IMG/VR virus record: IMGVR_UViG_3300024346_000066
Span: 1-59,282 of that record
Strand: one strand, 5' to 3'
DNA: 59,282 nt
Source of the DNA: a virus
In this document: positions 1 through 59,282 of the stretch, in pieces
Position numbering within the stretch: position 1 is the first letter of the stretch
Layout: each line of letters begins with the position of its first letter
Notes under the pieces: generated by a model
The model's input: only the letters and a program-made list of their open reading frames with translations
Told to the model about the DNA's origin: nothing
Database searches by the model: none
Made by a program: the position numbers and the translations under genes

Positions 1-274
1 CAAGGTTCATCTTAATGGCACCATCATCAGAAACGATTGCCTCATTAATAATATCTTCAATTGCCATATCAGTATCTGCATACTGAGCAACTTCACGATA
101 TCGCCTAATGAGGTCGTTTTCATTTTTAACTACACCTTCGATATCCATTACCATGCCATAATAGGCACTGGCACTGGCAACTACGGTGGAGCCATCATCA
201 GAAGAAGGGGGAACAACGCTCCCCACTCCTGGCTGATTATCTTTTTTACGAATTTCAAAACCAAACAATTGCAT
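1..274 (-). CDS. gp20: Portal vertex protein gp20, N-terminal part (cut by window edge)
   Basis: Only the first 91 residues or so are in the window; the gene continues past position 1. The portal is the dodecameric ring at the head vertex through which DNA is packaged and to which the neck binds. The visible part begins MQLFGFEIRKK, has a short Gly/Ser-rich stretch, then AYYGMVMDIEG and an acidic helix with RRYREVAQYADTDMAIEDI and a segment ending in VSDDGA, which is the typical start of T4-type gp20. It lies immediately downstream of gp19, as in T4 gene order 17-18-19-20. The ATG at 274 is the only reasonable start. The identification rests on this N-terminal pattern and on synteny. Confidence 0.85.
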   Translation of the reverse strand, partial: MQLFGFEIRKKDNQPGVGSVVPPSSDDGSTVVASASAYYGMVMDIEGVVKNENDLIRRYREVAQYADTDMAIEDIINEAIVSDDGAIKMNL

Positions 275-296
275 AATTTATATCTAACCTATTAAA

Positions 297-893
297 TTAG
301 GTAGGGAATGCGAAAGTTCCAATTGGAGTGTTAACTGATGCGTTTACACCAAATCCAGAACCACCAGTAGTAGTATTAGAAGTGAAGTAATTGTAAGTAA
401 ACTCAACGTCAAACTGTTCAATTTGGTTCTGTTGATCAAAGTCTAATTGAATTGCACCAATGTTAGTTGGCATAGCATCAACAAATTTATAAGATTTGAT
501 GATAGCACCAGAACGATCTAATTGATAGACGTTCAAGTCAACTTGATAATCAGTAGGAACAGTACGACCAAGAGTAGTATTGTAGTTCTGAATACCATTT
601 TGCCAAACTTCAAGAGCATTACGGATGTTGAAGGAAACATCATTGTAAATTGACACAGTCCAAGGTTGGAACGTGCGCTCACCAGCAAAGTTTACTGGAC
701 GACCACGATACAATGTTTGGATTGGTTCAATAGCAGAAGCTGGTAGTTGAGCAGAACGGCACAAAAATTGCGCTTGTTGACCTGCCACGATACCTAGTCC
801 TACGTATGATGGGAATGTTAATTGAACGTAGAATTGATTTGGACGAGCACCGCCACCAATCATCTGCGCTTTAAAATCAGCAATATTTGCCAT
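297..893 (-). CDS. gp19: Tail tube protein gp19
   Basis: This 198-residue protein matches the T4-type tail tube subunit, which stacks as hexameric rings to form the inner tube that DNA passes through. It starts MANIADFKAQMIGGGARPNQF, has the characteristic FLCRSAQLPAS segment followed by a basic GRPVNFAGERTF loop, and ends with the beta-strand region EQFDVEFTYNYF. Length is close to T4 gp19 (163) plus a short Thr/Gly tail of about 25 residues. It sits between gp18 and gp20 as in T4, is preceded by an AAGGAG ribosome binding site, and has a late-promoter box about 24 bases upstream. Confidence 0.93.
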   Translation of the reverse strand: MANIADFKAQMIGGGARPNQFYVQLTFPSYVGLGIVAGQQAQFLCRSAQLPASAIEPIQTLYRGRPVNFAGERTFQPWTVSIYNDVSFNIRNALEVWQNGIQNYNTTLGRTVPTDYQVDLNVYQLDRSGAIIKSYKFVDAMPTNIGAIQLDFDQQNQIEQFDVEFTYNYFTSNTTTGGSGFGVNASVNTPIGTFAFPT

Positions 894-916
894 TTAAATC
901 TCCTTGTGTTCTTATC

Positions 917-924
917 TATTTATT
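917..924 (-). promoter_or_regulatory. T4-type late promoter box (AATAAATA) before gp19
   Basis: On the minus strand this reads AATAAATA, one base from the T4 late consensus TATAAATA. It lies in the gp18-gp19 gap, 24 bases upstream of the gp19 ATG, which leaves room for a start site and the ribosome binding site. Seven other NATAAATA boxes are listed in this window, most of them just before structural genes. Confidence 0.7.
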
Positions 925-933
925 CTTTGTAGA

Positions 934-953
934 GGGGAGAATTTCTTCTCCCC
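934..953 (-). terminator. GAAA-loop hairpin after gp18
   Basis: An 8-bp perfect stem (GGGGAGAA / TTCTCCCC) closes a GAAA tetraloop on the minus strand, 11 bases beyond the gp18 stop codon. There is no U-tract, so it may be a 3'-end stabilising structure or weak terminator rather than a classical intrinsic terminator. Confidence 0.5.
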
Positions 954-963
954 ACTTATTCAT

Positions 964-2886
964 TTAGGCGCCAACTTCGTTGAAGTTAATGCTTGATCGT
1001 GCTGCAACAAAGTTCAAAGTAATGTAGTTGATAGAACGATTTGGTTTGACAAAGATGTCAGCAACAAATTCGTTGGCATCAACAACCTGTCCTGGATTAT
1101 TTGTTTCGTCGCACTTAACAACGAAATCAGTAATACCACGACGACCTTGAACATCACGCAAGAATGGCTCAACTAGATTCTTGAACTGTGCACGAGTGAA
1201 ACCATCGTTGAACTCAAACAACTGGAAACGAGCAGCAGTTGCAATTGATTTCTCAAGAATGATAAACAGACGACGCACGTTGATACGATCGAATGCAGAA
1301 GGCTTAGCCAATAGAGTCTTATCACCGAACAATACTGTACCTTGTCCTGGGAATGTAACAACTGGGTTAACACCAGCCTTATAAAGAACATCACGATCTG
1401 TTTTAGATGGATTGTGTGCCAATTTAACTACGTTCTTAATTTGACCACGATTTAGACCACCTGGAGAGAACCATGGGTCATTAGTGTAATCAGTACGTGC
1501 ACAAGTACCAGCAACGTCGCCATTCAATGGGATCCAACGATACATATCGTTGTAACGATCGTATTGATATTTGTAACCAGAGTCAAGAACAGCGTAAGAA
1601 GTGCTTGGCAAGCCATCACGGTATAGAGTAATAGCAGTAGTAGCACCAGAGCCAGAACCAACAATAACTTCAGCAGTTGTTGTATCTTGTGGAGAAGCGA
1701 ATACGATACAGTCTAAACGAACTTCAGCCACGTTATCAATAACGTATGTTGTAGTTGCTGTAGTTGCTTTACCCATCATGATTAAAGCGATATCATAAGT
1801 TGCATCGTCAACAAACATTGCATATGCAGACTGTTGTTCACCAGCAGTTAAAGTCAATGAATCAACACCACCGCTTAGTGATTTAGTAATAGCACTAGAC
1901 AAAGCAGCGAATGTTTTAGCAGAAGAACTAGTACCCCAGTTTGTACCAACAGAAGTATGATCCATCCACCAGATATATTCAGAAGTATTGTTTAATACAT
2001 CTTTATAGTAGTTGTTAGAACCATCTGCTTTTTTAGCATCAGATGCTTTAGATACAAAAGAGAATTTCTCTAAGATAGCACCCTGAATACCAGTCCACAA
2101 ACCATCTTCGTCAATAACAATAATGTGTAGTTCATCAGCAGAACCACCAACTGCAGCAGCAGATGAAGAAGTTCCTGGAGCAGAATCAAATTCTAATTTA
2201 TAAGTCCATGCTGCGTATGTTGCTGAATCTGCCATAGAAACTAACAATGAGTTACCTAAAGCACCTGGATACTTAGCAGCAAATTCACCAACAACACCAG
2301 CGCCATTGGCGTAAGTAGTTGTATAAGTGGTTTCATTGTTGATTTTAACACCAGCAACGGTATATGCAGCTGTAGCAGTTGCACCAGATCCACCACCACC
2401 AGAGAATGTTATTGTTGGTGTAGCAGAATAACCAGTTCCAGCAGTTACAATTGTAATTGCAGTAACAGCACCTGAAGCGACTGTTGCAGTAGCAGTAGCA
2501 GTAGTACCACCATTAGTTGGCGCACTAACTGTTACTGTTGGTGCAGTAGCATAAGAAGTGCCGCCAGCAGTAACTGCAATTGATGTTACGCCACCAGTTT
2601 GCGTGGCAACAGCATTACGTGCAGCAGTAGCATCGCCACGGCAGACTAAAAGATTATTACTGTATGCCAAGAAATTAGCAGCAGTAAAGAAAGACTGAGC
2701 ATTAGCATCAGCAGGTTTACCGAAACGACGAACTAGTTCATTTTCAGATGACAAACGAACAGGATCCAAAACTGGTCCCCATTGGAATGCACCAGCAAAT
2801 GCACCAGCAGAAGTAGCTACGGAAGGAATAATAGATGTAAAGTCTTTTTCTGTGACTGCTACACCTGGACTAAGTTGAAAAGGCAT
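964..2886 (-). CDS. gp18: Contractile tail sheath protein gp18
   Basis: The protein (640 residues) forms the contractile sheath around the tail tube. The N-terminus [17 protein letters not shown] and the C-terminal region with [21 protein letters not shown] and a final [19 protein letters not shown] are hallmarks of the phage sheath family. Residues ~97-178 hold two copies of a Gly/Thr-rich module (pattern I-x-V-x-x-x-G-x-x-Y-x-x-x-P-T-x-T-x-S/F followed by an Ala/Thr-rich strand) that is absent from the sheath core and recurs in gp14, gp8 and the gp7-position protein here. The insertion is in the domain expected to face outward, so it may decorate the tail surface. A late-promoter box precedes it and a hairpin follows. 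Confidence 0.93.
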
Positions 2887-2947
2887 CGTAATTCTCCTAT
2901 TACATTGTTTAATTTAGTTTTGCTACGAGGAGCACAACCTACTAATT

Positions 2948-2955
2948 TATTTATG
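2948..2955 (-). promoter_or_regulatory. Late promoter box (CATAAATA) before gp18
   Basis: The minus strand reads CATAAATA in the intergenic gap 62 bases upstream of the gp18 ATG, just beyond the gp17 stop codon. Its position suggests that the abundant sheath protein gets its own late transcript separate from the terminase mRNA. Confidence 0.6.
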
Positions 2956-2967
2956 AAACCCAAACTT

Positions 2968-4548
2968 TCAGAAGTTTAGGGGTGGTTTCTCCTCACTGTG
3001 TCCATCATCCATAAAACCAAATGGAGTTAGTTCCTGCTCAATAGCTTCAATTCTTTGTTTATACATTATTTCTCGGAGGTTTACATTATTTAGGTCTTTG
3101 AAATACGGGTTAGTTGTTAGCCAAGAAAACAGTACCAATGTCATGACTAAGTCATCATGGTATCCGTCATCTGCAGCATAGCTTCCCTTAGTCTCAATAA
3201 ATGTAGAGATCTCTGAAATTATGTCAGCATCTGGAACTAGTAATTTATGTTCTTCTAATAATGATTTAAAGTTATGACATCCAATACGTTTGACACGTTT
3301 ATCTGTCATAACACCAAGTTGAGTTTTACCGCTACCGAAACCACCTGATACAGTTTGCATTCCTGTGGTTCTGCTAACAAATAAAATGTTTTCATATTCA
3401 AGTTCACTGTGTAAAATATAAGGAACTTGTTCACTGGCATTCATCTCAACTAGAACGAATGCCTCGTTGTATTGTGTTGCTATTGTGTGTATTACGTTTG
3501 GATATAGTAATGGACTAATTTGATTATTTCTAAATTTACCCACTAACTTGTATGGAACATCTGTAATATCAATAATTGTAAATGCAGAATAGTCACCATC
3601 TACACCCATTGCAGTATCACATACCATAACGTATGTGTGACCTTTTTCTGGTGCCTCGTAAATATCCAAACCATCCTTTGAGTGAATTGGATTATTAAAA
3701 GACATAGAAGCAATAACGTCAGCATTGATCAGCGTTAAGCTAGAACCTAAGAACTTACAAATAACTTCTTGATTATACTTAAGTTCACCAAGCATACGAC
3801 GTTGTTCTTCAGCCCACTTCTCATCACGTCCTGGAATTCTCCAGTAAGGAATAAACAAAGGCACGAATCCATTACGATCATTCTCAGCATCATTCCAGAA
3901 TTTCCAGAAGTGATTATAGCCAAGTGGTGTAGAACTTAGTAGAATCTTTGTAGTTTGTCCAGCAGAAATTGTTGGATAAACAGAAGTAAAAAATTGCTCA
4001 GCAACAGTGTTTGGAATAATGGCAGTTTCATCAACGTATAACATGTTAACAGATTTACCACGAATACCTGATGTAGTAGTTGCTGCAGTAAAAACTTTTG
4101 AACCATTCTCTAATTCAATATCACCTTTGTTCCATGTAGTAACACCCTGTTGCAACCACTGTGGTAAATTCTCATACATCGTTTGGTATCTGCTAAGCAC
4201 TTCACGTGCAGCTGTTGCTTTGTTGGCAAGGATAGCTACAGTTTTGGCTTCTTGAAACAGAGTGTACCAAAGGATGTACGCAGCAGCTGTTGTAGTTTTC
4301 CCCTGCTGACGACCTTCCATGAGAATAACTCTACGATTCTCATGGATTACTTTTAATTTTTCAACCTGACATTCATACAGCTTGAATGGTACAAGACCAT
4401 GGTCAAGCGAAACAATCATACAATAATTTTCAATAAAGTAGATTGGGTCACGTGCGCACTTTAAGTATTCCTCGATCTGCTCAGGTACAAACTGGATTTG
4501 AACACCAGCTGCCTTTAGATTTTGGTTTGAATTATATATTTGCGCCAT
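2968..4548 (-). CDS. gp17: Terminase large subunit gp17 (packaging ATPase/nuclease)
   Basis: The 526-residue motor protein drives DNA into the prohead and cuts concatemers. The N-terminal ATPase shows a Walker A loop GRQQGKTT (residues 79-86), a Walker B MLYVDETA (VDE at 172-174) with the catalytic Glu, and the coupling motif LLSSTP (~203-208). The C-terminal RNase H-like nuclease has CDTAMGVDGDYSAF with its metal-binding Asp residues (~310) and a later DDGYHDDLVM acidic pair. Length is a little below T4 gp17 (610). It is followed by gp15 rather than the small subunit: gp16 is 45 kb away on the other strand. Confidence 0.96.
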   Translation of the reverse strand: MAQIYNSNQNLKAAGVQIQFVPEQIEEYLKCARDPIYFIENYCMIVSLDHGLVPFKLYECQVEKLKVIHENRRVILMEGRQQGKTTTAAAYILWYTLFQEAKTVAILANKATAAREVLSRYQTMYENLPQWLQQGVTTWNKGDIELENGSKVFTAATTTSGIRGKSVNMLYVDETAIIPNTVAEQFFTSVYPTISAGQTTKILLSSTPLGYNHFWKFWNDAENDRNGFVPLFIPYWRIPGRDEKWAEEQRRMLGELKYNQEVICKFLGSSLTLINADVIASMSFNNPIHSKDGLDIYEAPEKGHTYVMVCDTAMGVDGDYSAFTIIDITDVPYKLVGKFRNNQISPLLYPNVIHTIATQYNEAFVLVEMNASEQVPYILHSELEYENILFVSRTTGMQTVSGGFGSGKTQLGVMTDKRVKRIGCHNFKSLLEEHKLLVPDADIISEISTFIETKGSYAADDGYHDDLVMTLVLFSWLTTNPYFKDLNNVNLREIMYKQRIEAIEQELTPFGFMDDGHSEEKPPLNF

Positions 4549-4551
4549 TAT

Positions 4552-5295
4552 TTAAAACCCATCTAACCAACTCTCTGTAGAAAGTGTTGCTGTTGTAGTA
4601 TCACCTGTTGCAACATAGATACGATTTGGATCAGTTATGTTATTAAGTCCAATGTTAGCTTCAACCTGAGAGATAACAGCTTGTCCAGAAACAGCACCAA
4701 AGAGACTTGTCTTCAATGTAAAATTAAGAGTATGTGTAACAAAACGACGAGTTTGAAAATCACCATCATACTCATCTGAGACGCTAACACTATTTAGAAT
4801 AACTGGAATGTCTTTTACAACATTCATATCAGGTACAGCATTAATTGCCAGTGTATACTCTGGAGTGAATGTTGGAAGAATTTGTTCAATGATTTGAAGA
4901 CCATCTTCTTGTGTTTTAGTTAAAACATAAAGAGAGATTTCAATATTGTATGGTACTGGTGTATACATGTATGTCATTGAATCAACACCAGAACCACATT
5001 TGATTTGTTGCATACGATTTAACTTACGCTGTGCATCATATGAATAACCAAGGATCTCAAATGACATTCTAGGTAGAGTTGTATAAGTATGCTGTTCTAA
5101 GTTTGGATCAGAATCAAGACGCACAATCCATTTTTCTTTTGGAGCATATGCAAGTGGAATTTGTAAACGCTGAATAGTTTCTCCAGTTACTGAGTCACCC
5201 TGTTTACGATCGATATAAATGTCACTAAACAAACTACCAAACGCAACGATAGTTTTTCTAATTAGTCCATGATAGAATACATTACTGCTCAACAT
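4552..5295 (-). CDS. gp15: Tail sheath stabiliser / tail completion protein gp15
   Basis: This 247-residue protein matches T4 gp15, the hexameric ring that caps the finished tail and joins it to the neck. Diagnostic segments are the start MLSSNVFYHGLIRKTIVAFGSLFSDIYIDR, the PLAYAPKEKWIVRL motif, LPRMSFEILGYSYD and the later YNIEISLYVLTKTQEDGLQIIEQILPTF. Its length is close to that of T4 gp15 (272). It overlaps the end of gp14 by 14 bases, suggesting coupled translation, and ends 3 bases before the gp17 start. The partial order 13-14-15-17 of T4 is kept, with gp16 missing from its usual place. Confidence 0.92.
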   Translation of the reverse strand: MLSSNVFYHGLIRKTIVAFGSLFSDIYIDRKQGDSVTGETIQRLQIPLAYAPKEKWIVRLDSDPNLEQHTYTTLPRMSFEILGYSYDAQRKLNRMQQIKCGSGVDSMTYMYTPVPYNIEISLYVLTKTQEDGLQIIEQILPTFTPEYTLAINAVPDMNVVKDIPVILNSVSVSDEYDGDFQTRRFVTHTLNFTLKTSLFGAVSGQAVISQVEANIGLNNITDPNRIYVATGDTTTATLSTESWLDGF

Positions 5296-6205
5296 CTATT
5301 TCACCGAATGGGTTAGTTGCAGAAAAGAGAACGTCTTGCGCTTCTTGCTTAAATGTATTATTATCACCGAACGACTCAACTTTATCAATATCGATTTTAA
5401 TAGTTGCTGTTGCTGCAGCCGCAGTGCCAGCCCCACCAGTGAATGAAATAGTTGGAGCAATTTGGTATCCAGTTCCTGCATTAGTTATATCAACACGAAT
5501 AATCTTATTTGCTGACGCCCCAGTTCCTCGAACTGCTGTAGCTGTAGCACCTACTCCAGAACTACTTGTGAATGAAACAGTAGGAACAGATGTGTACCCA
5601 GAACCTTGATTGGTCACGGTAATAGCAGTCACACTGCCATACTTAGTTCTTGTTGTATTAGTTGAGAATGATTTAAGTGTTTCAAACGCATCAACTTCTG
5701 CAAAACCAGTATCAATACGTTCAGAAGCATATTGGAAGAGTTCAACTTGAAGTTTGTAAACATAAAGTTTACCAAGCTGATAGAATGGATCTTGGTGTTG
5801 AACGAATTTAATTTCAAACAAACCTTTTGTGAGTGGAAAATAAATTAAATCACCTTCACATGGACGATTTGGTAACTGTGTTACTCCATAGCGACCAATG
5901 AATTGATCCCAGCGACGACGTGCAACAACTAACGTAGCTGACTGCTCCATCATTAAACCAAACTTTTGAAGGAATGGACCTTGCCCCGCAAAGCTATCAA
6001 CATTCTCAAAATACATTTCAATTGGAAATGCAGTTTTAAATTCGCTTAAACGATCTTCACCCAGCACATTGTCTTTTGAAACTAATGTTCTAGGAATATA
6101 CATTACTTCCTGTCCGTAAATGCGCAGGGACTCTATAATGAGATCCTCGATGAGCATCTGCTCTGGACGAGTTCCATTCGTAAAGTAAACATTGGTTGTA
6201 GTCAT
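5282..6205 (-). CDS. gp14: Neck protein gp14 with Gly-rich module insertion
   Basis: The protein forms the neck with gp13, sealing the packaged head and receiving the tail. Recognised features are FTNGTRPEQMLIEDLIIES near the start, GQEVMYIPRTL, and MYFENVDSFAGQGPFLQKFGL, all typical of gp14. Length is 307 residues against 256 in T4. The excess is residues ~190-272, two copies of the module with G-S/T-GY-x-x-x-PT (GSGYTSVPTVSF and GTGYQIAPTISF) that also occurs in gp18 and in baseplate proteins. The family C-terminus (DKVESFGDNNTFKQEAQ) resumes after the insertion, so this is an inserted domain and not a fusion at the end. Confidence 0.92.
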   Translation of the reverse strand: MTTTNVYFTNGTRPEQMLIEDLIIESLRIYGQEVMYIPRTLVSKDNVLGEDRLSEFKTAFPIEMYFENVDSFAGQGPFLQKFGLMMEQSATLVVARRRWDQFIGRYGVTQLPNRPCEGDLIYFPLTKGLFEIKFVQHQDPFYQLGKLYVYKLQVELFQYASERIDTGFAEVDAFETLKSFSTNTTRTKYGSVTAITVTNQGSGYTSVPTVSFTSSSGVGATATAVRGTGASANKIIRVDITNAGTGYQIAPTISFTGGAGTAAAATATIKIDIDKVESFGDNNTFKQEAQDVLFSATNPFGEIDVEQ

Positions 6206-6206
6206 T

Positions 6207-7172
6207 TTATCCCAAGAAGAATTCTAGAGGAGCAGATTTGTTTTGCAGTTCGTCTTCTAGTTCTTTGACTTCACCAGTGGCTTCGTCATATAACTTATCG
6301 CCATCTAATGTTACACCACCTGGAAGTTGAATTCCAGAGAATTTCTTAATGTTTGTTGCCCACTGTTTCTTGAACAATGCAGTTACATAGTGTTTTAACC
6401 ATGCTTCGTCCCAAACTTTAGTAGCTTCTGCTGGATCTAAGGCACGATAACATTCAACAACCACATAGTCACCAAGTGCTACGTCAGCTTCCCAATTTAT
6501 ATCAAGATAAAGTTTGCTATTACGACGATTGAAACGGAACATTGGATGTCCATTTAGCTCTAAGTCTAATAGAGCCAAGTGACTCATAACAGTTTTATAA
6601 TAAATGATAGATGTAGATGTTAAATCATACAAGTCATTTAAACGTAATTGATATTGTAAGTCGAATAAACTTTTAGAAGAAGATGCTTGACTGAATGGCA
6701 ATATACGTGTAATACCGTAAACCAAATCTGGGGTAGTAATGTACTTTTTATCCCACACACCTAAAGTGCATGCTGGTGTACCAAGAACTGCAGTGACTCC
6801 ACTGCTGGCACCAGTAATTGTTTCACCAGTAACAAAAGTACCCTCAACATGAGTTACTAATAATGTTGTGCCAGTCGAGACTCTTGTAGTTTCTCTCTGT
6901 ACTTTAGCCCTAGCACCAGAAGTGCCACCAACAACAATCTCTGCTAAAGCAAAATTTGCTGCCACAGATGTTGTTAATTTAATCTCTGAAGCACTAATAT
7001 TAAACTTTGTATATACCTTTTCAATACCATCGGGATGATAAACTCTCCAGTACTCTAACGCTTCATCTAGACGATCCTCTAGTTGATCTTCATCAGCATT
7101 AATTTCAACTACAGGATGTCCAAGTGCACGAAGGCAGTACTGTTTTAACTGGTCTCTAGAAGCTACTGCCAT
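6207..7172 (-). CDS. gp13: Neck protein gp13 with inserted module
   Basis: Neck protein gp13 (321 residues; T4 309) sits between portal and gp14 in the finished particle. The N-terminus MAVASRDQLKQYCLRALGHPVVEINADEDQLEDRLDEAL and the C-terminal LKHYVTALFKKQWATNIKKF are characteristic. Between residues ~70 and 135 there is a repeat-like insertion with GGTSGARAKVQ and GETITGASSGVTAVL; the same G-A-T/S-S-G-A-T-A-V pattern is found in the DUF4815 protein. The family sequence resumes at KKYITTPDLVYGITRILPF. The gene ends one base before gp14 starts. Confidence 0.9.
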   Translation of the reverse strand: MAVASRDQLKQYCLRALGHPVVEINADEDQLEDRLDEALEYWRVYHPDGIEKVYTKFNISASEIKLTTSVAANFALAEIVVGGTSGARAKVQRETTRVSTGTTLLVTHVEGTFVTGETITGASSGVTAVLGTPACTLGVWDKKYITTPDLVYGITRILPFSQASSSKSLFDLQYQLRLNDLYDLTSTSIIYYKTVMSHLALLDLELNGHPMFRFNRRNSKLYLDINWEADVALGDYVVVECYRALDPAEATKVWDEAWLKHYVTALFKKQWATNIKKFSGIQLPGGVTLDGDKLYDEATGEVKELEDELQNKSAPLEFFLG

Positions 7173-7184
7173 TTGGTATCCTAA

Positions 7185-9611
7185 TTAAGCAAATTTAGTT
7201 TGACCAGCGAATGCTGTAAATGTAGCACTACCAGTTTTAATAATAGTCAAAGTATAGACATCAATAGCACTAGAATTGCCAGAACTATAAGCAACACCAT
7301 TTTGATATTTTGGTGTAATTGCGCTACCATCAATAGTAATAGCACTTTGATAATATGCAGTACTGTTAGTAGCCAAGAATGTTATGGTGATAGAGTCACC
7401 TGTAGACATTACAGAATTTAATGCTGTGCCGCTATCACCACGTACATTCAATGTCCAGTTACCTGTAGAGTTACTAGTATAGTATAAAATAGACTGAGTT
7501 TTATAATCAAACTGTACTGTTGATCCAGCTGCTGTAGCAGTGACTGTAACTTTTTCTCTGGCTCCAACCAAAAACATATCTGTAATTGTTGGAGTTGTTA
7601 AAGATGGACTAGTACCAAGTACATTTGCACCAGAACCTGTAGAACTAGTAACACCTGTACCACCATTGGCAACAGGTAATGTACCAGTAACACCAGTACT
7701 TAATGGTAAACCAGTACAACTTGTCAATGTACCAGAAGATGGAGTTCCAAGAACTGGCGTTGTTAGTGTCGGGCTAGTAAGAGTCTTATTAGTAAGAGTT
7801 TGTGTGCCAGTTAACGTAGTTACTACAGTTGAGTCAATTGCGATTGTTACTGCACCAGTGGCACCAGAAACAGTAATACCTGTTCCAGCAACATTACTTG
7901 TAACACCAGTATTAGTAATAGAAACAGCACCAGTTGCACTTGTATTTGTACTTAAACCACTGCTTGTTGTAAGAGCAGTAACACCAGCATTAGTTAAAGT
8001 AACTGTACCACCTAATGATACTGCACCGCCACCTGACATACCAGTACCAGCTGTAACAGTTATAGAACTATTAGCCAAATTAGCATTGGTAATACCAGCA
8101 GTACCACTTAAGTTACTGTTAGTCAAACCACTAATTGTATTTGAACCAGCAGCAATAGTTTTGTTGGTTAGAGTATCAGTGGTAGCTTTACCTACTAGCG
8201 TATCTGATGCAGCAGGTAAAACTAAAGTGGTTGTACCAGCTGTTGCTGTGGCAACAACAGTAGTTGTTCCAGAAGTTGATCCATTAAATGCAGCACCTGT
8301 TCCACCGATAGTTGGAAGAGTGAGAGTTTTATTAGTAAAGGTTTCAGAACCAGCTAATGTTGCTAAAGTGCCAGTAGTTGGTAATGTAACAGAAGTGGTT
8401 GCTGTTGCAGTTAGCGTAGTGGCAAATGCACCAGAAGTAGTTAAGTTGCCACCTAATGTAATTGTTTTACCAGTATTTGCTACACCAGTACCACCATATT
8501 GACCAACAATTACTGTGCCTTGCCATGTACCAGTTCCAATAGTGCCAACAGATGTTAATGAAGAACCAGTTACGCCAGAACCTAGTGTGCTAGAAGAAAG
8601 AACTGATGTTCCATTAATTTCAAATGTTTTACCAGTAACAAGATTAAAATCTTCAGAAGAAGTCCAACCAAGTGATGACCAAGTGATAGACTTATCGGTT
8701 GCACCCTTAAGTGTAATACCACCACCATCTGCAGTTACATCAGTTGGTGACGCAACAGAACCCAATTCAATGTTTTTATCATCTACAGTAATAGTGGTAG
8801 CGTTAATGGTAGTTGTTGTACCATTGATAGTTAAATCACCAGTAACAACTAAACCATTTCTAACAGTTGTAGTGCCAGTAGTTGCACCAATAGTAACAGC
8901 AGTACCTGCACCAGCAAAGTTTACAGTAGTGGCAGTCGTATTGATAAGATCAAACGAAGTGCTTGGTGTAGTTAGTGATGTTGTAATCGCAGGACTAGTG
9001 GCGAATACTAATGATCCAGTGCCAGTCTCATCTGTAATAGCAGAGATTAAATTGGCAGAAGTTGGAGTAGCAAGAAAAGTAGCAACACCAGTGCCTAAAC
9101 CAGAAACACCACTAGAAATTGGTAGATTAGTACAGTTAGTTAACGTCCCCGATGTTGGAGTTCCAAGATTAGGTGTAACTAATGTTGGACCAGTAGCAAA
9201 AACTAATGATCCAGTACCAGTCTCATCTGTAATAGCAGAGATTAAATTTGCACTTGATGGAGTACCCAAAAAGGTAGCGACACCAGTGCCTAAACTTGTA
9301 ATTCCCGTTCCTCCATTGGCTACTGGTAATGTACCAGTAACACCAGTAGTTAGTGGCAATCCAGTAGCATTTGTTAATGTACCTGATGCTGGAGTACCCA
9401 AAACAGGAGCAGTCAACGTTGGACTAGTTAAAGTTTTATTTGTTAAAGTTTGAGTAGCAGTTCGAGCAACTATTTCAGAACCACCAGCAGTGGATCCATC
9501 ATGAACACGAATTGTACCAAGAGTTGAATCAATACTAACTTCTCCTGCAGAACCAGTCAATGCATTGTTCTGAGTAGTAGTACCTCTTCTAAATTGTAAA
9601 ATTGTTGGCAT
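7185..9611 (-). CDS. Repeat-rich tail fibre protein with Mtd-like N-terminus
   Basis: This 808-residue Thr/Gly/Ser-rich protein is likely a receptor-binding fibre. Residues 1-45 ([16 protein letters not shown], then [18 protein letters not shown]) resemble the N-terminal domain of the Bordetella phage major tropism determinant (Mtd_N). The body is built from recurring units such as [32 protein letters not shown] and [12 protein letters not shown]. The last ~125 residues (with [20 protein letters not shown] and a final TKFA) are closely related to the C-terminus of the protein at 22858-23658. No reverse transcriptase or variable repeat is visible, so this is not a complete diversity-generating system. 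A late-promoter box lies 27 bases upstream. Confidence 0.8.
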
Positions 9612-9637
9612 AGGTTAAATTCCTTTTGTCGATTGTT

Positions 9638-9645
9638 TATTTATT
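9638..9645 (-). promoter_or_regulatory. Late promoter box (AATAAATA) before a tail fibre gene
   Basis: The minus strand reads AATAAATA 27 bases upstream of the fibre ATG at 9611; it overlaps the final stop codon of the preceding fibre gene. It fits the NATAAATA boxes found before other virion genes in this window. Confidence 0.6.
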
Positions 9646-12496
9646 ACGTGTTAAGATCCACAGTCACAATACTTCCGACTGGTTCCATTAATGTGTATAC
9701 TGGGATAATAGCAACTCCAAATGCGTCCACAGGCACAGTTTCTCCAGCATATGTTTCCCCGCTCATAAGATCCCCAGTAGGTAATGATGTTGTTGAAGTT
9801 GGATATCCTGTTAAAGCAAGATTTCCACTTGTTGCTGGTAGAGTTAATATTGTAGAAGTCCCAGCAACTGCAGAAGATATAAGTTGAGCAGTACCAGAAG
9901 TAGATCCTGGAAGAGTAATGCTAGAGATACCAGTTAATGCTTGATTTGCACTTGAAGATTGTACAGCAGTAGTGCCAAAATAAATCGAAGGAAGGCGAGC
10001 AAATGCCACTGTACCAGAACTAATATTAGAAGCATTCAGCGTTGTTAAATTAGCACCAGAAACCGCACCGAATGAACCAGACCAAGTACCAGAAGTAATA
10101 GTACCAACAGAAGTTAGAGAAGATAAAGTTGCTACGTTTGTATAAGCAACAGTGCCGCCAGTACCGAATGCAACTGAAGAAGCATCAGTACCAGTAAAGG
10201 TCAAAGTATTAGAAGCAGTTAGAGTTTTTCCATCAGCGATAGTTAATGTTGCAGAAGTAGCTGGTGCTGTAATAGCAACCTTGTTAATACTAGTGGCAGT
10301 TGCAACACCAAGAACTGGAGTAACTAATGTTGGGCTAGTTGCGAATACGTTTACACCAGTACCTGTCTCATCGGTTAATAATGCAAGAAGGTTAGCAGAA
10401 CTTGGTGTAGCAAGGAATGTTGCTGCGCCAGTGCCAAGACCAGAGATGCCTGATGCTATTGGTAGTCCAGTAGCATTGGTTAAAGTAGCAGAAGCTGGAG
10501 TACCTAAAGCACCACCAGTGAAATATAATGCACCAGAACCTACCTCGTCAGACATAGCTGCAACTAAGTTGGCTGACGATGGGGTAGCCAAGAATGTAGC
10601 AATGCCAGTTCCAAGACCAGAGATACCAGTAGAAACTGGAAGACCTGTGGCATTAGTAAGAGTGGCAGAAGAAGGAGTTCCAAGAGCACCACCAGAATAA
10701 AGAACAGTACCACCAGCACCAAAAGCAACTGAAGATGCATCAGTTCCAGTGAATGTTAATGTATTAGAAGCAGTTAGAGTTTTTCCATCGGCAATTGTTA
10801 ATGTTGCAGAAGTAGCTGGAGCAGTGAAGGCTACTTTGTTAATACTAGTGGCAGTTGCAACACCGATTGTAGGTGTTGTTAGAGTTGGGCTAGTAAGAGT
10901 TTTATTAGTTAAAGTTTGAGTAGCAGTTAGTGTAACAACAGTATCACTTGTTCCTGGAAAGGCGAACGAAGTAGCGTCAGTGCCAGTGAAAGTAAGAGAG
11001 TTACTTGCTGTTAATGTTTTACCATCAGCGATAGTTAAAGTAGAACCAGTTGCTGGTGCAGTAATTGCTACTTTATTAATACTTGTGGCTGATGCGACAC
11101 CAAGAACTGGAGTCACTAGCGTTGGGCTAGTTGCGAATACTAAAGCACCAGAACCAGTTTCATCAGAACATGCAGTCTTTAATTCTAATGAAGTAAATGT
11201 AACTGTGTTAGTCGTTAAACTAATAGATTTGTTTGTTAGGGTATCAGTGGTTGCTTTACCAACTAAAGTATCGCTGGCATTAGGTAAAAGTATTGTTCTA
11301 TCTGCAGTGGGGTCTGTTGCTTGTAATGTTGTTTCAAATGCATCAGCGGTGGCACCTTCAAACACAAAAGCATTTTGAATTTCTACCGTAGTTGAATTTA
11401 CTGTAGTTGTCGTGCCATTTACAGTTAAATTACCAGTAACAGTTAAATTATTACGAACTGTAGATGTACCAGTAGTAGCACCAATAGTTAAAGCAGTTGC
11501 TGCACCGAATGCGTTAACAGTAGTTGCTGTTGCATTAAATACGTTTTGAGTAGTCTGAGTTCCAACTAATGTGCCAGTGTAATCCTTTAGATTAGTTCGA
11601 TTCCACTGACCAACTTGTGTTGCAGCAGTTCCTGCAGAATCTTCAGCGTAGAAATCTATGTCACCATTTGATGCACCAGCAGATGTTTCTGCTTGAATAA
11701 AAGTAAACCCATCAACAGATTTAACACCACCAAGAGATGCCCATGCTGCTGCAGCATATCCTTCAAAGGAAGAGATAGTGCTATTATAGCGGATCATACC
11801 AGTGGCTGGAGTTACTGGACGCTGGTTAGTAGTACCAACAGGAATTTTCCAGTTGCTAGTACCAGTGGCAGTTAGAATATCTAAACCAGCCAAAGAAGTG
11901 TTAGAACTACCAAGAGAAATTGTAGTAGAACCAATAGTAACGTCAGCAGTTGCCCATGATGGAGCATAACCTGCACCTTCTGAACGTAAGAATGTACCTG
12001 ATGCACCAGCAGTAATGAAAGTAGATAAACTTGTATCTGATTGAATAATTAACTGACCAGCAGAACCACCAGCAATGTTAGTAGCAGTAGTAGCAAGTGT
12101 AGCAGCACCAGCAGTAATAGAAGATGCAGCAACCCATGTTGGGGCACCAGTACCACCAGAAACTAGAATCTGACCAGAAGTTCCTGGACTGTTTAATGCT
12201 AAACCACTAGAAGTAGAATATGGTACAGCACCAGCTGAAGCAGTGAGAGCAGAACCAGTACCACCATATGCTAATGCCACGGCATTGCCTTGCCAAACAG
12301 AACCAGTACTGAATGTTTTATACAAAGCAGTTTGCACAGAGATATTGTTAAGCATAGTTGAACCACCACCTGCGGTAGTTCCATCATGAAGACGAATTGT
12401 TTTTAGATCTGTGTCAACAGACAATTCACCCTGCGCCCCAGTGAACGCATTGTTCTGAGTTGTTGTACCTCGTCTAAATTGTACTTGTGTTGACAT
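9644..12496 (-). CDS. Long repeat-rich tail fibre with Mtd-like N-terminus
   Basis: A 950-residue fibre paralogue of the next gene downstream. The start [20 protein letters not shown] and VDTDLKTIRLHDGTTAGG align well with the Mtd N-terminal domain. The middle holds a segment typical of virion fibres (TPATGMIRYNSTISSFEGY followed by AAWASLGG), then several copies of a ~65-residue unit built from [33 protein letters not shown] and [19 protein letters not shown]. The C-terminus (from about LTGYPTSTTSLPTGDLM) is unique and could be the tip domain. Copies of the unit are nearly identical at DNA level and are shared with the 1215-residue fibre at 16133-19780. Confidence 0.78.
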   Translation of the reverse strand: MSTQVQFRRGTTTQNNAFTGAQGELSVDTDLKTIRLHDGTTAGGGSTMLNNISVQTALYKTFSTGSVWQGNAVALAYGGTGSALTASAGAVPYSTSSGLALNSPGTSGQILVSGGTGAPTWVAASSITAGAATLATTATNIAGGSAGQLIIQSDTSLSTFITAGASGTFLRSEGAGYAPSWATADVTIGSTTISLGSSNTSLAGLDILTATGTSNWKIPVGTTNQRPVTPATGMIRYNSTISSFEGYAAAAWASLGGVKSVDGFTFIQAETSAGASNGDIDFYAEDSAGTAATQVGQWNRTNLKDYTGTLVGTQTTQNVFNATATTVNAFGAATALTIGATTGTSTVRNNLTVTGNLTVNGTTTTVNSTTVEIQNAFVFEGATADAFETTLQATDPTADRTILLPNASDTLVGKATTDTLTNKSISLTTNTVTFTSLELKTACSDETGSGALVFATSPTLVTPVLGVASATSINKVAITAPATGSTLTIADGKTLTASNSLTFTGTDATSFAFPGTSDTVVTLTATQTLTNKTLTSPTLTTPTIGVATATSINKVAFTAPATSATLTIADGKTLTASNTLTFTGTDASSVAFGAGGTVLYSGGALGTPSSATLTNATGLPVSTGISGLGTGIATFLATPSSANLVAAMSDEVGSGALYFTGGALGTPASATLTNATGLPIASGISGLGTGAATFLATPSSANLLALLTDETGTGVNVFATSPTLVTPVLGVATATSINKVAITAPATSATLTIADGKTLTASNTLTFTGTDASSVAFGTGGTVAYTNVATLSSLTSVGTITSGTWSGSFGAVSGANLTTLNASNISSGTVAFARLPSIYFGTTAVQSSSANQALTGISSITLPGSTSGTAQLISSAVAGTSTILTLPATSGNLALTGYPTSTTSLPTGDLMSGETYAGETVPVDAFGVAIIPVYTLMEPVGSIVTVDLNT
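10150..11110 (-). repeat. Direct DNA repeats encoding fibre units
   Basis: A ~150-base stretch (chosen landmarks: GTATTAGAAGCAGTTAGAG and AATACTAGTGGCAGTTGCAACACC) occurs near 10185-10320, again near 10735-10865 and in a more diverged form near 10980-11105. The copies encode the GKTLTAS / TSINKVA unit. They are long and similar enough to allow homologous recombination within the gene and with 17890-18360 in another fibre gene. Confidence 0.8.
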
Positions 12497-12519
12497 AGTT
12501 TTCCTCTAATTCAATATAT

Positions 12520-15396
12520 TTAGGCTTGTGCTTCTGACCAGAACAAGTTAATGTTAGCAGTTGCATTATTAGTAGTAAGATTTTTAACAACTACAGCTAA
12601 AACGTCTGGACCATCTGGGTAGTTACTATATCCACCAATTGCTGAGTTTGTTAATTCTTTAAGGTTTGTTAAGTCAATCTGCGCAAAACCTGCAGGCTGT
12701 CCCAGTGTACTAAAGTTTTGTTCACCTGGAGTCGCAGTAGTAGAAGAACTAGTAGAAATCTGAGCAAAGGAAGGTTGCGAACCAAGAGCAGTAGTATTAA
12801 CAGCAACCCATGTTAATGACGACGCATCAATATTACCTGGATTTAAAATACCGTAAACCTGAACAGATTGGTCTGATTGAATTTGTAATTGCTGTAATAA
12901 TAATTGTGAACGATTTATTAGATCTCTATCACCAAAGTTACCAGCGATTGAGTTTGATACGGATGGGGCTAATCTTAAGAAGAATGCAGTTTTAGATTGT
13001 CCTGATGTTAATGCAATACCAGTTGCAGCGTAGTTAAAGTAATAGCCACGATCAGAGTCAAAACCACCATCCATAATATAAGAAGAACCCCAGTGGTTAA
13101 CAATAGGGGCGCAAGTGCAAGTAATTAGTGTTACTGCATTGTAACCATTACCAATTGTATGGCTTGCTGCAACACCACCCGAGAATGTCTTATTGGATCC
13201 ACCAACAAACATCGTAAACGATGCGCCACGAGTGCATCCAGTTAATGTGTTGCTTGTTTTACCTGTGTAGTTAATATATTCATTATCAATAAGAATAGTA
13301 CCACCAGTAGCTGGGAAACGAGAAGCATCATACAATACAACTGAGGTAACAGAACTGTTCATGGCAGTTGCTAAACGATCTCTTGCCGATTCATTAATAG
13401 CTTGATAGCGAACCGCACTGTTACCAGTACGCATATACGCTTCATCGTTTACGTTATTTTGTTTCATGCGATGAACAGGAATCATATTACCATCTGGACC
13501 ACGTAACATAAAGTCAATAAAACCAGCACCATACCATGAGAACGAGATACCCAACATCTGCATCTTATTCAAGTTTACCGCATATCCAGAAATACCAGTA
13601 CCATCAATCTTATCAAAGTTGAACTGTGATTGCGGCACACGCTGATCAATAACATGCGCAATTTTAATTCCTGAAGAGTTATTAACACCACGATACTCTG
13701 GATTAACTGTCATGGTAGTATCATCAGTAATAGAACCAACACGATATGTCATACCACGAATAACGATCGAATCACCAACCTTTAATTGTTGAGTGAATCT
13801 AGTTGACGAACCAGTAATTGATTGTGAACCAGCTGTAACAGAAATAAATCCAGAAAGCTGATAAGTTGCAGAACGCTTAACTACTGCTAATTCTTGACCA
13901 TCATATTCCCAGAATAATCCGTTTTGATCATCAAAAGCACCAACACGAGTAGATGCACCGAGCCAGTTTTTAACAGTAACACGTGGAAGGTTAGTGATAA
14001 CAGCAGTAGTGCTACCGAGCGTACCCTGAGCAGAAACCGTAAATGATGATTCACTAACAATAGAAACTACACCATATGTACCATTGTATCCAGAAGTAAC
14101 TACACCTGCAATCTCAACAGTACACCCAGCCTGTAAACCATGATCAACTTCAGTTGATACTGTAATAACTGAACCAACAGTGGTGGCAGCGGCAGAAATT
14201 TGGTCAAGGTTTAAAACTGGGTTAAACAAAACACCAGAAGTCCAAAGGATACCTTTACCTGATTGGTAACGCATGTACTTTTTAGTTTGACGAGAAACAG
14301 ACGCACCATGAGAAGGTAAGAATGTACCAAGGTTAACACCACCATCAAATGGTCTATGTTGAACAAATGCATCAGAACGAGTATAAGTTGTGGCAACAAT
14401 ACTTACGTTTTGTACTGCGCCACCAACTCGAGCAGTAAACGTAAATGTTGTTGCAGATGGCACAGTTTCAACGAAGAAGTTACCACCCATAAGGTCATGG
14501 TTTGTTCCAGATGAAGTAACTATATTAACAATTGGAGCACCAGCAACTAAACCATGATTTGCTGAACAGGTAACAGTAATAACAGAAGGTGAAGCTGCAT
14601 TAGAAACGTAGCCAGTAATTGGTAAGCCAGCACCAGTATAAAAACCACCACGACGTGCATAAGTAGATTGATTAAAAACAGAATTGCCGTTTGATCCTAC
14701 GATACCCTTAGCAAAGTAAGTAAACGTAGTTGATGTTGCAACACTGGTAATAATAAATGCACCCTCAGCCCGAGCAGCAGTTGCAACACCTGCACAACCA
14801 AAGATAATAACTGGAGTGGCAACACTAAGTCCATGTGCCTGCGAACATGTAACAGTCATAACAGATGGATTGCCACCATCAGATGTAATGTTAGTAATGA
14901 ACAAATCTAGACCTGGTTTTTCATAGATACCTGGAATACCACGAATATCTGAATAGTTTTGCCACTTAGTTGGCTGTAGTCCATACTCAAAGTCAGCGTC
15001 AATTAATGATTGGGGATTAGCAACACGTTGGCGCTCAATAGCATCAACACCGAATGCATATGGGCGAGTAATATTACCAACATATTTTGGAGCATCAGAG
15101 TAAATAGCAAGTTTGTCAGTCGACAACATTGATGCTGTATCAGCTGAGAAAGTAACTGTAGTTACTCCAACCTGTTCAGAGTACTGAGTAGAACCACCCA
15201 TAAAAGTAGTATCAGTAGCATCATATGCAATTGTTCCATTTTTAGTTGGGTCGCCAATTGCATAGATGTTTGTTTGTTGAGTTTTGTTCGCAATAATCAA
15301 AAGCTGAGTTAGATCAACTTTACCAGGAAACTTAACAGTCCCCGATCCCGCTGCGTTTGGAGAGAAAATATATTTTTCAACTAACTGGCGTGCCAT
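12520..15396 (-). CDS. Large virion structural protein with repeated HGL modules
   Basis: The 958-residue protein is of a type found in T4-like phages of aquatic bacteria as a virion protein; no named T4 counterpart is recognised. It starts MARQLVEKYIFSPNAAGSG, which resembles N-termini of fibre-associated structural proteins. Between residues ~160 and 470 three copies of a ~60-residue module occur with the pattern V-I-T-V-(x)4-HGL-(x)2-G-(x)3-I and a closing S-x-T/S-T-F-T strand. A later region has DRLATAMNSSVTSVVLYDASRFP then GTILIDNEYINYTGKT and CTRGA, a motif common in phage structural proteins. It lies 9 bases downstream of the gene at 15406, within the fibre cluster. Confidence 0.7.
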   Translation of the reverse strand: MARQLVEKYIFSPNAAGSGTVKFPGKVDLTQLLIIANKTQQTNIYAIGDPTKNGTIAYDATDTTFMGGSTQYSEQVGVTTVTFSADTASMLSTDKLAIYSDAPKYVGNITRPYAFGVDAIERQRVANPQSLIDADFEYGLQPTKWQNYSDIRGIPGIYEKPGLDLFITNITSDGGNPSVMTVTCSQAHGLSVATPVIIFGCAGVATAARAEGAFIITSVATSTTFTYFAKGIVGSNGNSVFNQSTYARRGGFYTGAGLPITGYVSNAASPSVITVTCSANHGLVAGAPIVNIVTSSGTNHDLMGGNFFVETVPSATTFTFTARVGGAVQNVSIVATTYTRSDAFVQHRPFDGGVNLGTFLPSHGASVSRQTKKYMRYQSGKGILWTSGVLFNPVLNLDQISAAATTVGSVITVSTEVDHGLQAGCTVEIAGVVTSGYNGTYGVVSIVSESSFTVSAQGTLGSTTAVITNLPRVTVKNWLGASTRVGAFDDQNGLFWEYDGQELAVVKRSATYQLSGFISVTAGSQSITGSSTRFTQQLKVGDSIVIRGMTYRVGSITDDTTMTVNPEYRGVNNSSGIKIAHVIDQRVPQSQFNFDKIDGTGISGYAVNLNKMQMLGISFSWYGAGFIDFMLRGPDGNMIPVHRMKQNNVNDEAYMRTGNSAVRYQAINESARDRLATAMNSSVTSVVLYDASRFPATGGTILIDNEYINYTGKTSNTLTGCTRGASFTMFVGGSNKTFSGGVAASHTIGNGYNAVTLITCTCAPIVNHWGSSYIMDGGFDSDRGYYFNYAATGIALTSGQSKTAFFLRLAPSVSNSIAGNFGDRDLINRSQLLLQQLQIQSDQSVQVYGILNPGNIDASSLTWVAVNTTALGSQPSFAQISTSSSTTATPGEQNFSTLGQPAGFAQIDLTNLKELTNSAIGGYSNYPDGPDVLAVVVKNLTTNNATANINLFWSEAQA

Positions 15397-15405
15397 TGTA
15401 TATCC

Positions 15406-16053
15406 TTAGAATCCGAAAATAATTGAGTAACCAAGATAATCTGACTTGATTGACTGGTCGATGTTGTTTAATGAAATAATGCCAGTGAAACTTAGTACAC
15501 CTAAATCGTAAATGCTATAGGCAATCTCAGTAAGTGTACCTAAATTTTCTGTAATAGTTACATTAGCATCATATACAAATCCAAGATCTGATTGAGATGT
15601 AGCGAAAACTGCAGAAGCAACAATTGCATTTGAGTCAGCGTTAATCCACGCTGAACCTGTATATGTTAAAACTTGTTGTGCTTGTGGACTACTAATTGCA
15701 ACATCAGTTAATGTTGATAATGCTGGACTAGGTGCTGCAGTCCAAGTAAGACCAGTTGGTCCACGTGCGAGAAACTGTCCAGAACTACCAGTACTACCAT
15801 TAATAGAAAGCAGAGTGGTAGAAGTTAATGCAACTGTTCCACTTAAACTTGGTGATGTTAAAGTTTTATTTGTTAGGGTTTGTGTGCCATCTAATGTGGC
15901 AACAGCGACGATGGAATCTACACCACCTGGAGACTTTTTGAAGAATAGGTTACCATCATAAGTGTTTAATGCAAGTTCTCCCAACGACAAATCATTCGTT
16001 GCAGGATTTTTGCTCTGAACTGCAGAGCGTTTGATTAAAACTTGATTGGACAT
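15406..16053 (-). CDS. Short tail fibre-like protein
   Basis: A 215-residue protein with the start MSNQVLIKRSAVQSKNPATNDLSLGELALN, followed by TYDGNLFFKK; this is the fibre N-terminal type that binds the virion, related to but distinct from the Mtd-like starts of its neighbours. The middle contains the shared fibre unit [19 protein letters not shown]. The last ~90 residues (from SDLGFVYDANVTITENLG) are different and may form the exposed tip. It could be a short side fibre or an adaptor for the 958-residue protein just downstream. No direct functional evidence is visible. Confidence 0.65.
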   Translation of the reverse strand: MSNQVLIKRSAVQSKNPATNDLSLGELALNTYDGNLFFKKSPGGVDSIVAVATLDGTQTLTNKTLTSPSLSGTVALTSTTLLSINGSTGSSGQFLARGPTGLTWTAAPSPALSTLTDVAISSPQAQQVLTYTGSAWINADSNAIVASAVFATSQSDLGFVYDANVTITENLGTLTEIAYSIYDLGVLSFTGIISLNNIDQSIKSDYLGYSIIFGF

Positions 16054-16080
16054 TATAACCTATTCTATCTAGAAAACGAA

Positions 16081-16116
16081 CCCAGTATATACTGGGATGG
16101 GGAATTTCACCCCATC
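16081..16116 (-). terminator. Double hairpin downstream of the 1215-residue fibre gene
   Basis: Two adjacent inverted repeats follow the stop codon of the gene at 16133: a GATGGGG / CCCCATC stem (16096-16116, 7-base loop) and a perfect 16-base palindrome CCCAGTATATACTGGG (16081-16096). They share one base. No long U-run follows, so termination strength is uncertain; a role in mRNA stability is equally possible. Confidence 0.5.
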
Positions 16117-16132
16117 AATTATTTAGCGTTAC

Positions 16133-19100
16133 TTAGTAAGTACCACCATCAATATTAAAACCATCAAGAGTTGAGGTTGCTGCACCAGAACCAGTAATGT
16201 TAGTACCAATAAACATTGCCTTAGCTACAGACAATCCACCAGAAAGAACAACAGCAGCAGTTCCAACAGCAGAAGCATCAGTAGTTGACGTGAATGTTAC
16301 AGCACCAGCAGCAGAAAGAGTACTACTTGCGCTTAGAGTTGTAAAGGCACCAGTGTTTGCAGTACTAGCACCAATTGGTGTATTGTTAATACTACCAGTA
16401 GTAATTACTGCACCAGTAATTGTTTTATTAGTAAGCGTATCTGTTGTTGCCCGACCAACTAATGTATCAGTAGAAGTTGGTAATGTTAAAGTACCAGTAT
16501 TAACAATAGTGGCAATAACTGGAGCAGTTAAAGTTTTATTCGTTAATGTTTCAGCACCAGCTAGAGTTGCAAGAGTACCAGTTGTTGGTAGAGTTACGTT
16601 AGTGGCAGCAGTAGAAGTTAGCGTGGTAGCAAATGCACCAGCAGTTATTAAGCTACCACCAGAAACGACAGTAAGAGTACCAGTTGTGCTAGTGATTGTT
16701 AATCCATTAACTGTTTTATTAGTTAATGCTTCTGATCCAGCCAGAGTAGCTAGAGTACCAGTTGTTGGTAGTGTAACAGAAGTATTGGCAGTAGTTGTTA
16801 AACCTAGTGTATGTGCACCTGTATGTGTGAAGCTACCACCAAGAGTGATTGTTTTGCCAGAGTTATTAACACCAGTACCACCGTATTGACCAGCAACTAG
16901 AGTACCTTGCCAGACACCAGTACCGATAGTACCAAGAGTAGTGATAGTTGCTTGACCAGCATAAGTTGAAGCAATATCAATACTATCTACATTAACAGTA
17001 ATACGATCATTAGTACCAACTGCATCAATAGTATTACCAGACTTAGTTAAACCAGCACCAGCAGTAATTTGGCCAGCACCAGAGAACTGGCTGAATGTAA
17101 TATCTGTAGTGCCGATTGTAATAGCAGTGTTATTAGAAACTACATAACCATTGTCTTGTTGAGTTGTACCTTCTTCAACGAAGAAGAATGTGCCTGGAGA
17201 AACTTCAGTACCTGGAGAGTTATCAAAGTCAGTAGCACGAGTAAGTACCCAGTTTACAGAAGCGGAACCAACTGTCGTGACAGTATACACGCCATTTTGT
17301 AGCGCAGATGCCTGATCTTTAATAAGAACACGATCACCAGAAGAAAGAGCAATACTATCGAGAGTAAATGCTGCCTGAGTGCCAGCGTTAGTTAATGTAG
17401 CACCAACACCACCAGTGCCGTTAGAATATGTTACAGTTAGTGCAGAGATAGAAGCAGCACGAACAGATGCCTTAACATCAAGTCCGTTAGACATGGCATC
17501 AACGTATGCCTTAGTTACTAAGTCTTGTGCTTGAGTAGGATCAGCAGCATTACCAACACGTTTGCCACCAACATCAACGATACCAGTACCAGTTGGAACT
17601 AAGTTTACGTTATTGTTACCAGACGCAGCAGTGAATGTTAAAGCACCAGTACCAGTAATAGAACCAGTAGTAGTTCCAGTACCACCATTAGCAACAGGCA
17701 ATGTACCAGTAACACCAGAAGTTAATGGTAGACCAGTTACGTTAGTCATTACACCAGAAGCTGGTGTTCCAAGTGCTGGAGTAATAAGAGTTGGACTAGT
17801 TGCGAATACTAGAGCACCAGAACCTGTCTCGTCAGAGATAACACCAGCCAACTGTGAAGAAGTAGTAGAAGCGAATTGAGCTAATGTACCACCTTGATAA
17901 GCAACAGTACCACCTGTACCAAAGGCAGCAGATGATCCATCTGTGCCAGTGAATGTTAATGTATTGCTTGCAGTTAAAGTCTTACCATCAATAATAGTCA
18001 AAGTTGCTGCTGTTGCTGGAGCAGTAATTGTTAGCTTATTAACAGAAGTAGCAGTTGCAACGCCAAGAACTGGAGTAACCAGTGTTGGAGTGTTAGCGAA
18101 TACTAGAGAACCAGTACCAGTCTCATCAGATATAACACCAGCAAGTTCTGAAGAAGAAGTCGCAGCAAAAACACTTAATTTATTGGCAACATACGCAACA
18201 GTGCCACCAGCACTGAAAGCAACTGAAGATGCATCAGTACCAGTGAATGTTAAAGTATTAGAGGCAGTAAGTGTTTTACCATCAGCGATAGTTAACGTAG
18301 AACCAGTCGCTGGTGCAGTAAGCGTAACTTTATTAATTGTTGTGGCAGAGGCAACACCAAGAGTTGGTGTAATTAAAGTAGGACTATTATTGAATACTAC
18401 TAGACCAGTGCCAGTTTCATCGGTAATTGCAGCTGCCAATTGAGCAGAAGTAGCAGTTAAAGTATTGCTAGCTAAGTTGATAGTCTTGTTAGTAAGAGTA
18501 TCAGTAGTAGCTTTACCAACAAGTGTATCTGTTGCAGCTGGTAGAGTTAAAGTATTTGTCCCAGCAATCGCAGTTGCAGCAACAGTAATTGTACCAGAAG
18601 TAGAACCAGAGAAGATAGCACCAGCAGAACCAATAGTTGGTGTAGTAAGTGCTGCGCTAGTTAAAGTCTTATTAGTTAAAGTATCGGTTGTTGCACGACC
18701 AACTAATGTATCTGTTGCCGCTGGTAGAGTTAATGTGCCAGAAGCTGCAGCAGTGGCAACAATAGTTGTAGTTCCAGAAGAAGAACCTGCAACAGTAAAG
18801 CCAGCAGAACCGATGGCTGGAGTTGTAAGAGTTGCACTAGTGATTGTTGGACTAGTTCCAAGAACTAATGCACCAGAACCAGTAACACTAGTTGCACCAT
18901 CAAATTCAGTTACCCATGTTTCTGCGCCAACAGAAGCAACAGTAAATACAGCACCAGCACCAGCTGGGATTGTAGTAATTGAACCAGAAGCAGAAGTCTG
19001 AATTGTTAAAGCACCAGTACTTTGGTTGGTGATGTAATATTCTTGACCAATAGTTAGAGTGGCAGTACTCGGTAACTTAACTGTTTGAGTAGTTGACCCA

Positions 19101-19780
19101 GTAAAGAACTGGTTGGCAGTACTAGAAGCTGTTAAAGTAGTAGTTGTTCCACCAGTTGCTGTAGAAGTATAACCACCAGCACCAATAGAAGAAATTGTAA
19201 CAGTCTGACCAGAAACTGAAGTAGTAATACCATTACCACCAGCGATAGTTAATGTCTGTGACAGTAAAGCAATTGAACCAGTAGTTGCGCTACCAGCTGC
19301 TAAGTTTAACGTGGCAGCAGAAGCTGCCCAGCTAGATGTTCCACTACCATTAGTAGTTAATACATAGCCGTTTGTGCCAGCGTCTCTTGGTAGTGTCCAA
19401 GTACCAGCAATTTGCACCATACCAGTGCCATTGGGATTAAGTATTAAATTGCCATTACTATTGGTCGTACTTAATGTGTTTCCTGTTAATTGAGTATTAC
19501 CAACTTTCCATGTATCAATTGTACCAGTTGCTGATAGAACTGGGATTGAAGAAGCGTTGGTTGTTAATGTGCCAGCAGTTGAAGCGTCGATCAAACCAGT
19601 ATAGTATGTACCACCAATAACAAAGTGGTTTACTGCGTTACCGCTGGTTTCTGCTCCCATACCGATGTATAATCGGTTACCTCCAGCACCATTTAATGCT
19701 GAGTATGCTAATTCACCTGCGCCAAGAGTAGCAGGGTTTCCCGCTGTACTCGAACGCTTAATTCTGATAATAGATGCCAT
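16133..19780 (-). CDS. Very long repeat-rich tail fibre protein
   Basis: At 1215 residues this is the longest fibre in the cluster. The N-terminus [26 protein letters not shown] with [10 protein letters not shown] matches a family of phage fibre attachment domains. The body has many copies of [29 protein letters not shown] and the [16 protein letters not shown] unit also found in the fibre at 9644-12496. A non-repeat block at ~700-880 ([22 protein letters not shown], then [20 protein letters not shown] and [14 protein letters not shown]) is widespread in prophage and phage fibres. The C-terminal ~60 residues ([18 protein letters not shown] region) resemble a fibre tip. The DNA is full of internal direct repeats. 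Confidence 0.78.
17890..18360 (-). repeat. Direct repeats shared with the 9644-12496 fibre gene
   Basis: Two copies of the [16 protein letters not shown]-encoding unit (about 17925-18065 and 18200-18345) are near-identical in DNA to those at 10150-11110 in another fibre gene, 7 kb away and in the same orientation. Such repeats are substrates for deletion, duplication or gene conversion between fibres. Confidence 0.75.
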
Positions 19781-19794
19781 CTTTTATGTCTCCG

Positions 19795-20046
19795 TTAAAA
19801 TTCTCCACCTTCCATGTTTTGCGCATCGAGGGTGGTTGTGGACGTCCACTTATTTGTTGTTGTTCTATAGACTAGCACTGAACCATTGAGTTTGCCATAA
19901 GTTGATGTATCTACATCGGCTACGTTATCTAACGACTCTACCACTGCAGGCGGTGCTATATCCGCTGATGCAGTGAATAAATTCTGTTCTAATGTGGTAA
20001 CGAATAAAGATTCATCACCACTTAATGTTACGACTGTATCTGCCAT
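19795..20046 (-). CDS. Small virion-locus protein, unknown function
   Basis: An 83-residue acidic protein (start MADTVVTLSGDESLFVTTLEQ). It lies between the long fibre gene (14 bases downstream) and the Ig-like virion gene (2 bases upstream), so it is translated from the same late mRNA as both. The C-terminal half, YGKLNGSVLVYRTTTNKWTSTT, has the pattern of short structural proteins in which a predicted strand is followed by W-T-S-T. I recognise no named family. A fibre-joining role is only a guess from position. Confidence 0.6.
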   Translation of the reverse strand: MADTVVTLSGDESLFVTTLEQNLFTASADIAPPAVVESLDNVADVDTSTYGKLNGSVLVYRTTTNKWTSTTTLDAQNMEGGEF

Positions 20047-20048
20047 AA

Positions 20049-20381
20049 TTATTGTGTAATTTGAGGTGTTACTGTGACAATCCCCTCAACAACTCGTTTC
20101 TTTGCACCAGCACTAGATGTTACCTCTAAATCATAGAGATATCTTCCTGGAGGGATTGCTTCAGACTGAGTAGCTGTTAATTGAATTCGTACCTTCCCTT
20201 GTGCTGCAGCATAAATTGATGCAGTAAACGCATATGCGGTAGTAGACGTGTATGATTTTCTCATCTGCGAGGCAACAGTGTAACCAGTTAGGTCAAGTGC
20301 TTGACCAGTAGTTGACGTGACAGTGATTATATTACTATAATCGCTACCTTGATCTACGAAAATGTTCGCTACAGTTGCCAT
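20049..20381 (-). CDS. Small beta-sandwich virion protein (BppU-N/Ig-like)
   Basis: A 110-residue protein with the pattern FVDQGSDYSNIITVTSTTGQALDLTGYTV, then QMRKSYTS and a closing PPGRYLYDLEVTSSAG. This is the layout of the small beta-sandwich found in N-terminal domains of baseplate upper proteins and in stand-alone virion proteins of T4-like phages (linear 'extra input, D-L-T-G, R, Y-Y-D-L' pattern). It is first in the late transcript that continues into the 83-residue protein and the long fibre, starting from a perfect TATAAATA box 25 bases upstream. A structural role in attaching fibres is likely but inferred. Confidence 0.65.
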   Translation of the reverse strand: MATVANIFVDQGSDYSNIITVTSTTGQALDLTGYTVASQMRKSYTSTTAYAFTASIYAAAQGKVRIQLTATQSEAIPPGRYLYDLEVTSSAGAKKRVVEGIVTVTPQITQ

Positions 20382-20405
20382 TCATAACTCCGTGTTTTAC
20401 TTGTT

Positions 20406-20413
20406 TATTTATA
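20406..20413 (-). promoter_or_regulatory. Late promoter box, perfect TATAAATA
   Basis: The minus strand reads exactly TATAAATA, 25 bases before the ATG at 20381, and just downstream of a terminator hairpin for the preceding transcript. The combination marks the start of a separate late unit covering the Ig-like protein, the 83-residue protein and the long fibre. Confidence 0.8.
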
Positions 20414-20431
20414 ATTCCAGAGAATGCAAAC

Positions 20432-20456
20432 AAAAAACCCCACCGAAGTGGGGTTT
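20432..20456 (-). terminator. Intrinsic terminator with UUCG tetraloop
   Basis: On the minus strand a 9-bp stem AAACCCCAC / GTGGGGTTT closes the very stable C(UUCG)G loop and runs into six T residues. It lies downstream of the cupin gene stop (20488) and just upstream of the next late promoter. The reverse orientation also has a short T-run, so some bidirectional activity is possible. Confidence 0.9.
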
Positions 20457-20487
20457 AATTTAACTCTATAAGTTCATAAAAATAAAA

Positions 20488-20859
20488 TTATTCATCTACT
20501 GGTGGTGCGGTTAATGGATATTTTTGCATTAAGTCATATGCCTCTCGTCGAGATATATCTGGAGAAGCTACATCATCTACTCCATCACCATCTCGAATTG
20601 CGTGAATGCAACAAAAAACTGTATCATCTTCAAGTGCAATAAATTTATGTGCAGTACCTTTTGGAGTAACCACGAGATGCGGTGCCTTAAATTCTTCTTC
20701 TCCGTTATCATGTTGCATTAAAACTCTTCCAGAACTTATCAAAGTTATGTGGTCGAATGTATGAGCATGCCCTTCAATCTCATCACCTGCCTTTAAAAAA
20801 TGATGCAGTTTTACAAAGACATTATCAACAATATTCAAATCAATTACAACATCAGACAC
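20488..20859 (-). CDS. Cupin-fold protein in the fibre locus
   Basis: This 123-residue protein has both cupin motifs. Motif 1 is GDEIEGHAHTFDHITLISSG with candidate metal ligands H31, H33 and H37 (the usual Glu of the motif is replaced by His/Asp nearby). Motif 2 is PHLVVTPKGTAHKF with H71. The single beta-barrel is typical of small metal-binding enzymes and sugar- or metabolite-binding proteins. It overlaps the 3' end of the 120-residue gene upstream by 8 bases and is followed by a strong terminator, so it belongs to the adhesin transcript. Its substrate cannot be told from sequence; modification of fibre or receptor components is a speculation from context. Confidence 0.75.
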   Translation of the reverse strand: MSDVVIDLNIVDNVFVKLHHFLKAGDEIEGHAHTFDHITLISSGRVLMQHDNGEEEFKAPHLVVTPKGTAHKFIALEDDTVFCCIHAIRDGDGVDDVASPDISRREAYDLMQKYPLTAPPVDE

Positions 20860-21214
20860 GTGTCACTCCAAGTTTTAGTATAGGTTCTATTTCACATAGT
20901 TCCTCGTTAAATACAAACCCATTTTCCTCATAATTGGGGAAACTGGCTTTCATAGCATTTTGTTTCGCAGTTTTTTCTTCTAGAGTCATTGGTCGAATGT
21001 TATATACATCTTTAACCACACCATTATCAAATTCATAACTAATATTTTCTAAAATTTCATAAACACCAATTATAGGTCTTTGTGATTTTTCAAATTTTGC
21101 CAACCAATTGGGTAAATTATTAACATCAACCTCAGGAAAAGCCTGAAGTACATTTTCTGCTAACATTGGATGGTCTATTATTTGACCATTTTGTACTTTA
21201 ATATAAAGTTCCAT
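20852..21214 (-). CDS. Small protein downstream of adhesin, possible fibre-assembly factor
   Basis: A 120-residue acidic protein beginning MELYIKVQNGQIIDHPMLAENV, with a W-L-A-K-F motif in the first half and IRPMTLEEKTAKQNAMKASF in the second. Short proteins of this layout (an N-terminal 'what to do with this coordinate' strand pair and a P-M-T-x-E-E-K helix) often follow phage fibre genes, sometimes as tail-fibre assembly factors. It shares its start with the stop codon of the adhesin gene (position 21214), so translation is probably coupled. I do not recognise a defined family. Confidence 0.55.
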   Translation of the reverse strand: MELYIKVQNGQIIDHPMLAENVLQAFPEVDVNNLPNWLAKFEKSQRPIIGVYEILENISYEFDNGVVKDVYNIRPMTLEEKTAKQNAMKASFPNYEENGFVFNEELCEIEPILKLGVTRV

Positions 21215-22845
21215 TATTCGTTTCCTGTTCTAGTATTAGGGTAATATCTAGCATTTCCTGGCCATAAAATACGAACTGCGCCCGATCCACCTGGAGTGCC
21301 CCAGCTTGGTCCAACACCGCCACCACCATATGTAGTTCCAGATCCACCAGATCCAGGCTGTCCTGGCTGGGCAAACCTCGCACCGCCAGCGCCACTGGCA
21401 CCTTGCCCCAAAATTCCTACACCGCCTCCATTTGTACCAACATTGTATCCATTCTCACCACCACCGCCACCGCCACCGCCACCATTAGAGCCAGCTTGGC
21501 CATTGGTGCCTGAACCACCTCTGCCACCCGCTCCTCCATATCCACCTGCACCACCAGCTGATGGCCAAGATCCACCTAAGTAAGTGCCCGAGCCACCATC
21601 ACCAGTAACTTGTCCAGACCCAGTATACACAGCAGTTCCACCCTCTGCACTGCCACCTGGACCAGTTGGCGATACACCAGGTCCACCACCGCCATGGGCA
21701 CCGACAAAGCTAGAAAAATAAGTCTGCTCGCCACCTCCACCACGACTACTACCAGCACCAGCACCACCACCTACTACCACAGTGTACCCAGTCCCAGGAG
21801 AGACTGTAATATTATTTCTATATGATAAAGCACCACCAGCACCAGCACCAGAACCAGTGCCTGAGCCTGAACCACCACCACCTACAGTAAGAACTGATAC
21901 TGATGTAACACCAGATGGTGCTGTCCAAGTATATGTTCCTTGAGCAACATACTCAGCTTGACCAGGAGCGACAGTTGGTACTATAGTATTAGACGCTGCG
22001 GTAGTTGAGCCTGTAGCATTTGTAGCTGTAACCACACATTGAACATTGGCGCCGATATCGGCAGAAACTGTACTATATGTACTAGATGTAGCACCAGAAA
22101 TTGGTCCACCATTTCTATACCATGAATATGCATAAGAGAAGGATGCTGGGTATCCAGTCCAACTACCAGTAGTAGAAGAAAGAGTAGATCCCTGCGCAGT
22201 GGCACCACTAATACTTGGTGCACTTGTATTAACTGGTGATTGGGCAATAGCTGCGGTTGCTGATGATGTTGAAGAAGCACTTCCAGTACTATTTGTAGCA
22301 GTAACTGTACAAGTTATAGTGTTACTTGCATCTGCTGAAACTAATGTGTAAGAACTTGATGTTGCTCCACTAATAGCAGATCCAGCACGATTCCATTGGT
22401 AAGCGTACGAAAAGGATGCTGGGTATCCAGTCCAAGTTCCTGTTGTTGATGATAAAGCATTCCCAACAGTAGTTGTTCCAGAAATAGTTGGTGCACTTGA
22501 AACTACTGGGATTTGCAAAATTGCTGAAGTACCTGTAGAAGTAGATGTTACTGAAGTTACTGCATTGGTGGCAGTAACTGTACAAGTAATAACAGTACCT
22601 GCATCTGCTGATACTAATGTGTAAGAACTTGATGTTGCTCCACTAATAGCAGATCCATCACGTTTCCACTGGTAAGCAAAAGTTATGGTTGGTGTACCTG
22701 ACCAAGTACCAGTTGTTGATGATAATGCATTCCCAACAGTAGTTGTTCCAGAAATACTTGGGACTGCTAAATTTAATGGAGCAGATGCGCCAGCAAAGCC
22801 AAACGATCTAATTGATCCTGCTCCCCTAGTTGATAGTAAAGGCAT
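21214..22845 (-). CDS. Adhesin with Ig-like repeats and glycine-rich tip
   Basis: The 543-residue protein likely is a receptor-binding adhesin. Residues ~25-290 hold three repeats of a ~90-residue bacterial Ig-like domain with the signature P-x-ISGTTTVGNALSSTTGTW, YQWKRDGSAISGATSSSY and TCTVTATN. Residues ~295-543 are a glycine-rich domain (beginning AEYVAQGTYTWTAPSGVTSVSVL), with runs such as GGGGEQTYFSSFVGAHGGGG; this arrangement is like the polyglycine-sandwich adhesins of T4-like phages and Gly-rich domains of bacterial surface proteins. The C-terminus, GTPGGSGAVRILWPGNARYY, is the standard end of that family. It lies directly downstream of the TGNV-repeat fibre. Confidence 0.8.
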   Translation of the reverse strand: MPLLSTRGAGSIRSFGFAGASAPLNLAVPSISGTTTVGNALSSTTGTWSGTPTITFAYQWKRDGSAISGATSSSYTLVSADAGTVITCTVTATNAVTSVTSTSTGTSAILQIPVVSSAPTISGTTTVGNALSSTTGTWTGYPASFSYAYQWNRAGSAISGATSSSYTLVSADASNTITCTVTATNSTGSASSTSSATAAIAQSPVNTSAPSISGATAQGSTLSSTTGSWTGYPASFSYAYSWYRNGGPISGATSSTYSTVSADIGANVQCVVTATNATGSTTAASNTIVPTVAPGQAEYVAQGTYTWTAPSGVTSVSVLTVGGGGSGSGTGSGAGAGGALSYRNNITVSPGTGYTVVVGGGAGAGSSRGGGGEQTYFSSFVGAHGGGGPGVSPTGPGGSAEGGTAVYTGSGQVTGDGGSGTYLGGSWPSAGGAGGYGGAGGRGGSGTNGQAGSNGGGGGGGGGENGYNVGTNGGGVGILGQGASGAGGARFAQPGQPGSGGSGTTYGGGGVGPSWGTPGGSGAVRILWPGNARYYPNTRTGNE

Positions 22846-22857
22846 ATTTAATTCCTA

Positions 22858-23658
22858 TTAAGCAAATTTAACAACTGAACCAAGAGCATTATATGTACCT
22901 GATCCTGTCTTAGTTAGAGTTATAGTATAAACATCAAGTGAACTTGCATTTCCAGCAGATGGAGCAGATCCATTCTGCCACTTAACTGTTACTGCAGATC
23001 CATCTACTGTAAATCCAGTTTGATAGTAAGCAGTTGATCCATTAGTTACCATAAATGCAATACTAACTGTGTCACCAGTAGCTAAGGTATTATTTAGTGT
23101 AGTAGAAGAATTTCCACGAACATTTAATGTCCAATTTCCAGTAGCATTAGAAGTGTAAAGAACAACAGCTTGGGTGAGTAAATCAAAGTCAACAGTTCCT
23201 GTTGCAGCAGTTGCTGCCACTGTTGTCTTTTCAATAATTGGTGCAAATGCCGTAATACCACTATGTGTATACTTTGCAGTGATGGTGGAAGCAGTTCCTG
23301 GAGCTAAGTAATCTGTTCCTGCAGTAGCTGCACTAAAAGCACTAGTTCCATTACCCCTTAACACACCTGTTAAAGTAGTAGCACCTGATCCACCACTTCC
23401 TACTCCTAGAGTAGCAGATAAACTTCCAGCAGACCCACTTACGTTACCAGTTACGTTACCAGTTACGTTACCAGTTACATTACCAGTTACGTTACCAGTT
23501 ACGTTACCAGTTACGTTACCAGTTAAGGTAGCAGTAATGGCTCCAGAACTAACAGTTAACTTAGTACCAACTTCAGTATTAAGAGCAGTAAAGTTAGCAT
23601 CTACTTCAGCGTTTGTAAGGGGACTACCCTTGGTTGTTCTTAGCGTTAATGTCGCCAT
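22858..23658 (-). CDS. Tail fibre-like protein with TGNV tandem repeat
   Basis: A 266-residue fibre-like protein. It starts MATLTLRTTKGSPLTNAEVDANFTALNTEV, a common N-terminal domain of phage fibres, then runs into seven tandem TGNV units encoded by a 12-bp DNA repeat, followed by GVGSGGSGATTLTGVLRGNG. The C-terminal ~125 residues share [33 protein letters not shown] and the terminal V-KFA with the end of the 808-residue fibre 15 kb away, so the two proteins carry the same tip domain on different shafts. A perfect TATAAATA box lies 174 bases upstream inside the small coiled-coil gene. Confidence 0.75.
   Translation of the reverse strand: MATLTLRTTKGSPLTNAEVDANFTALNTEVGTKLTVSSGAITATLTGNVTGNVTGNVTGNVTGNVTGNVTGNVSGSAGSLSATLGVGSGGSGATTLTGVLRGNGTSAFSAATAGTDYLAPGTASTITAKYTHSGITAFAPIIEKTTVAATAATGTVDFDLLTQAVVLYTSNATGNWTLNVRGNSSTTLNNTLATGDTVSIAFMVTNGSTAYYQTGFTVDGSAVTVKWQNGSAPSAGNASSLDVYTITLTKTGSGTYNALGSVVKFA
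23441..23524 (-). repeat. Seven tandem copies of a 12-bp repeat (TGNV codons)
   Basis: The plus-strand unit ACGTTACCAGTT is repeated seven times in a row (one copy has ACATTA). On the coding strand it encodes the tetrapeptide T-G-N-V. Because 12 is a multiple of 3, slippage would lengthen or shorten the fibre shaft without breaking the frame. It is not a CRISPR array: there are no spacers. Confidence 0.95.
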
Positions 23659-23673
23659 TGTGTTTTCCTTACT

Positions 23674-23904
23674 TTAAGATCTTTTGTTTATTAGCACCAG
23701 AAGCATCTGTTTTATGTCAGAAAGTTCTGTCTTTATGTTATTTATTTCTTCTGAATGTTCTTCGATTTGTCTTTGCTTACTCAATACGGAATCTCTTCGA
23801 TTTATATAATTCTGATACTCAGATCTATTAGTATTTATAATGGCGCTAGTGCTTATATCTCGAACTAGTCCATCTTTACCCTCAATTTTAACTATTGTAG
23901 TCAT
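23674..23904 (-). CDS. Small coiled-coil protein, unknown function
   Basis: A 76-residue protein beginning MTTIVKIEGKDGLVRDISTSAI and ending in a helix with heptad spacing (KQRQIEEHSEEINNIKTELSDIKQMLLVLI), predicted to be a coiled coil and therefore perhaps a trimeric or dimeric connector. The ATG at 23904 shares a base with the TAA of the DUF4815 gene (TAATG), which argues for this start and for coupled translation; a longer TTG-start reading is less likely. Small proteins like this accompany DUF4815 genes in related T4-like phages. Confidence 0.65.
   Translation of the reverse strand: MTTIVKIEGKDGLVRDISTSAIINTNRSEYQNYINRRDSVLSKQRQIEEHSEEINNIKTELSDIKQMLLVLINKRS
23832..23839 (-). promoter_or_regulatory. 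Possible internal late promoter (TATAAATA)
   Basis: A perfect TATAAATA lies inside the small coiled-coil gene, 174 bases before the ATG of the TGNV-repeat fibre. It could start a transcript for that fibre and the adhesin, but it also could be chance in AT-rich coding DNA, so it is weaker than the intergenic boxes. Confidence 0.4.
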
Positions 23905-26900
23905 TATGCACAAGCAATAACACGAAGATCTTTAACTCTTGGGACAGCCGCAGAGTTTGTAGACTTCATAACTAACTTAATTTGAAGTGAGTCAAAAGCA
24001 CTGATATCTTTAGCAGTAAATGTCGTATCAATAAATTGATCGCTTCCAACCTGAACATACACAACTTGACTATCTGAAGGAATCTGGATCCAGTTAATAG
24101 TATCAAAAGAGGTATTAGAACCAAGTTGAGCAGTTTTATAATAAACATCTACAGATGCATCTGCAGGAATACTTGCACCAAACTGAACACGAATTAGGTC
24201 AGATGTATTAGCCAAGTTAATTTTCTTAGTTACATACTTACTATATGTAGAACTTCCAATAGGAGCAATTTCATCTACAAAGAAATCTTTCTGAGAAAGA
24301 GTAATTGCAGGTGTAGCTGCCTGAGTAGTAAATGCTCTATCTAGTGTTACAGTAGCAGTAGTACCATTATCAGTAACTTTAGTTACCAAGAAAGTGCCAT
24401 CATTTAATGCACTGGTAGAACCAGAAACAGTTAGGTATTTACCAACAGCGATAGTTTGTAAAACTCCACGAGCAGTAGCATTTGTAGAAGTAATAGTGCT
24501 TCCACTGAAAGCGATGGTAGTATTGGCAGACAATAAAGTCTTATCATCAATACCACCAATATTCATATTTGCAGAAGTTGGAGCATTAATCTTATTGCTA
24601 AATCCAATCAAGCTAATTCGATGTGTGTCTAAGATAGGAGACAATGCGTCATTAGTTGTACTCATGGTAACATTGAATGCTGCTGATTTATTTCCACTTA
24701 AACTATTATCTTCATTGATTTCAGAAGCCACCATTCTTGGAGTTACGAAATAATTATTTTCGTTGGCAAGAACATCGGTAAATGTAGAGTCTAAAGTATA
24801 TGCAGACTGTGTTGAACTATCAACTGATTTGCCAGTTGTAGTCTTAATCCCAAATGTAGTCATAGTATCAGAGAAAGTCTGAATCTGTAGGGTTGGTTGC
24901 ACTCCATCATACTGTAAGTTTCTAGTGGCACGAACAGTAGTACCACCAGTATATCCACTAGATGTTGGTGTTGTAGAAACAGTTATACAGTAAGAATCTA
25001 AATCGACATCGCTAATGATTTGAGTTGTATAAATCTCAGAAGCAGGAACACCAAAGATTGGAGCAACATATTTGAATGCAGATCCAGCACTTAGTGTGGC
25101 AGTGGCATTTGCAGCAAAGGTCGCAGAAGTATTACTAACAATAGTAGCAATCTTACCAATAAAAGAACCAGCAGAATTATAAATTGCAGAACCGACAGCA
25201 AGTTGCGTAGTGAAAGCAGTTGAAACACCAGTCAGTGTGGTATTGGCAGTGCTTGTTGCAATAGTTCCAGTTCCTGTAGTTCCAGTTAACTGAGTCTGAG
25301 CAGAACTGGTGATAATAGTACGTGAACCTGTAGGCATACCATGATTAGTTTGATATACACGAATCTTAGTTACACCACTCTTAATTTCAAACGGATCATT
25401 TGCTAGATTTTGATATGGTAGAACATCGTTGACGAACTCTACATTGGCAATTACATCAGTTTCAAATTTAGCACGATAGATGGTAAACTTCAAATCTTGG
25501 TTCTGATCAGCAGTCCAAGTAGATGCATTTTGAGACTTAAAGAATACACCCATATAAGGTTGTTCAGAAATAGTACGACTAGATCCTGGAATCAAATCAC
25601 CAATCTGAGAAATCCAAACTTTATAGTTATTTGAATCTGATGATAGGATAATAGCATACTCTCCATTATCCTGAACATAAACAGGAGATGAGAATTGAAA
25701 AGTAGTTGCAGTATCATACTTCGGGGTTGGTACACCACCCACTGAAACTACATTGGAAGAGATATTAACATCAGCTGATTTTTTAGAAACTTTAGAGAAT
25801 GGTAGAACTAATTTTCCTGGATATCCATTAACAACTTCACGAATTTCTATATTCACAGGAATTTTATCATCTTTGGAAGCGAAGAAAATATCAATCTTAG
25901 TTAAGAATGCGCCACCCGTTTGTTGCACTAAGAATGTTTGTGCAAGTGGATCCCACCAACCAGTATCAGAAACGATACGATCAGCAGATTGTACAATAAC
26001 TTGATTTTCCAATAATTGTTCTTCAGCAAGTTGAGCATTACGAACAGCATTAACAGTTGATTGGCGTGTTTCCAGAATACCCTCAGCACGATACAACGAA
26101 CGTCCACGAGAAGTAAAATCACCCTGTGCTGCTACATTATCAACTAATTTGAACTCACGAGTACCAGTGCGAAAACGAACAGATTCATTATTTGGAATAT
26201 TAAAGATTAAGTTTAAATCTCCAGTGAAGTTTGATACTAAGCTATCTCCAACCACAGCAGTAGTTAATGAAGAGAATGTACCAGTTGCAGAAGAGATAGA
26301 ACCCGCTAATTGTTCAGAAGCAGAGAATGTACCCTTAACATTTTGAACAAATAACGAATAAATTCCAGTAGCTGCATTAAATTCTTTACCAACTACAACA
26401 GCAGTTGCACCAGAAGTAGCACCAGTAATAATATCACCACGATTCAAACAAACTTGTGAGTCACTATTAATACGTCGAGCAGTCTGAGAAGAAAGACCAC
26501 CTACATTAGAAGAATCATCAAACTGCCCACTAACTGGCAAATATGTTAACTTAGATGCAGGAGTACAGAAACTAGAAACTGTAACATCATCGAAATAAGG
26601 ATAGAAACGAGTATTGGGTTTTAATCCTTTAACTTGCACAAGAATGTTTCTTGAACGAATATATGGAATAACTGCAGTTGATAGAACACGATCAGAAACA
26701 ATCTCACGATCAATACGTGAGATTAATGTTGTCTTAACCCCAGTGCGACTCTGTCCAATTTGAGTGGCAACAGTTTCTGCCACAACTTGACGAGCATTAA
26801 TATGCCCCTGATCTCTGTTACCAAAGCGTGCGTTAAACGCATCAACGTCTAAGAAAACATCACCCTGACGAGCTGCCCAATTTATACCAGTGGTGAAAAT

Positions 26901-29900
26901 TGTTCTACTTGATACTGGCGCACCAGTCCACTGATTTTGCCATGCATTCCAAACAGTTCCTAAAACACCAGCACGTTCTGCAATAGCTTTAACAGCATTA
27001 AAGTTACCTTCAACTTGATTAACAATATCTGGACGACGATCAACTTCAAACCAATCATCAGAGGATGGCGTTAGAGTTACTTGCCCCAAAAACGTAAAGA
27101 TAGCAAATGGGTTAATGTTTTCCAAACGAGATGCATATTCTTGCTTAATAAATGGCATGTGTTCTACAATAGGTAATGTAATAACATCACCGTATAGTTT
27201 GTAGTTTGCATCAATACGATCTGCATCAGTAGAATTCTTCTCGATTAGATTAATATTTTGCATTGAATAGAATGGACGAAGTTCACCCTTCTCCATATCA
27301 ATAGAACACAAATAGTCAGGAGAAGTTACATCTCCAATATTTTGTGCAGCAAAACTATCTACAATAAAACCATTTTTAAATCTATCAAGACCAGCAGTGT
27401 CAACAATGTTCAATGATTCTGTTTGTTGCTCTAGTAGAGATAATGATGTATAGTATTCAAGATTATCAATACGTTTTTCTAACTTACCGATGTCACGCAT
27501 AGTATAGCGTTTATTATCTATTGCACCTACTACAACAGAAGTCGATGTAGTTGAGAAAGTATATGGCTCTAAAGTTAAATTATACAGAAGCATGCCTAAA
27601 GATGGGTCAAGTGGCTCTCCTGGAGTTAAAGAAGATACGCCATCGATAGGAAAGAAGTTACCATTAAAGTCAACAGCGATTTTAGTTTTACGTGCCAAGT
27701 AATATGTAAAATCTGCACGAATATCAATACCACGTTTTGGAACTAAGGCACCAGAAGAACCTGAACCATTAAATGTAGCACCAGCATCATCAATACGTGG
27801 TCGGAAGTCAATAGAATCACGTAATGAACTTCCATTAAATATTGGAATAGTTTCGTATGCTACATTTCCTGGATATGAATTAACTGTGAAGTAATCACCA
27901 GTAGAGTGGGTAAAGTATTCAAACTCAACGCTGATTGGAGCAGTTGGTGCAACGTATGATGCTTTTAATAATAGACGTGCTACATCATAATGAGTATTTC
28001 TTTGTCCATCATCAAATTCATATCGATCTGTAATATCGATAGTATATGAACCAGTTGCAGAAGCAAATGTTCCAGTGTCCATTTTAACTGAAACTAAACG
28101 GAATGCATCAGCTTTACCGAGTAATAACTCTGTCTTAGTTGCAGTTGCTGCAGTAGTAAAGGTAGTAGTCGTAGAAGCTAATGTTTTGGTTTTCTCTGTT
28201 AGAGTTGCTCCAGATTTATTTACTGTGCCAATAACAATAAAGTTTTGGGATGCGTATGTATCAGATATTGTAAACTGAACTGTTGAAGAAGAAACCACAA
28301 TTGCAGAAGGAAGAACTACTGCACCGCCAGCACCAGCATCATTAGACACTAACAAATAGTTATCAGTTTCTGCAGCAGAAGCAAATGTACCACTAGAAGT
28401 AGTAACAGTTAATGTGCAATTACCACCAGATGCAGAAGAAGTCGTTCCAGTAAAACGCTCCATAACTGTATAAGTCGTATCATTACTTCCAGTAGAAGAA
28501 CGAACTGATTTAATAGCATAGTATGGAAGTTTAAATATTAAACTTGTATTTTCTGGTTCTTTTAATTCTGCAGTAATTTCATCAACTGTGACACCAATTA
28601 CGTTCACAGCAGTACCAACTTCAATTCTAGTTTGAGAAACGATAGATGTTACACGAACACGATTAGTTCCAAGGTAAACCCAATCTCCAACTGCAAGATC
28701 AGTTTGGAATGATGTACCCAAACCTTGGATAAATGTACCTGAACCTTGTGTGCCATACGTATTGGAAGTATATGAAGTAACTGAACCAATTAAACGTGTA
28801 TTATCACCAACAATATCTGCAGTGAAACTCAAATTAGCATCACTTGATACATTATAATAAAAAGACTTGGCATGTTGATTAAAAGTATATCCAGCAGTAA
28901 TACTAACATCAAACAAAAATACTTTATATTGCTCAGTGCCTGATGCAATTGTACCATTGTGCCACTCAATTCCACGAATACGTGCTGTACCGATTGCATT
29001 TGCACTCGTTGGAACTGCACCATCGGAAGTTACGAATCTATCGTAAATGGTAACTGCGGCGAATGAATTCACAGGTGGTAAGTTATTGACATTATCAACA
29101 ATTAGATAATTGCCTACAGTGGCTGGAATAATTGCATTATCCACCTGAACATAATCACGTGCTTTATTAACTGCAACATATTCAGTTGCAACTTTTTCAA
29201 TTTCATAACCCTGTACGTATGCTTTTCCTGGTTCTAATCCAATAGCTAATTTAGCAGAATCACCGCCATTTGCTGGAGTGAAAACACCACGATTATAGTA
29301 TGGAGTAATATTATATTCCCACTGAACACCAGTAGATCCTGGACCATCATACGCTAAACCACTAGTATGAGTTGGTGCAGTGTTAATAGAGGTAGATGAT
29401 GTTTTAGCAACATATGTGGTTCCATTGCTAGTAACTATATCACCAATCAAAAATGCAGTACTTGCTGTCCAAGCACCACGATTGTTATTTCTATGCTCAC
29501 GAACATCTATTTTAAATGGACGTACAGCGTAATTTCCCGACTCATCATACGTGCGACGAGCAAGAGTTTTTTCTAAAACATTATATTCAGTTGTAGTTGT
29601 ATGGCGAATAATTGCGCCAGCATCTACACGAAGAAGTTCAACAAAGTCTACATCTGCTGTAGAATCAATGGTTTTCTTATCTAGAACTAAATCAATGTAG
29701 TAACGATGAGCACCTGGAGCAGCATAGTTATAGCTATTTTGCGCATTGTCTAAAAGTGATTCATATCCAGTATCTTCTGGAGTGATTAACTGTTCATCGA
29801 TAGTTAATCCAATACGATATGTTGGTGTATTTGTATATTTGTCTAGAACGATAATTTGTGTATCACATAAAACAAAATATCCATTGACATAATATACACC

Positions 29901-30419
29901 ACGTTCAATCGTAGCAGTTGAACCAATTCCAGTAGAAGCTGATGCTATAGCTTGAACTTTATACGATGTTAATAGTGCTGAATCTGGGGTGATAGTTTCA
30001 CTATTAGCAAAAACTTTAGTTGTATTATCATTTGCAGAATTTGTGTAGCGAACATACAAAGTTGATGGATCAGCACCTGATGCTGGGATAACCTTAATAA
30101 CTTTAGCTTTTAATCCATTAGCGCCAGTAACATCTTTACCTTCTAATTGGGTTAAATATGTGTCAATAGCATTGCCAGCATATGATGGCTGCAGCTTAAT
30201 ATATGATACATTGCAGTCGATTGCCATCTGTCCAGGAATAATCATGGCACCCTGTTTAAACAAGTGATCACCACCTCGTTTAATTTGGTTTTGAAGAATT
30301 GATTGGAGTTGTGTTAACTCACGTGCTTGAACAGCAAAACTTGGACGGAATAAAATTCTATGAAATTTATTATCTTCGTCAAAGTCATCATTATATGGTT
30401 CTGTGTTGAAATCTAGCAT
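23904..30419 (-). CDS. Giant DUF4815 virion/baseplate structural protein
   Basis: At 2171 residues this is the largest gene in the window. The N-terminus MLDFNTEPYNDDFDED and NKFHRILFRPSFAVQARELTQ, then LQNQIKRGGDHLFKQGAMIIPG, is diagnostic of DUF4815 proteins, large structural proteins of cyanophage-type T4 relatives thought to sit in the baseplate periphery. Later segments include NLTLEPYTFSTTSTSV with KRYTMRDIGKLEKRIDNLEYYTSLSLLE and a section WWDPLAQTFLVQQTGG typical of the family. Inserted modules include a CBM-like block near residue 315 (WTASTAFLIGDIVTSNGTTY) and a GDIITGATSGATAVV block near 1325. A late-promoter box lies 31 bases upstream. It is followed at once by the small coiled-coil gene. 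Confidence 0.88.
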   Translation of the reverse strand: MLDFNTEPYNDDFDEDNKFHRILFRPSFAVQARELTQLQSILQNQIKRGGDHLFKQGAMIIPGQMAIDCNVSYIKLQPSYAGNAIDTYLTQLEGKDVTGANGLKAKVIKVIPASGADPSTLYVRYTNSANDNTTKVFANSETITPDSALLTSYKVQAIASASTGIGSTATIERGVYYVNGYFVLCDTQIIVLDKYTNTPTYRIGLTIDEQLITPEDTGYESLLDNAQNSYNYAAPGAHRYYIDLVLDKKTIDSTADVDFVELLRVDAGAIIRHTTTTEYNVLEKTLARRTYDESGNYAVRPFKIDVREHRNNNRGAWTASTAFLIGDIVTSNGTTYVAKTSSTSINTAPTHTSGLAYDGPGSTGVQWEYNITPYYNRGVFTPANGGDSAKLAIGLEPGKAYVQGYEIEKVATEYVAVNKARDYVQVDNAIIPATVGNYLIVDNVNNLPPVNSFAAVTIYDRFVTSDGAVPTSANAIGTARIRGIEWHNGTIASGTEQYKVFLFDVSITAGYTFNQHAKSFYYNVSSDANLSFTADIVGDNTRLIGSVTSYTSNTYGTQGSGTFIQGLGTSFQTDLAVGDWVYLGTNRVRVTSIVSQTRIEVGTAVNVIGVTVDEITAELKEPENTSLIFKLPYYAIKSVRSSTGSNDTTYTVMERFTGTTSSASGGNCTLTVTTSSGTFASAAETDNYLLVSNDAGAGGAVVLPSAIVVSSSTVQFTISDTYASQNFIVIGTVNKSGATLTEKTKTLASTTTTFTTAATATKTELLLGKADAFRLVSVKMDTGTFASATGSYTIDITDRYEFDDGQRNTHYDVARLLLKASYVAPTAPISVEFEYFTHSTGDYFTVNSYPGNVAYETIPIFNGSSLRDSIDFRPRIDDAGATFNGSGSSGALVPKRGIDIRADFTYYLARKTKIAVDFNGNFFPIDGVSSLTPGEPLDPSLGMLLYNLTLEPYTFSTTSTSVVVGAIDNKRYTMRDIGKLEKRIDNLEYYTSLSLLEQQTESLNIVDTAGLDRFKNGFIVDSFAAQNIGDVTSPDYLCSIDMEKGELRPFYSMQNINLIEKNSTDADRIDANYKLYGDVITLPIVEHMPFIKQEYASRLENINPFAIFTFLGQVTLTPSSDDWFEVDRRPDIVNQVEGNFNAVKAIAERAGVLGTVWNAWQNQWTGAPVSSRTIFTTGINWAARQGDVFLDVDAFNARFGNRDQGHINARQVVAETVATQIGQSRTGVKTTLISRIDREIVSDRVLSTAVIPYIRSRNILVQVKGLKPNTRFYPYFDDVTVSSFCTPASKLTYLPVSGQFDDSSNVGGLSSQTARRINSDSQVCLNRGDIITGATSGATAVVVGKEFNAATGIYSLFVQNVKGTFSASEQLAGSISSATGTFSSLTTAVVGDSLVSNFTGDLNLIFNIPNNESVRFRTGTREFKLVDNVAAQGDFTSRGRSLYRAEGILETRQSTVNAVRNAQLAEEQLLENQVIVQSADRIVSDTGWWDPLAQTFLVQQTGGAFLTKIDIFFASKDDKIPVNIEIREVVNGYPGKLVLPFSKVSKKSADVNISSNVVSVGGVPTPKYDTATTFQFSSPVYVQDNGEYAIILSSDSNNYKVWISQIGDLIPGSSRTISEQPYMGVFFKSQNASTWTADQNQDLKFTIYRAKFETDVIANVEFVNDVLPYQNLANDPFEIKSGVTKIRVYQTNHGMPTGSRTIITSSAQTQLTGTTGTGTIATSTANTTLTGVSTAFTTQLAVGSAIYNSAGSFIGKIATIVSNTSATFAANATATLSAGSAFKYVAPIFGVPASEIYTTQIISDVDLDSYCITVSTTPTSSGYTGGTTVRATRNLQYDGVQPTLQIQTFSDTMTTFGIKTTTGKSVDSSTQSAYTLDSTFTDVLANENNYFVTPRMVASEINEDNSLSGNKSAAFNVTMSTTNDALSPILDTHRISLIGFSNKINAPTSANMNIGGIDDKTLLSANTTIAFSGSTITSTNATARGVLQTIAVGKYLTVSGSTSALNDGTFLVTKVTDNGTTATVTLDRAFTTQAATPAITLSQKDFFVDEIAPIGSSTYSKYVTKKINLANTSDLIRVQFGASIPADASVDVYYKTAQLGSNTSFDTINWIQIPSDSQVVYVQVGSDQFIDTTFTAKDISAFDSLQIKLVMKSTNSAAVPRVKDLRVIACA

Positions 30420-30449
30420 TTGGTCTTTTCTCTTACTTTGTATAAAGTA

Positions 30450-30457
30450 TATTTATT
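30450..30457 (-). promoter_or_regulatory. Late promoter box (AATAAATA) before DUF4815 gene
   Basis: The minus strand reads AATAAATA 31 bases upstream of the ATG at 30419, in the short gap after the gp8 stop codon (30459). Confidence 0.65.
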
Positions 30458-30458
30458 C

Positions 30459-33400
30459 TCAGAATCTAACGATAGTTCTAAGAGTAACTGATTGATCTGC
30501 TGTTGGGGTGAATCCAGACTTATTATCTATAAACATCAAGTCACCTGAATATTTATCTGTCTTTGGAGCAGTTACTGCAGTAGCATTAAAAGTTTGCGCA
30601 CTTGCAGCTACAAATGTAGTACCAATTACTGGTTCATAGTTATCTAGAGATTGCGCTAAAATAGAGTTGCCTGTATTTGTAACAATTCTGAAACGCTTAG
30701 TTGTATTGGCTACAGTAATTATGCTATCTGCTGGGAAGAAAGTAGTACTAATAGTACCTGAAATGACCCAACATGCAGAAGAAAGAATTGTTGTTAATGC
30801 ATATGTGCTACCATATTGTCGTGGGTTTTTAAGAATTCCAGCTTGGCGGTAATCATTATTAACATCAAATCCCTGATTTTTGTCTGCAGATATATTGCTA
30901 TAGAACATAAGAGTTCTAGCACTAAAATTACTTAATGCACCTTTGCCATGGCCACCATATGGTGTTATTATTGGACGAATTTTAGCACCATAACCATTTC
31001 CAGTTATTGTTGCTGTTGCCCAACGATATCCACTACCATAATTAGTCATAACGATTTTTTTAACAACTCCATTCTCAACAACCGCAGTAGCAGTTGCTCC
31101 TGTTCCATCACCAACAATAGTTACTGCTGCAGTAGCGTATCCATATCCTTTAGAAATAATACCGATAGACATAATTCTACCGTCAACAGTTAATAATTCT
31201 GTGTTAGCTTGAAGAGTATTAATATCACCTGGAGATAAATCAGCTGAAATGTCAGCATTAATACCATCGCCAGCAACAGTAAGTGTAGCATATGAATAAC
31301 CAATACCACCATCATCAATAATAACTGATGCTAATTGACCATTCTCAAAGAATGGAACTAACCTAGCTTCTGATTTAATTCCAGTAAATGTAATACTAGC
31401 ACTAGTACCAGTCAATGAGCCAATAGAAACTGCAGGGTTAGCTACGGAATATCCAGAACCATACTTTAATGTTGGAGAACCAGTTATTGGAAAGCCAGCA
31501 TACGTTAATGTAGCAGTACCATTAGTTACAGAACCAGAAGTATGAGTTGGTGTAGTAGAAGCATGGGTAGTTCCAGCAGCAGTTACTGTGTATAAGCGAT
31601 TAGAAAAATAAACTTGTTGATTTAATGTAAGGGCAGTTGAAGCTGTCCATTGTGTACCAAATGTTATAGATGGCGCAGCCATATATCCATATCCACCATT
31701 TGTATGAACGATTTTAGCTAATTTACCACCCTGTAAAACAGCAACAGCAGTAGCTTGTCCCGTAGTATATGTAAATGTCTGAGTGCCAGTTCCAGCAGAA
31801 GTTAGATCAATAGCAGTTCCTGCTACAGCATTACTATAAGAAGTAGCTAATTTAATTTGAGTTTGCGAAGAACGAATAACATAATAAGTCTGTCCATTAG
31901 ACAGACCTCCAATAGAAGTTGCTCCAATAGTATAAACAATAGAGTCGCCAGTTTGTAGAGGATGAACATCAGATAATGTAATAACTTCTGTAGATGTATT
32001 AACAGAAGATGCAGATGTATAAAAAGGCGCAGGGATATTTACTGTTGGTACTGAAGTATATCCAGAGCCAAAAGAAGAAATTTCAATTTCTCTAATCATT
32101 GCATACATTTTAACAGAAGTGATTGTTCCACTACCATTAAGAATTACATCGCCAGTAGCTGTAGTTCCAAGATATTTTAGTGCCGCAGTGCCATTTAATG
32201 CTTCTGCAATTTTATGAACTGGACCACTTGCGCCTGTAGTTCCTGAGATTGTAACTTCGTAAATATTATTATTATGAACAATACGTTGTCCCACAAGTAA
32301 TAATGTTGAAGCTAACCAAGAAGAAGCATTAGCATATGGTGGTGACACTATAATTGTTGAATCACTTTGATAACTTGTACCACCGCTATTTAATAAATAT
32401 CCATTTAAATAAAATGGATCAGATTCTAAATATCCATCACCTTGCACAGAAATAGATCCTGCCGTGTATGCAGAACCAGCCTGATCTATTCTCACTGTTT
32501 GAATATTTCCGTTGGAGTAAAATTGATTACGAAGTGATGTAACGATCGGTATATAATCATCAGTTAAGAATTTATTACGTAATGCAACAGGCACGTTAAA
32601 CATAAACTTCCACATGTAACCATCAGGGAAAGTTATAGGATCAACTGTAGTGCCAAGGGGTTTATATGTAGAAGGCGCATTATTGTTATTATCTAGACAC
32701 TTGTATACGTTATACTCATCTGTCATAACATAATATACAGCATCTTCTAATTTTTGAGCACCAGAAGGTGCAATAGAAACTACTGCTTCTCCAACAGCCG
32801 AAATACCTCCATTACCAACCCTGGCAATTATAACAGAAGGTGCTGATGTATATCCATATCCACGAGATGTTAATTCTATATCAATAACAGCACCATCAAG
32901 AATTGTAGTTTCTGCTGCTGCGCCAGATCCCCCACCATTACTAACAGTAACATGTTTTAATGTAACAGTACCATTTGCTTGCTCTGTATTATTAGTATGG
33001 GTGGGTGCAGTAGTTCCAGTAGTTCCAGAGTTTATAGCAATATAGTATCTGTATGTTGTACCACTAACCAGAACCTTTAAAAATGCACCAACAGTAATTG
33101 CAGTACTAGAAGTCCAAGTAACAGAACCAGCAGAACCAATATAAACAGTAGCTGCCAACCCATACCCCAACCCACCATTTATTAAATTAATACCTTGTAC
33201 TTCTAAACTATATTGATCATCATATGGATCATATACTACATTAGCAGTCCAGTCATATCTTTCAACTACAAAAGAAACATCTGTGGGTTTAATTTCCTTT
33301 AGAGTCATTATCTCATTACGAGTTTTTAACTCATAGTCGAAACTGTCAATAGGAGTGGGTGGGCTTAACTCATCTTCCCATGCAAGAGTCTTTCCTAGGA

Positions 33401-33500
33401 AATAGTAGTATCTGGAATTTCTGTTTACAATTTCATTGTAAATACCCTCTGCAATAGATTTATGCAGAATGGTCTTGATTAGAGAAGATTGAGTCGCCAT
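30459..33500 (-). CDS. gp8: Baseplate wedge protein gp8, greatly enlarged by inserted modules
   Basis: T4 gp8 has 334 residues; this protein has 1013. The gp8 signals are at both ends and in between: IVNRNSRYYYFLGKTLAWEDELSPPTPIDS at the start, FVVERYDWTANVVYDPYDDQY, YYVMTDEYNVYKCLDN, FPDGYMWKFMFNVP, and the terminal GDLMFIDNKSGF followed by QSVTLRTIVRF (compare T4 GEMIYMENRPPI ending ILFTF). Between them lie several copies of the GxGYxxxP module (for example FGSGYTSVPTVNI, KYGSGYSVANPAVSI, GYGYATAAVTIVG) and three CBM-like blocks with W-x-A/S-S-T-x-x-x-x-G/N-Q. Gp8 dimers join wedge proteins 6, 7 and 10. The enlargement implies a bulky outer baseplate. Confidence 0.85.
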   Translation of the reverse strand: MATQSSLIKTILHKSIAEGIYNEIVNRNSRYYYFLGKTLAWEDELSPPTPIDSFDYELKTRNEIMTLKEIKPTDVSFVVERYDWTANVVYDPYDDQYSLEVQGINLINGGLGYGLAATVYIGSAGSVTWTSSTAITVGAFLKVLVSGTTYRYYIAINSGTTGTTAPTHTNNTEQANGTVTLKHVTVSNGGGSGAAAETTILDGAVIDIELTSRGYGYTSAPSVIIARVGNGGISAVGEAVVSIAPSGAQKLEDAVYYVMTDEYNVYKCLDNNNNAPSTYKPLGTTVDPITFPDGYMWKFMFNVPVALRNKFLTDDYIPIVTSLRNQFYSNGNIQTVRIDQAGSAYTAGSISVQGDGYLESDPFYLNGYLLNSGGTSYQSDSTIIVSPPYANASSWLASTLLLVGQRIVHNNNIYEVTISGTTGASGPVHKIAEALNGTAALKYLGTTATGDVILNGSGTITSVKMYAMIREIEISSFGSGYTSVPTVNIPAPFYTSASSVNTSTEVITLSDVHPLQTGDSIVYTIGATSIGGLSNGQTYYVIRSSQTQIKLATSYSNAVAGTAIDLTSAGTGTQTFTYTTGQATAVAVLQGGKLAKIVHTNGGYGYMAAPSITFGTQWTASTALTLNQQVYFSNRLYTVTAAGTTHASTTPTHTSGSVTNGTATLTYAGFPITGSPTLKYGSGYSVANPAVSIGSLTGTSASITFTGIKSEARLVPFFENGQLASVIIDDGGIGYSYATLTVAGDGINADISADLSPGDINTLQANTELLTVDGRIMSIGIISKGYGYATAAVTIVGDGTGATATAVVENGVVKKIVMTNYGSGYRWATATITGNGYGAKIRPIITPYGGHGKGALSNFSARTLMFYSNISADKNQGFDVNNDYRQAGILKNPRQYGSTYALTTILSSACWVISGTISTTFFPADSIITVANTTKRFRIVTNTGNSILAQSLDNYEPVIGTTFVAASAQTFNATAVTAPKTDKYSGDLMFIDNKSGFTPTADQSVTLRTIVRF

Positions 33501-33514
33501 TTATATGCTTCTAA

Positions 33515-33958
33515 TTAACTTACAGTGATAACCCAAGTGATAGCAATAGAATCACTTGAGGCTTTATTAACAACAGGGAATGTTGTTCGGCATAGCAAAG
33601 TACCAGTTGAAGAGCCATTCAAAATGCCTGCTTCAGTTATAGCACCAGTTCCTGTACCTGCTGGAAAGGTAGCAGTTGCTGTTACAGTATTTGTGCTTGC
33701 TGAGAAAGAAGAAACAGTAACACGTCCAGCTTCAATGCCAAGAGTAGTATCTCCAACAATTGGAGTGCCAGTACCAGTACCAATAGCCATATGACTCATA
33801 ACAGTTGCACTGTTACTAGCCATACGAGAAGCAATATAATTTTTACCAACAGTAACGACCAAGTTTGGTACATTGAACTCTTGTTTAATTGTTCCGTCTT
33901 CGGCACGAACTACAACAGTTAATTCGCCCTTCATTTTTAGATCTTCGTTTAGATTCAT
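33515..33958 (-). CDS. Small virion/tail-associated protein
   Basis: This 147-residue protein sits between the gp7-position gene and gp8. It has the pattern SHMAIGTGTGTPIVGDTTLGIEAGR, then ATFPAGTGTGAITEAGILN, LLCRTTFPVVNKASSDS and IAITWVITVS at the end. That arrangement is found in short tail or baseplate proteins from many tailed phages, where a beta-sandwich is followed by the 'F-P-x-V-x-K-x-x-x-D-x-I-x-I-x-W' strand. No enzymatic motif is visible. Position suggests a baseplate component translated together with gp8. Confidence 0.6.
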   Translation of the reverse strand: MNLNEDLKMKGELTVVVRAEDGTIKQEFNVPNLVVTVGKNYIASRMASNSATVMSHMAIGTGTGTPIVGDTTLGIEAGRVTVSSFSASTNTVTATATFPAGTGTGAITEAGILNGSSTGTLLCRTTFPVVNKASSDSIAITWVITVS

Positions 33959-33971
33959 AGTAATCTCCTAG

Positions 33972-36458
33972 TTAAAAAGTTTGAGTTCTACCAACTCCAT
34001 AGTCGCCATCATCGTCAGCAAAATAGAGCAAGTCCACATATTGGTTAACCCAAAGGTCTCCAACATCAGTTGGTGTTGTTAGGGTATCTGTAGTATATTT
34101 ATTCGTTGTTACAGCAGGTGCATCTTGTGCAACGACAACTTCTGATGGATATACTATTCCATCTACAGTAAATTCAGTTGGTATTAAGTAAGTGCCATCG
34201 TCATCTAAGAAGTAATCTTCACCACTATAAACTTCACCCCATCCAGCCCAAATCTGGTTCACAAAAGTCATTGTTTCTCTAGACTCGGATGGTGTAATAG
34301 ATTCTGCAAAAGATTTATTTAAATTGATAGCGTTCGAATCTGTAAATTCAAATGAGTCTTCATATTTTTCCCAATGCTCAGTAGTTTCTAACATTGGAAT
34401 AGTATAATTAAATCGATTAACAATTAGTAAGTAAGTTCCATCGTCGTCTAAGAAATAATCTCCTTCATTATAAACGTCAGCAGCTGCACCAAAGTCAACG
34501 TGATTCCAAACAATAGAACCCAGATCATGTGCTTCAGGCGATTCTGTAAAATTTCCTTTAGTGATAAATTTTGCTACTGCATCTGGAACAGTTACACTAG
34601 TATTTTCTAAATCACCATTCCACTGTAATTGAGCCCCAAGTGGTTTAGAGATATCTTTAAACGAAGAATCATCAGTTTGAATTTCATCTTGTTCAAACAC
34701 TGAGAATATTTTCATTAAGAACTCTAAAGAAGCACTAATATCAAAATCATTTCTAATATCATACTCACCAAATAATGCTATTCCAGATGGGTGAATTAAA
34801 GTTTTGACTGCAGATTTATAAGTCTCTAGTTTTTCATTAATTTTTAAAACATATGAGAATGCTTGATAATATTTACTGTCTTGTATAAAAATAGCATCAT
34901 CTAGAAATCCATCGTTGTTTTGATAATATCCTGGATATTTTGTTAATGGTCCAAGTTCAACTTTAATAATAGAGATAGCATCAGCCTCGACAGCAGCTTC
35001 TGAAGATTGCACATAGAACTGACGAATAATTTGTCCTGAATACGCTCCATCAAAAGCTGGTCCATATTGTCTTGTATATTGTAAAGTAGCAGATCCATTA
35101 GAAGCTGTACTAGAAGTATGTGATGGTGGAGTTGTTGATGTTGTACCCGCAACAGTCACTGTATAAAGCCTATCGTTATAATAAATCAATTGATTGAGAG
35201 TTACTGCTAACGTAGGAAGCCACAGATTTCCCTCATCTTGAGAATAATCAGAGTAGTTAATAAATCCCTGCTCATCAAATGTATTTAATGCTTCAGAAAT
35301 ATTATAATTATACCTATTACCAATTATTGCTGTGGCAGAAGCACCAGATCCACCACCTCCAGTTATTTGTATTGATGGTACTGTTACATATCCAGCACCA
35401 GAGTTAGATATATTAATTTTAGTGATAACATTAGCAGATCTCTCAACTGAAAGAACAGTGGCTGCAGTTGTATACCCACCACCAACAAAATTTACTGTTG
35501 GTGTAGAAGTATATCCGCTACCTCCGCTATTAATTGTAATACCAGTAATACCGTTAACTGATGTACTAATATTTAAAGAAGTTCCTCCCGCACCAGTAAC
35601 AGTAGAGGATTGAGAAGCAACTAATGTTGATGTGAAATCTGTTTCATATCCAATACCATACTTAACAAATTCAGCAGAAACAATACCTCCATCAGAATCA
35701 ATAGATTTAACTTTTAATATAGATCCAGCGCCAGCGCCATTTCTAATATTAAAAAGTTGTCCAGCTTTAAATTCTTTGCCAGCTTGCAGAATAGAAACTT
35801 TTGATGTAGTTGCAACAATACTAGCATCAAAAATGCCTTCATAACGAATTCTATCACCAATATTAACACTACCAAAGAATCTACGATCAATGTAAAATTC
35901 ATACGTATCTGGCGATATTTGAACATATCGGTCAACTTCAATTTCAACATCTTGTCTGCGATCAACCAAAACACGAATAACTTTATTTGGAGTTACAACA
36001 TCAATTAAGCGACCAACGACATCGTCTGGATTACCTACATTAACTTTAGCAAAAATTGAAACATCTTGAATCCATTTACCATCAGAAGCACGAAGAACCT
36101 GAGTTCCAGGATATTGAATAGTTACATTTTTATTGAATAATAAACGAAAAAGAAATTTATAAGATAGTTCAGAACCTTTAGCTAAATGCTGGTCTTTAAT
36201 TCTTGATAAATTAAATCTCTCTCTATCTTGCCCAAAGCCATAAATTGGAGAATTGGGAGCAACTTCGTCTTTAAAGAATTCAATAAAACTATCAAGGGTT
36301 TTATCGATGTCTCTAATTGTAACTAAATCTACTTGGGTAGTTTCTAAATACTCATAATATGCTTGTAAAAAAGCAACAAATGTAGGATAATCCTCCCTTA
36401 TAAACTCAGGGAGTTGACTAGCTACTAAAGTAGAGATCTTTGGTTTTGTAATAGCCAT
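33972..36458 (-). CDS. Large baseplate wedge protein in the gp7 position
   Basis: An 828-residue protein between gp6 and gp8, the place of T4 gp7. Its N-terminus, PKISTLVASQLPEFIREDYPTFVAFLQAYYEYLE, then LSRIKDQHLAKGSELSYKFLFRLLFNKNVTIQYPG, marks the structural protein that cyanophage-type T4 relatives carry there; there is little direct likeness to T4 gp7, so equivalence is inferred from order. Residues ~290-380 hold two GxGYxxxPxV modules (SGGSGYTSTPTVNFVGG and NSGAGYVTVPSIQITGG), and one CBM-like block follows near 415 (NQLIYYNDRLYTVTVAGTT). The C-terminal ~150 residues have two EDYFLDDDGTYLI repeats. Its stop overlaps the gp6-side gene start (36458). Confidence 0.72.
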   Translation of the reverse strand: MAITKPKISTLVASQLPEFIREDYPTFVAFLQAYYEYLETTQVDLVTIRDIDKTLDSFIEFFKDEVAPNSPIYGFGQDRERFNLSRIKDQHLAKGSELSYKFLFRLLFNKNVTIQYPGTQVLRASDGKWIQDVSIFAKVNVGNPDDVVGRLIDVVTPNKVIRVLVDRRQDVEIEVDRYVQISPDTYEFYIDRRFFGSVNIGDRIRYEGIFDASIVATTSKVSILQAGKEFKAGQLFNIRNGAGAGSILKVKSIDSDGGIVSAEFVKYGIGYETDFTSTLVASQSSTVTGAGGTSLNISTSVNGITGITINSGGSGYTSTPTVNFVGGGYTTAATVLSVERSANVITKINISNSGAGYVTVPSIQITGGGGSGASATAIIGNRYNYNISEALNTFDEQGFINYSDYSQDEGNLWLPTLAVTLNQLIYYNDRLYTVTVAGTTSTTPPSHTSSTASNGSATLQYTRQYGPAFDGAYSGQIIRQFYVQSSEAAVEADAISIIKVELGPLTKYPGYYQNNDGFLDDAIFIQDSKYYQAFSYVLKINEKLETYKSAVKTLIHPSGIALFGEYDIRNDFDISASLEFLMKIFSVFEQDEIQTDDSSFKDISKPLGAQLQWNGDLENTSVTVPDAVAKFITKGNFTESPEAHDLGSIVWNHVDFGAAADVYNEGDYFLDDDGTYLLIVNRFNYTIPMLETTEHWEKYEDSFEFTDSNAINLNKSFAESITPSESRETMTFVNQIWAGWGEVYSGEDYFLDDDGTYLIPTEFTVDGIVYPSEVVVAQDAPAVTTNKYTTDTLTTPTDVGDLWVNQYVDLLYFADDDGDYGVGRTQTF

Positions 36459-38290
36459 TATGAGCGACTTGTAGTAAATGCGTAGTTCTTACCAGCACGT
36501 AGATCGCCATTGATTGTTTCATCGGCAATAGCAGTAATTGTTAAATGGTCACGAGCAATTTCAGCAATTTGATCATATGCTGATACAACATCATATGAAG
36601 AGGGACGAATTGAAATTTCAAAATCGATATCAGCAATGGCAGTAATATGTAAATTTGTAATGTTAATTAAACCAGCTGCATAATCAACAGTACCAATTTG
36701 TGGATCTACAATAATCTTTTCAGCAGAGGGACCAATATAATATAAACGCATATAACCTGCGCCATTATCATCTAGGTAGTGAATTGTTTCACTACCATAA
36801 ATGAAAAATCCAGTTGAGTAAATATTGTTTTGAGCTAGTCCAGTTGTATAAATTGGATTAATAATATCAATGATGTATTGAGCACTTACATTGTAACGTG
36901 GAGCAATTTTACGTCGAATCAATACTGTCATATTATTGTTGCTAATACCCTTCTCGCATGTATCAATCAATCGACTTAATTTAGAGTGGCGAAATACCCC
37001 GTCAAATCTTTGTAATTCGTCGTCGTCATATTTAATAATAGTATTGTAAACAATCGTTTGAATCTCTTTAGCACTGCGAGTAGTTTCACGTGGATTGTAA
37101 TATACAGTTATATTCAAAGCAATATTTAAATAATCTGGATCAATAATTTCTGGTGTTACAGAAACTACGTTTTTATTAGCAAGAATACTATTAATTATAG
37201 TAGACTTTTGTTGAGTTGTCAATTTGGTGGCAGTTTTAGGTCTAACGCAAATATATGTTTTGCCATAGACTGGAGGATTATTATCCTCGCCACCCCAAAC
37301 ACCAACTGATTTAGCCTCAGCAAAATTACTATAGATAAGTGCCTTGTAATCTTCCGTGGTGACTGCACGATTTTGTGCAGCATAAATTTTAGGAGCATTA
37401 AAACGAATAGAGTCAATTCCTTCTGGCTCAGAACCGCCACCCGCAGGACTAGTAGTTACTACAGAAACTACAGAACCTGAATATGGAGAATCACCAGCAA
37501 ACGCAAACGAACGTGCACCATTGGCTCCGTCTAAGTTTGAAACAATGTAATTAACTTCAACTACATTACCATTTGTCAATGCTGCACTAAGAACTCCATC
37601 ACCAAAAACTAACTCATATAAGCCATCATCTATTTCTTTTAGCCAATATGCTCTAACTGTTGGATCAAGTCCTACTAATGAAGTTGCATTTGTGAATGTT
37701 TTAAAATCTGAACTTGTTGCATTTTCTTGAACACGAACTGCAACTGTATCTAAATCTACATTAGCGTTAGGAATAATGTATCTTGTTCCAGTGGATACAT
37801 TAAATCTAAATGATAGTTGAGTTCCTTCAATTAACGTAACACCAGTTACGTTATAAACATTAGATGATCCAGTAACACTTATAGCTTCTTTATTATAAAA
37901 ATTATATGTCTTTCCATTAGCAACTGTACTAAATGGACTATATTGCGGTATACTAACTAAATTTGGTCCAGCTGAGGCTGAAGTAATTGTTAAATTAACA
38001 ACTGCCTCAGAACATTTGGCAGATCGTGGTGTATAACCAAGAGATTTAGCAAGTGAAACTACGCTGTTTCTTTTAATTGCAGAATCAAGAAACATCTCAT
38101 TAACAGCTAAGTTATTATACAAAGCATTGTAATGAGTATTGTAAGCTAGAATATCTAAAATTACAGAAAGACCAGAACCCTCAAAGTCATAGTCTTGAAA
38201 CTCAGTCTGTGCCTGTAAGAATGTTTTTAAGTTAGCTTTGATAGCATCAAAGTCTAATTCTGTTACGTTAATTTTCTTATTGTTAGCCAT
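36458..38290 (-). CDS. gp6: Baseplate wedge protein gp6 (baseplate J-like)
   Basis: The 610-residue protein forms the inner ring of the baseplate by dimerising around the hub. It shows the family start INVTELDFDAIKANLKTFLQAQ, the FEGSGLSVILDILAYNTHYNALYNN block, and NEMFLDSAIKRNSVVSLAKSLGYTPRS, followed by beta-rich DLDTVAVRVQENATSSDF and YELVFGDGVLS. The baseplate J core, RAVTTEDYKALIYSNF, is at ~325. Length is near T4 gp6 (660). The gene starts one base after the gp25 stop and ends overlapping the start of the gp7-position gene, so the wedge is made from one coupled mRNA. Confidence 0.94.
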   Translation of the reverse strand: MANNKKINVTELDFDAIKANLKTFLQAQTEFQDYDFEGSGLSVILDILAYNTHYNALYNNLAVNEMFLDSAIKRNSVVSLAKSLGYTPRSAKCSEAVVNLTITSASAGPNLVSIPQYSPFSTVANGKTYNFYNKEAISVTGSSNVYNVTGVTLIEGTQLSFRFNVSTGTRYIIPNANVDLDTVAVRVQENATSSDFKTFTNATSLVGLDPTVRAYWLKEIDDGLYELVFGDGVLSAALTNGNVVEVNYIVSNLDGANGARSFAFAGDSPYSGSVVSVVTTSPAGGGSEPEGIDSIRFNAPKIYAAQNRAVTTEDYKALIYSNFAEAKSVGVWGGEDNNPPVYGKTYICVRPKTATKLTTQQKSTIINSILANKNVVSVTPEIIDPDYLNIALNITVYYNPRETTRSAKEIQTIVYNTIIKYDDDELQRFDGVFRHSKLSRLIDTCEKGISNNNMTVLIRRKIAPRYNVSAQYIIDIINPIYTTGLAQNNIYSTGFFIYGSETIHYLDDNGAGYMRLYYIGPSAEKIIVDPQIGTVDYAAGLINITNLHITAIADIDFEISIRPSSYDVVSAYDQIAEIARDHLTITAIADETINGDLRAGKNYAFTTSRS

Positions 38291-38683
38291 TTATCGTGTT
38301 CTTTCCAGTACCAAATCCACACTCAATGGACGTTCGGTATTAATTATTTTAAAATCTATTCTTATAGAAACTGCGTTATCGTCTGGATTATATGTAACAG
38401 CAACTTCAGTCACTGTAACTCTTGGTTCAAAACTTTGAATCATGTCAAAAATAGCACGTCTAATAGAAGCTGAAGTTAATGGTGACTGTGGCTCAAATAA
38501 CATCGCTCGAATCGAAGAACCAATTTCACTATGAAATGGTCTCTCATAGTTAGATGTTAAAATTAGGTTTTTAAGTGCAGTCTTTACTGCATTCTCATCA
38601 TATCTGCGTGTTATGTCCTTCGTCACTGGGTGAGCAGTGAAGTTCAAGTCGATATCTGAGAAGATTCTTGTATTTCGTGCCAT
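38291..38683 (-). CDS. gp25: Baseplate wedge protein gp25
   Basis: A 130-residue member of the gp25/lysozyme-like wedge family, which with gp6 and gp53 completes the wedge core and starts sheath polymerisation. The pattern IFSDIDLNFTAHPVTKDITRRYDENAVKTALKNLILT, then PFHSEIGSSIRAMLFEP and the EPRVTVTEV segment, is a close match in order and length to T4 gp25 (132). A perfect TATAAATA lies only 5 bases upstream of the ATG, which is too close for a normal leader. Confidence 0.94.
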   Translation of the reverse strand: MARNTRIFSDIDLNFTAHPVTKDITRRYDENAVKTALKNLILTSNYERPFHSEIGSSIRAMLFEPQSPLTSASIRRAIFDMIQSFEPRVTVTEVAVTYNPDDNAVSIRIDFKIINTERPLSVDLVLERTR

Positions 38684-38688
38684 CTTAT

Positions 38689-38696
38689 TATTTATA
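38689..38696 (-). promoter_or_regulatory. Late promoter box TATAAATA immediately before gp25
   Basis: A perfect TATAAATA on the minus strand ends 5 bases before the gp25 ATG. If used, transcription would start at or within a base or two of the initiation codon, giving a leaderless gp25-gp6 mRNA. It could alternatively be a chance box in the short PAAR-gp25 gap. Confidence 0.45.
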
Positions 38697-38698
38697 CC

Positions 38699-39007
38699 TT
38701 ATCCTGCAAAAACATTCTGAGATCCTCGAGTTATGGTGTTATCTCCAGCAGAATCACCAATTCTAGCGACTGGTTGTCCTCCAATAAAAACTTTACCAGA
38801 TCCACTAGAAACAAATGATATATCTGGGGTACATCCTGACTTTGGGTGTACTGTTATTGCTGAACCTATAACTGCAATTAACATTCCATTAGCGAAAACT
38901 CCATTACCGTTAGCGCCTGCAATAGAAGTCTGCATTGGCATACGACATTTATAACCAGTTCCGTCTGGAGATAAAACGCTATCGCCCTGTCTTGATACTG
39001 ATGGCAT
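38699..39007 (-). CDS. PAAR-repeat spike tip protein (gp5.4-like)
   Basis: A 102-residue protein with PAAR repeats: MPSVSRQGDS at the start, then a second motif around AVIGSAITVHPKSG and a third VFIGGQPVARIGDSAG. PAAR proteins form the sharp cone bound by a metal ion at the end of the central spike in T4 (gp5.4) and in type VI secretion. It sits three genes downstream of the gp5 spike protein, with a 1-base overlap to the gene before it, which fits the order of use in the tail tip. Conserved His residues that could bind metal are present in the TVHPKSG stretch. Confidence 0.9.
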   Translation of the reverse strand: MPSVSRQGDSVLSPDGTGYKCRMPMQTSIAGANGNGVFANGMLIAVIGSAITVHPKSGCTPDISFVSSGSGKVFIGGQPVARIGDSAGDNTITRGSQNVFAG

Positions 39008-39603
39008 TATTTAAGTCCCTGAGTTTTTAAGTAAAGAATATTATCAATTGCAGTTTGATATCTCCAAACAACCCATTGGTGCAGATCAACTTGTTCGACT
39101 GTGTTGTTAACAGAAGGAATGAGAGCATTAGGATCTGGTGGGATAGTAATAGTTAATGGATATAAAAATTCAGTTAATACTGGATTTGGTTTCTCATATC
39201 TATTTAAGGACCAAAATGAAGTAGTAGTATTAAATGGTAAAATTTGACTACTATAATCAGTCAAAGAAAATTCATAGTACTGATCTAAAAAAACATTAGT
39301 TACTGGTCCTTCAAGTTTAAAAGTATGACCATTTATTTTAGTATAAGTTAATCCATGATTAGCCCAAACAAAAGATGTAGTATGATCAATGGCATTTTCA
39401 TATGTAAATTGTTCGGTCGCTGGTACTAGATATTTACCCTGCATTGTTATCGTTGTTCTAAAGTAAGTAGCTTCATAGACACTTTTTATATAATTACTTG
39501 GAACTGCACCTGCACCATCTATCGGGTCACTCATTTGAGATAGTGGATCTCCTGGGATCTCTACAAATCCAAGTTCAGCTGAATATGTAAATAAAACAGC
39601 CAT
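39007..39603 (-). CDS. Baseplate-associated protein of unknown function
   Basis: A 198-residue protein inserted between gp5 and PAAR with overlaps of 1 base on both sides, so it is translated together with the central spike genes. It contains YEATYFRTTITMQGKYLVPATEQFTYENAI and a middle PVTNVFLDQYYEFSL, ending in VDLHQWVVWRYQTAIDNILYL. I do not recognise a T4 gene. The predicted content is mainly beta-strand with a C-terminal helix. The position suggests a role at the spike or baseplate hub, such as binding the PAAR tip or the hub, but this is inferred from context. Confidence 0.6.
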   Translation of the reverse strand: MAVLFTYSAELGFVEIPGDPLSQMSDPIDGAGAVPSNYIKSVYEATYFRTTITMQGKYLVPATEQFTYENAIDHTTSFVWANHGLTYTKINGHTFKLEGPVTNVFLDQYYEFSLTDYSSQILPFNTTTSFWSLNRYEKPNPVLTEFLYPLTITIPPDPNALIPSVNNTVEQVDLHQWVVWRYQTAIDNILYLKTQGLK

Positions 39604-42600
39604 TATACCAACACAAATCCACCTGTGGGGAATGTTCCCGCATAGGTTTTATGATGATTCATTGTAAACATGTGTCCTTTATTCCCAGCTGGTCTACATG
39701 ACACATGAATCCAATATTGAGATCCATTATATTCCATAATAACTTGGTTCCATGAAGGTAGGAGTTTAACAATCTCGCTACATGTTTTGTAAGTTTCTGC
39801 CTTGCCACCTGCAAACACAATATCAGCTGCACAACCAATTGGGTGATCACCACCTTCTTTTACTCCTACACCCAAGTCTCCTGGAGCAGCACCGAATGGT
39901 GGTCTGCGGAAAGCTGACGTGATAGTGAATTTACCAAACTTTTCATAGATTGGATCAAGAACTTTTTCAGCCAATACTCTCATGTTACAAACAATTTCTT
40001 GAGGTGTAATGTTTGCACCATTAACATTATATGTAACACGTGGAATACGAACACCACCTTTGGTTAAATCACCAAGAGTAAAATGCTTGGATAATTTCAT
40101 TCCAGCAGTATATTGATCTGCTGGCATATTTTTAATTGCATCTAGACCAGTAACAGATCCTGGAGTAGCCGCAGAGTTTGCTGCTGGCTTTTCTTTTTGT
40201 GTTGAATATTTACTGCCCTCAATATCAGATTTACTAACTTCGTTATTTTCAATCTTTCTATTCGCATACGCAGTAGAACTGCCAGTATCTGGGGAGTCAA
40301 AACCAGTTTCTGAACCACGAGTTGAAACTGCCATTGGTGGTAATACAGAAACACCACTGGTACCACGAGTTTCAATTGGCAACTCTAAGTCAGCCTGTCC
40401 AGATTTCTTAGATTCTAAAGCAGGTGTAGATTCTTCAGCAGCAACAGCGGTACCAGCCGAGCCAGCAGTGCCAGCACTAGAAGAAGAACCATTTGCAATA
40501 TCAACAATACCACCATCGATATAAGTATTACTACCCTTTAAACTTAAGTTTCCACCAGCTTGAACATTAGTAGCAGCACTAGATTTAATATTTAATTCAC
40601 CAGTAGATTGTGCATTCAATTTTGCACCAGACTTTAGGTTAAAGTCTCCAGTAGATTCTGCATTTAATTTTGCGCCACCTTTTAAATTAAAGTCTCCAGT
40701 AGATTCTGTATTTAATTTTGCGCCAGACTTTAGGTTAAAGTCTCCAGTAGATTCTGCATTTAATTTTTCACCCGACTTTAAGTTAATATCTTTTGCAGCT
40801 TGAATGTTAACTTTCTTACTATCTGAAACTAGATGAATACTATTTTCAGCACCAATAAAGACGCCAGAGCCTGTACCTTTAATATTAATATCAGCTTCTG
40901 CTTCTAAGAACATACCAGCTTCTGATTTGATATTCATGTCTTTGGTAGACATTATATTTAATCCAGTGGCTGCTTTTAAGTTAAGTTGCCCAGCAGATTC
41001 AATATTTACTTTGCTAGCTTTTAAGTTAAACTCTCCCCCAACAGCAAGGTTTGCATTTCCACTAATGTTAATATTGGCTTCGTTGTAGATATTTATTTTA
41101 GCTGCGCCAGATACTTCCAAATTAAAGATGTTATCTGTTCGTACATTCAATGCACCATCAACTGTTACATTACATACACCTTTAACATAAACAAATCCAT
41201 TACGTTCAGTGATTGAGTAATTATCACCAATAATCTGATTGACTTGTGTGCCGTTGGCATCCCACTCAATAAATGAACCTGTTTTATGATACAAATGAAC
41301 ACGTTCAGATCCAGGAGTATCATCAAACTCCATTACGTGTCCTGATTCAGTTTCTGTAACTTTATTATATGGGTAAGTTGCATTATATGGAACAGGAGAT
41401 TGATTCCATGTTCCACCATTGGCAATCTTAATACCCATTTTCATAGCTGCTTCTTTTTTAACAATATATGTTCTACCTAAATTATTTCCAGTAGCTAGAC
41501 GATTAGTATCAGGTTCATTTTTATACTTTGGATATACACCATTTGGGTCTTGAAAACCAAGATTTGGATCAACAGAAAGACCAGTGCTAATACTACCATC
41601 AGCATTCGGCATACCTACTGCTTCAACAGTAGTTGTTGTTGGCTCACCCTCAGCTTCTAATTTAGTAAGAAGACTTTTAGCTTGACCAACAGGAGAGTTT
41701 GCTATTTTAACCAACTCATTTAGAATAGAATCTTTAGTTGGATTCACGATACCCAACTTAGAAACTAATTCAGTAACAGATCCAGAAACATTGTTGATAC
41801 CAAGATTCGAAGCAATATCTGTAATAGAACCACCAAAACTTGATAGTGAATTTAATTTTGATGCAAATAATGATTCTACATTAGTTCCTTGGCCAATAAT
41901 AGATGTAAAGGGATTGGCGATACCACCGCCCCCAAGATTTGAAATCTGTGCATTTAAACTATTTGCAATATTGGGTGGTAATATGTTACCACTAGCGTCA
42001 AGGATATTAGTTTTAAGACCACCAAGATTATCATTGGCAAAACTTGTAACAGTTGCAGATAAATCGCCAAATTGTGAAGTAAGCTGATCTGTTAATCCAC
42101 CAGTTAAATCAGATAAAGAAGCACCAATATCAAAACTGTTTACTAGATCTGTATACTGAGAAATTTGACCAGTAATATTACCTATTAAATCTGTAGGTAA
42201 TGATCCAAGGATACCATCTAAACCAAATCCTGATAGCCCTTCTAAACCACCAATTGCATCTAATCCTGCAATACTGCCTAGATCGAGTCCACCAAGATCG
42301 AGTCCACCAAGATCGAGTCCACCAATATCAAGACCACCAAGTCCACCATCAAGACCACCAAGTCCTTCATCAGTAGCACTGCCAGCTTCTCTTGGAGTTG
42401 ACTCTGCCGAATCATCCTTTGGTGTTGCTTTAACTACACCATAGTAGTCGGTACCCATATCAATTTTATCACCACCACCAATTGATGCAGTAGCTGCGGC
42501 TTTTGTAGAAGTATTTCTAAAAGTCCATTCTTGTTGCAGAGTTGACTCTACAAGACTCCATGGAGTCTTTACTTTAATCCCAGATTTTGCATATCTTCCA

Positions 42601-43496
42601 TTTTCACCACCGTATGGATAATCTGGATAATCTGGATCTTCGAGTGAAGAAAATTCAGCAGCTAAAGATCTACCAGCTTCTTTTAGTAATTCGTCATTAT
42701 TTTGATTTGGGTTTCGGTAGTATGCAAGCAACTTTGGTCGTTTACGTGCGATCAAATATTCTTGGCAAATTAAATCTTGAATACGTTCATTGAATGTTGT
42801 TTCAACATCAATGTTAAGTGACGTGCATGCTTCTCTTAAAGTTGTAGGAATACATTGATATTTACCCACAGCAAATAGTCTATCTGGCGAATTTGGACTT
42901 AGTGCTTGGGCTGCCATAATATCTTTGATAGGTGTCTTCGTCAAAGATAGTTTTTGTCCACCAACAGTACCAGTTCCAGGTGTTGCTCCACTACCACGAT
43001 TAAATGAATCATAATCTGCAGAGCCAGTAAGTTGTGCTAATGGACCAGTGATACTGTCTTCTGTTTCTCCAACATTGGCTGGAGTTGCATTATCTACACG
43101 AGCAGCTGCATCACGTTCTGGTTGAGTAAGATTATCATTATTGGAAAGATCAATATTACCAGAAGCATCAACTGTGTTGAGTGAAACATTGCCAGCTTCT
43201 AAGGCTTCTGGAGTTTGAAATGCTCCACCCAAAGTTCCCAACATCATAGGTTGTTGGTTATCTGGATCCATAAAGGTAATTAATACCCAAGAACCCTCAA
43301 CTGGACCAATAGGCGATGCACCAATACCAGAAGTGCCAGCTGATGTAATAGGTGATACTGGATATGCCCAAGGCAAATCCGTTGTTGGTAAATGAATTTT
43401 ATTTTCAGTATGCAAACCAACAATTCGTACCTGACATCTTCCAAGTTTTAGGGGATCGAATCTATTTTCAACACACCCTGTGTATAATTTCATCAT
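39603..43496 (-). CDS. gp5: Baseplate hub/spike protein gp5 with two putative wall-degrading domains
   Basis: At 1297 residues this spike is twice T4 gp5 (575). Residues 1-92 are the gp5 OB-fold (GRCQVRIVGLH, FMDPDNQQPMMLGTLGG). About 185-330 is a lysozyme/transglycosylase-like block (FAVGKYQCIPTTL, LLKEAGRSLAAEFSSL) in the place of the T4 lysozyme; no clear catalytic Glu is seen before the GKYQ motif. Residues ~375-425 are GGLDLGGLDL repeats. A triple beta-helix of 16-residue GDFNLKSGAKLNAEST units spans ~790-1010. The C-terminus (~1150-1297) looks like an M15 peptidase: GDHPIGCAAD with H1218 and D1225, and YWIHVSC with H1264. The hydrolases would open peptidoglycan during entry. Confidence 0.88.
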   Translation of the reverse strand: MMKLYTGCVENRFDPLKLGRCQVRIVGLHTENKIHLPTTDLPWAYPVSPITSAGTSGIGASPIGPVEGSWVLITFMDPDNQQPMMLGTLGGAFQTPEALEAGNVSLNTVDASGNIDLSNNDNLTQPERDAAARVDNATPANVGETEDSITGPLAQLTGSADYDSFNRGSGATPGTGTVGGQKLSLTKTPIKDIMAAQALSPNSPDRLFAVGKYQCIPTTLREACTSLNIDVETTFNERIQDLICQEYLIARKRPKLLAYYRNPNQNNDELLKEAGRSLAAEFSSLEDPDYPDYPYGGENGRYAKSGIKVKTPWSLVESTLQQEWTFRNTSTKAAATASIGGGDKIDMGTDYYGVVKATPKDDSAESTPREAGSATDEGLGGLDGGLGGLDIGGLDLGGLDLGGLDLGSIAGLDAIGGLEGLSGFGLDGILGSLPTDLIGNITGQISQYTDLVNSFDIGASLSDLTGGLTDQLTSQFGDLSATVTSFANDNLGGLKTNILDASGNILPPNIANSLNAQISNLGGGGIANPFTSIIGQGTNVESLFASKLNSLSSFGGSITDIASNLGINNVSGSVTELVSKLGIVNPTKDSILNELVKIANSPVGQAKSLLTKLEAEGEPTTTTVEAVGMPNADGSISTGLSVDPNLGFQDPNGVYPKYKNEPDTNRLATGNNLGRTYIVKKEAAMKMGIKIANGGTWNQSPVPYNATYPYNKVTETESGHVMEFDDTPGSERVHLYHKTGSFIEWDANGTQVNQIIGDNYSITERNGFVYVKGVCNVTVDGALNVRTDNIFNLEVSGAAKINIYNEANINISGNANLAVGGEFNLKASKVNIESAGQLNLKAATGLNIMSTKDMNIKSEAGMFLEAEADINIKGTGSGVFIGAENSIHLVSDSKKVNIQAAKDINLKSGEKLNAESTGDFNLKSGAKLNTESTGDFNLKGGAKLNAESTGDFNLKSGAKLNAQSTGELNIKSSAATNVQAGGNLSLKGSNTYIDGGIVDIANGSSSSAGTAGSAGTAVAAEESTPALESKKSGQADLELPIETRGTSGVSVLPPMAVSTRGSETGFDSPDTGSSTAYANRKIENNEVSKSDIEGSKYSTQKEKPAANSAATPGSVTGLDAIKNMPADQYTAGMKLSKHFTLGDLTKGGVRIPRVTYNVNGANITPQEIVCNMRVLAEKVLDPIYEKFGKFTITSAFRRPPFGAAPGDLGVGVKEGGDHPIGCAADIVFAGGKAETYKTCSEIVKLLPSWNQVIMEYNGSQYWIHVSCRPAGNKGHMFTMNHHKTYAGTFPTGGFVLV
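40580..40790 (-). repeat. 48-bp direct repeats in the gp5 beta-helix
   Basis: A 48-base unit begins at 40626, 40674, 40722 and 40770 (landmarks CCAGACTTTAGGTTAAAG and TCTCCAGTAGATTCTG), with a diverged copy before them. Each unit encodes one 16-residue turn, GDFNLKSGAKLNAEST or close variants, of the needle beta-helix. Change in copy number would alter needle length by a whole turn. Confidence 0.85.
42281..42340 (-). repeat. 15-bp tandem repeats encoding GGLDL
   Basis: Three identical copies of the plus-strand unit GATCGAGTCCACCAA (starting 42281, 42296, 42311) and one diverged copy encode repeated G-G-L-D-L/I between the lysozyme-like block and the beta-helix of gp5. Imperfect copies flank the array on both sides. 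Confidence 0.85.
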
Positions 43497-44782
43497 TTGG
43501 ATCTTCCATTCATATTTTTCAGCATAGATTCTTTAAATAGTTCCATGACACATTCATGTTTTTCTCTATCGATATAATGATTTATGGCGCCAATAATATA
43601 AGCACCAGATATAATTTCGTCACGTGTGTTTGTCTCACCCTTTTTCATAGGCTCTATTCTATCTACATTAATAATAACTTTCTGTCCAACAGTATAATCT
43701 GTTCTTCCTGGAACTGTGATTTCAATTTTATTGGCATCTGCTTGTCTCATTCCAGAGATTCGTTTCTGCAAAAAACTTGCATTAGTCACATCTTTCTCAT
43801 TAGTGAAACTGCCGTAATAAGTTGGTTTATTAATAATCATCGCACTTGGACGATAAATTGCATTGGCAGAAATTGATGCATATGGATTCAGATGTTTCTG
43901 TTTTTCAAAATCAGTTTTGATATCGTAGTTATTGACAAAAACAGTTTTAGTTGTAATGTCGAATGAATATTGTTTAGACGCATACATACCCTCTTGAGTA
44001 TTTTTCATATAATCATACACAGTTGGAATTCTCAATTCTTTAATACGCTTATATTGTTCTGATGGATTATTAATACCTTGCCCACCTGGAAGTTCATCAC
44101 GTTTGTAATTATCATACACAAACTCTTGAACTACATCACTGTTAGTATAAAGAGTCTCAAGTGAAACGAAGTTAAACCCTGCTCTGTTTTCATAGAACAC
44201 AAAGGTTGGTGAATCATTAGCATTCAGCGAATGATCGCACAAATAGTTTAAAGATTTAACTGGATTCCAATAATTTGAAATAAACTTAGTTGAATTTTTA
44301 GTTTCTTCAACGAAAATTTTACGTTTAAGTTGTAGTCCAAACTCTTTATCTTCCATAAGAGTTTTAGCAATCTCTGAACATCTACCTGAGTATGCTTTAC
44401 TAATTCTTTTATTTAAATCGATAACAGCTTCTTGGGTGATAAAGTGTAACTCATAAACAACACTACGATCACCAACAATTTCACGATCTGCCATTTTAAA
44501 GATATAAAAATTACCATCAATCTTAGAACCTTTAAGTGTTGGAGTCGATACTCGTAATTGAAGAAATTCTTCTCCAGAAAATGGAAATAAGTTTAACAGA
44601 TCTAGTGAATCTTTAATAACTAAAGAGCCAGTAATAAATGGTGAGAACAAATCTTCAAATATCTGAAGACCAACAACTTGGTTGGTAATTTCCTGTGTGA
44701 ATCCTGATGATGTAATTATACTAACTTTTTCAATATTAACATCACCAGCAAAACGCAGGTGATCTGAAGATCTTTGTACCAT
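43493..44782 (-). CDS. Baseplate hub protein, gp27-like
   Basis: A 429-residue protein directly before gp5, the place of a gp27-like hub. T4 gp27 trimers form the cup that binds gp5 and continues the tail tube. The pattern LRVSTPTLKGSKIDGNFYIFKM, LHFITQEAVIDLNKRISKAYSG, a WNPVKSLNYLCDHSL block and the C-terminus VGQKVIINVDRIEPM with SGAYIIGAINHYIDREKHECVMELF matches the four-domain hub layout and resembles the end of T4 gp27 (YVDEVIHELSNNNSV). Overall identity to T4 is probably low, so I call it gp27-like on architecture and position. Its stop overlaps the two ATGs of gp5 (ATGATGA), implying translational coupling. Confidence 0.78.
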   Translation of the reverse strand: MVQRSSDHLRFAGDVNIEKVSIITSSGFTQEITNQVVGLQIFEDLFSPFITGSLVIKDSLDLLNLFPFSGEEFLQLRVSTPTLKGSKIDGNFYIFKMADREIVGDRSVVYELHFITQEAVIDLNKRISKAYSGRCSEIAKTLMEDKEFGLQLKRKIFVEETKNSTKFISNYWNPVKSLNYLCDHSLNANDSPTFVFYENRAGFNFVSLETLYTNSDVVQEFVYDNYKRDELPGGQGINNPSEQYKRIKELRIPTVYDYMKNTQEGMYASKQYSFDITTKTVFVNNYDIKTDFEKQKHLNPYASISANAIYRPSAMIINKPTYYGSFTNEKDVTNASFLQKRISGMRQADANKIEITVPGRTDYTVGQKVIINVDRIEPMKKGETNTRDEIISGAYIIGAINHYIDREKHECVMELFKESMLKNMNGRSK

Positions 44783-45276
44783 TATAATACGTCGCCAAAT
44801 TGTTGAACTATCTTTTGTAATAATTGCGAAGAAATAACTTTAATCCTACGTTTAGATTCATTAATATTTTCTTCATATGCAGTATTTGATACTGACTCTG
44901 CATCTGGGTCATCTGAATTAACAGTATATCCCATTGAGTTTTCATAATGGTGTGTATCTAATTCATTATCTACACCATACTTATCTGTAATATATTGATT
45001 CAGTGCAGTATAAGTTAATGGGAAATCTTTAACATAATCGTAACGACTATTCACGAGCATGATGATCCAGTGATACTGAGAATTACCATAAAGTTTCTCA
45101 GCAACAATTTCTGGTGTTTCGCCTTCTTTAATATCATACTCATCGTAAAGAGTAACATTAGAAAGAATATCTTTTCTAAATCTTACATTACGAGTAATAT
45201 CAGAAACGATAAGAACCTTTCGTTCTCCGTTTATATCAAAATCATAAGCGAATTTTGGAAAGTTTTCGAAGTACAT
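44782..45276 (-). CDS. gp53: Baseplate wedge protein gp53
   Basis: A 164-residue protein with the gp53 pattern GERKVLIVSDITRNVRFRKDIL, then ETPEIVAEKLYGNSQYHWIIMLVNSRYDYVKDFPLT, and the closing NESKRRIKVISSQLLQKIVQQF. The YGN-x-Q-Y/L-H/Y-W-I/V core is shared with T4 gp53 (AIYGNPQLYWVLLM). Gp53 clamps the wedge inner ring around the hub. The gene overlaps the gp27-like and gp48 genes by 1 base on each side, so it belongs to the same late mRNA. Confidence 0.9.
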   Translation of the reverse strand: MYFENFPKFAYDFDINGERKVLIVSDITRNVRFRKDILSNVTLYDEYDIKEGETPEIVAEKLYGNSQYHWIIMLVNSRYDYVKDFPLTYTALNQYITDKYGVDNELDTHHYENSMGYTVNSDDPDAESVSNTAYEENINESKRRIKVISSQLLQKIVQQFGDVL

Positions 45277-46316
45277 TACATACCTGCCTTAATTTTATCT
45301 TTGTCCATAAGAGAAAGTTCTCTAAATGTCATTTGGACGTTAATTTGTGTAGGTGAACCATCAGCAAACGTATTGAATGACGCATTCGGTGTGTAATTAA
45401 TTGCCATCTCTGTTAGTACGCAACTCGTGTGGCGGTGGATGTTTGTGTTCTCTACACCATTTGCATAATATGAGATATCAAATTCTGATGGGTATACGTA
45501 CAAGAATTTATTAGTATCTTTAAATTCTGGATGCATATGTAGCTTGAATGTATTGATAATATTCTGGACGTTCTGTGATTCAGATTTATCACGTGGAAAG
45601 AACTGATACTCAAATTGGAATGTGCGGAAATCGACACCTTTGAACACTTGTTCTTTGCGAGGGTTAGCTGCTAGACCAGTAGCAGCAGAAACTGTGCCCG
45701 CATTTGGTCCAAATGCTAAACCTAATGCTGCTGCGCCAGTACCAGCTGCGCCAACTAACTGTCCACCATCAAAACTTCCTATAGCTTTTAATGCCGCTTC
45801 ACCAAGTAATGGAGCCATAACAGCAGTGGCAGTTTCTTCTTCAGAGTATTGAACTCCATATCGAATGTTAAGTTGATTGGGAACATGTAAAGCAATAGCA
45901 GTTCTTAATCTTTTCTGAGCACGTGACGCAGTTCCAGCAATTGCTGCTGCAGCACCTAATCCAATAGCACCTGGAGCGGCAGCTACAGCTGCGCCAGCAA
46001 TTGCTTTACCGAAAGCGAATCCACCAGCAATAGCACCCTTTAGCGCAGTACCAGCAACTGCGCCAGCAACTAATCCAGTTTTAGATAAGTTAGAAGCTAA
46101 TAATTCTCCACGATCTCTAGTGAACGAGATATCATCGGTAATCTGTTGATTGTCACCATCTTTATTTAAAATTTTAGAATCCTCTGCTACACTGATATAG
46201 AAAATAGCGTAGTTACCACCATATCTTTCAGACAACAAATCTGCTGGATACGTGTGATTGTTGATTTCATATTTACCAGTCTGATACGATCTTACTGGAT
46301 TTGGTGTTGATGCCAT
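45276..46316 (-). CDS. gp48: Baseplate tail tube cap protein gp48
   Basis: The 346-residue protein completes the baseplate and starts the tail tube with gp54. The C-terminus (EMAINYTPNASFNTFADG, then QMTFRELSLMDKDKIKAG) aligns with the end of T4 gp48 (KTPNGNFNGLAIAPN, MTMREIITLNRASLYAG). It also has the tube-like segment FRTFQFEYQFFPRDKSESQNVQNII. Residues ~75-150 are an unusual Ala/Gly-rich stretch (LKGAIAGGFAFGKAIAGAAVAAAPGA) that looks like two hydrophobic helices; a membrane-like segment is unusual for a baseplate protein. A perfect late promoter lies 31 bases upstream. Confidence 0.87.
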   Translation of the reverse strand: MASTPNPVRSYQTGKYEINNHTYPADLLSERYGGNYAIFYISVAEDSKILNKDGDNQQITDDISFTRDRGELLASNLSKTGLVAGAVAGTALKGAIAGGFAFGKAIAGAAVAAAPGAIGLGAAAAIAGTASRAQKRLRTAIALHVPNQLNIRYGVQYSEEETATAVMAPLLGEAALKAIGSFDGGQLVGAAGTGAAALGLAFGPNAGTVSAATGLAANPRKEQVFKGVDFRTFQFEYQFFPRDKSESQNVQNIINTFKLHMHPEFKDTNKFLYVYPSEFDISYYANGVENTNIHRHTSCVLTEMAINYTPNASFNTFADGSPTQINVQMTFRELSLMDKDKIKAGM

Positions 46317-46333
46317 ATTAGCCTTTAAACCTA

Positions 46334-46341
46334 AATAAATT
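46334..46341 (+). promoter_or_regulatory. Possible late promoter for the plus-strand gp4 unit
   Basis: The plus strand reads AATAAATT, one base from NATAAATA, 29 bases upstream of the gp4 ATG. It lies within the divergent gap back-to-back with the gp48 late promoter, which supports a role even though the last base differs. Confidence 0.4.
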
Positions 46342-46346
46342 GTGGT

Positions 46347-46354
46347 TATTTATA
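46347..46354 (-). promoter_or_regulatory. Late promoter box TATAAATA before gp48
   Basis: A perfect TATAAATA on the minus strand, 31 bases before the gp48 ATG at 46316, inside the short divergent gap between gp48 and gp4. It is the likely start of the long baseplate transcript. Confidence 0.8.
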
Positions 46355-46369
46355 CTCTACTATTTATCA

Positions 46370-46810
46370 ATGTTTCATAAAAGACTTTTCACTCCAATGT
46401 TCCCAGCAAAATATACTGGAGACCCCACGAACATCGTAATGCGCAGTTCATGGGAGACTCGATTTGCGTCATGGGTTGATAAGAACCCGCAGGTAGTAAA
46501 GTGGAATTCTGAAGAAACAGTCATACCGTATCGTTGTCCTACAGATGATAAAATACACAGATACTTTGTAGATTTTAAGATACAAGTACAAGCTAAAGAC
46601 GGAATACTTCGTACATATTTAATAGAAGTAAAACCACAGAAACAAACCCTACCTCCAATATTTCCAGGGAAACGAACTCAGAGATATTTAACAGAGTCTT
46701 TAACTTTCATTAAGAATCAAGCTAAATGGGCAGCTGCACGTGATTATTGTAAAGATCGTAATTGGGAGTTTAAAATTATAACCGAACACGAACTAGGACT
46801 GACAGCCTAA
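46370..46810 (+). CDS. gp4: Head completion protein gp4 (TnsA-like nuclease fold)
   Basis: A 146-residue protein starting MFHKRLFTPMFPAKYTGDPTN, followed by IVMRSSWETRFASWVDKN and a central YFVDFKIQV, then LIEVKPQKQT. Gp4 is needed to complete filled heads before tail joining, and the family has the core of TnsA-type endonucleases: E in SSWETRF, D in VDF and E-x-K in EVKP, all conserved here as a possible E-D-E/K active site. Length is near T4 gp4 (150). A longer TTG-start reading would add ten residues, but the ATG at 46370 fits the family start. Confidence 0.92.
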   Translation: MFHKRLFTPMFPAKYTGDPTNIVMRSSWETRFASWVDKNPQVVKWNSEETVIPYRCPTDDKIHRYFVDFKIQVQAKDGILRTYLIEVKPQKQTLPPIFPGKRTQRYLTESLTFIKNQAKWAAARDYCKDRNWEFKIITEHELGLTA

Positions 46811-46819
46811 ATAACTAAT

Positions 46820-47419
46820 ATGGCCACTAAAACACCTACTTTAATTGACGTTTTCGAAAGAAACAAATACAACTTGGACGATGTTGCCAAGAAATCACGC
46901 ACATGGTTTCAACAGCAAGTGCTGTTGCTTAATCGACAGCGTTTAACTCCGAACAAAGTTTTAAACAGCAACGAAGAACAATTAAGAAGTAGAGTGGCTC
47001 CTGGATTTATGTACATGTTTGCATATGATCCAAAGTATAAAGACACTCTGCCTTACTACGATCGTTTCCCATTAGTTCTACCTTACAATACATTCAAAGG
47101 TGGTTACATTGGATTAAATTTACACTATCTTCCACATCAACTTCGTATTAGGCTTTTAGACAATCTAATGTCATTTGCCAATAATACGAAAATGGATGAA
47201 ACTACAAAACTTCGTTATTCATGGCAGTTGATTGATGGTGCATCAAGATATAAATTAGCGCAACCATGTATTAAACAATACCTAGTGGAACATGTTCGTT
47301 CGCCATTTAGAAAGATTGATTCAAACGACTGGGCTACAGCTATGATGCTTCCAGTTGAAAGATTTGTTGGTGCTAGTAATGAACAGGTTTGGGCAGACTC
47401 AAAGAGATTGGCACGATAA
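46820..47419 (+). CDS. Conserved T4-like structural/head protein, unknown function
   Basis: A 199-residue protein whose family is common in cyanophage-type T4 relatives. It has an N-terminal helical part (SRTWFQQQVLLLNRQRLTPNKVL), then PGFMYMFAYDPKYKDTLPYYDRFPLVLPY, GGYIGLNLHYLPHQLRIRLLDNLMSF, and VGASNEQVWADSKRLAR at the end. The position after gp4 and before gp54 in a late operon suggests a virion or DNA-end protein; T4 has gp2 (DNA end protector) near gp4, but I see no solid sequence link. Its stop overlaps the gp54 ATG by one base (TAATG). Confidence 0.7.
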   Translation: MATKTPTLIDVFERNKYNLDDVAKKSRTWFQQQVLLLNRQRLTPNKVLNSNEEQLRSRVAPGFMYMFAYDPKYKDTLPYYDRFPLVLPYNTFKGGYIGLNLHYLPHQLRIRLLDNLMSFANNTKMDETTKLRYSWQLIDGASRYKLAQPCIKQYLVEHVRSPFRKIDSNDWATAMMLPVERFVGASNEQVWADSKRLAR

Positions 47420-48126
47420 TGACAAAATTAACAGAATTTATATCACAGATAAAACAAAATGGATTATCAAGAACCAATCGCTACAGCGTTATAATGAACC
47501 CACCAATGTCTTTGATGACGGGACAAAATGCATTCGCTCAAAGTTTCCCAGATATACGTCAGCTTCTAATGTTCTGCGATCAAATTCAACTTCCTGGACT
47601 TAATTTATCTACTACTCAAAATAGAACATTTGGTGAATTCCGTGAAGTTCCATATGAAAAACTATATGGTGATTTGAATATGCAGTTCTATGTTGATACT
47701 GATCTAAATGTTAAAACATTCTTTGATACATGGATGGGTGCAGTACAAGATCCATACACAAGAACATTTTCATACTATAATGACTATGTTACAGACATTA
47801 CTATAATTGTTGAAGACTTACAAGATGAAATGACATATGGTGTAACTTTATTTGAGTGTTATCCTAAAACTATATCTCCAGTTCAAATGGACTACGCTAG
47901 CAAAGATGTGATGAAATTGCAAATAGCTATGAATTTCAAGTATTGGTTACCTCAAAATATGGCTAAGCCAGCACGTGGTGGAGTTACTCCCAATTCAAAT
48001 GGTAATAGAAATTTTGCAGTTCCAGAATCGTTTCTAAATAACTTTTCTACGTTTCAAACTAACGTGAATCAAGTAAGTAATGATATAGATGAAATAAGTG
48101 ATTTTATATCTGGATTATTTGATTAA
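47419..48126 (+). CDS. gp54: Baseplate tail tube initiator gp54
   Basis: A 235-residue protein that caps the baseplate hub and starts tube assembly together with gp48. It has tube-fold features: TNRYSVIMNPP near the start, a DQIQLPGLNLSTTQNRTFG strand pair with FREVPYEKLYGDLNMQFYVD, then FFDTWMGAVQDPYTRTFSYYNDYVTDI and FECYPKTISPVQMDYASKDVMKLQIAMNFKYW, which correspond to regions of gp54/gp19-like tube proteins. I take the ATG at 47419, which overlaps the preceding stop, instead of an upstream in-frame GTG-type reading. The gp48 gene starts 1.1 kb away on the opposite strand, so the two partners are transcribed divergently. Confidence 0.85.
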   Translation: MTKLTEFISQIKQNGLSRTNRYSVIMNPPMSLMTGQNAFAQSFPDIRQLLMFCDQIQLPGLNLSTTQNRTFGEFREVPYEKLYGDLNMQFYVDTDLNVKTFFDTWMGAVQDPYTRTFSYYNDYVTDITIIVEDLQDEMTYGVTLFECYPKTISPVQMDYASKDVMKLQIAMNFKYWLPQNMAKPARGGVTPNSNGNRNFAVPESFLNNFSTFQTNVNQVSNDIDEISDFISGLFD

Positions 48127-48139
48127 TAAGGAATAACTA

Positions 48140-48562
48140 ATGTATCAATACAAAGCTAAAATATTGAAAGTCCTTGACGGAGATACCGTTGACATTGACT
48201 TAGATCTAGGATTTAATATTGTTCTATCGAATCAACGTGTTCGCATGGCTGGCATTGACACGCCAGAATCCAGAACAGTAGATAAAGAAGAAAAGATTCG
48301 TGGTAACTTATCTAAAAAGAAGTTAGCAGAAAAACTTCCTATTGGTTCGTATGTTACAATTGAAACTCAAAAATCAGATAACAATGATGATAAGTTTGGT
48401 CGTATTCTAGCTATATTCGTTCTTGAAGATGGAACTAGCTTGAATCAATGGATGATTGATAACAACTACGCAGTTCTTTATCAGGGTGAAAACAAAGAAC
48501 TGGTGCAAGAAATGCATCAGTACAACAAGACTAAATTAATAGAACGTGGCGAATTAAAATAA
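48140..48562 (+). CDS. Staphylococcal nuclease-like (thermonuclease) protein
   Basis: A 140-residue SNase-like nuclease. The catalytic pattern is complete: VLDGDTVDID with D15, QRVRMAGIDTPESR with R35, D40, T41 and E43, and KFGRILAIFVLEDG with the Arg that stabilises the phosphate. This fold cuts DNA and RNA in a calcium-dependent manner. It has no signal peptide, so it would act in the infected cell. It is embedded in a late morphogenesis operon between gp54 and gp16, with an ATG overlapping the next gene (TAATG). Such nucleases occur in several aquatic T4-like phages; host DNA degradation or nucleotide salvage is a plausible role. Confidence 0.9.
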   Translation: MYQYKAKILKVLDGDTVDIDLDLGFNIVLSNQRVRMAGIDTPESRTVDKEEKIRGNLSKKKLAEKLPIGSYVTIETQKSDNNDDKFGRILAIFVLEDGTSLNQWMIDNNYAVLYQGENKELVQEMHQYNKTKLIERGELK

Positions 48563-48981
48563 TGAAAATTGATGATAGATTATCAGAAGTATTTGATGTA
48601 AATCCCATAGCAGATTTAAGTAACACAAAAGTTATTGATTCTACCACGGGAGAAATCGTTCAATCTTCTGGTGATAAAATTCAAGATGACTATGATAAAT
48701 CTCGTGGAAATCTACATGATCTATTAACACAGGGACAGGATGCACTAACGCATGCGCTGTCAGTAGCCAAGCAATCTGAACACCCACGTGCTTTTGAAGT
48801 AGTGGGCAATTTAATGAAACAACTAGCCGATGTAAACCAGCAATTGATGGACTTGCATCAACAAAAGGCTAAACTTGATGGTCCTAAAGCAGCCAAGCAA
48901 GAAATAACTAACAATGCAATATTTGTGGGCAGTACCGCTGAATTGACAAAAATGATTAAGAGTATGAACAAAGGAGAATAA
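48562..48981 (+). CDS. gp16: Terminase small subunit gp16
   Basis: A 139-residue protein whose C-terminal half matches T4 gp16. Shared features are DDYDKSRGNLHDLLTQGQDAL, AKQSEHPRAFEVVGNLMKQLADVNQQLMDLHQQ (compare T4 NADSPRHMEVFATLMGQM) and the closing NNAIFVGSTAELTKMI (T4 QNATVFMGSPTELMDEI). The small subunit recognises DNA and regulates the gp17 motor. In T4 genes 16 and 17 are neighbours; here gp16 lies 45 kb from gp17 and on the opposite strand. Length (139) is a little shorter than T4 (164). Confidence 0.9.
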   Translation: MKIDDRLSEVFDVNPIADLSNTKVIDSTTGEIVQSSGDKIQDDYDKSRGNLHDLLTQGQDALTHALSVAKQSEHPRAFEVVGNLMKQLADVNQQLMDLHQQKAKLDGPKAAKQEITNNAIFVGSTAELTKMIKSMNKGE

Positions 48982-48985
48982 TACT

Positions 48986-49711
48986 ATGGCTTTACCTATT
49001 CAAAACACCCCAACCTACACTTTACAAATTCCTTCCAGCAAGGAAACTTTAAAGTATCGTCCTTTCTTAGTTAAAGAACAAAAGGCACTTTTATTGGCAC
49101 AACAGAGTGAAGATTCTGTTGTAATGATTGATACTCTAAAGGACATGATTCGTTCATGCGCCAAGACACCAATTAACGTAGACAAGTTAGCCGTGTTTGA
49201 TCTAGAGTATATCTTTAGTCAAATTCGTGCCAAGTCAGCTGGTGAATTTGTAGACCTATTCATGTTCTGCGATGATGATCATGGAGATGAAAACGAAAAG
49301 GCTAAAGCACTTGTTCGTATTGACTTGTCTCAACTACAGGTAGAGTTTAATCCAAACCATGTAAACAAGATTCATCTATTCGATAACTGCGGTGTAGTTA
49401 TGAATTATCCAACTATTGAGATCGTTAAGAAGATTGAACAGATTGGTGAGAAACGTGAAGCTGAACTTGTATTCGATATCGTGGCTGAATGTATGGAATA
49501 CATTTATGATGGCGATGAGATTCACTATACAAAAGAACAAACTAAAGAAGAACTAAAAGAGTTCATCGAAAACTTAACGCAAGACCAGTTTCAAAATATC
49601 GAACAGTTCTTTGAAACAATGCCAAAACTTAGACATGCAGTAAATTATAAGTGTCCAGTATGTTCCAAAGAACACAATAAGGTACTTGAAGGACTTAACA
49701 ATTTTTTTTAA
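48986..49711 (+). CDS. Baseplate hub assembly protein, gp26-like
   Basis: A 241-residue protein with the pattern PIQNTPTYTLQIPSSKETLKYRPFLVKEQKALLLA of the T4 gp26-type hub assembly proteins. Further features are an acidic middle (FDNCGVVMNYPTIEIVKKIEQIG) and a C-terminal metal-binding-like pair in YKCPVCSKEH. In T4, gp26, gp51 and gp28 help to build the hub and thread the tape measure; here the protein is followed by a gp51-like protein and the tape measure in one operon. The ORF ends in a poly-T stretch (LNNFF). Confidence 0.8.
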   Translation: MALPIQNTPTYTLQIPSSKETLKYRPFLVKEQKALLLAQQSEDSVVMIDTLKDMIRSCAKTPINVDKLAVFDLEYIFSQIRAKSAGEFVDLFMFCDDDHGDENEKAKALVRIDLSQLQVEFNPNHVNKIHLFDNCGVVMNYPTIEIVKKIEQIGEKREAELVFDIVAECMEYIYDGDEIHYTKEQTKEELKEFIENLTQDQFQNIEQFFETMPKLRHAVNYKCPVCSKEHNKVLEGLNNFF

Positions 49712-49896
49712 TGAACCTTAGTCATGAGACGGCATTCAACCACTACAAAACGAACTTTGCATTAATGCAATACCATAAATATTCGTTAGAAGAGTTGGAT
49801 AACATGATGCCGTTCGAGCGAGAAATCTACGTTAGTATGTTGGTGCAGCATTTAGAAGAAGAAACTCAAAAACTAAAACAGAAACAAGCCACTTAA
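49711..49896 (+). CDS. Baseplate hub assembly protein, gp51-like
   Basis: A 61-residue protein starting MNLSHETAFNHYKTNFALMQYHKYSLEELDNMMPFEREIYV. The H-K/W-x-x-E-x-x-x-x-M-P-x-E-R-E/x-x-Y pattern is shared with the short T4 gp51 hub-assembly factor and with small pre-tape-measure proteins of other myoviruses. It overlaps the preceding gene's stop by one base and directly abuts the tape measure start. It may act as a tape-measure chaperone, as short proteins at this position often do. No frameshift site connecting it to the upstream gene was seen. Confidence 0.65.
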   Translation: MNLSHETAFNHYKTNFALMQYHKYSLEELDNMMPFEREIYVSMLVQHLEEETQKLKQKQAT

Positions 49897-52734
49897 ATGC
49901 AAACAGTATTAGCTAATCAGCAGAATTCTTTGAACAAATTACTCGAACTGTCTAAGCAGGATCGGTTACTTCAGCTCACTCAGACTAAGGATACTCTTAA
50001 TATTGATAAAAAGAGCGATCAACAACTTGCACAACTCAAGAAAATTGATGCTTCTATCAAAGATTTAAACAAATCAAGTAATGATAAAAATAAAAATGGC
50101 GTTAACTCCAACGTCATTAAGCTGTTTACTGAAATTAAGAAAACTACTGAACAGGTAAAACAATTAGCACAAGCTGGAAGTCCAGCATCTAAAGAACAAG
50201 CGAAAGTTCAGGGACAAGTACAGGCACAAGTTAGAAGTCCTTTATCTAAAGAGCAAGCCACAGATATAACTGGCAAGGCTATGGGTCGTCGTCAATACAG
50301 ATCTATTGGGGATCGTATTGGTGAGTTTAAAGACAAGGCAAAAGACTTCTTTACAATGCGTGGCTTCTTAGATAAGGCAGGTATTGTTAAACGTGGAACT
50401 GGCGGTGTATTTTCTGACATGCTTGATAAACGAGAAGAACGACAAAAGTATGTTGCTTCTCGTCTTAAGATGGATCCAACTGCACGTTTACATGGTGTTG
50501 AAAAATCCAGTAAGATTTTCTCTCGTCAGTTTGATGAGCAGCAGAACGTCCAACGTAATATTAGAAAGAATGAGTCTACTCTTTCTACATACAAGGAACA
50601 AGGATTCACTGATGAACAGATCAAACGTACTGAAGAGTCTAAAAAACGAGAAACTCTTGCTACTGATCTGGCTAAAGTTGACACACGTGTTCGTCCACAG
50701 GGATTTGATCCTAAAACTGGCTTAGTCAAACAACCAGTTATCTCTGCTATTAAACCAGAAGTTATTACTGAAAAAGCTAAACCTAAATCTGCCAAGAAGC
50801 AAGCAGAAAAGAATGCTGTAATCTCTGCTGCAACACCAGAAGTTATTACTGAAAAAGCTAAACCTAAAAGTGCTAAGAAACAAGCAGCTGAAAATAATGT
50901 AGTACCAATTCGTCCATTAATCTCTGCTGCAACACCAGAAGTTATTACTGAAAAAGCTAAACCTAAAAGTGCTAAGAAACAAGCAGCTGAAAATAATGTA
51001 GTACCGATTAGTTCAGTTATCTCTGCTATTAAACCAGAAGTTATTACTGAAAAATCGAAACCTAAATCAGCTAAGAAACAAGCAGCTGATGCTGGAGTTC
51101 CTGCATCTACCGATACTACTGAAAAATCGAAACCTAAATCAGCTAAGAAACAAAAAGCCACAGCATCAGCCGCAGTTAGTTCAGTTATCTCTGCAATTAA
51201 ACCTGAGACTATTACTGAGAAACCTCAATCTGCAGTAGATCAAAAGGAATCTACGTCAATTCTATCTTCTTTAATGCCAAAGAAAGCAGATCAAAATGCT
51301 GAATCTGCTGCTGCTACACTTTCAGGTGAAGAAACAGGAATAGAACAAAATAGAAAGATGGATGAGCAGAATGAGATATTGAAGAAAATTGAATCAAATA
51401 CCAGAGGTGGTGCTGGTGCTGGTAAACCTGCACCGAAAGAAGAATCTAGCGCTGGTGGAGGTATTATCGATAGTATTCTGGGATTCCTTGGTACTGGACT
51501 TATGACTGCAGTTAAGTTCTTGTTTAGTCCAAAGAACCTATTAAAAGCATTCACTAAGTTCTTCGCACCAGCCATGATTATCGGCTCACTTATAAACGGT
51601 ATTATGGATGGGTTTAAAGTATTCTCTGAAACTGGATCTATCGGTGAAGCACTGATTGCTGGTCTTGGTGGTGTTCTGTCATTCTTAACATTCGGATTGT
51701 TTGATGCTCAAACTATTAAAAATGTAGTCAATGCAGTATCAGGATTTGTTACTGACTATATTGTAGAACCTATTACTAAATTCTTTAGTTTCTTGGGTGA
51801 TTCATTCAACACTTATATTAAAGAGCCAGTGATGGCTGCATTTGATAGTGTGGCTGGATTGTTTGACGAGTTTATAGTTCAACCATTAAAGACTGTATTT
51901 GAACCAGTAACTAAGTTCTTCTCTAATCTTAAAGATACTATATTTGGTTGGTTCGAGAGTTTTGAAATTCCTGGAATCAACTTTAGCGTATTCGGCAAAG
52001 AGTTTGGTTTTGGTCCATGGCGTCCATTCAAATCAGAAACCGCAGCACCTGCTGCTTCAGGTGCAATGCCCGCAGGGAATAGTGATGCTGGCGGTGGTCA
52101 GGGGTCGTCTCAGTTCGCAGCAACTGATCCAAGAAGAGTTGATACTGCTGGTAAAGATAGTAGTCTCGGTGCGGATATTAAAGAAAACCCAATGTTGGCA
52201 CTACGTGCAGGCAGACCAGACCTAATGCCTGCACAAGCAGCATCGCCTGTCTCAGCTACTAATGTAGTAACTGCACCTGCACAGGCTACCCCAGTAGGTG
52301 TACAGAACAATGGTAAAACACCGACTGATATCTCTACCAAGACAGAGTCTTACACCAAAATTGCTGGTGAAAGAGTAGTTCCTGGACAACAGCTTTCTGA
52401 AAAACAGATGGCTGTTATTGGAATGTCAAAATCAATGGGAAACTCATACTCCCCAGAAATTGAAAAGCAATATAAAGCACAATCTGCTGCCATAGATTCA
52501 GCTAAGATTTCTCCAGGTGCAGCACCTCAGAGTGGTAACGCTGTAGCTAAAGGATCTGAGAAAAATAAAGAAGCTAACATGGATGCTTCTAAGCCTAACT
52601 CTGGTGGTGGAAATACTATTGTTTCTGCTCCAACTGTTAACAATGTTCAGAACACTCAACAAACTATCAAGTTACAACCACGTAATCGAGATAATTCTGT
52701 TAGTGATTATCTGTCTAGCAGATACGCATTCTAA
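49897..52734 (+). CDS. Tail tape measure protein (gp29-like)
   Basis: A 945-residue protein at the end of the plus-strand late operon. The N-terminal ~100 residues are helical and charged (LLELSKQDRLLQLTQTKDTL). Residues ~285-430 are a Lys/Ala/Pro-rich repeat (ISAATPEVITEKAKPKSAKKQ) of up to six copies. Residues ~520-620 are hydrophobic (GFLGTGLMTAVKFLF, FAPAMIIGSLINGIMDG, LIAGLGGVLSFLTFG), as expected of a protein that reaches the membrane when the tail contracts. The C-terminus is NTIVSAPTVNNVQNTQQT followed by RNRDNSVSDYLSSRYAF, a pattern common in myovirus tape measures. Equivalence to T4 gp29 is inferred from size, features and order. Confidence 0.75.
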   Translation: MQTVLANQQNSLNKLLELSKQDRLLQLTQTKDTLNIDKKSDQQLAQLKKIDASIKDLNKSSNDKNKNGVNSNVIKLFTEIKKTTEQVKQLAQAGSPASKEQAKVQGQVQAQVRSPLSKEQATDITGKAMGRRQYRSIGDRIGEFKDKAKDFFTMRGFLDKAGIVKRGTGGVFSDMLDKREERQKYVASRLKMDPTARLHGVEKSSKIFSRQFDEQQNVQRNIRKNESTLSTYKEQGFTDEQIKRTEESKKRETLATDLAKVDTRVRPQGFDPKTGLVKQPVISAIKPEVITEKAKPKSAKKQAEKNAVISAATPEVITEKAKPKSAKKQAAENNVVPIRPLISAATPEVITEKAKPKSAKKQAAENNVVPISSVISAIKPEVITEKSKPKSAKKQAADAGVPASTDTTEKSKPKSAKKQKATASAAVSSVISAIKPETITEKPQSAVDQKESTSILSSLMPKKADQNAESAAATLSGEETGIEQNRKMDEQNEILKKIESNTRGGAGAGKPAPKEESSAGGGIIDSILGFLGTGLMTAVKFLFSPKNLLKAFTKFFAPAMIIGSLINGIMDGFKVFSETGSIGEALIAGLGGVLSFLTFGLFDAQTIKNVVNAVSGFVTDYIVEPITKFFSFLGDSFNTYIKEPVMAAFDSVAGLFDEFIVQPLKTVFEPVTKFFSNLKDTIFGWFESFEIPGINFSVFGKEFGFGPWRPFKSETAAPAASGAMPAGNSDAGGGQGSSQFAATDPRRVDTAGKDSSLGADIKENPMLALRAGRPDLMPAQAASPVSATNVVTAPAQATPVGVQNNGKTPTDISTKTESYTKIAGERVVPGQQLSEKQMAVIGMSKSMGNSYSPEIEKQYKAQSAAIDSAKISPGAAPQSGNAVAKGSEKNKEANMDASKPNSGGGNTIVSAPTVNNVQNTQQTIKLQPRNRDNSVSDYLSSRYAF
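50815..51150 (+). repeat. Direct repeats in the tape measure gene
   Basis: A unit with the landmark CCAGAAGTTATTACTGAAAA followed by AAACCTAAA and AAGAAACAAGCAGCTG recurs about every 80-110 bases. The middle copies (50821-50920 and 50921-51010) are nearly identical; the flanking copies are diverged. Each unit encodes about 30-35 residues of Lys/Ala/Pro-rich sequence, so change in copy number could change tail length. Confidence 0.8.
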
Positions 52735-52745
52735 CAGATACGCAT

Positions 52746-52773
52746 AAAAAAGGCTACCTTTTGCAAGGTAGCC
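52746..52773 (-). terminator. Intrinsic terminator between converging operons
   Basis: A 9-bp perfect stem GGCTACCTT / AAGGTAGCC with a 4-base loop lies between the tape measure stop (52734) and the gp32 stop (52803). On the minus strand it is followed by six T residues, the classical arrangement for ending the gp32 transcript. On the plus strand the T-run is missing, though the stem may still slow the tape-measure transcript. Confidence 0.9.
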
Positions 52774-52802
52774 TCAGCGAATACTACGTAAGTAGTTCCG
52801 TA

Positions 52803-53726
52803 TCAATCTTCTTGTGCGATCTTCTCAAAGTAAGACATCACATCTTCATCATCATCCATCGGAGCAGGTTTGCTTGCCTTTGGAGTTGAAGCTGGCATAG
52901 AACTAGCTGGTGTTGGTGCAGCACGAACTGGACGATCTTCATCAGAAGCAATCTCTGCAGCAGACTTGCTAGCAAAAGAATCACCAGACAAAACCTCATT
53001 TAGTTTTTTCTTGAGTTCATCATAAGACTTAAAGTTCTTACGATCAGTAAACTCAGATAACTTAGTTTGAGAGTTAACAACTGCCAACAGTTTGTTTTCA
53101 TCTTCTGAAATAGGAGATGGTTCAGCAAACACTGACTCATCGTAGTTGGCATAACCATCTTTCTTACGCATACGCAGTTTGAAATTGGCACCTTCCCACA
53201 AGTCAAATACATTCACTGGCTTTTCATCTTCGAAAGTTGGTCGTGCTTTGTCCATGATCTTATCAAAGATTTTCTTGCCGAATTTAAACAAGAATACCTT
53301 ACCTTCGTTCTCTGGATGCTTTGGATCAGACACAACCAATACGTTGGCAGTGAAAGATAACTTACGCTTTTGTTTACGAGCAATCTCTTTGTTGGCTTCA
53401 GAACCAGAGTTCCAAAGTTGAGTGTTCATTTCACCAACAGGATCGTTCTCACCAAGAGTGGTTAGTGAGTTCTCGATATACCACTTACCAGTTGGTCCTT
53501 GGAAGCCATGAGAAAAGATACGAACCCATGGGAGTTCATCACCTTCAACACGTGGTAAGAATCGTAGTGTGGCTGTTCCGTTACCTGCTTTGTCACCTTC
53601 TAGACGCCAGAATCGGTCGTCAATGTAGGACTTGGTTTCGGATTGGGGGTTGGCAACTTTCTCGAAAGCATTGGCAATTGCACCAAAATCAGAGTTGCGC
53701 ATTGAGCGGAGTTTTTGAATATCCAT
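52803..53726 (-). CDS. gp32: Single-stranded DNA-binding protein gp32
   Basis: The 307-residue protein coats single-stranded DNA in replication, recombination and repair. N-terminal KLRSMRNSDFGAIANAFEKV is the basic self-association region. The core has WRLEGDKAGNGTATLRFLPR, WVRIFSHGFQGPTGKWYIENSLT, VLVVSDPKHPENEGKVFLFKFGKKIFDKI and DLWEGANFKLRMRKKDGYANYDES, aligning well with T4 gp32. The C-terminal tail ends MDDDEDVMSYFEKIAQED, an acidic interaction tail preceded by a Pro/Ala linker. No Cys occurs anywhere; the three Cys of the T4 zinc site are N/D/G here, while the His (H73) is kept. Followed by a strong terminator and preceded by gp59-gp33 as in T4. Confidence 0.95.
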   Translation of the reverse strand: MDIQKLRSMRNSDFGAIANAFEKVANPQSETKSYIDDRFWRLEGDKAGNGTATLRFLPRVEGDELPWVRIFSHGFQGPTGKWYIENSLTTLGENDPVGEMNTQLWNSGSEANKEIARKQKRKLSFTANVLVVSDPKHPENEGKVFLFKFGKKIFDKIMDKARPTFEDEKPVNVFDLWEGANFKLRMRKKDGYANYDESVFAEPSPISEDENKLLAVVNSQTKLSEFTDRKNFKSYDELKKKLNEVLSGDSFASKSAAEIASDEDRPVRAAPTPASSMPASTPKASKPAPMDDDEDVMSYFEKIAQED

Positions 53727-53753
53727 CGTATGTTTCCTTTTATATTAAAAATA

Positions 53754-53972
53754 TTACTTTGTATTAGTATTGTGTTGAATCTGAATGTCATCGGTCATTT
53801 CAATATCATCATCAAAGATGTCATTATCAAGATCAATATCTTCATCAACATAACTATTTAGCGTTCTCATACCACCAGTTTTTTTACCGCTGGCATGTCT
53901 AGCTGGTTTCCCAGATCGCCCACTAGATTCTTCATCGAACTTCTTCGAATTTTTATGGTATGTCTTACCCAT
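53754..53972 (-). CDS. Small protein between gp59 and gp32, unknown function
   Basis: A 72-residue protein with a basic first half (MGKTYHKNSKKFDEESSGRSGKPARHASGKKTGGM) and a very acidic second half (YVDEDIDLDNDIFDDDIEMTDD). This opposite-charge layout suggests a nucleic-acid-contact region joined to an acidic tail that may mimic DNA or bind proteins such as gp59 or gp32. I take the ATG at 53972, two bases after the gp59 stop, instead of a longer in-frame start overlapping gp59. Small basic/acidic proteins of this kind occur beside gp32 in cyanophage-type T4 relatives, but no function is established from sequence. Confidence 0.65.
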   Translation of the reverse strand: MGKTYHKNSKKFDEESSGRSGKPARHASGKKTGGMRTLNSYVDEDIDLDNDIFDDDIEMTDDIQIQHNTNTK

Positions 53973-53973
53973 A

Positions 53974-54588
53974 TTATAACTCTTGTATCTCTTCTTTGAA
54001 CTGATTGAAAACTGGTTCAACCTTACTCTTGTCGTACTTCACAAATCCCTTAACTTTCTCAATCTTTCGTATCTCATTCTCCCACAAGTATAGCATGGTT
54101 GAATTTTGTTTCCAGTTGTCAGTAAGGTGCATCATGTCATCAAATATCCTGACGGACTCAATACTTATTTGCCCACCAAGGAATAGCTTAAGTATACTTG
54201 GATAATTGTTACAAGTAAAGTAAAAGATTGATTGCTCTTTTAACTTTTCTTTGTAAGCATACATAACAATCTTACTGCAATCATCAGAGAAAACCTTAGT
54301 AATAGACTGCTTGCGTTTCATCCACTCACCAAGATTACTCAATGCCTCTTCCGAGAAATACTGAGGGTTTTCATTACCATATGCAAAGTTAGCTACAAAG
54401 AATTGAATCAAGTCTTTATCTACTGGATACTTTCGTGACAGCTTCTCAAATATGTATCTATCATTACGAGCATTAAATGCGTCACGTGTACCCTTGATAT
54501 TACCACGATTCTTAAACACATCAAAGGTATCTCTAGTGAAGTGCAATTTAATAGCCATGTAATACTTGTATGCTTTAAATCCGTCCAC
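53974..54588 (-). CDS. gp59: Helicase loader gp59
   Basis: A 204-residue protein, near T4 gp59 (217), that loads the replicative helicase onto gp32-covered fork DNA. The pattern KAYKYYMAIKLHF, DAFNARNDRYIFEKLSRKYPV and DLIQFFVANFAYGNENPQYF follows T4 (VYKLYLMIKQH, RDKYFFQKLSEKYK, LALIFISNLVANQDAWIGD). The second, C-terminal domain is helical (DDMMHLTDNW, WENEIRKIEKV). The likely start is a GTG at 54588; a later ATG would cut a conserved helix. The order gp33-small-gp59-(small)-gp32 retains the T4 neighbourhood. It overlaps the preceding membrane protein by 14 bases. Confidence 0.88.
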   Translation of the reverse strand: MDGFKAYKYYMAIKLHFTRDTFDVFKNRGNIKGTRDAFNARNDRYIFEKLSRKYPVDKDLIQFFVANFAYGNENPQYFSEEALSNLGEWMKRKQSITKVFSDDCSKIVMYAYKEKLKEQSIFYFTCNNYPSILKLFLGGQISIESVRIFDDMMHLTDNWKQNSTMLYLWENEIRKIEKVKGFVKYDKSKVEPVFNQFKEEIQEL

Positions 54589-54799
54589 TTCGTGCTTTCC
54601 TACATGCTTCTTTCATCTCTGTTGTAAAATCTGGAGAGATCTCAGCTAACGAACAATTAATCACTTTAACCCCATGTTTGGGTTGGTTGTGTGCAGAATA
54701 GAATCCAAACGCAATCAAAGCCACAATAAAAATTACTACAACAACATCAAACGTCCAACTGGGCTTGTTTGGGGAGGTAGTTTTGTTCTCGAAATTCAT
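54575..54799 (-). CDS. Small single-span membrane protein
   Basis: A 74-residue protein with one clear membrane segment (FDVVVVIFIVALIAFGFYSA) after a short polar N-terminus, then a conserved-looking outside part HGVKVINCSLAEISPDF ending EACRKA with two Cys. Short phage proteins with the I-N-C-S-L-A-E-I-S-P-D-F pattern occur in phages of several proteobacteria. The ATG at 54799 gives an overlap of about 50 bases with gp33, larger than usual but without a downstream alternative. Function unknown. A holin or lysis role is not supported, as it lies in a replication operon. Confidence 0.6.
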   Translation of the reverse strand: MNFENKTTSPNKPSWTFDVVVVIFIVALIAFGFYSAHNQPKHGVKVINCSLAEISPDFTTEMKEACRKARSGRI

Positions 54800-54962
54800 T
54801 ACCAATTTTATCCTTAAGTGACTTGTTAATCAAGCTAACGATATCTTTCGGCTCAAGATAATTTTCCTTACAGTAGTCAAGAACTGCATCCATGTAAGGT
54901 TGCTTCTTATTCTTGACCACATCTTCAATATAAAGAGAAAATTCATTGGCAGTTTTAAACAT
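54747..54962 (-). CDS. gp33: Late transcription co-activator gp33-like
   Basis: A 71-residue protein matching the small gp33 of cyanophage-type phages: MFKTANEFSLYIEDVV, YMDAVLDYCKENYLEPKDIVSLINKSLKDKIGNEF, then QNYLPK. In T4, gp33 bridges RNA polymerase and the sliding clamp to activate late promoters with sigma factor gp55; the NATAAATA boxes in this window are the expected targets. The start at 54962 overlaps the preceding gene by 8 bases; longer in-frame readings overlap it by more than 60. The D-Y/C-E-x-x-x-L-E pattern and order next to gp59 and gp32 support the call. Confidence 0.75.
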   Translation of the reverse strand: MFKTANEFSLYIEDVVKNKKQPYMDAVLDYCKENYLEPKDIVSLINKSLKDKIGNEFREQNYLPKQAQLDV

Positions 54963-55221
54963 TCTGCTTTGTAAGGTAGTAGTCGGCTGCTTTAATTGAT
55001 CGCTGGACATCATCATATTCCTTCAGTTTAATTTTATAGAGATTCCAAATCGGAGTATTCGTATTGTCTGGATCCATATTACGTTCGAATTTGTCAAGAA
55101 ACAAAGTAAAGAATTTATCAAGACGCATGCGTGCAACATACAGAGTATTTCTAGTTTGAACGATTCCGTTGAAGTTACGATCAGTTGCTTGAGATACGAT
55201 TTGGGAGTAAGCTGGATTCAT
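54955..55221 (-). CDS. Small helical protein, unknown function
   Basis: An 88-residue protein beginning MNPAYSQIVSQATDRNFNGIVQTRNTLYVARMRLDKFFTLF and ending DVQRSIKAADYYLTKQNV. It is all-helical in appearance with no recognisable motif. Short helical proteins occur immediately upstream of gp33 in several T4-like phages, and T4 itself has dsbA near this place, but there is no sequence resemblance to DsbA. Expression is probably from the near-consensus sigma-70 promoter that ends 5 bases before its ATG, with gp33, gp59 and gp32 downstream. Confidence 0.7.
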   Translation of the reverse strand: MNPAYSQIVSQATDRNFNGIVQTRNTLYVARMRLDKFFTLFLDKFERNMDPDNTNTPIWNLYKIKLKEYDDVQRSIKAADYYLTKQNV

Positions 55222-55226
55222 AATAT

Positions 55227-55255
55227 ATTATACCTTAAAAAGTTTTGCAAGTCAA
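55227..55255 (-). promoter_or_regulatory. Sigma-70 promoter, TTGACT-N17-TATAAT, leaderless
   Basis: On the minus strand TTGACT (55255-55250) and TATAAT (55232-55227) are separated by exactly 17 bases. Only five bases separate the -10 box from the ATG at 55221, so transcription should start at or inside that codon. Spacer TGCAAAACTTTTTAAGG is almost the same as in the promoter at 55609-55637. Confidence 0.85.
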
Positions 55256-55602
55256 TTACGACGCATTGTTGCAATTTCAATAGCTTGTTCTTGACTAAAA
55301 ATTGGTACAGAGTTTGACTTGTGCATGGTGCCAATACCTTTGATAGCGTTTCCAGTGTAAACTGGATTTTCTTTCTTAGCGCATGGACCACCAGTGAAGG
55401 GAAGACTCGGAATCTTGGGTGTCTCAGGGCGAGCAGTTTCACCAAGCGAGTACTTCCAACCATCACCCTTAGTCTGTGTTATGGGTTTCTTTGGTTCATA
55501 CTTCTTAAGTAGGGCATCCCAATCAGCTTGAACTTGACGTTGCTTCGCTGTAGGTTTCGTTGGCTTGCGTTTTTTAAACGAGGTGTAAATCAAAGTAGTC
55601 AT
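55252..55602 (-). CDS. Small basic protein, unknown function
   Basis: A 116-residue basic protein starting MTTLIYTSFKKRKPTKPTAKQ and with RQVQADWDALLKKYEPKKP, TRPETPKIPSLP-type proline-rich middle and HKSNSVPIFSQEQAIEIATMRRN at the end. Similar small basic proteins with the D/W-x-A-L-L-x-K-Y-x-P-K-K pattern occur in other myophages of proteobacteria; no function is known to me. The ATG at 55602 lies six bases after a perfect -10 box, predicting a leaderless mRNA; an in-frame start further upstream would lie before the promoter. It ends where the next promoter's -35 box begins. Confidence 0.7.
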   Translation of the reverse strand: MTTLIYTSFKKRKPTKPTAKQRQVQADWDALLKKYEPKKPITQTKGDGWKYSLGETARPETPKIPSLPFTGGPCAKKENPVYTGNAIKGIGTMHKSNSVPIFSQEQAIEIATMRRN

Positions 55603-55608
55603 GATGTA

Positions 55609-55637
55609 ATTATACCCTAAAAAGTTTTGCAAGTCAA
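55609..55637 (-). promoter_or_regulatory. Sigma-70 promoter, TTGACT-N17-TATAAT, leaderless
   Basis: The minus strand has TTGACT (55637-55632), a 17-base spacer and TATAAT (55614-55609), near the bacterial consensus. Its ATG at 55602 follows after only six bases. The similarity of spacer sequence to the promoter at 55227-55255 (14 or more of 17 bases) suggests duplication or selection on the spacer. Confidence 0.87.
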
Positions 55638-55640
55638 CAA

Positions 55641-55958
55641 TTATCGGTAGTAGCAAAAAGGTACACTACGGTGAAAACCAAACTGGTCAGTCACCACTGT
55701 ATACTCGCAATATTGCTGAGGTTGTGGTGCATAGATCACAGGTGGTGTTTGTTGATAAATCACAACAGGTGGTGTTTGTTGATAAATCACAGGTGGTGTT
55801 TGCTGATAGATTACTTGAGGTTGTCCTGCTCTCTGCAATTGTTGAAATGCCCACAGACCTGCCATACCAGCAAGTGCACCTTGCTCACGTGGACCCCACG
55901 CAAATGCAGAACTACTAAAAACTAAACCAGCAACTACAGCTACAATGAATTTCCTCAT
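55641..55958 (-). CDS. Secreted protein with VIYQQTPP repeats
   Basis: A 105-residue protein with an N-terminal signal peptide (MRKFIVAVVAGLVFSSSAFA, likely cut after AFA) and a mature part that begins WGPREQGALAGMAG. It then carries four imperfect repeats of VIYQQTPP and a Cys-containing end, CEYTVVTDQFGFHRSVPFCYYR, in which two Cys could pair. The repeats are also visible in the DNA. It is likely exported to the periplasm or outer membrane. Proteins with this architecture resemble host envelope proteins and may have been captured from a host, but this is inference; function unknown. Confidence 0.7.
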   Translation of the reverse strand: MRKFIVAVVAGLVFSSSAFAWGPREQGALAGMAGLWAFQQLQRAGQPQVIYQQTPPVIYQQTPPVVIYQQTPPVIYAPQPQQYCEYTVVTDQFGFHRSVPFCYYR

Positions 55959-55969
55959 TTTACTTCTCC

Positions 55970-56212
55970 TTAAATAAAGCGAACAGTTGGACGAATCGTG
56001 CGATTCAGACGAATAATCTGACCCATTGTTTTGTGCAATTCTGCCTCAAACATCTGATACATTGGATCAGTTTTTGGCACTGCAGAATTCTCCAAGCCAT
56101 CTTGTAAACCAGTGGCTTTACCAACCAACTGCTGTTTACGAATCATCTTTTTGACCATGTCAGCGTCCACTAAGGCACGTTTCCCAAAAATCACCATTTC
56201 AACTTTTTCCAT
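55970..56212 (-). CDS. Small protein, unknown function
   Basis: An 80-residue protein starting MEKVEMVIFGKRALVDADMVKKMIRKQQLVGKATGLQDGL and ending LHKTMGQIIRLNRTIRPTVRFI. It looks like a short strand followed by helices, with no signal peptide. It is preceded by a good ribosome binding site (AAAAGGAG) and a sigma-70 promoter with TTTACT-N17-TATAAT, so it is the first gene of an early or middle unit that continues to 55641. No family is recognised. Confidence 0.65.
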   Translation of the reverse strand: MEKVEMVIFGKRALVDADMVKKMIRKQQLVGKATGLQDGLENSAVPKTDPMYQMFEAELHKTMGQIIRLNRTIRPTVRFI

Positions 56213-56242
56213 AACTAACTCCTTTTCCTAGACAATAGAGTT

Positions 56243-56271
56243 ATTATACATCACCTACGAATTAAAGTAAA
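56243..56271 (-). promoter_or_regulatory. Sigma-70 promoter, TTTACT-N17-TATAAT
   Basis: Minus strand: TTTACT (56271-56266), 17-base spacer, TATAAT (56248-56243), about 31 bases before the ATG at 56212. Unlike the two promoters at 55.2 and 55.6 kb it leaves room for a leader with an AAAAGGAG ribosome binding site. Confidence 0.8.
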
Positions 56272-56313
56272 CACCTATCTAGACGCTGGTAAGTTGTTGA
56301 TTTAGAAGGGAAA

Positions 56314-56340
56314 AATAACCCTACAGAGAGTAGGGTTATT
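56314..56340 (-). terminator. Intrinsic terminator downstream of the clpP/lysis unit
   Basis: An 11-bp perfect stem AATAACCCTAC / GTAGGGTTATT with a 5-base loop, followed on the minus strand by a T-run. It lies 4 bases after the stop of the 71-residue membrane protein and before the promoter at 56243-56271, so it separates two transcription units. Confidence 0.9.
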
Positions 56341-56343
56341 CGG

Positions 56344-56559
56344 TTACTTCTTCAGATTTGCCGTATAGACGACGCAAACTGTATCGGAAGTCCCATAAGC
56401 GCATCTAACAGACATCGGGTCAATGCCCTTTACAATAGCAGATTCAATGTTACTTTTCATTGCAAGATCACGTTGCAAATTATAGTGCGTTATACACAAA
56501 GCAGTAGTAACCAAAACGATAACTGCACCAACTATAGATGTAATAAATTCAGCTTTCAT
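56344..56559 (-). CDS. Small membrane protein
   Basis: A 71-residue protein with an N-terminal membrane segment (ITSIVGAVIVLVTTALCI) and a following DLAMKSNIESAIVKGIDPMSVRCAYGTSDTVCVVY. The C-terminal part with two Cys would be on one face of the membrane. Short phage proteins with the pattern I-x-x-G-x-D-P-x-x-x-x-C-A are found in diverse phages of proteobacteria. Being in the same unit as the SleB-like endolysin, it may help lysis, but a holin would usually have more membrane segments; function is unproven. Confidence 0.6.
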   Translation of the reverse strand: MKAEFITSIVGAVIVLVTTALCITHYNLQRDLAMKSNIESAIVKGIDPMSVRCAYGTSDTVCVVYTANLKK

Positions 56560-56568
56560 ATTTTCTCC

Positions 56569-56757
56569 TTACCATGAACCATCATCGATAATACCACGAA
56601 CCCAAATTGGTCCGAGGCTCACAAAAATCCCACGCATGTTGGGATTTAATTCATCTGGATGTAGAAAATCAAATCTGAAATCCCAATGATATGGATTGAT
56701 TCCCAATCCAAACCACAAACCAGAATATTGTAAATATTTACTTAATATCTTTAACAT
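56569..56757 (-). CDS. Small protein with YLQYSGLWFGLGINPYHWDF motif, unknown
   Basis: A 62-residue aromatic-rich protein (start MLKILSKYLQYSG; ends LGPIWVRGIIDDGSW). The aromatic content and the G-L-G-I-N-P-Y-H-W-D-F pattern suggest a small globular or membrane-peripheral protein. The ATG at 56757 overlaps the clpP stop by 20 bases. Homologue-like short ORFs of this sort occur in other phage genomes, but I assign no function. Confidence 0.55.
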   Translation of the reverse strand: MLKILSKYLQYSGLWFGLGINPYHWDFRFDFLHPDELNPNMRGIFVSLGPIWVRGIIDDGSW

Positions 56758-57298
56758 CGTCGCAAATCCCATATTTTTTCGCTTCAGCTGCGCTCAACCA
56801 AATGTCTTGTGGTGGCAACAACACTTCACGAATTTCTTTATCCGTTAACCCAGTACATTTTTTGTAATGGGAAATCATGCGTTTAGTAGTTAAGTCGAAC
56901 TCTTTAATTTGAGCAAACAGTTCATGCTCTTTACCAAAAGCACCCCATGAATACTGATGAGAAAGAATAGAAGTATTCGGTGTAAGAATACGTTGTCCTT
57001 TTTCACCAGCAATGAATATCATTAATCCAGCAGAAGCAATTTGTCCTAAACCGATAGTTCTAATAGGAATTGCTGATCCACGCATTACATCAACCATAGC
57101 GAAAGAAGCATTTAAATCTCCACCTGGAGAGCAAATAATAAGATTAAGCATGTCTGGACGTTCTTCAGAAAAGTTTGCTTCAAACACCCATTCAATTGCA
57201 TTCTTACAAGTTGTTAAAGTTATCTCTTCCATCATCAGGAAGAAAGAATGCCTCGAAGCTGAATCTTCCTTCAACTGGAGGTTTAGTTTTTCCATCAT
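56738..57298 (-). CDS. clpP: ClpP-like serine peptidase
   Basis: A ClpP-fold peptidase of about 186 residues. Landmarks are the oxyanion strand IICSPGGDLNASF, the catalytic Ser in GQIASAGLMIF (S89 from the 57298 ATG), the His in ILSHQYSWG (H114) and the Asp in PPQDIWLSAAEAKKYG (D165). Ser-His spacing is 25 and His-Asp 51, close to bacterial ClpP (25 and 49). Host ClpP needs ClpX/ClpA for tagged proteins; here no ATPase is visible. The N-terminal beta-strand (HSFFLMMEEIT) lies in the overlap with the endolysin gene, so starts later than 57235 are unlikely; overlap is about 95 bases. Confidence 0.88.
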   Translation of the reverse strand: MMEKLNLQLKEDSASRHSFFLMMEEITLTTCKNAIEWVFEANFSEERPDMLNLIICSPGGDLNASFAMVDVMRGSAIPIRTIGLGQIASAGLMIFIAGEKGQRILTPNTSILSHQYSWGAFGKEHELFAQIKEFDLTTKRMISHYKKCTGLTDKEIREVLLPPQDIWLSAAEAKKYGICDDVKDIK

Positions 57299-57827
57299 AA
57301 TTTTTGCCACCTTCTTTATAAAAAATATGTCGACCGATAGTAACTGTTTTCTGTAACTTCCATCCTGGACTTACATAATCAGCGTGATAATACAAAGAAC
57401 CTTTAGTTATATCATGTAGTTTCTCGTAGTTGACATAAACGTATACAGCAACTTCTTTTGCTGACTGATACGATTCACTTCCTTTATTACTCGTGACTGG
57501 AGTACAAAACCAAGAAAATTGACACACACCTTGTGTCTTTTGTTTGACTACCCCACAGATATCTTTTGGGAATCTTGGGTCTTCAACTCTATTTAACGTT
57601 ACTAGAGCAACGGCAACTTTGCCTTTCTCTGGTTCACTTCTTGCTTCATAGTAGATATTATCTGCCAAGCAATCAATTTGTTTCTTAGTATCTTTTGTTA
57701 ATTCTGAATACGCAACATCAAGAATTCTATCATTGATTAAAAAAATCTTGTTTGAAGCATATAATGTAATTGCGATTATTGATAAAATTAATAAGCTGAC
57801 AATTGTCAGTATATTTTTAGTTCGCAT
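57204..57827 (-). CDS. Cell wall hydrolase, SleB-like endolysin with membrane anchor
   Basis: A 207-residue lytic enzyme. Residues 5-24 (NILTIVSLLILSIIAITLYA) are a signal-anchor-like segment, as in signal-arrest-release endolysins. The catalytic part starts near residue 52 with LADNIYYEARSEPEKGKVAVALVTLNRV, the hallmark of the SleB/cell-wall-hydrolase family with the essential Glu (E61). It continues with FPKDICGVVKQ, QGVCQFSWFC and YYHADYVSPGW, then IGRHIFYK. It would cleave peptidoglycan to release progeny. It overlaps the downstream clpP by about 95 bases. Confidence 0.9.
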   Translation of the reverse strand: MRTKNILTIVSLLILSIIAITLYASNKIFLINDRILDVAYSELTKDTKKQIDCLADNIYYEARSEPEKGKVAVALVTLNRVEDPRFPKDICGVVKQKTQGVCQFSWFCTPVTSNKGSESYQSAKEVAVYVYVNYEKLHDITKGSLYYHADYVSPGWKLQKTVTIGRHIFYKEGGKNYDGKTKPPVEGRFSFEAFFLPDDGRDNFNNL

Positions 57828-57850
57828 TGGATCTCCTTAAACCAGTAAGA

Positions 57851-57876
57851 GTTGCAGGATGTGATTATCCTGCAAC
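57851..57876 (-). terminator. Hairpin before the endolysin gene
   Basis: A 10-bp perfect stem GTTGCAGGAT / ATCCTGCAAC with a 6-base loop in the 59-base gap between the conserved small gene and the endolysin. The sequence after the stem on the minus strand (CTCTTACT) is not a T-run, so it may only attenuate transcription or protect mRNA. Confidence 0.6.
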
Positions 57877-57886
57877 CCAATCCCTA

Positions 57887-58162
57887 TCAGGTGGACTTTT
57901 TGCTAATAGTCTTTGTATCTAGTGGGATATTTGAAACAAATCCATTAAGTGCCGATGCTTTAGCAATAATGTCTTGTTCAGATGGAATAGCAGGGAATCC
58001 TGGATGATCAGGAATTGTGCCACCATTTAGTTTAGCAGATTCGACTTTCTGTTGCCAGTCGTTGCTAACTTGTTCACGCTTACCGTAGTACTCATCGTTA
58101 AGCATGTCTTTTGCCATCTTGAGAAGTTCAAGACGGATTTCAAATGGCGTAAGGTTTGCCAT
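57887..58162 (-). CDS. Conserved small T4-like phage protein
   Basis: A 91-residue protein starting MANLTPFEIRLELLKMAKDMLNDEYYGKREQVSNDWQQ, a start shared by short proteins in many T4-like phages of aquatic bacteria. It is helical with two conserved parts, the LTPFEIRLELLKMAKDML block and PGFPAIPSEQDIIAKASALNGFVS. It is probably not exported. Function unknown. The gene is preceded by an AAGGAG ribosome binding site. Confidence 0.75.
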   Translation of the reverse strand: MANLTPFEIRLELLKMAKDMLNDEYYGKREQVSNDWQQKVESAKLNGGTIPDHPGFPAIPSEQDIIAKASALNGFVSNIPLDTKTISKKST

Positions 58163-58206
58163 AGTTTTTCTCCTTGTGTGTTAAGTGTGTAATAGTGGAT
58201 TTTTAA

Positions 58207-58226
58207 ACTGGCTCCACCAAGCCAGT
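58207..58226 (-). terminator. Hairpin downstream of the Ala/Pro/Lys-rich gene
   Basis: A 7-bp stem ACTGGCT / AGCCAGT with a 6-base loop, followed on the minus strand by TTTAAAAATCC. The T-run is short, so it is a moderately convincing terminator after the periplasmic protein gene at 58245. Confidence 0.55.
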
Positions 58227-58244
58227 ATAACTATTTAGGAATAA

Positions 58245-58487
58245 TTATTTCTTTGCTGGCTCGGATGCCTTGGCTGCTGGGGCAGGAGCAGATGCTGCTG
58301 CTTTAGGCTCTACCTTTTTAGGTGTAGGTTTTTCAGACTTTGGAGCAGGTGGGCAATTGCCTTTCTTATCCTTAGTCACGCAATTCACTTCAGTTTTTGC
58401 TGCTGGTTTAGCTTCTACTTTTGCTGGCTCTGCAGCAAATGCAACTGATGAAACGGCTAGAGCGATTAATGCAATTAATGTTTTCAT
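58245..58487 (-). CDS. Secreted Ala/Pro/Lys-rich protein
   Basis: An 80-residue protein with a clear signal peptide (MKTLIALIALAVSSVAFA, likely cut after AFA) and a mature part of low complexity rich in Lys, Pro, Ala and Glu (EPAKVEAKPAAKTEV and KSEKPTPKKVEPKAAASAPAP). Two Cys lie in VNCVTKDKKGNCPP, perhaps forming a disulfide loop. It looks like host periplasmic proteins that span or interact with the envelope. It may act on the host envelope or be a captured host gene; no family is recognised. Confidence 0.7.
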   Translation of the reverse strand: MKTLIALIALAVSSVAFAAEPAKVEAKPAAKTEVNCVTKDKKGNCPPAPKSEKPTPKKVEPKAAASAPAPAAKASEPAKK

Positions 58488-58630
58488 ATTAAATATCCTT
58501 AAAAAGTTTTAAACATATCAATGTTGCCACTTTAAGTTAGTACAAGATAACAATAGGTTATCGGTTTCCAACATCAAGCAAAGACTTCACCAATCTTTGA
58601 TGGTTTTACAGAGACCAGCAACTCTCAAAA

Positions 58631-58900
58631 TTATTCTTCGCGATAGATTGCTAAGATGTTTTCTTCGTCAATCAATGCACGTTCCACATTACCAATCTTA
58701 ACAGGGATACACTTACCCCAGTCAAGAACAATTTTATCACCCTTACGAACTTTCTTTACGTCATAACCGATCTCTAATACTTCAGCAAACTTAGTTACTT
58801 TGACAGAAGTAGCACCTTCAAGAATAATGCCAGATTCAGTTTTTCGCTCAGTTTCTTTCACTTCAGCAATGTAAACTCTTTTACCCAATGGTTCAATCAT
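58631..58900 (-). CDS. GroES-like (Cpn10) co-chaperonin
   Basis: An 89-residue member of the co-chaperonin 10 fold. The pattern IEPLGKRVYIAEVKETERKTESGIILEG (roof/mobile loop region), KFAEVLEIGYDVKKVRKGDKIVLDW and RALIDEENILAIY matches GroES order; the mobile loop with E-S-G-I-I-L is the host GroEL-binding part. T4 uses its own co-chaperonin gp31 to fold the major capsid protein in host GroEL; this protein may play that part. It starts 25 bases or so downstream of the tmRNA tag unit and has a GAGG ribosome binding site. It is the last gene before the tmRNA. Confidence 0.92.
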   Translation of the reverse strand: MIEPLGKRVYIAEVKETERKTESGIILEGATSVKVTKFAEVLEIGYDVKKVRKGDKIVLDWGKCIPVKIGNVERALIDEENILAIYREE

Positions 58901-58924
58901 AATATCCTCATTTAAAAAATTAGT

Positions 58925-59282
58925 AGTTGGTTATTCTGTTACGAGGAAACCAACCGAAACCCTAAGCAGTGTTTAGGCTGCTAATGCGAACTGTGAGTCG
59001 TTTGCTTTTACTTTTTTTGCTTCTACGACTAGGCTTCGTCTTTCTATGCTATGGGCATAGCGACTAAAGTTACCCTAATCCTACGGGTTTCACATTCCCG
59101 TGCTGTCCACTCATTTACTCTTTGCCCTGTCGAAACTATGCACCCCCATCAAAAGATTACTGTTACACCTAGAATCAGATAATAATCCTCATACGAGAAT
59201 TACCAATAATCTTGTGGTGGAGGTGGGGGGATTCGCACCCCCGTCCAGAACACTTTTCTCTTTGCTTCATACAGCAATAACC
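58925..59282 (-). ncRNA. ssrA: Circularly permuted tmRNA (ssrA), nearly complete
   Basis: On the minus strand the acceptor half comes first: T-stem GGGGG (59242-59238), loop TGCGAAT, CCCCC, then CACCTCC (59225-59219), A, CCA (59217-59215). After a 67-base intervening segment, the 5' half starts GGGGGTGCATAGTTTCGACAGGG at 59147. GGGGGTG pairs with CACCTCC as seven base pairs, the third being the G-U wobble used by alanyl-tRNA synthetase. The tag frame from 59005 to 58973 encodes ANDSQFALAA-stop with resume codon GCA. A pseudoknot-like stem GTTGGTT/AACCAAC follows. The acceptor half extends a few bases past the window edge. Confidence 0.93.

Follow-up and report, generated by a model that had tools for sequence, protein, structure and literature searches.

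A permuted two-piece tmRNA of probable betaproteobacterial type in a T4-like phage, and the exchangeable spacer between its halves

The window analysed here, a stretch of 59,282 nucleotides of viral DNA, ends in a tmRNA gene whose two halves stand in reverse order on either side of a spacer. Such a locus raises the question whether the gene belongs to the phage and works there, and two further questions that the findings below open to test: why permuted tmRNA genes arise and persist, and how a single transcript might yield a structural RNA as well as an mRNA. Taken as a whole, the feature is very probably a working, phage-inherited two-piece tmRNA with a spacer slot that is filled in cassette fashion.

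ARAGORN called one permuted tmRNA in the window, and the Rfam model RF04321 (tmRNA_permuted) matched end to end at 59276-58973 on the minus strand with 116.1 bits (E 5.4e-22), exceeding its gathering score of 47. A sequence-only reading of this DNA had proposed a circularly permuted tmRNA and named a covariance-model search as the check; that search agreed with it. The complete gene takes up the final 357 bases of the contig (59282-58926, minus strand, as are all features given below) and runs from the tRNA 3′ half with its encoded CCA through the spacer to the 5′ half, the coding domain and the tag. As delimited by the RF04321 alignment, ARAGORN and the sequence itself, the acceptor piece (59215..59282) contains the T arm (59242-59226), the acceptor 3′ strand CACCTCC (59225-59219), A73 (59218) and the CCA (59217-59215), which ends at 59215. 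It is followed by a 67-nt spacer (59148..59214), predicted to be removed during maturation, and by the coding piece (58926..59147), which comprises G1, the tRNA 5′ half, the pseudoknot region, the tag and a 3′ hairpin; G1 (59147) is the predicted RNase P site. The CCA end, the spacer length and the position of G1 are all as the earlier reading had them. The same is true of the 7-bp acceptor stem, which forms solely between the two halves (CACCTCC with GGGGGUG at 59141..59147, GGGGGTG in the DNA) and includes the pair G3 (59145)-U70 (59221).

The tag frame (58973..59005) begins at an alanine codon and finishes in a degron and stop: GCA AAC GAC TCA CAG TTC GCA TTA GCA GCC TAA gives ANDSQFALAA, with the codons at 59005-58976 and the stop TAA at 58975-58973. 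The same tag with its ALAA-stop end had been read before, but the eleven codons then counted are ten, eleven being reached only by including the stop. The 3′ end of the coding piece presumably lies at the terminal hairpin (58954-58926). The precursor folds with a z of -3.6, and together with the compensatory changes in homologues from many other contigs this means that the structure is more than chance: acceptor-stem positions 5-68 and 6-67 change in concert among relatives, and G3-U70 was found in 158/158 distinct phage relatives.

Although the coding domain aligns with the pseudoknot region of the relatives, it carries a 36-nt insertion in the first pseudoknot region (CTATGCCCATAGCATAG, 59034..59069), an extra hairpin segment that is bordered by a TAGTCG repeat, missing from all relatives aligned and unique to the window. 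Similar hairpins were present in the spacers of L042, L051 and L041; the likeness to part of the L042/L051 spacer amounted to 86-88% over 26-29 nt, with an E of 0.017 that applies within the local sequences. The segment may perhaps be a mobile hairpin, as this likeness suggests. Its presence could weaken function. It could also be a mark of decay in a non-functional remnant of a host-derived tmRNA, and both its confinement to this contig and the different allele of the window's siblings would suit such a history. We consider decay very unlikely, however, since the acceptor, T arm, G3-U70, CCA, tag and stop are all intact and the allele group of the window is conserved in dozens of contigs.

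An affinity to betaproteobacterial tmRNAs, suggested earlier by the likeness of the tag to beta- and gammaproteobacterial ones, was supported by RF01850 (betaproteobacterial tmRNA), which was the best-scoring member of its clan both in the window and in the relatives retrieved by its 5′-half signature. The score in the window, 82.7 bits, falls 1.3 bits short of the gathering score (84), since the contig does not reach the first 48 model positions and the match is confined to positions 49-331; most relatives tested exceed the cut-off. The 23-base 5′-half signature (GGGGGTGCATRGTTTCGACANG) matched 73 viral contigs. Neither the exact signature nor the tag DNA (in a pattern that admitted only the TAA stop) had any match in the genome contigs of bacteria and archaea that were scanned; as these scans had no positive control, their negative outcome carries little weight. 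A nucleotide search of isolate phages gave no match, and a plasmid search yielded nothing beyond short T-arm matches. The feature is a well-supported phage two-piece tmRNA in a beta-type variant. Uncommon tag ends were seen in the phage tmRNAs of L037, L044, L042 and L130.

The surrounding DNA is that of a T4-like phage. The window encodes homologues of T4-like gp17 (terminase), gp18 (tail sheath), gp32 and gp59, and the isolates closest to it in terminase and gp32 are cyanophages, Melnitz and HTVC008M. Just downstream of the tmRNA lies a gene for a GroES-like co-chaperonin (58631..58900; Pfam Cpn10, E 1.8e-11), followed by genes for a cell-wall hydrolase (57204..57827; PF07486), a ClpP-like protease (56738..57310; PF00574, E 1.2e-29) with Ser, His and Asp conserved by alignment, the gp59 helicase loader (53974..54588) and the gp32 single-stranded DNA-binding protein (52803..53726). 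Hydrolase, gp59 and gp32 are conserved neighbours: in dozens of viral contigs, many of those that reach far enough, the tmRNA is followed on the same strand by the genes for cell-wall hydrolase, gp59 and gp32, in this order. When gp59 relatives with at least 5 kb upstream were inspected, a permuted tmRNA was present there in at least 23 of 33, a lower bound because the tmRNA was sought with a regular expression, and none of the 33 had a tmRNA on the opposite strand. A general tmRNA-GroES-ClpP module was considered and rejected, as GroES occurred in 1/40 and ClpP in 6/40 tmRNA-bearing records. The window does share this arrangement with its close siblings, and GroES was found next to the tmRNA in no other records.

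The position of the tmRNA at the contig end could be taken to mean that a bacterial ssrA gene was joined to a phage contig, through host DNA or faulty assembly. This is extremely improbable. Siblings of the window (L219-L223) share about 92-94% nucleotide identity over the adjoining 5.7 kb, and in three of them (L219, L220 and L222) the corresponding position also holds a tmRNA; the 5′-half signature, moreover, was found in viral contigs and in none of the bacterial or archaeal contigs of the scan without positive control. The conserved synteny rules against host DNA or a chimera and agrees with the earlier assignment of the gene to a T4-like phage. What the contig end takes away is probably only the promoter. 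The contig stops at 59282, 68 nt before the CCA end, whereas a sigma70-like -10 hexamer in relatives usually starts 75-84 nt before it; because of these distances the transcript is probably complete within the window. Promoter matches were found for 62/149 of the relatives' tmRNA genes and in 94/861 control stretches.

We then considered the spacer, beginning with its ends. TAATCTT lies where the sequence-only reading had placed it (59159-59153), while its partner AAGATTA lies at 59213-59207 and not at 59211-59205. The pairing does lengthen the acceptor stem, as had been claimed: AAGATTATTG (59204..59213) and CAGTAATCTT (59153..59162) form 10 bp (59213-59204 with 59162-59153), supported by the fold and by covariation in relatives. 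Among 22 distinct spacer ends, matched ends formed 8.73 of 9 pairs and mismatched ends 6.74, and 0/100,000 permutations reached the observed pairing; in a larger set of 115 spacers the values were 8.4 of 9 pairs against about 6.25 after shuffling, with 0/20,000 permutations. As the sequences tested are related and not independent events, these permutation values express association and are not exact probabilities. Directly 5′ of G1 stands a UGAU leader (59148..59151 in the window), which faces ACCA with one C-A mismatch, so that acceptor stem, CCA and spacer stem make one long helix. UGAU precedes G1 in 63/65 genes; the spacers were gathered with patterns of which one required TGAT, and this count uses only the unbiased subset from searches that did not. 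Judged on these sequences, the pairing of the spacer ends is correct and general. The 78-nt spacers of L034, L035, L037 and L015 looked tRNA-like by eye, with a T-arm-like AAGGTTCAAGTCCTT within a 10-bp stem.

The content of the spacer, unlike its ends, is swapped independently of the mature RNA. Comparison of 158 distinct phage tmRNAs revealed unrelated spacers in 89/156 gene pairs with near-identical halves. For example, L257 and L258 agree to 94% across 5.7 kb and their tmRNA halves are almost alike, yet unrelated spacers of 170 nt (L257:3263-3432) and 146 nt (L258:3286-3431) encode different small proteins, of 52 and about 62 codons. Likewise, the alignment of L219 with L222 reaches the spacer from either side, and the spacers themselves measure 26 and 53 nt. 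No other spacer seen was related to that of the window, which differs from those of the siblings L219, L220 and L222. With flanks about 93% identical to the window's, these siblings carry another tmRNA allele, with GGGGAUG and the tag ANDSVYALAA, which indicates that the allele of the window differs by local replacement with the neighbourhood kept.

Many of the longer spacers are filled by genes. Among 29 distinct spacers that were 104 nt or longer, 23 contained an ORF of at least 30 codons filling at least 80% of the spacer, and in these cases the tmRNA across the spacer was called independently by ARAGORN or Rfam. The spacer ORFs belong to several unrelated families, mostly with dN/dS of about 0.05-0.3, an order of magnitude only, as the genes are short and synonymous sites partly saturated. 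One family, a 50-aa protein (MKYKIVVKTGDKTF...), occupies five distinct 175-nt spacers (L199, L205, L209, L211 and L212) in several tmRNA bodies, shows no indels and has a dN/dS of 0.08-0.29 between spacer copies where computable; it also occurs free-standing, outside any detected tmRNA, in L206, L207 and L208. A 41-codon family has a hydrophobic N-terminal stretch, a dN/dS of 0.05-0.14 and a stop codon that is the UGA of the UGAU leader. Further families include one of 52 codons and one, in Melnitz and L117, that extends into the tmRNA. Of the spacers with an ORF, 12/19 have a Shine-Dalgarno-like motif within their first 24 nt, as against 15/107 of the others (Fisher p 2e-5). No significant family was returned for the spacer proteins by a PHROGs search.

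One might argue that spacers vary neutrally and that their ORFs arise by chance where the sequence is under no constraint, given that most spacers lack an ORF and 6/29 of the long ones fail the ORF test. We regard this as quite unlikely. Dinucleotide shuffles rarely gave such spacer-filling ORFs, and the low dN/dS values, the absence of indels in the 50-aa family, the Shine-Dalgarno enrichment and the free-standing homologues all speak against it. The codon comparisons show that spacer ORFs in relatives are under purifying selection. We think it likely that the spacer between phage permuted tmRNA halves is a dedicated, exchangeable cargo slot: the halves would serve as recombination arms, nothing would be fixed but the paired ends and UGAU, and small protein genes of several unrelated kinds would have found a place there. 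Since the spacer of the window contains no ORF of 25 codons or more, the cargo result rests on its relatives. Frequently the Shine-Dalgarno motif falls within the 5′ strand of the spacer stem and the ORF ends on the UGA of the leader, which suggests that translation of the spacer and maturation of the tmRNA from one transcript may be coupled.

These observations are consistent with the following course of events. Judging from relatives, a sigma70-type promoter would lie a little beyond the contig end, and from it host RNA polymerase would make a single precursor. In this precursor the acceptor stem would continue through ACCA/UGAU into the spacer stem, so that the spacer becomes the loop of a long hairpin. 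RNase P would cut before G1 and a 3′ end would arise at the encoded CCA; the spacer would thereby be released, and the two remaining pieces would stay joined by base pairing. The host's AlaRS would then charge the tmRNA via G3-U70, and host SmpB, which we assume, would deliver it to stalled ribosomes; among 40 records including the window, none was seen to encode SmpB. Addition of ANDSQFALAA as a ClpXP/ClpAP-type degron would allow ribosomes stalled on truncated mRNAs during infection to be released and the fragments destroyed, and the nearby ClpP homologue might participate in this degradation. Spacers would be exchanged as cassettes within the lineage because constraint falls only on their ends, and in relatives the small protein gene of the slot could be translated from the precursor or from the excised spacer.

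The RNA might instead act as a variant or decoy that competes with host tmRNA for SmpB, or that alters which proteins are degraded through a swapped degron. The variation of phage tags (ANDSAYRLAA, ANDERFLMAA, ANDSRFKLAA, ANESVYKIAA) and the missing phage SmpB fit this idea, as does the finding that phage DS6A provides a tmRNA-like domain which by itself inhibits tmRNA (PMC11915505). The window, however, keeps a canonical ANDxxFALAA tag and a complete coding piece, and we hold a decoy role to be improbable here. The two-piece form is a conserved part of a large group of aquatic T4-like phages, so that ribosome rescue appears to be under these phages' own control. Moreover, the spacer, commonly regarded as waste, has covarying ends, is swapped like a cassette and bears genes under purifying selection.

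How, finally, does the window compare with known systems? Mycobacteriophage tmRNAs such as that of Bxz1 are one-piece. They are phage-encoded like that of the window, and have been listed without the form of their genes (PMC4131195). Group I intron tmRNA genes are likewise interrupted by removable sequence, but there a self-splicing intron sits in the T-loop region (PMC11915505), whereas the spacer here lies between permuted halves. The tmRNA database contains about 12,000 permuted tmRNAs of bacteria (PMC11915505). In public phage genomes, 53 of 133 distinct phage tmRNAs were counted as two-piece (PMC9004378). Pelagibacter phage HTVC008M (KC465899.1; L298, L299) has a permuted tmRNA at 145161-145370 (90.6 bits), unannotated in GenBank, which shares the gp33/gp59 locus, the paired spacer ends and the UGAU leader with the window and differs in its tag, ANFNEYALAA. 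The sequence-only reading knew of no permuted tmRNA in a T4-like phage; this does not hold, for the T4-like methylophage Melnitz, which infects Methylophilales H5P1, has an alpha-type two-piece tmRNA just upstream of gp33-gp59-gp32 (PMC9004378; MZ577096). It lies at a matching place and, as in the phage relatives, has paired spacer ends and a UGAU leader. In Melnitz (L082, MZ577096.1) we also noticed an unannotated spacer ORF within SsrA (MFKWLSKTRLVVITRDYF..., about 46096-46218), with 41 codons and GGAG upstream, that runs into the 5′ half. The Melnitz tmRNA is followed by a glutamine riboswitch, as is that of L117 (L117:778-828), whereas the tmRNA of the window is followed by GroES and Rfam found no riboswitch in the window. 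Genes inside tmRNA spacers were not reported in the open-access literature searched, and the part that appears new relative to described phage tmRNAs is the exchangeable, often protein-coding spacer. Two-piece tmRNAs in T4-like phages are already described; that of Melnitz fits the alpha-type model and has the tag ANDNYVPVDYALAA, and that of the window differs by its beta-type domain and its tag ANDSQFALAA.
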